Shown here in pieces: positions 1 through 14,557 of a stretch of 14,557 nucleotides of DNA (within the stretch, counting starts at the first letter, position 1; each line of letters begins with the position of its first letter). The translations under genes were made by a program, and so were the position numbers. The stretch is from Syntrophorhabdaceae bacterium PtaU1.Bin034. Lineage in GTDB: Bacteria > Desulfobacterota_G > Syntrophorhabdia > Syntrophorhabdales > WCHB1-27. The notes beneath the pieces are model-generated. The model saw only the letters and a program-made list of their open reading frames with translations. It did not search any database and was not told where the DNA came from. Where the stretch lies: assembly GCA_002067405.1 (NCBI GenBank), contig MVRP01000092.1, positions 1-14,557 of the forward strand. Direction: 5' to 3'.

Positions 1-396
1 TCGTTCTCCATCGAAGCCAAAAAGATCGGGGTAGTCAGCCAGACCACGCTAGACCAGGAGACACTTGCAGACATAGTAAAATCACTGGCTGAGAGCGCGG
101 GGGAACTGAGAGTTTACAACACCATTTGTGAGAGCACAAATATCAGACGTTCGGAGGCTGTCGACTTGGCCAAAAGGGTTGAAGCCATGGTCGTAGTGGG
201 CGGCAAGAACAGCTCCAACACAACAAAGTTGTACAACACCGTGAAGAAGATTCAGCCACGAAGCTATCATGTAGAGACGGAAGATGAAGTTCAGCCGGAG
301 TGGTTTACCGGTCTAAAAAGAGTCGGCATAGCAGGGGGAGCTTCAACCCCTGATATGATAATCGATAAAGTGGAGAGGCGTGTAAATAATTTTTAG
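1..396 (+). CDS. ispH: 4-hydroxy-3-methylbut-2-enyl diphosphate reductase, C-terminal part (5' end outside window)
   Basis: The frame is open from base 1 to a TAG at 394-396, giving 131 residues of the C-terminal part of IspH/LytB. IspH is the [4Fe-4S] enzyme of the last step of the MEP isoprenoid pathway, making IPP and DMAPP in the cytoplasm. Recognisable family signatures are the SQTT segment near the left edge, NTICEST containing the third cluster-ligating cysteine, VVVGGKNSSNT, and the C-terminal GIAGGASTP substrate-loop motif. The upstream cysteines and the start lie outside the window. rpsA follows after 9 bases in the same reading frame, so the two are surely co-transcribed. The fragment is intact as far as seen. 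Identification is by motif recognition and is secure. Confidence 0.96.
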   Translation, partial: SFSIEAKKIGVVSQTTLDQETLADIVKSLAESAGELRVYNTICESTNIRRSEAVDLAKRVEAMVVVGGKNSSNTTKLYNTVKKIQPRSYHVETEDEVQPEWFTGLKRVGIAGGASTPDMIIDKVERRVNNF

Positions 397-405
397 GGGG
401 AATGC

Positions 406-2127
406 ATGGTAGAGACGGTCGATACCAGCACACAAAAAGATAAAACAATAGAAGAGGAGATGAAAGAACTCTATGAAACCTCTATGAGGAACCTTCAGGA
501 AGGGAACATCATAAAGGGCAGAGTGATCGATATAAACGGTGATACGGTTATCGTCGATGTGGGGCTCAAGTCCGAGGGCAAGGTTTCCATGAGCGAGTTC
601 CTCGACAAATCCGGAACGCCCACGGTGAGTGTCGGTGACGAGGTGGAGGTCATGGTAGTGGGGAGGGAGATCAAGGACGGTCTTCTCTCGCTTTCCAAAC
701 AGCGGGTAGACGGTATCAAGATCTGGCACAGCATAGATAAGGCGTTGGAAGAAGGTACCCCCGTTGAAGGGCCGGTCGTCTCGGAGGTGAAGGGCGGTTT
801 TATTGTTGACATTGGAGTGAGCGCATTTCTTCCCATATCCCAGGTAGATGTTAAGCCGGTGAAGAACCCGGCGTCCTTCATAGGCCGCAATCTGAAATAC
901 AAGGTGATCAAGGTCAACCAGAAAAAGGCAAACGTAATCGTCTCCCGGCGTATGTTGATCGAAGAGGAAAAAGAGCGGAAGAGAGCTGAATTCTGGAAGA
1001 ACGTGAAGGAAGGACAGGTCATTTACGGATTTGTGAAGAGCATTACCGATTACGGTGCATTTATAGATCTCGGCGGCGTTGACGGCTTTCTCTATGTCAA
1101 CGATATCACCTGGGGCAGGATCACCCACCCGAAAGAATACCTCAAGCTCGGCGATGAAGTGAAAGTGAAGATAATGAACGTCGACTTCGAGAAGCACAAG
1201 GTGTCGGTGAGCATAAAGGACCTGAAGGGCGACCCGTGGGCGCGCATCGACGAGAAATACCCGGTCGGCTCAAAGGTTAAGGGAAAGGTCGTGGGCGTTG
1301 TGGAATACGGGGCTTTTGTGGAGCTTGAGCCGGGCCTCGAAGGCCTTCTCCATGTGAGCGAAATGAGCTGGGACAAGAAGATGAGGAACCCCGCCAAGCT
1401 TGTGGCTAAAGGCGATATGCTCGAGCTTCAGGTGCTCGATATCGATAAAGAAAAGAAGAGGATATCTTTGGGCCTCAAGCAACTGAGACCCGATCCCTGG
1501 AAAGAGCTTGCGGAGAAATATCCATCCGGGTCGGTGGTGAAGGGCAAGGTCAAGAATTTCACCGATTTCGGTCTTTTTGTGGGCATGGAGGACGGAATAG
1601 ACGGACTGGTCCATATCTCCGAGATTTCCTGGTCCCGCAGAAAGAACATGGTAGCCGAGAGCTACAAGAAGGGAACGCAGGTCGATGCACTGGTCCTTAA
1701 TATCGACCCTGAACACAAGAAGTTTTCGCTGAGCATAAAGAGACTGAGGGAAGATCCCTGGAAGGGTTTGCCCGAGCGTTACCGGGTGGGTGATACGGTC
1801 GAGGGTTACGTCACGAGTATCACCGATTTCGGTGTCTTTGTGGAGATCGAGGAGGGGATAGAAGGCCTTATTCATCTCTCGGAGATCGACAACGGGAAAG
1901 GAAAGCACCCGTCGGAACTATTCAGTATCGACGACGTGGTGAAAGCCATGGTTATCAACGTGGATGAGAGGGAAAAGAGGATAGGACTTTCAACAAAAGC
2001 CTTGAAAAAGGCGGAGGAGAAGAAAGAGGTTGATTCGTTCTCCAGGGAGGAGACCCGTGCCTTTTCTACCCTTGGCGACTTGCTTGAACCTGCGATGAAA
2101 AAGGACAGCAAAGACAGGGAAGCCTAG
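406..2127 (+). CDS. rpsA: 30S ribosomal protein S1 (six S1 repeats)
   Basis: A 573-residue protein with six S1 (OB-fold) RNA-binding repeats at about residues 32-98, 116-182, 202-271, 288-358, 374-445 and 461-531, then a charged tail. Repeats 3-6 show the canonical pattern, for example ITDYGAFIDLGGVDGFLYVND, VEYGAFVELEPGLEGLLHVSE, FTDFGLFVGMEDGIDGLVHISE and ITDFGVFVEIEEGIEGLIHLSE. Repeats 1-2 are divergent, as is usual for the ribosome-binding part of S1. Length and repeat number match proteobacterial S1, which captures mRNA leaders on the 30S subunit. The start is the ATG behind a GGGGGA stretch just after the ispH stop; an overlapping ATG at 402 is out of frame. Trm112 follows 13 bases downstream. 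Confidence 0.96.
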   Translation: MVETVDTSTQKDKTIEEEMKELYETSMRNLQEGNIIKGRVIDINGDTVIVDVGLKSEGKVSMSEFLDKSGTPTVSVGDEVEVMVVGREIKDGLLSLSKQRVDGIKIWHSIDKALEEGTPVEGPVVSEVKGGFIVDIGVSAFLPISQVDVKPVKNPASFIGRNLKYKVIKVNQKKANVIVSRRMLIEEEKERKRAEFWKNVKEGQVIYGFVKSITDYGAFIDLGGVDGFLYVNDITWGRITHPKEYLKLGDEVKVKIMNVDFEKHKVSVSIKDLKGDPWARIDEKYPVGSKVKGKVVGVVEYGAFVELEPGLEGLLHVSEMSWDKKMRNPAKLVAKGDMLELQVLDIDKEKKRISLGLKQLRPDPWKELAEKYPSGSVVKGKVKNFTDFGLFVGMEDGIDGLVHISEISWSRRKNMVAESYKKGTQVDALVLNIDPEHKKFSLSIKRLREDPWKGLPERYRVGDTVEGYVTSITDFGVFVEIEEGIEGLIHLSEIDNGKGKHPSELFSIDDVVKAMVINVDEREKRIGLSTKALKKAEEKKEVDSFSREETRAFSTLGDLLEPAMKKDSKDREA

Positions 2128-2140
2128 ACCGGAGGTTATC

Positions 2141-2314
2141 ATGCCTTTAAAAAAAGAGTTGCTTGACATTCTCTGCTGCCCGAAGTGCAAGGGAGATATC
2201 GAACTGGCCAATTCGGGAGACGGGTTGATCTGCAATCAATGCAAGCTGCTGTATCCCATAAAAGATGATATCCCCATAATGCTCATCGATGAGGCTATCC
2301 CCATAAAGAAGTAG
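2141..2314 (+). CDS. Trm112/YcaR-family small zinc-ribbon protein
   Basis: A 57-residue ORF with a good GGAGG site at 2131-2135. It begins MPLKKELLDILCCPKCKGDI and has the hallmark order of the Trm112p/YcaR (UPF0434) family: LLDIL, CPKC at residues 13-16, a second pair CNQC at 31-34, then LLYPIKDDIPIML. The four cysteines probably bind zinc. Family members activate methyltransferases in eukaryotes and archaea. In proteobacteria the gene often sits near lipid A genes such as lpxK and kdsB, and the role there is not settled. Here it is directly upstream of an LpxL-type gene, which fits that association. Family assignment is firm, function is not. Confidence 0.9.
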   Translation: MPLKKELLDILCCPKCKGDIELANSGDGLICNQCKLLYPIKDDIPIMLIDEAIPIKK

Positions 2315-2323
2315 CTTCCCGCA

Positions 2324-3205
2324 GTGGGCGATTTTCTGCTTATCTCTTTAACAAAAACCTTTCAGCAAGTCCTTCGCGTGCTTCCTGAAAGGTTTTGCTG
2401 TCTGAAAGGCGTTGCCTTGGGCAGGCTCGGCTATGTTCTCCTTGGCAAGAGGCGCCGCGTTGCAATCGAGAACGCCCGGAGGATTTCGCCCGGGATTTCG
2501 CGATCCGAGGCAAAGGCAACAGCCCGTCAGTGCTTTGAAAATCTTGGTGTTAATTTCCTTGAAAGCCTTCTCTTCCCTTACATAAAAAAGGAAGAGTACA
2601 GCCAAAGGTTCCGGTTGGAAACGCGGGGCAACGTGGAGGGCCTGCTCAAGGCAAACAGAGGCGCCCTTGCCCTCGGGTTTCACTATTCCAATTGGGAAAT
2701 AACAGGCATTGCTTCATTCCTGCTTGGCCGGGAAATCATTGCCCTTGCCAGGCCGCTAAAGGGCCATGCCCGTTTGAATCGATTTCTCAACTCACTTCGC
2801 GGTTCAACGGGCCTCACCATTATCCCGAACAAGGATACCGCGCGGGATGTGCTGCGGCTGCTCCAGGAAAATCGGATAGTGGCCTTTCTCGGGGACCAGA
2901 GGGAGAAACGGTCAAAGGGTGTGTGGGTGGACCTTTTTGGGCAAAAGGTGCCGACTTCAAAAGGCATCGTAATGATCGCAATGAAGACCGGTGCACCTGT
3001 TATCCCCATCTATGCCCGCCGGGATGGGTTTCTACGTTATACCATAGTCTACAACGAGCCTATAGACATCGAGAGAAAGGGCGCTCCCATGGATGAGCTT
3101 ATCGCCAGGAACGCGAGAAGAATAAACGCGTTTCTGGAAGGAATCGTAGCTGAAAATCCTTCGGAATGGTTCCTCGTCCACCGTCGCTTCGGGCGCGACA
3201 CATAA
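2324..3205 (+). CDS. LpxL/HtrB-family lipid A acyltransferase
   Basis: A 293-residue protein of the lysophospholipid acyltransferase superfamily, LpxL/LpxM (HtrB) branch. These membrane-associated enzymes add secondary acyl chains to Kdo2-lipid IVA or related precursors at the inner membrane. Visible signatures are the catalytic HX4E motif, H120-YSNW-E125, then FLGDQ near 188-192, a GAPVIPIYARR strand at about 223-232, and the C-terminal EWFLVHRRFG typical of LpxL. The GTG start 9 bases after the Trm112 stop is chosen because it precedes the N-terminal helix region; its ribosome site is weak, so initiation may be coupled to Trm112. The protein is slightly shorter than E. coli LpxL (about 306 residues). 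The substrate cannot be assigned from sequence. Confidence 0.9.
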   Translation: MGDFLLISLTKTFQQVLRVLPERFCCLKGVALGRLGYVLLGKRRRVAIENARRISPGISRSEAKATARQCFENLGVNFLESLLFPYIKKEEYSQRFRLETRGNVEGLLKANRGALALGFHYSNWEITGIASFLLGREIIALARPLKGHARLNRFLNSLRGSTGLTIIPNKDTARDVLRLLQENRIVAFLGDQREKRSKGVWVDLFGQKVPTSKGIVMIAMKTGAPVIPIYARRDGFLRYTIVYNEPIDIERKGAPMDELIARNARRINAFLEGIVAENPSEWFLVHRRFGRDT

Positions 3206-3356
3206 TATCGGGGCTAAAAAAAGCGGTAGCAGCAGCCGGATTTCACTTGAGGAAAAACTGATGGGGCAGCCTCCCTATAAGCCTTGGCTATTCCTTCGAC
3301 CGTCTGCTTGGCATAAAAGCGAAGGGGATAGTGATTTCCCCCGCCCCCCCCAGACA
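3206..3356. other. Intergenic gap between convergent genes
   Basis: No supported gene. The gap separates the convergent acyltransferase and hemerythrin genes. It holds a short inverted repeat, GGGGA at 3324-3328 with TCCCC at 3337-3341. Read on the minus strand this is followed by TTCGCTTTT, so it could be a weak terminator for the hemerythrin gene. A run of C residues lies at its right edge. A plus-strand frame crosses the gap into the hemerythrin antisense, but it has no ribosome site and no recognisable family. Confidence 0.4.
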
Positions 3357-3905
3357 TCAGCTTTCGGCCAGTCTCCGCGCAACCTCCTCGTACTTCTCGT
3401 AGCCGCCGTGTCCCATCTCCTTGAGCTCGATCTTCCTGAACACCTCTATCAGGGCTCGCTGATCATCCGTGGTGAGGATCCGATCCGTGAGCGTATAGAG
3501 CGATTGGTCTTCCTTCACGATATGGTCCTGGATAAGGGTGACATAGCCCAAAAGATTCTTCTCTATGGCGTCAAAATCAGGCAGCATCCCTTCAGCCTTC
3601 ACGCGGGACAGGCTCTCCACGGTTGCCTTCAGCCTTCTCCTCTCCTCTTCGTGTTCCTGAAGCAGCACGGTAACAAGGGACAACACCGCCTCTTTGTCGC
3701 GGTCCGTCATCTTCTTGAAGTAATGCTTTTCTTCTTTCGTGTGATGACACCTGTCAATGAAATTGATGAAAAAATCTATCATTTCCGCCATGTACGGCCG
3801 ATCTACCCTTCCCGCAGCCTTCCATTCGGCTATTTTTCGCTCAGCCGCTCCCAGCACCATCAATATTGTTTTATGCTCGTGTTTAAGCTCGTCTGCCGGT
3901 GACAT
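3357..3905 (-). CDS. Hemerythrin-like HHE-domain protein
   Basis: A 182-residue, mostly helical protein of the hemerythrin HHE cation-binding family, which holds a non-haem di-iron centre. Candidate ligands fall in the expected four-helix order: HEH at 9-11, HHTKEE at 54-59, EHEEE around 84-88 and DHIVKE at 127-132. No signal peptide or membrane helix is seen, so it is probably cytoplasmic. Such proteins bind oxygen or act in oxygen or nitrosative stress responses, plausible for an anaerobe. It has a strong ribosome site (GGAGGAG) just upstream on the minus strand and follows the lipoprotein gene by 83 bases. The long plus-strand frame over the same bases is its antisense shadow. Family assignment is strong, the precise role is unknown. 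Confidence 0.92.
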   Translation of the reverse strand: MSPADELKHEHKTILMVLGAAERKIAEWKAAGRVDRPYMAEMIDFFINFIDRCHHTKEEKHYFKKMTDRDKEAVLSLVTVLLQEHEEERRRLKATVESLSRVKAEGMLPDFDAIEKNLLGYVTLIQDHIVKEDQSLYTLTDRILTTDDQRALIEVFRKIELKEMGHGGYEKYEEVARRLAES

Positions 3906-3933
3906 ATACTTCTCCTCCTACCTCGTTCAAAAT

Positions 3934-3950
3934 TGGACATCCAGCGTCCA
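3934..3950 (-). terminator. Possible weak terminator or attenuator after the lipoprotein gene
   Basis: On the minus strand TGGAC and GTCCA form a 5-bp stem around a 7-base loop, followed by ATTTTG. The stem is short and the T run only four long, and it lies between two same-strand genes, so partial termination is the most I would claim. Confidence 0.28.
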
Positions 3951-3988
3951 CTTAAAAGGATGCCTGTCTTTCGCCTGCTGCCGATCTC

Positions 3989-4582
3989 TCACTTGCTTAT
4001 AGAAGTCTCCACCTCATCATCGTATACCGTAAAAACCGTTTCCCGCAAATCCCTCGAATACGGTGTCTGTACCGTACAGGAAACCCTGTAATTGCCCTTC
4101 TCCGAATACGGAGGCAGGTAGAGTGGCACACTCGACCGGTACGTCCCTCCCTTTCTTTCCGTTTCGATCCGGGAGCTCTCCCATATCTTGTTCTTGAACC
4201 ATGTCTCGAGGGTTTCAGTTACTTTTACGGGCTTATCGGAATGGGTCAAAACCGCATAGGTCAACATTACTATGACGTGCTGACCTGCCCTGGCTGTTCT
4301 GGGCCTTACTTCGGCCGTTTCGATTCTGGCTGTTGTCCCGTGGTCATAGAAATACCCGAAGACCTTATTCGTCTCGTCCCGAGACCTGATTGAGACCGTT
4401 TTAGGGCCCACCCTGGGAGTGGCAATGCCTGACCGGTCACTCGGCAATATCGGCTTGCGACCGGCTTCCTCCGAAACCGGCACGGCCGGCCGTTCTCTGC
4501 TCATCAGCGCACACGAAACGAAAACAAACACGAGGACAGGCAGCATAACCAGAACCAGAAGCCCCTTCACTGGTCCCTTCAT
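3989..4582 (-). CDS. Putative lipoprotein with C-terminal beta (Ig-like) domain
   Basis: A 197-residue protein with a hydrophobic leader (residues 7-23) ending in FVSC, so Cys24 is the likely lipidation site. A low-complexity linker (25-70) follows, then a beta-rich region at about 85-187. Its ATG overlaps the TGA of the upstream kinase gene in an ATGA arrangement (4579-4582), implying translational coupling with the LPS kinase. The C-terminal region (KVTET at 120-124, YLPPYSEKGNYRVSCTV at 155-171) resembles the C-terminal domain of the glycine-zipper lipoprotein at 7325-8080. I recognise no named family. A periplasm-facing accessory of the envelope is the most that can be inferred. The -3 lipobox residue is F rather than L, which lowers certainty slightly. 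Confidence 0.75.
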   Translation of the reverse strand: MKGPVKGLLVLVMLPVLVFVFVSCALMSRERPAVPVSEEAGRKPILPSDRSGIATPRVGPKTVSIRSRDETNKVFGYFYDHGTTARIETAEVRPRTARAGQHVIVMLTYAVLTHSDKPVKVTETLETWFKNKIWESSRIETERKGGTYRSSVPLYLPPYSEKGNYRVSCTVQTPYSRDLRETVFTVYDDEVETSISK

Positions 4583-5373
4583 TGCCTTGCCCCGTAAAGA
4601 ACCGACTCCATGAACCAGCCTGCGCGATGCAGGTATCCCCGTGTTTTCTCTTCCCCTTCCATTGTCCTTGCCATATCTACGCCGGAGAGCCTGGCGTAAA
4701 TCCGCAAGAACAATGCCTTCTCCATTCTGCCCACGGCCAGTTGACCCCGTCTCTCCATTTTTTCGACAAATCGGCCCAGTCTCCGGAACATACGCCTCAT
4801 GTCCCCGGGGCTAATAGTTTTCCTGCGGGCCCTGTCAAAGTCAAGCAAGATCAATTCGTTTTCTCTCGTTACGAGCACATTTCTCAGGTGGAGGTCAGGG
4901 TGATACACGCCCTCTTTTTCAAGCTGCCACATGAGGCGAGCGAGCTTCCGCACTATCCTCAGCCTCTGTCTCCTTCCCGATTGTTGCAGATATTCGAGAA
5001 AACTGATCGTATCTTCCTCAAACACGGTAACAAGGTATAATCTCCTGAAAAAAGGCAGTTTTTCAACAATCCCGGCAAAGGGGACAACGACCGGGAACCC
5101 TTTGTCCCGAAGATAGACAAGGATCTCCGCTTCGGCAGTTACCCGTCCCTGATTCAAGAACAGGTCCCTGGTAAGAGCCCTGAAAAGGCCGCCGTGCAGG
5201 TATTTCCGCACAGCCAACCTGAGCCCCCTCGTCTCGATCAGCCTTATTCCCCCTCTTCCCTTACCCGCGACTATCGGAGAATCGGAAAGCCGTCGCACCA
5301 GGGAGGCGGGATCCACAAAAAACGAATAATAGAAGAGGGTGAACCTCCTCCACTGCTTTTTGATGACGGCCAT
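4579..5373 (-). CDS. Lipopolysaccharide (Kdo/WaaP-type) kinase family protein
   Basis: A 264-residue protein with the protein-kinase-like fold of the Kdo kinase/WaaP/InaA group. RKYLHGGLFRALTRD at about 56-70 parallels the RHYRRGG motif of KdkA and supplies the ATP-binding Lys57. TAEAEIL at 79-85 carries the conserved Glu. The catalytic loop is H158-PDLHLRN165 and the metal-binding strand LLDFD is at 176-180. All key residues are present, so it should be active. Such enzymes phosphorylate Kdo or core heptose on the cytoplasmic face before LPS export. The start is the ATG at 5373-5371; its ribosome site is weak. It is the first gene of the minus-strand cluster. KdkA itself is the best guess, but the sugar substrate cannot be fixed. 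Confidence 0.85.
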   Translation of the reverse strand: MAVIKKQWRRFTLFYYSFFVDPASLVRRLSDSPIVAGKGRGGIRLIETRGLRLAVRKYLHGGLFRALTRDLFLNQGRVTAEAEILVYLRDKGFPVVVPFAGIVEKLPFFRRLYLVTVFEEDTISFLEYLQQSGRRQRLRIVRKLARLMWQLEKEGVYHPDLHLRNVLVTRENELILLDFDRARRKTISPGDMRRMFRRLGRFVEKMERRGQLAVGRMEKALFLRIYARLSGVDMARTMEGEEKTRGYLHRAGWFMESVLYGARQ

Positions 5374-5524
5374 TTCAGCTACAGTCTAACTAATCCGGGT
5401 CATTTTTTCCATCAGACCGGAAAGTGGGAAAAGTGAAAGACGATTTCTGTTGACAGGCCGCCGGTTCCTGTGGGAAAAAGAATGCGGCTGCAACTCGGAG
5501 AATATCAAAAGAGGTTTTGATCCA

Positions 5525-5938
5525 ATGGCTTACAAGCTTCCTTCTGCCGATGCATATTACCCCCGTCCTAACCGGGCCAACCACAAACCCAACCTTGACC
5601 TGTCTCCGGACAAGGAGTATCAGGATATCGGCTGGAGCGGCGGCAAGCTGAGCGACGGACGCCCTTTTCGGGTAGAATATTGGTGCTGGGAAGGGGTTTC
5701 GGTCCTCACTTACTTCATGTCGACAAAAGGCATCGAAAACGCAACGGACAACTATTTCAGAGAACTCCTGGTCGATGAAGGCCTGCTCACCTTTGCGAAA
5801 CAACCTACATTAAGGGCGAAAAAGGTCAAGGACGCATCCGGAAACGAGATGTGGTCGATAAACGTTGCGGTAGGCGATTATGATGAGCTCTTCGTGAAAG
5901 AGACGCTTTTCATCAGGCATTACAGGCAGCTGGAATAG
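5525..5938 (+). CDS. Small conserved-looking hypothetical protein (137 aa)
   Basis: I do not recognise this protein. The ATG at 5525 has an AGAGG ribosome site about 10 bases upstream; the frame stays open further upstream but without a better start. It has no signal peptide, no membrane segment and no cysteine motif (one Cys only). It is rich in aromatic residues (YYPRP, GWSGG, FRVEYWCWEG, FIRHYRQLE), and the middle (RPFRVEYWCWEGVSVLTYFM) looks like two beta strands. It is transcribed away from the LPS kinase, from a 151-base divergent gap that must contain promoters for both directions. A likely hairpin terminator follows. The minus-strand frame across it (5390-5803) is a shadow. Confidence 0.7.
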   Translation: MAYKLPSADAYYPRPNRANHKPNLDLSPDKEYQDIGWSGGKLSDGRPFRVEYWCWEGVSVLTYFMSTKGIENATDNYFRELLVDEGLLTFAKQPTLRAKKVKDASGNEMWSINVAVGDYDELFVKETLFIRHYRQLE

Positions 5939-5948
5939 ATCGAGGATC

Positions 5949-5980
5949 GAGGCGTAGCTCCCGGGGAAGACCTCTTTTTT
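5949..5980 (+). terminator. Probable rho-independent terminator after the 137-aa gene
   Basis: GAGG (5949-5952) can pair with CCTC (5971-5974), with an inner TCC/GGA pairing, and the hairpin is followed directly by six T residues. The stem is interrupted, so this is a moderate candidate. Its position 10 bases past the stop codon supports it. Confidence 0.42.
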
Positions 5981-6254
5981 GTTTGGCCCTGAAAAGGAGG
6001 GTCGGGTAACGGGTCGCCTTCCCTACACTGTATCCAAGCACAAGGAAAGAATGCCGGCCGTGGATGATTATGACATCCCTCGCTTCGAGCATGATCTCCC
6101 ACGTGTTCTTCCGGTCTTTGACCGATGAATTCGTTCACACGAACTCAAAAACCGCTTTACGGTACGCCGGCGAGCCGAAAGCCCGTGAGAGCGGACAGGT
6201 AGTTTTCCCTTGCCTTCAGGCTTCCTTCAAGGGTGCGCATCTCTTTGATTTTTC

Positions 6255-6282
6255 TTGACTTTGTCCGCTTTTCGAATTAAAT
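6255..6282 (+). promoter_or_regulatory. Candidate sigma70-type promoter embedded in the inverted repeat
   Basis: TTGACT at 6255-6260 and TTAAAT at 6277-6282 are separated by 16 bases. The -35 element matches the consensus at five of six positions and the -10 at four. The left repeat arm overlaps the -35 box and the right arm covers the predicted start point, which would give a repressible promoter reading towards the caspase operon with a leader of about 120 bases. This is a visual match only. Confidence 0.3.
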
Positions 6283-6300
6283 ACTATGCGGACAAAGTCA
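6256..6300. repeat. Perfect 13-bp inverted repeat with 19-base spacer
   Basis: The left arm TGACTTTGTCCGC is at 6256-6268 and the right arm GCGGACAAAGTCA at 6288-6300, an exact reverse complement. The 19-base spacer is AT-rich. Neither side has a T run of terminator quality. The symmetric layout around an AT-rich core is what one expects of a dimeric repressor operator, or of the ends of a very small mobile element. It lies 111 bases upstream of the DUF4384 gene and only 16 bases from a short minus-strand ORF start. Confidence 0.85.
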
Positions 6301-6397
6301 TACCTTAGTTCACACATCATGAGTCCGGCTCCATTGCGACGCTGCATACAACAGGTCGCAGGGGCATAATAGTTTCATCAAAAATTTATCGCTTCAA

Positions 6398-6404
6398 GAG
6401 GAGG
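6398..6404 (+). promoter_or_regulatory. Ribosome binding site that fixes the DUF4384 gene start
   Basis: GAGGAGG ends 6 bases before the ATG at 6411. A TTG at 6405 is in frame but directly abuts this site, so the ATG is preferred. Confidence 0.8.
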
Positions 6405-6410
6405 TTGTGC

Positions 6411-7313
6411 ATGCGCAGGAACCACTTATCGGTTGTTCTGGCCGGCAGCGGAATTTTCGCACTACTTATTATTGTTTTCCTGATTGCTTTTCTGCCCTTT
6501 ACGGTAAATGCAGCAGGAGCGCCGAAGGGAGCCAAGGCCATCTTCGACAGTGGAGAGGGCTCGACGGTGAGAATGTCTTCAGGCCCTGCAACTCCGGCCC
6601 CTACAACAACTGCCAGAGCGCCCCAGACAGAGAAATACGTAGGCATCTCCTACAAGCTCGCGTTGGTCAAACCAAACGGGGATTTTACCATTGTTCCCAA
6701 GAGCCATACCTTCAGGTCGGGTGACAGGGTGCGTCTCCTGGTCAGGACAAATAAGCCCGGCTACCTCACGATCATGAATGTCGGCCCTTCAGGGAACACG
6801 ACCGTGCTTTTTAACGATGTAATCGAGGCCCGTACGATTTATGAAATTCCGCGAAACACGAATTTCAAGTTCGTGGGTGCGCCGGGAACGGAGAAAGTCC
6901 TGATCATGCTCTCGGCAAATCCGAATCCCATGGGTGCTCCCGCAACGACGACAACGGTCGCTCAGGCTCTGCCCGCACAGTTGCCGCCGCCGTCCGAAGG
7001 TGCTCCACTGCCCCCGACTTCGGCTCCTCTTCCTCCTCCCCCCACTCCTGTTGCCGACGCAGGGAGTAGTCTTCCTCCGCCTCCTCCCATGATGCTTGCC
7101 TCTCTCGAGGGTTCAAAGGACATTGTGCTCGAAGACGACATGAAGACGGGCTATGCGGTTATTTCGCCGAAAAGCGGCTGGAAGCCGGCGAAGAAAGGCA
7201 CCAAGGACATTGTGCTCGAATCGGCAGGCGGCGAAAACTACGGAGTAGTCCCTGTATCCGTCATGGAAGACGGCGGCATTCTCACGCTCGACGTCAAGTT
7301 AAAACACAGATAG
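6411..7313 (+). CDS. Exported DUF4384-type protein with proline-rich linker and KDIVLE repeats
   Basis: A 300-residue protein, first gene of a four-gene operon. Residues 1-34 form a signal peptide or N-terminal anchor (MRRNHL, a long hydrophobic run, possible cleavage after VNA34). Residues about 76-172 match my recollection of the DUF4384 pattern: an exposed strand with FRSGDRVRLLVRTNKPGYLTI, then GNTTVLFND and a late VLIMLSANPNP strand. DUF4384 often occurs with or fused to caspase-like C14 peptidases, and here the peptidase is two genes downstream. Residues 188-226 are a Pro/Ala linker. The C-terminal part has two copies of KDIVLE (236-241 and 265-270), each followed by a GY or NYG segment; the same peptide recurs in the peptidase. 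A likely role is a periplasmic partner or substrate of the peptidase. The exact function is unknown. Confidence 0.82.
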   Translation: MRRNHLSVVLAGSGIFALLIIVFLIAFLPFTVNAAGAPKGAKAIFDSGEGSTVRMSSGPATPAPTTTARAPQTEKYVGISYKLALVKPNGDFTIVPKSHTFRSGDRVRLLVRTNKPGYLTIMNVGPSGNTTVLFNDVIEARTIYEIPRNTNFKFVGAPGTEKVLIMLSANPNPMGAPATTTTVAQALPAQLPPPSEGAPLPPTSAPLPPPPTPVADAGSSLPPPPPMMLASLEGSKDIVLEDDMKTGYAVISPKSGWKPAKKGTKDIVLESAGGENYGVVPVSVMEDGGILTLDVKLKHR

Positions 7314-7324
7314 GAGGCCGTTTC

Positions 7325-8080
7325 ATGAGACTCGTTCACGCAAAAGCAGTATGCCTGTCACTCGTTGCCCTTTTTCTCTTTTCCTCATGCGCATCAATGT
7401 TGCCGGATCCCAATACCATTACGACCGAAGAGGAACGGATCGCGGCGAGAAATAAATGTATGGTCATGTACACCGGCGCAGGTGCAGTCGGCGGCGCTCT
7501 TATCGGCGGGCTGATAGGCGGCGACTGGAAAAGCGCCGGCATCGGTGCTGCGGCAGGCGGTGCAATCGGCTTTGCCTACGCGTGGGGCAAATGCCTCTCT
7601 CTCTACTCTACCCTGAAAAGTCAGCCGGCGGCGAATTATGCGCAGACCGTGCAGCAGACGAACTACAAGCCTTCCCAGGGTAATGTCACGAAGATACAGA
7701 ATTTCACCTTAACACCGGTAGGCGTGCAGCCGGGCGGCGCTGTCAAAATGAACGGTTCTTATTATGTTCTTGCACCCGAGGGCGCAAAAGAGATGAAGGT
7801 CACGGAGACAAGGGTGGTGAAATTCTATGATCCTTCAAAAAGGCAATGGGTTGATCTTGGCCAAGTGGACCAGGAAATAACGGCTGCGCCGGGACAGAGG
7901 AAGGCAGACGGCAATTTCGATATCCCGAAAGACGTGCCCGAGGGCCAGTACAAAATAGCTTTCAAGGTAGCTGCAGAGGGCAAAGAGGATGTCGTTGAAA
8001 GGGATTTGACGGTGAAAAAAGGGCTGGCAATGGGTCAGATAACAATCGCCTCGATGACCCCCGGTTACCTTTACAGATAG
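7325..8080 (+). CDS. Glycine-zipper lipoprotein with C-terminal beta domain
   Basis: A 251-residue protein. Its GGAGG ribosome site overlaps the stop region of the preceding gene, so the two are tightly coupled. The leader ends in FSSC, making Cys22 the probable lipidation site. Residues 51-88 form a glycine zipper (GAGAVGGALIGGLIGG, then SAGIGAAAGGAIGFAYAWG), a pattern of paired membrane-associated helices seen in outer-membrane lipoproteins of the SlyB/17-kDa type. Residues 121-231 are a beta domain ending PEGQYKIAFKV...VERDLTV, related in appearance to the lipoprotein at 3989-4582. Two further cysteines flank the zipper (Cys45, Cys90) and could form a disulfide. It probably anchors or assembles the protease system at the envelope. 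No enzymatic motif is seen. Confidence 0.82.
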   Translation: MRLVHAKAVCLSLVALFLFSSCASMLPDPNTITTEEERIAARNKCMVMYTGAGAVGGALIGGLIGGDWKSAGIGAAAGGAIGFAYAWGKCLSLYSTLKSQPAANYAQTVQQTNYKPSQGNVTKIQNFTLTPVGVQPGGAVKMNGSYYVLAPEGAKEMKVTETRVVKFYDPSKRQWVDLGQVDQEITAAPGQRKADGNFDIPKDVPEGQYKIAFKVAAEGKEDVVERDLTVKKGLAMGQITIASMTPGYLYR

Positions 8081-8101
8081 ATAACGCAGGAGAGGTAGCC
8101 G

Positions 8102-9349
8102 ATGAAGAAGACATTCGGTTGGCTGGCCGTTGTTCTGCTCATCGTGATGGCCGCAGCGGGCTTCGTGTCTGCCACGCCTGCTCCCGTGACCGATGAGCAT
8201 ATAAATCACATCAACCGCTTATTCGGACAGTCCTCCATTACCGGGGGTTACGTTGAGTTTGACCGGTACGGACGCCTGCAGCTGAAGGGCGAGTACGCGG
8301 ATGAAAGGCAGGTCGACGCGGCTTTCTCGATCGCCCAGCAGGTGGTGGGTGTCAAATGGGTATCGCCGGTCACGCCCGAAAATATAAAAGTCAAAGAATG
8401 GGAAAAGAAGATCGGAGGGCTGTTCCAAAGGGCCGGTATTGTCTCTCCGGAGTCGATACCCGGTGCGCCGGGTCCCGTCCGCAACCGCTACGCACTCGTC
8501 GTGGGCGTGGGGCAGTTCAAGTTCGGCATCACCCCACTGCAGTATACGGTGCGGGATGCGACAAGCTTCTACCACTTCCTGTCCGACCCGAACAGGGCGG
8601 GGTTCCCGAGGAACAACATTTATTTTCTTACCGATCAGAATGCCACCCGTCAGAATATCGCCCGGTGCCTTGATGCGATCAGGAACGCAGCGGGGGCCGA
8701 TGACCTTGTCGTGATCTACATGAGCAGCCACGGCACCCCTCCCGACAAGTTCGGCGGTGTCCATGTCGTCTCCTACGATACGGAAGTAAAACCGAGGGAA
8801 CGGGTCTGGCACACAGCGGTGACCGAGACCATGCTCAAGGAATTCGTGGAGAGTCTCAGGGCGAAAAGGCTCGTCATGGTTCTCGATACCTGCTACAGCA
8901 ACGGGGCGTACCGGGGTATCCCGGGCTTTCTCCCCCCCGGCGGCAAGAGCCTCGGTGTTGATACGGACGACGAGGGTTACGGCCTGTCAAAGGCGTATGG
9001 GAAGAGGGTCTTCGGCGCGAAGGATATCGTGCTGGAAGACGAGCCGAAGCCTAAGGTTGCGGGCCGGGCGAAAAGTATGGACAACCAGGACGGGTACGGA
9101 AAAGTCCTGATCGGCGCAAGCAGCGCCGGCGAAAAATCGTGGGAGTCCGATACGCTCAAGAACAGCGTTTTCACGTACTATTTCGTTGATGGGCTTCAGA
9201 GGCATCAGGGTTCGGTAAAGGATGCCTTCTTCTACGCGAAGCCTCTCGTCGACAGGAGGGTGAAACAGGAGAAAGGGGTGGAAATCAGCCAGACACCACA
9301 GGCACAGGCCACCAATCAGGACTGGAATATGCGTTTTATGAAAAGATGA
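8102..9349 (+). CDS. Exported caspase-like (peptidase C14, clan CD) protease with BON-like N-terminal domain
   Basis: A 415-residue protein with an AGGAGAGG ribosome site. Residues 1-24 are a typical signal peptide (MKKTFGWLAV..., cleavage near VSA), so it acts outside the cytoplasm. Residues about 30-97 resemble a BON domain (GGYVEFDRYGRLQLKGEYADE, then an Ala-rich helix and VVGVKWV). The caspase fold runs from about 128: RYALVVGVGQFK, LQYTVRDATSFYHFL, NIYFLTDQNATRQNI, then DLVVIYMSSHGT with catalytic His210 and RLVMVLDTCYSNG with catalytic Cys264. The second half resumes at VLIGASSAGEKSWES (335-349). The stretch between (about 275-333) is the place of the inter-subunit linker and contains KDIVLED at 307-313, the peptide found twice in the DUF4384 partner. 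Both catalytic residues are present, so activity is expected; cleavage specificity cannot be read from sequence. Confidence 0.9.
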   Translation: MKKTFGWLAVVLLIVMAAAGFVSATPAPVTDEHINHINRLFGQSSITGGYVEFDRYGRLQLKGEYADERQVDAAFSIAQQVVGVKWVSPVTPENIKVKEWEKKIGGLFQRAGIVSPESIPGAPGPVRNRYALVVGVGQFKFGITPLQYTVRDATSFYHFLSDPNRAGFPRNNIYFLTDQNATRQNIARCLDAIRNAAGADDLVVIYMSSHGTPPDKFGGVHVVSYDTEVKPRERVWHTAVTETMLKEFVESLRAKRLVMVLDTCYSNGAYRGIPGFLPPGGKSLGVDTDDEGYGLSKAYGKRVFGAKDIVLEDEPKPKVAGRAKSMDNQDGYGKVLIGASSAGEKSWESDTLKNSVFTYYFVDGLQRHQGSVKDAFFYAKPLVDRRVKQEKGVEISQTPQAQATNQDWNMRFMKR

Positions 9350-9380
9350 TCACGTTCCTTAATTAAAGGAGGAGAATTTC

Positions 9381-10007
9381 ATGAAAAAAGAGTTTTTTGT
9401 TTTGTCTTTAGCCGCGGTGCTTGTGTGCGGCGCCTTTTACGGCTGTCAGCAGCAGCCCCAGGCCCCGGCTCCAGCCCCTGCACCTCCACCGCAGGCTGCC
9501 CCCGCTCCTGCACCCACGGCTGCCCAGCCTCCCGCGGCAGCACCGGCGGCCGGTGAACCAAGTCAGGATGTGAAGGCGCATCTGAAACAGGGTATGTCTT
9601 ATGTAAGCGTTGCAAAAAGCTCCGGTTCACCCGCAGCTTTCAACGAGAATATCGGGAATGCAATAAACGAGTTTTCGAATGCAATCAATAAGGACGCCGG
9701 CTACGCAGAGGCGTATTCGAACCGGGCGGTCGCCTACATGCTCCAGAAGAAGTACAACAAGGCCCTGGACGACCTGAAAAAGGCCAAAGAGCTGAAGCCC
9801 GAGAGTGCATCGATCCGCTACAACCTTGCCTCGGTCCATTCTCTTATGGGTGACGTCGATTACGGTCTGGACGAGCTGGATGAGGCCCTCGCGAAGGGCT
9901 TCAATGATTATGATTCGCTCAGGAGAGACCCTGACATCAATAACCTGAGGAAACACAAAGAGTACCAGAAGATCCTGGAGAAGTATAAAGTCTTCATCGT
10001 GAAATAG
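9381..10007 (+). CDS. TPR-repeat lipoprotein with Pro/Ala-rich linker
   Basis: A 208-residue protein, last gene of the operon, 31 bases after the peptidase, with an AAAGGAGGAG ribosome site. The leader ends YGC, with Cys22 the probable lipid-modified residue. Residues 23-58 are almost entirely Gln, Pro and Ala, a spacer that holds the domain away from the membrane. Two tetratricopeptide repeats are clear: about 108-141 (AEAYSNRAVAYMLQKKYNKALDDLKKAKELKP) and 142-175 (ASIRYNLASVHSLMGDVDYGLDELDEAL), with a possible degenerate one before (EFSNAINKDAGY). The end, LRRDPDINNLRKHKEYQKIL, is the usual C-terminal cap of TPR and ankyrin-like modules. TPRs bind partner peptides, so it may be the scaffold that presents substrates or partners to the caspase. 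Confidence 0.86.
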   Translation: MKKEFFVLSLAAVLVCGAFYGCQQQPQAPAPAPAPPPQAAPAPAPTAAQPPAAAPAAGEPSQDVKAHLKQGMSYVSVAKSSGSPAAFNENIGNAINEFSNAINKDAGYAEAYSNRAVAYMLQKKYNKALDDLKKAKELKPESASIRYNLASVHSLMGDVDYGLDELDEALAKGFNDYDSLRRDPDINNLRKHKEYQKILEKYKVFIVK

Positions 10008-10051
10008 GGAGTCTGGCCCAAGCCACGTTTACAGACTTTTCAGAGAGGGTG

Positions 10052-10088
10052 ATGCGAGGCCATGTTTCTTGTGGTCTCGCATTTTTTT
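10052..10088 (+). terminator. Strong rho-independent terminator closing the caspase operon
   Basis: ATGCGAGGCCA (10052-10062) pairs with TGGTCTCGCAT (10072-10082) over 11 positions with one G-T wobble, around a 9-base loop, followed by seven T residues (10082-10088). It lies 44 bases after the TPR gene stop, so the four-gene operon very likely ends here and the giant gene downstream has its own promoter. Confidence 0.88.
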
Positions 10089-10170
10089 GATCGTTTCTGC
10101 ACCGCGAGAGGGAAGAGCTACCGGGTATCATCTTGCCGAGTTTGAAAAAGAGGAGTTACACCCTTGTTCC

Positions 10171-10176
10171 AAGGAG
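10171..10176 (+). promoter_or_regulatory. Ribosome binding site for the giant secreted protein
   Basis: AAGGAG lies 7 bases before the ATG at 10184. A nearer ATG at 10180 is only 3 bases away and in a different frame that closes soon, so 10184 is the start used. Confidence 0.82.
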
Positions 10177-10183
10177 ATAATGC

Positions 10184-13100
10184 ATGAACAGCCGTTCTTA
10201 TCCCGCCTTACGTTTCACCGTTTCGCTTGCTTTTGTCTTTCTATTCTCCATTCTCGCGCCCTTCGTTCACGCGCAGGAGGCGAGTGTCGCGGAGAAGGTG
10301 GTCAATCGCTTTCTCGCTACCGGCCAAGTGAGTCAACGCGATCTCCTTCTGCTGATGTCCCAGCCGAAAGAGTTCCTCAGATATCAGCAGGCGCTTAAGG
10401 CCGCGGCGCCGGAACTCGAACATATGGCCCTCGGCATAAGAAGGGTCGTGTTCCAGAATGCGCTCGAGCGGCTTGCGGCAAAGGCAGCAAAGGAAGGAAC
10501 GGTGGTCCAGGCCGTTATCGCGCTCGGTTCATGGGCAGACGCACTGAACGCGGGGGATATGGACATCATCGTCACAGGCGGTCAGCCGGCGGCCAAGGAG
10601 TTCAACCAGCTTCTCCATGAGGAGGTAGAACGGATTTTCCGACAGGAAGGGGATGACGTCTGCCGGGAAGCCTTCTCCAAAGGCGCCCGCTTTACCCTGG
10701 AGACCTTTGAGATCTATGTTTCGACGCTGGAAGACTTCGGCTACGAGACTCTCAAGCAGGCGTACAAGGATGCGGTGGCCATTGCCGCGAAAGAGGGCGA
10801 AGCTGCCGGTGCTGCTTACCTCGAAAGCGCTGCCGATCCGATCCTCAGAAGGAACCTGAACGCCCAGCGTTTTGCCGCAGTCCAGAAGGAGTACTATCCG
10901 GGCGCGTCGGGTCAGGATTTTGTCAGAGAGTATTTCAACAAGAAGGGAAAGTCGAGAACCTGGCGGGTAGGCGACAACTTACGCACCGACGATGCATGGG
11001 ACAAAGGTATGACGGTCGATAAGCTCAAGAAGGCCATGATCAGGGATTTGGGCCTCTCCGTGCGACAATCGTCCGGTGCTTTCAAATTCCCCGTCATTGC
11101 CGATGAACTTGTCCAGTGGGGAGAAAGGGCGAAACTGGGCGCCAGGGAGCAGGCAAAAGGACTGGTGAGGGCCTATGAAGCGCGTCCGAAAGGATACCTC
11201 GGTCTGTTTACCGAGGAGCAGGATCGTCTTCTGCGCACTGCCCGTATGGTTGCGGATGCGGAGAGAGAGAACGTTGCCTTCATCAAAAATGCCCTGCGAT
11301 CCAACGGTTTCTTCACCGAGGAGGCCTTTTCCCAGGCCGGTGAGGCCATGCTATGGGACCTCACCAAGGCAAGCAACAACGAGGCTTTTATAATAATTGT
11401 CGATAACCAGAAGGCCGCCATTGAAGCAACAAAGGCAGGCAGACACGTAGAGGCGGAGTATCGTCGCATCAAGGACTACATGATGAGCAACGAACAGCTT
11501 GCGGGGTACAGCAAGCTCAAGCCGGAGCACCTGAAGGGACTCGCCAAGGATTTCGAGGCTCAAGCATCCAAGCTTTCCGAGGCAGCAAGAAAGGCGTCCT
11601 ATTTGGATGAGATGGCTGCTCTTCTTGAATACATGGCCGAGGGGACAGTTAAAGGCAAAGGCCAAGCAATAGATATGCTGGTGAAGCTCCTCGATCTTGC
11701 AAAGCAGCAGAAGCGGCTGACCTCCGAGGTCTATGACCAGGCCGTCGCCCTTGCCCGCGCCGAAAAAGAACTCCCTTCCGATATCGAACAGGTTGTCGCC
11801 GTGTTAAGGCGGGACCTTTCCGACCTGGCGAGCATACGCGCCCTCTCGCCGGCATCGGACACCATGGCGAACTGCATCGGCACTTCATCACTTTTTACCA
11901 AGGGCCAACTCGTTTACACCAAAGAGCTGGAGGAACTCGTTACCGAAATCGGCAAGCTGAGTGACGTAGAGCTTCTCCGGCTTGGTTTTAAGAACAGCGA
12001 AATAGCCCTTCTCAAGGAGATCAATGCCGCACAAAAGCAGGGCGTGCGGCTTGCCGCCGTAGGTGAGGCCCTCAAAAAGGCATCGCCCAAGAACTGGAGG
12101 ACGGTGCTCAAAGGCTTCATTGAGGAGGCCAGAAAGACGGCCCCCGGATATCTTGCCTTCGGAAGCGGTTTCGCCCTCTGGCAAGTCTGGAAGATTGCAA
12201 ATGACCCGTCAATACCCGAATCGGAGCAGACCAAGTACCTGGGGGACGCGATTTACGGCGCTTTTCCTACAGTCGGCCTCATGTTCGACGGCATACCCAT
12301 GGCTGCTGTGAGCTTTTCGGCAGGGGGTGAGGTTGACAAGGCTGCCCTCGCCCAGGGAATCGGTCTTTCCGTCCTGGAGATCGTCGGAATCACGAACCCG
12401 GTTGTCGGCCTGACTGCCCTCGCCGTGTATGTCGGGGCAACGGTCACAGTGAGCATGTTACAAGCAGACAGTGACCGTCGTTTCGTTCAGGCCCTCTATG
12501 ATGCATACGACGACAACACCCTGAAGATCCAGGGGGGTGGGAAGCGAAGCTTCGACGTCATGGGACTTCAGCTTCTGTTCGACCCGACAACCAGGCAGCC
12601 TATCATCAATCATTCTGCGGCATTCAAAGAGCTTTACACGAAGGACGGAGATGTCCTTCTTGATACGGGCGAAGGCCGAAAGCCTTACGACACGAAAATC
12701 AACGCCGCAATAAGGGATTATGCGAAGCGATACGTATGGGATTCGAACAACGACCTGAAGGTCTGGGCACAAGCGGTCAGGAACTATTTCCCCGGGCTCG
12801 ATCTTGATCAGGTTGAATCCTGGAATCTCGGAGAGGTAAGCGCCCAGGCTCCGGAGGTCGCCGCCAATCAGTTTAAGGTCGGTGCCAGGCTGGTGCGCAG
12901 ATATCTCAACCAGCGGGATCTCCTTGTAGAGGCGACGCTTCGCCAGCTGCGAGGCAGGATCAACGATATGAAGGAGACCGTACAGTCGACGGACGACTGG
13001 GAAAGGGAGCTTGCCGACATAGAGAAAACCCTTGCCGTGGAAGGGAAGATCGTTCCGAATGCGAAAGCCGAGCAGGCGAGTTTTCTCGGCTGGGCATGGG

Positions 13101-14557
13101 ATGCAGCCACGACCCCTCAGACGAGGATTGAACAGGTGGGCGGCATCTGGAAAAGATACCTCAAAACTTACAAGGAAGCAGTCGGGGTCAATGACCGGGT
13201 AACAAAGGTCTTTGCAGCCGCCGGCCTTGAAGCGCCCGGCGGAGGCGATCTTTTCGGGATCGTCGGGGTCGAGGCGAAGGACAAGCCGAAGATCGACGAG
13301 GTTTACCAGGCATTCAACGAGACCTACGACAAGGCGTATCAGGAATACCGGGGGGCGAAGGGAAGCAATCCCGATCCCAATGACGCCTACGATGCCGATG
13401 CATTTCTGACGCGCCTTATGAGCCTCCGTATGCGTCTCTTTCTTGCGAAGTTCATGCCTACCACCCAGGCCAGGACCGCGTCCCTTGAAAAAGACATGGT
13501 GGACCTTCTTGAAGAGGTAAGAGAGCATTACAAGAGCAGCATCGATCTGACCCTCACCGGTCCTACCCAGTCCGAATTTCAGAAAGATGTAAGTATTGAG
13601 GCCCTGGCTAAAGCAAAGACGAAGGCAGGGGAAGCCAGTCTCGCACAGACGCGCGTAGAATGGTATGTGAACGGCAAATATTACGGCCAAGGAAGCAACC
13701 TGTCGTTCAGCCCACTCAAGGAAGGCACGTACAAGGTGACCGCTTACCTGGTAACCGAGATGCGCGGCAAAAGGGAGTCGATAGTCTCCCGCGACCACAC
13801 GATCACCATCGTTCCAAAAAAAGAGGAAGATAGGGACAAAAAACCGGGCGATGACGACGCCGCGAGCAAGATCACGGGAGAGAAAAAAGAAGATGGAAAG
13901 GAAGAAGAAAAGAAACAGGCTGTTTCGTGCTCCTATGAATACTCGGAATGGGGCGAATGCAGCAGGGCTACAAAGAAGCAGACGAGGACGGTAACAGCGA
14001 GGAAACCTGCCAATTGCGTCGAAAAACAGAAGCCCTTCCTGGAGCAGGGCTGCACCCCGCCGCCCACTGAAGAGGAATTGAAGAACCGCTACCTTAACTG
14101 CGTATGCCGCTGCTCAAGCGGGTGGGCGTCGCACATCGGTGTCTGGTATGATCCGGAAGGCAAGTCCAAACCCGAATGCGACAGCAGCGGTCCCTGCTTC
14201 GGAGGGGCCGGCGCCTTCGGCTGCACCAGACGGCACTTCTTCGGAGGACCGAATGACTGTGTGAAGGCGTGCTGGGAGGGTGTCTACGGGAAGGATACCT
14301 ACGACCCGGACAAGGCCGACAAGATAAGGCGGGAGGAAAACAAGAAACACAAGAAGCCCCTCAAGGTAACAATCAAAGCCTCCAAAAACCCCGCTGATTT
14401 TGGTGATATCATTAATTTGACCGCCGAGGCGGCCGACGGGACGGGCGGCTACGTGTACACGTGGGGCGGCTGCGCGCAGGACGCCAAGGCTGCCCAGGCA
14501 AAGGTCGTCGACACCAGGGACTGCAAACCCTGTACGGCGAGCGTCACCGTGACGGAT
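10184..14557 (+). CDS. Giant secreted multidomain protein, N-terminal 1458 residues (3' end outside window)
   Basis: One frame is open from the ATG at 10184 to the last base, 1458 codons without a stop. Residues 1-30 are a signal peptide (cleavage likely after VHA30). Residues 113-130 contain GS (115-116) and D125-M-D127 in the pattern of nucleotidyltransferase folds. About 150-650 is helical, charged and of no family I recognise. Hydrophobic stretches lie at about 655-668, 689-713 and 725-759. Residues 1157-1212 are PKD/Ig-like (VEWYVNGKYYGQGSNLSFSP). A highly charged Lys/Glu/Asp linker follows, then a thrombospondin-type-1-like module (1249-1290, SEWGEC), a Cys-rich segment (1306-1363) and the start of another PKD-like domain (1392 on). 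A separate surface or secreted protein, possibly adhesin- or toxin-like; the function is not identifiable. The 446-codon antisense frame at 12458-13798 is a shadow. Confidence 0.9.
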   Translation, partial: MNSRSYPALRFTVSLAFVFLFSILAPFVHAQEASVAEKVVNRFLATGQVSQRDLLLLMSQPKEFLRYQQALKAAAPELEHMALGIRRVVFQNALERLAAKAAKEGTVVQAVIALGSWADALNAGDMDIIVTGGQPAAKEFNQLLHEEVERIFRQEGDDVCREAFSKGARFTLETFEIYVSTLEDFGYETLKQAYKDAVAIAAKEGEAAGAAYLESAADPILRRNLNAQRFAAVQKEYYPGASGQDFVREYFNKKGKSRTWRVGDNLRTDDAWDKGMTVDKLKKAMIRDLGLSVRQSSGAFKFPVIADELVQWGERAKLGAREQAKGLVRAYEARPKGYLGLFTEEQDRLLRTARMVADAERENVAFIKNALRSNGFFTEEAFSQAGEAMLWDLTKASNNEAFIIIVDNQKAAIEATKAGRHVEAEYRRIKDYMMSNEQLAGYSKLKPEHLKGLAKDFEAQASKLSEAARKASYLDEMAALLEYMAEGTVKGKGQAIDMLVKLLDLAKQQKRLTSEVYDQAVALARAEKELPSDIEQVVAVLRRDLSDLASIRALSPASDTMANCIGTSSLFTKGQLVYTKELEELVTEIGKLSDVELLRLGFKNSEIALLKEINAAQKQGVRLAAVGEALKKASPKNWRTVLKGFIEEARKTAPGYLAFGSGFALWQVWKIANDPSIPESEQTKYLGDAIYGAFPTVGLMFDGIPMAAVSFSAGGEVDKAALAQGIGLSVLEIVGITNPVVGLTALAVYVGATVTVSMLQADSDRRFVQALYDAYDDNTLKIQGGGKRSFDVMGLQLLFDPTTRQPIINHSAAFKELYTKDGDVLLDTGEGRKPYDTKINAAIRDYAKRYVWDSNNDLKVWAQAVRNYFPGLDLDQVESWNLGEVSAQAPEVAANQFKVGARLVRRYLNQRDLLVEATLRQLRGRINDMKETVQSTDDWERELADIEKTLAVEGKIVPNAKAEQASFLGWAWDAATTPQTRIEQVGGIWKRYLKTYKEAVGVNDRVTKVFAAAGLEAPGGGDLFGIVGVEAKDKPKIDEVYQAFNETYDKAYQEYRGAKGSNPDPNDAYDADAFLTRLMSLRMRLFLAKFMPTTQARTASLEKDMVDLLEEVREHYKSSIDLTLTGPTQSEFQKDVSIEALAKAKTKAGEASLAQTRVEWYVNGKYYGQGSNLSFSPLKEGTYKVTAYLVTEMRGKRESIVSRDHTITIVPKKEEDRDKKPGDDDAASKITGEKKEDGKEEEKKQAVSCSYEYSEWGECSRATKKQTRTVTARKPANCVEKQKPFLEQGCTPPPTEEELKNRYLNCVCRCSSGWASHIGVWYDPEGKSKPECDSSGPCFGGAGAFGCTRRHFFGGPNDCVKACWEGVYGKDTYDPDKADKIRREENKKHKKPLKVTIKASKNPADFGDIINLTAEAADGTGGYVYTWGGCAQDAKAAQAKVVDTRDCKPCTASVTVTD

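Follow-up and report, generated by a model that had tools for sequence, protein, structure and literature searches.

Few natural substrates of bacterial caspase relatives are known. A precedent for a partner protein bearing a protease linker peptide is the caspase-9/Smac/XIAP system, in which the Smac/DIABLO peptide mimics the caspase-9 linker for XIAP binding. The Asp-specific caspases (C14A) have a basic S1 pocket. Ca2+ dependence is common among metacaspases and orthocaspases (C14B) but not general, and metacaspase 9 prefers an acidic P1' residue. Arabidopsis metacaspase 4 (AtMC4), a plant enzyme that depends on Ca2+, has a caspase-like core, an acidic S1 pocket, and a large linker domain. 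Lys225 of the linker occupies a pocket formed by Asp137, Ser84, Asp352, and Ser350, between the catalytic residues; it blocks the active site uncut in the resting enzyme and is the first self-cleavage site; the available text of that report mentions no partner repeating the linker peptide (PMC7206013). In CgMCA-I, the linker is cut at Arg307 and Lys263, yet Ala changes at these two residues did not prevent maturation (PMC9622860). According to the accessible part of another source, metacaspases have a loose preference at P2-P4, and those studied make no cut after Asp (PMC10896300). Bacterial orthocaspases and metacaspases (C14B) have a His-Cys dyad and the C14 fold, and the excerpts available lead one to expect a basic P1 residue (PMC6426788, PMC8283722). 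In the open PMC literature, as far as its accessible text goes, DUF4384 appears as a domain of orthocaspases or of trypsin-like-domain proteins, and its joint mentions with caspases concern domain architectures, neither the operon nor the peptide described here. The peptide KDIVLE has no mention in that literature.

The window, that is, the whole stretch of 14,557 nucleotides analysed here, encodes an exported caspase-fold protease and, in the same operon, an exported DUF4384 protein that share the peptide KDIVLE (Table 1). Here DUF4384 is a separate peptide-sharing partner. An earlier note on this DNA had placed one copy in the protease linker and two in the DUF4384 protein, and the translations bear out all three positions. 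Its reading of the codons also holds letter by letter: both DUF4384 copies use AAG GAC ATT GTG CTC GAA, and the protease uses AAG GAT ATC GTG CTG GAA, which makes three synonymous differences. In other genomes, the codons differ between the two DUF4384 copies, so their identity in the window is a local detail. Recent DNA copying of the motif was rejected because the synonymous codons differ and the repeat is old.

Table 1. Features of the operon, in positions of the window
Feature	Position	Strand	Basis
Exported DUF4384 protein, 300 aa	6411..7313	+	PF14326 profile match; signal peptide by eye
GAKAIFD, possible third (N-terminal) DUF4384 motif copy, residues 40-46	6528..6548	+	homologue conservation
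KDIVLED, first C-terminal DUF4384 copy, residues 236-242	7116..7136	+	read from ATG 6411
KDIVLES, second C-terminal DUF4384 copy, residues 265-271	7203..7223	+	read from ATG 6411
Gly-zipper protein of the same operon, lipobox by eye	7325..8080	+	profile matches under curated cut-offs
Exported caspase-fold protease, 415 aa; His210, Cys264	8102..9349	+	PF00656, 66.1 bits
GGKSLG, possible second linker site, residues 280-285, 18 residues past catalytic Cys	8939..8956	+	homologue conservation
GAKDIVLED, protease linker copy, residues 305-313 (KDIVLED = 307-313, 9020-9040)	9014..9040	+	
TPR protein closing the conserved operon, lipobox by eye	9381..10007	+	

The protease consists of a signal peptide (by eye), a BON-like N-terminal domain (residues about 31-90, by eye), and a C14 domain at residues 129-403. 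It has two features of C14B enzymes, namely the caspase-fold C14 domain with a His-Cys dyad and, as judged from sequence, an acidic S1 pocket (Asp in helix 1, Ser at His-2, Asp at Cys-2, and Asp/Glu in p10). Asp152, Ser208, and Asp262 are invariant across 42 protease rows, and Asp152 and Asp262 line up with the pocket residues of metacaspases (PMC4357240, PMC7206013, as far as their accessible text describes them). Glu348 is the putative p10 acid. In one distant protease (locus L147), Ala replaces the Ser at His-2. The S1 positions are acidic when aligned to metacaspases, the only group that this comparison by sequence covered, and AtMC4 is the best fold match of the protease model. The enzyme looks metacaspase-like. 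Since such a pocket is acidic, Lys (or Arg) is a likelier P1 residue than Asp, and the likely bond is that in GAK/DIVLE rather than that after IVLED. Unlike known orthocaspases, the window protease is exported (by eye), has the BON-like domain (by eye), and belongs to a conserved operon with DUF4384, Gly-zipper, and TPR genes.

The DUF4384 protein matches PF14326 over residues 100-171 with 48.4 bits (curated cut-off 27) and is a DUF4384 member. Its order is a signal peptide (by eye), an N-terminal GAK motif, the DUF4384 domain, a Pro-rich linker (by eye), two KDIVLE copies that form a tandem repeat of 19 columns in a 45-row alignment, and C-terminal strands. The structure models of the protease and the DUF4384 protein are of low confidence (mean pLDDT 58.4 and 66.2), with values below 50 over most of the motif segments in both; in the DUF4384 model, this applies to most of residues 227-243 and 262-268. 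A Foldseek search with that model gave no match at E 0.001.

Is the sharing of the peptide accidental? For the window alone, shuffling the DUF4384 protein 20000 times gave a shared 7-mer 7 times and a shared 6-mer 146 times. The score of a gapped local alignment between the two window proteins was reached by 79 of 2000 shuffles and alone is not significant. The sharing within the window is unusual, short of decisive; the weight comes from the homologues, and with them the sharing is not chance. Protein searches found 814 and 334 homologues, of which the best 120 each were listed, and 81 further listed proteases came from a more distant query (n = 201). All 201 listed proteases have GxKD in the linker, and 194 of them have GxKD[ILVF][VTIMAL]x[DE], the seven exceptions being KDLVxV. 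The Lys307 position lies 42 or 43 residues past the catalytic Cys in 199 of the 201; the pattern left the other two unplaced. The best 120 DUF4384 homologues likewise have two C-terminal KD sites without exception (120/120). Orthologues without the peptide, which the earlier note had named as a refutation, do not occur among these listed 201 proteases and 120 DUF4384 proteins. Forty-five protease/DUF4384 pairs were assembled from the window, 28 genome loci, and 16 pairs whose pairing was deduced from contigs of equal length. K-D is present in the protease and in copy 2 of all of them (45/45 each), and copy 1 has K-D in 44 and R-D in one, a partner copy at L092 that is the sole Arg copy among the KDIV-type pairs. 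After the motif, conservation in the protease gives way to a stretch that varies freely (0.51 against 2.10 bits). Conservation reaches past the P1 residue to D-I-V-x-E and, since the P2-P4 preference of metacaspases is loose, exceeds what cleavage alone needs.

The similarity does not extend beyond the peptide. When profiles of protease residues 268-360 and of the DUF4384 tail (222-300) were compared, the score was 32.4 over 15 motif columns, and the maximum of 200 column shuffles was 26.4. It drops to 9.9 once the motif is removed. Thus, the similarity is confined to the motif, and homology of the linker and the tail beyond it was rejected. When whole profiles without the signal peptides were compared, the protease and DUF4384 families again matched best at the motif in local alignment (E 1.7e-4, probability 50%). 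Four of the other five pairs of operon families are at E 0.14 or worse, and the fifth, DUF4384/TPR (E 0.004 over one column), was taken as an artefact. The Gly-zipper and TPR families have no conserved motif copy at a joint 80% threshold; in a column-wise count, the TPR family has one motif-type column, no more than permutation gives (124/1000).

The order DUF4384, Gly-zipper, protease, TPR recurs at the window and 18 loci, plus 10 further genome loci. Some loci have members missing or cut, and the most distant ones have extra genes before the TPR gene. In the class of genome G003, the protease (E 1e-20) was found in 12 of 46 genomes and the DUF4384 protein (E 1e-5) in those same 12; in a sample of the class of G002, the protease (E 1e-30) was found in 10 of 200 genomes and the DUF4384 protein (E 1e-5) in those same 10. 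At the thresholds used, therefore, both proteins occur in 22 of the 246 genomes and neither in 224. At E 1e-12, 117 of 315 genomes have a C14 match, and almost all of these matches are weak and cover part of the domain; operons were examined in eight of these 117, the already known ones, and the remainder could hold unmatched cases. The stretches fetched around the caspases of G315 and G365 have no DUF4384 match. No relative was found in viral contigs and no DNA match in phages. A tblastn search of plasmids with one protease gave 26 records, one of which, from Paraburkholderia, covers at least 80% of the query, and further plasmid searches gave no record beyond it.

This Paraburkholderia plasmid (locus L141) has a homologous Gly-zipper/protease/DUF4384 set without KDIVLE. 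Its protease linker reads YTSKGIRFSDD, the Lys of which falls in the MAFFT column of Lys307 and lies, as Lys307 does, 43 residues past the Cys. The partner has YAAKGIAFAAED and YAAKGIAFSDD at its C-terminus and YTAKSLFFGEDD near its mature N-terminus. In a second distant operon (L154, genome G229), the partner has SVRDIVLVD and SSRDIILTS, and the protease has RARDIIVTA. In a third (L147, genome G324), the partner has YSRSIRLVQ and YSRSIRTVY, and the protease has RGRSIRVIS. The choice between Lys and Arg is uniform within each of the three at these sites. The partner copies of each locus were scored on its own protease, and the observed score was reached in 0 of 2000 shuffles for the window, L095, and L094, in 1 for L141, in 8 for L154, and in 91 for L147. 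Therefore, L141 and L154 support a matched change. G324 as a further matched replacement was set aside as not significant (91/2000 shuffles; 1724/2000 in a gapped alignment). In summary, the peptide has been replaced jointly in both proteins, with statistical support, in two of three distant operons, by KGIxFSDD in Paraburkholderia and by RDI[IV] in G229. The earlier note held that the match is kept at the peptide level or arose independently; its retention in 45 paired operons (with one K-to-R change) and these two replacements agree with the former.

How specific are the copies to their own proteases? For the L141 copies, the score is 25.5 with the protease of the same operon and no higher than 13.5 with any other; for the L147 copies, the corresponding values are 18.5 and 13.0. 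The L154 copies, whose RDI is a variant of KDI, reach 21.0 with the L154 protease and 21.5 with that of the window. The KDIV/KDLV form is common to the window, L095, and L094, and the partner copies of these three fit one another's proteases roughly as closely as the protease of the same operon; those of the window score 37.5 with the L094 protease as with the window protease. Both the L154 and the L147 protease copies lie outside the p20-p10 linker, the latter at the C-terminus. Since the L154 copy precedes the catalytic Cys, the linker position is not universal. The matched replacement in distant operons is the strongest result of this analysis.

The earlier note had asked whether the peptide co-varies between the two proteins. 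It does so as a whole in two of three distant operons, but inside the KDIV clade inspection by eye shows no parallel changes at the variable positions (V/T, L/M/V, E/D). The change of I to L in the protease and both partner copies is found in L091 and L095, which are one clade, and P0042 has L in one partner copy and I in the protease. Position-by-position co-variation inside the clade is thus weak and was dropped.

What might the shared peptide do? These results suggest that the protease recognises, and perhaps cuts, itself and its partner at this peptide. A caspase-type cut after the Asp of KDIVLED in the linker and the partner, as the title and positions in the earlier note implied, is the least probable reading, and I give it hardly any weight. 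The Asp of DUF4384 copy 1 is kept in the 45-row alignment, and an acidic residue is frequent at that linker position. However, the protease Asp is not kept (weight 0.67; KDIVLDE, KDIVLEE, KDLVLES, and KDIVLEG occur), Ser, Thr, or Asn usually stands there in copy 2, Asp/Ser/Glu occupy the S1 positions as in metacaspases, and the metacaspases covered by the available text do not cleave after Asp (PMC10896300). It is also very improbable that two independently conserved structural strands merely look alike. A motif scan of 46 genomes returned the operon sites plus further matches, and the 11 loci outside the operon that were read encode apparently unrelated proteins (guanylate-kinase-like, corrinoid-protein-like, amidohydrolase-like, and others; named by eye), so KD[IL]V-type peptides also exist in seemingly unrelated proteins of the same genomes. 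Such a coincidence is hard to reconcile with the joint replacement in Paraburkholderia and G229 and with a profile similarity that is restricted to the motif and exceeds every one of the 200 shuffles.

Two further readings were considered. The partner motif may fill the active site or the linker groove uncut, the DUF4384 protein being a dedicated inhibitor or chaperone. The conservation of D-I-V-x-E beyond P1 is more than a substrate of a loosely specific enzyme needs, the linker Lys of resting AtMC4 is such an uncut plug (PMC7206013), and the two proteins occur in the same 22 of 246 genomes. Against it stand the two to three motif copies that each partner carries, and the linker cuts that AtMC4 and CgMCA-I do make after Lys/Arg according to the available accounts (PMC7206013, PMC9622860). 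I consider this pseudosubstrate reading unlikely. Docking of both peptides on one receptor, for example the Gly-zipper or the TPR lipoprotein, seems slightly less likely still. The four genes form a conserved operon, the alternating hydrophobic residues are strand-like (by eye) and could join a sheet, and docking suits a motif copy so near the partner's free N-terminus better than cleavage does. Against docking speak the acidic S1 pocket of the protease and the retention of Lys or Arg at the centre of the motif.

On balance, I lean towards KDIVLE being the core of a recognition motif for the active site of an exported metacaspase-like protease, in cis in the linker and in trans in the partner. 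The motif would be roughly [G/A/S/T]-[A/S/T]-[K/R]-[D/G/S/A]-[I/L]-x-hydrophobic. In cis, by analogy with the linker Lys of AtMC4, Lys307 at its fixed spacing from Cys264 would enter the acidic S1 pocket, keep the zymogen shut, and subsequently be the first self-cleavage site (GAK/DIVLE). In trans, the DUF4384 partner would offer the motif two to three times from probably flexible segments, as a cognate substrate or a pseudosubstrate brake. Of the earlier proposal of a recognition or cleavage site, the recognition element fits the conservation and the matched replacement; a cut at its Asp is unlikely, and Lys is the better P1.

A more specific version of this recognition reading, to which I can commit only tentatively, is a cognate cleavage code. 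A Lys/Arg motif in the linker (one or two sites) and in the partner (two or three) would be rewritten as a set in each lineage (KDIVLE, KGIxFSDD, RDI[IV], perhaps RSIR) and would couple self-activation and partner processing. Self-processing in the linker, as in AtMC4 (PMC7206013, in its accessible text), is predicted for the window protease as well. As in caspase-9/Smac/XIAP, the partner carries a copy of the protease linker peptide. Unlike that system, where the third protein XIAP binds both, the protease itself is the likely receptor here. A shared motif that changes in step across distant lineages would name a likely physiological substrate or inhibitor, predict the scissile bond, and offer a concrete way for an exported caspase relative of the cell envelope to act. 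The specificity of the family would become approachable via matched versus mismatched protease/partner pairs.

Besides KDIVLE, two candidate sites were noticed. GGKSLG may be a second linker site: G[GA]KS[LIM] is present in 201/201 listed proteases. It may instead be structural, because two such conserved protease sites are no more than column permutation gives (138/1000). The N-terminal GAKAIFD may be a third DUF4384 copy. GAK[AGS][ILMV] is present in 119 of the best 120 listed DUF4384 homologues. One of the 45 paired DUF4384 proteins is missing its N-terminus; among the other 44, 40 have GAKA[ILV]F[DE]S, and four have GAKAL, GAKGL, GAKGM, and GAKGL. Three conserved motif-type sites in the DUF4384 protein exceed all 1000 column permutations. 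Only a few residues separate the N-terminal copy from the probable mature end (by eye), which is odd for a processing site. Among the 295 six-residue windows of the DUF4384 protein, copy 2 of KDIVLE is the second most conserved after NYGVVP, and copy 1 ranks 15th.

As listed in the table, the DUF4384 protein of the operon carries the peptide GAKAIFD near its N-terminus. This peptide resembles the KDIVLE-type motif, which is common to the protease linker and two C-terminal sites of the DUF4384 protein, and would then be its third copy in the DUF4384 protein. I found that 119 of the 120 DUF4384 homologues, among the matches listed, carry GAK[AGS][ILMV] there, and in the distant operons, on a Paraburkholderia plasmid and in two genomes, the counterparts are TAKSLFF, SARSLFM, and SARNLFM. 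The protease linker has a further site, GGKSLG, which is conserved in every protease among the matches listed (201/201). GGKSLG is possibly another place where the linker is processed, though its role could also be just structural.

The N-terminal domain of the protease was called BON-like by eye and from the helix-strand-strand-helix order in the structure model; a Pfam profile search gave no match for this region. In locus L153 (genome G949), the protease gene stops upstream of the catalytic Cys and looks broken or truncated. At several loci, homologues of the very large exported protein adjoin the operon, on either side.

Features of the window and of locus L153
Feature	Coordinates	Strand	Details
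IspH-like gene, end part	1-396		by eye
Ribosomal protein S1-like	406-2127		by eye
Lipid A acyltransferase	2324-3205		Pfam profile search
Haemerythrin-like protein	3357-3905	minus	by eye
WaaP/Kdo kinase-like protein	4579-5373	minus	Pfam profile search
GAKAIFD	6528-6548		DUF4384 residues 40-46, shortly after signal peptide
BON-like domain	8192-8371		protease about residues 31-90, N-terminal to C14 domain
GGKSLG	8939-8956		protease residues 280-285, linker, catalytic Cys +18 residues
Very large exported protein	10184-14557		1458 aa, open at window end, adjoins operon
Protease gene, L153 (G949)	8658-9533 of L153	minus	adjacent to DUF4384 gene
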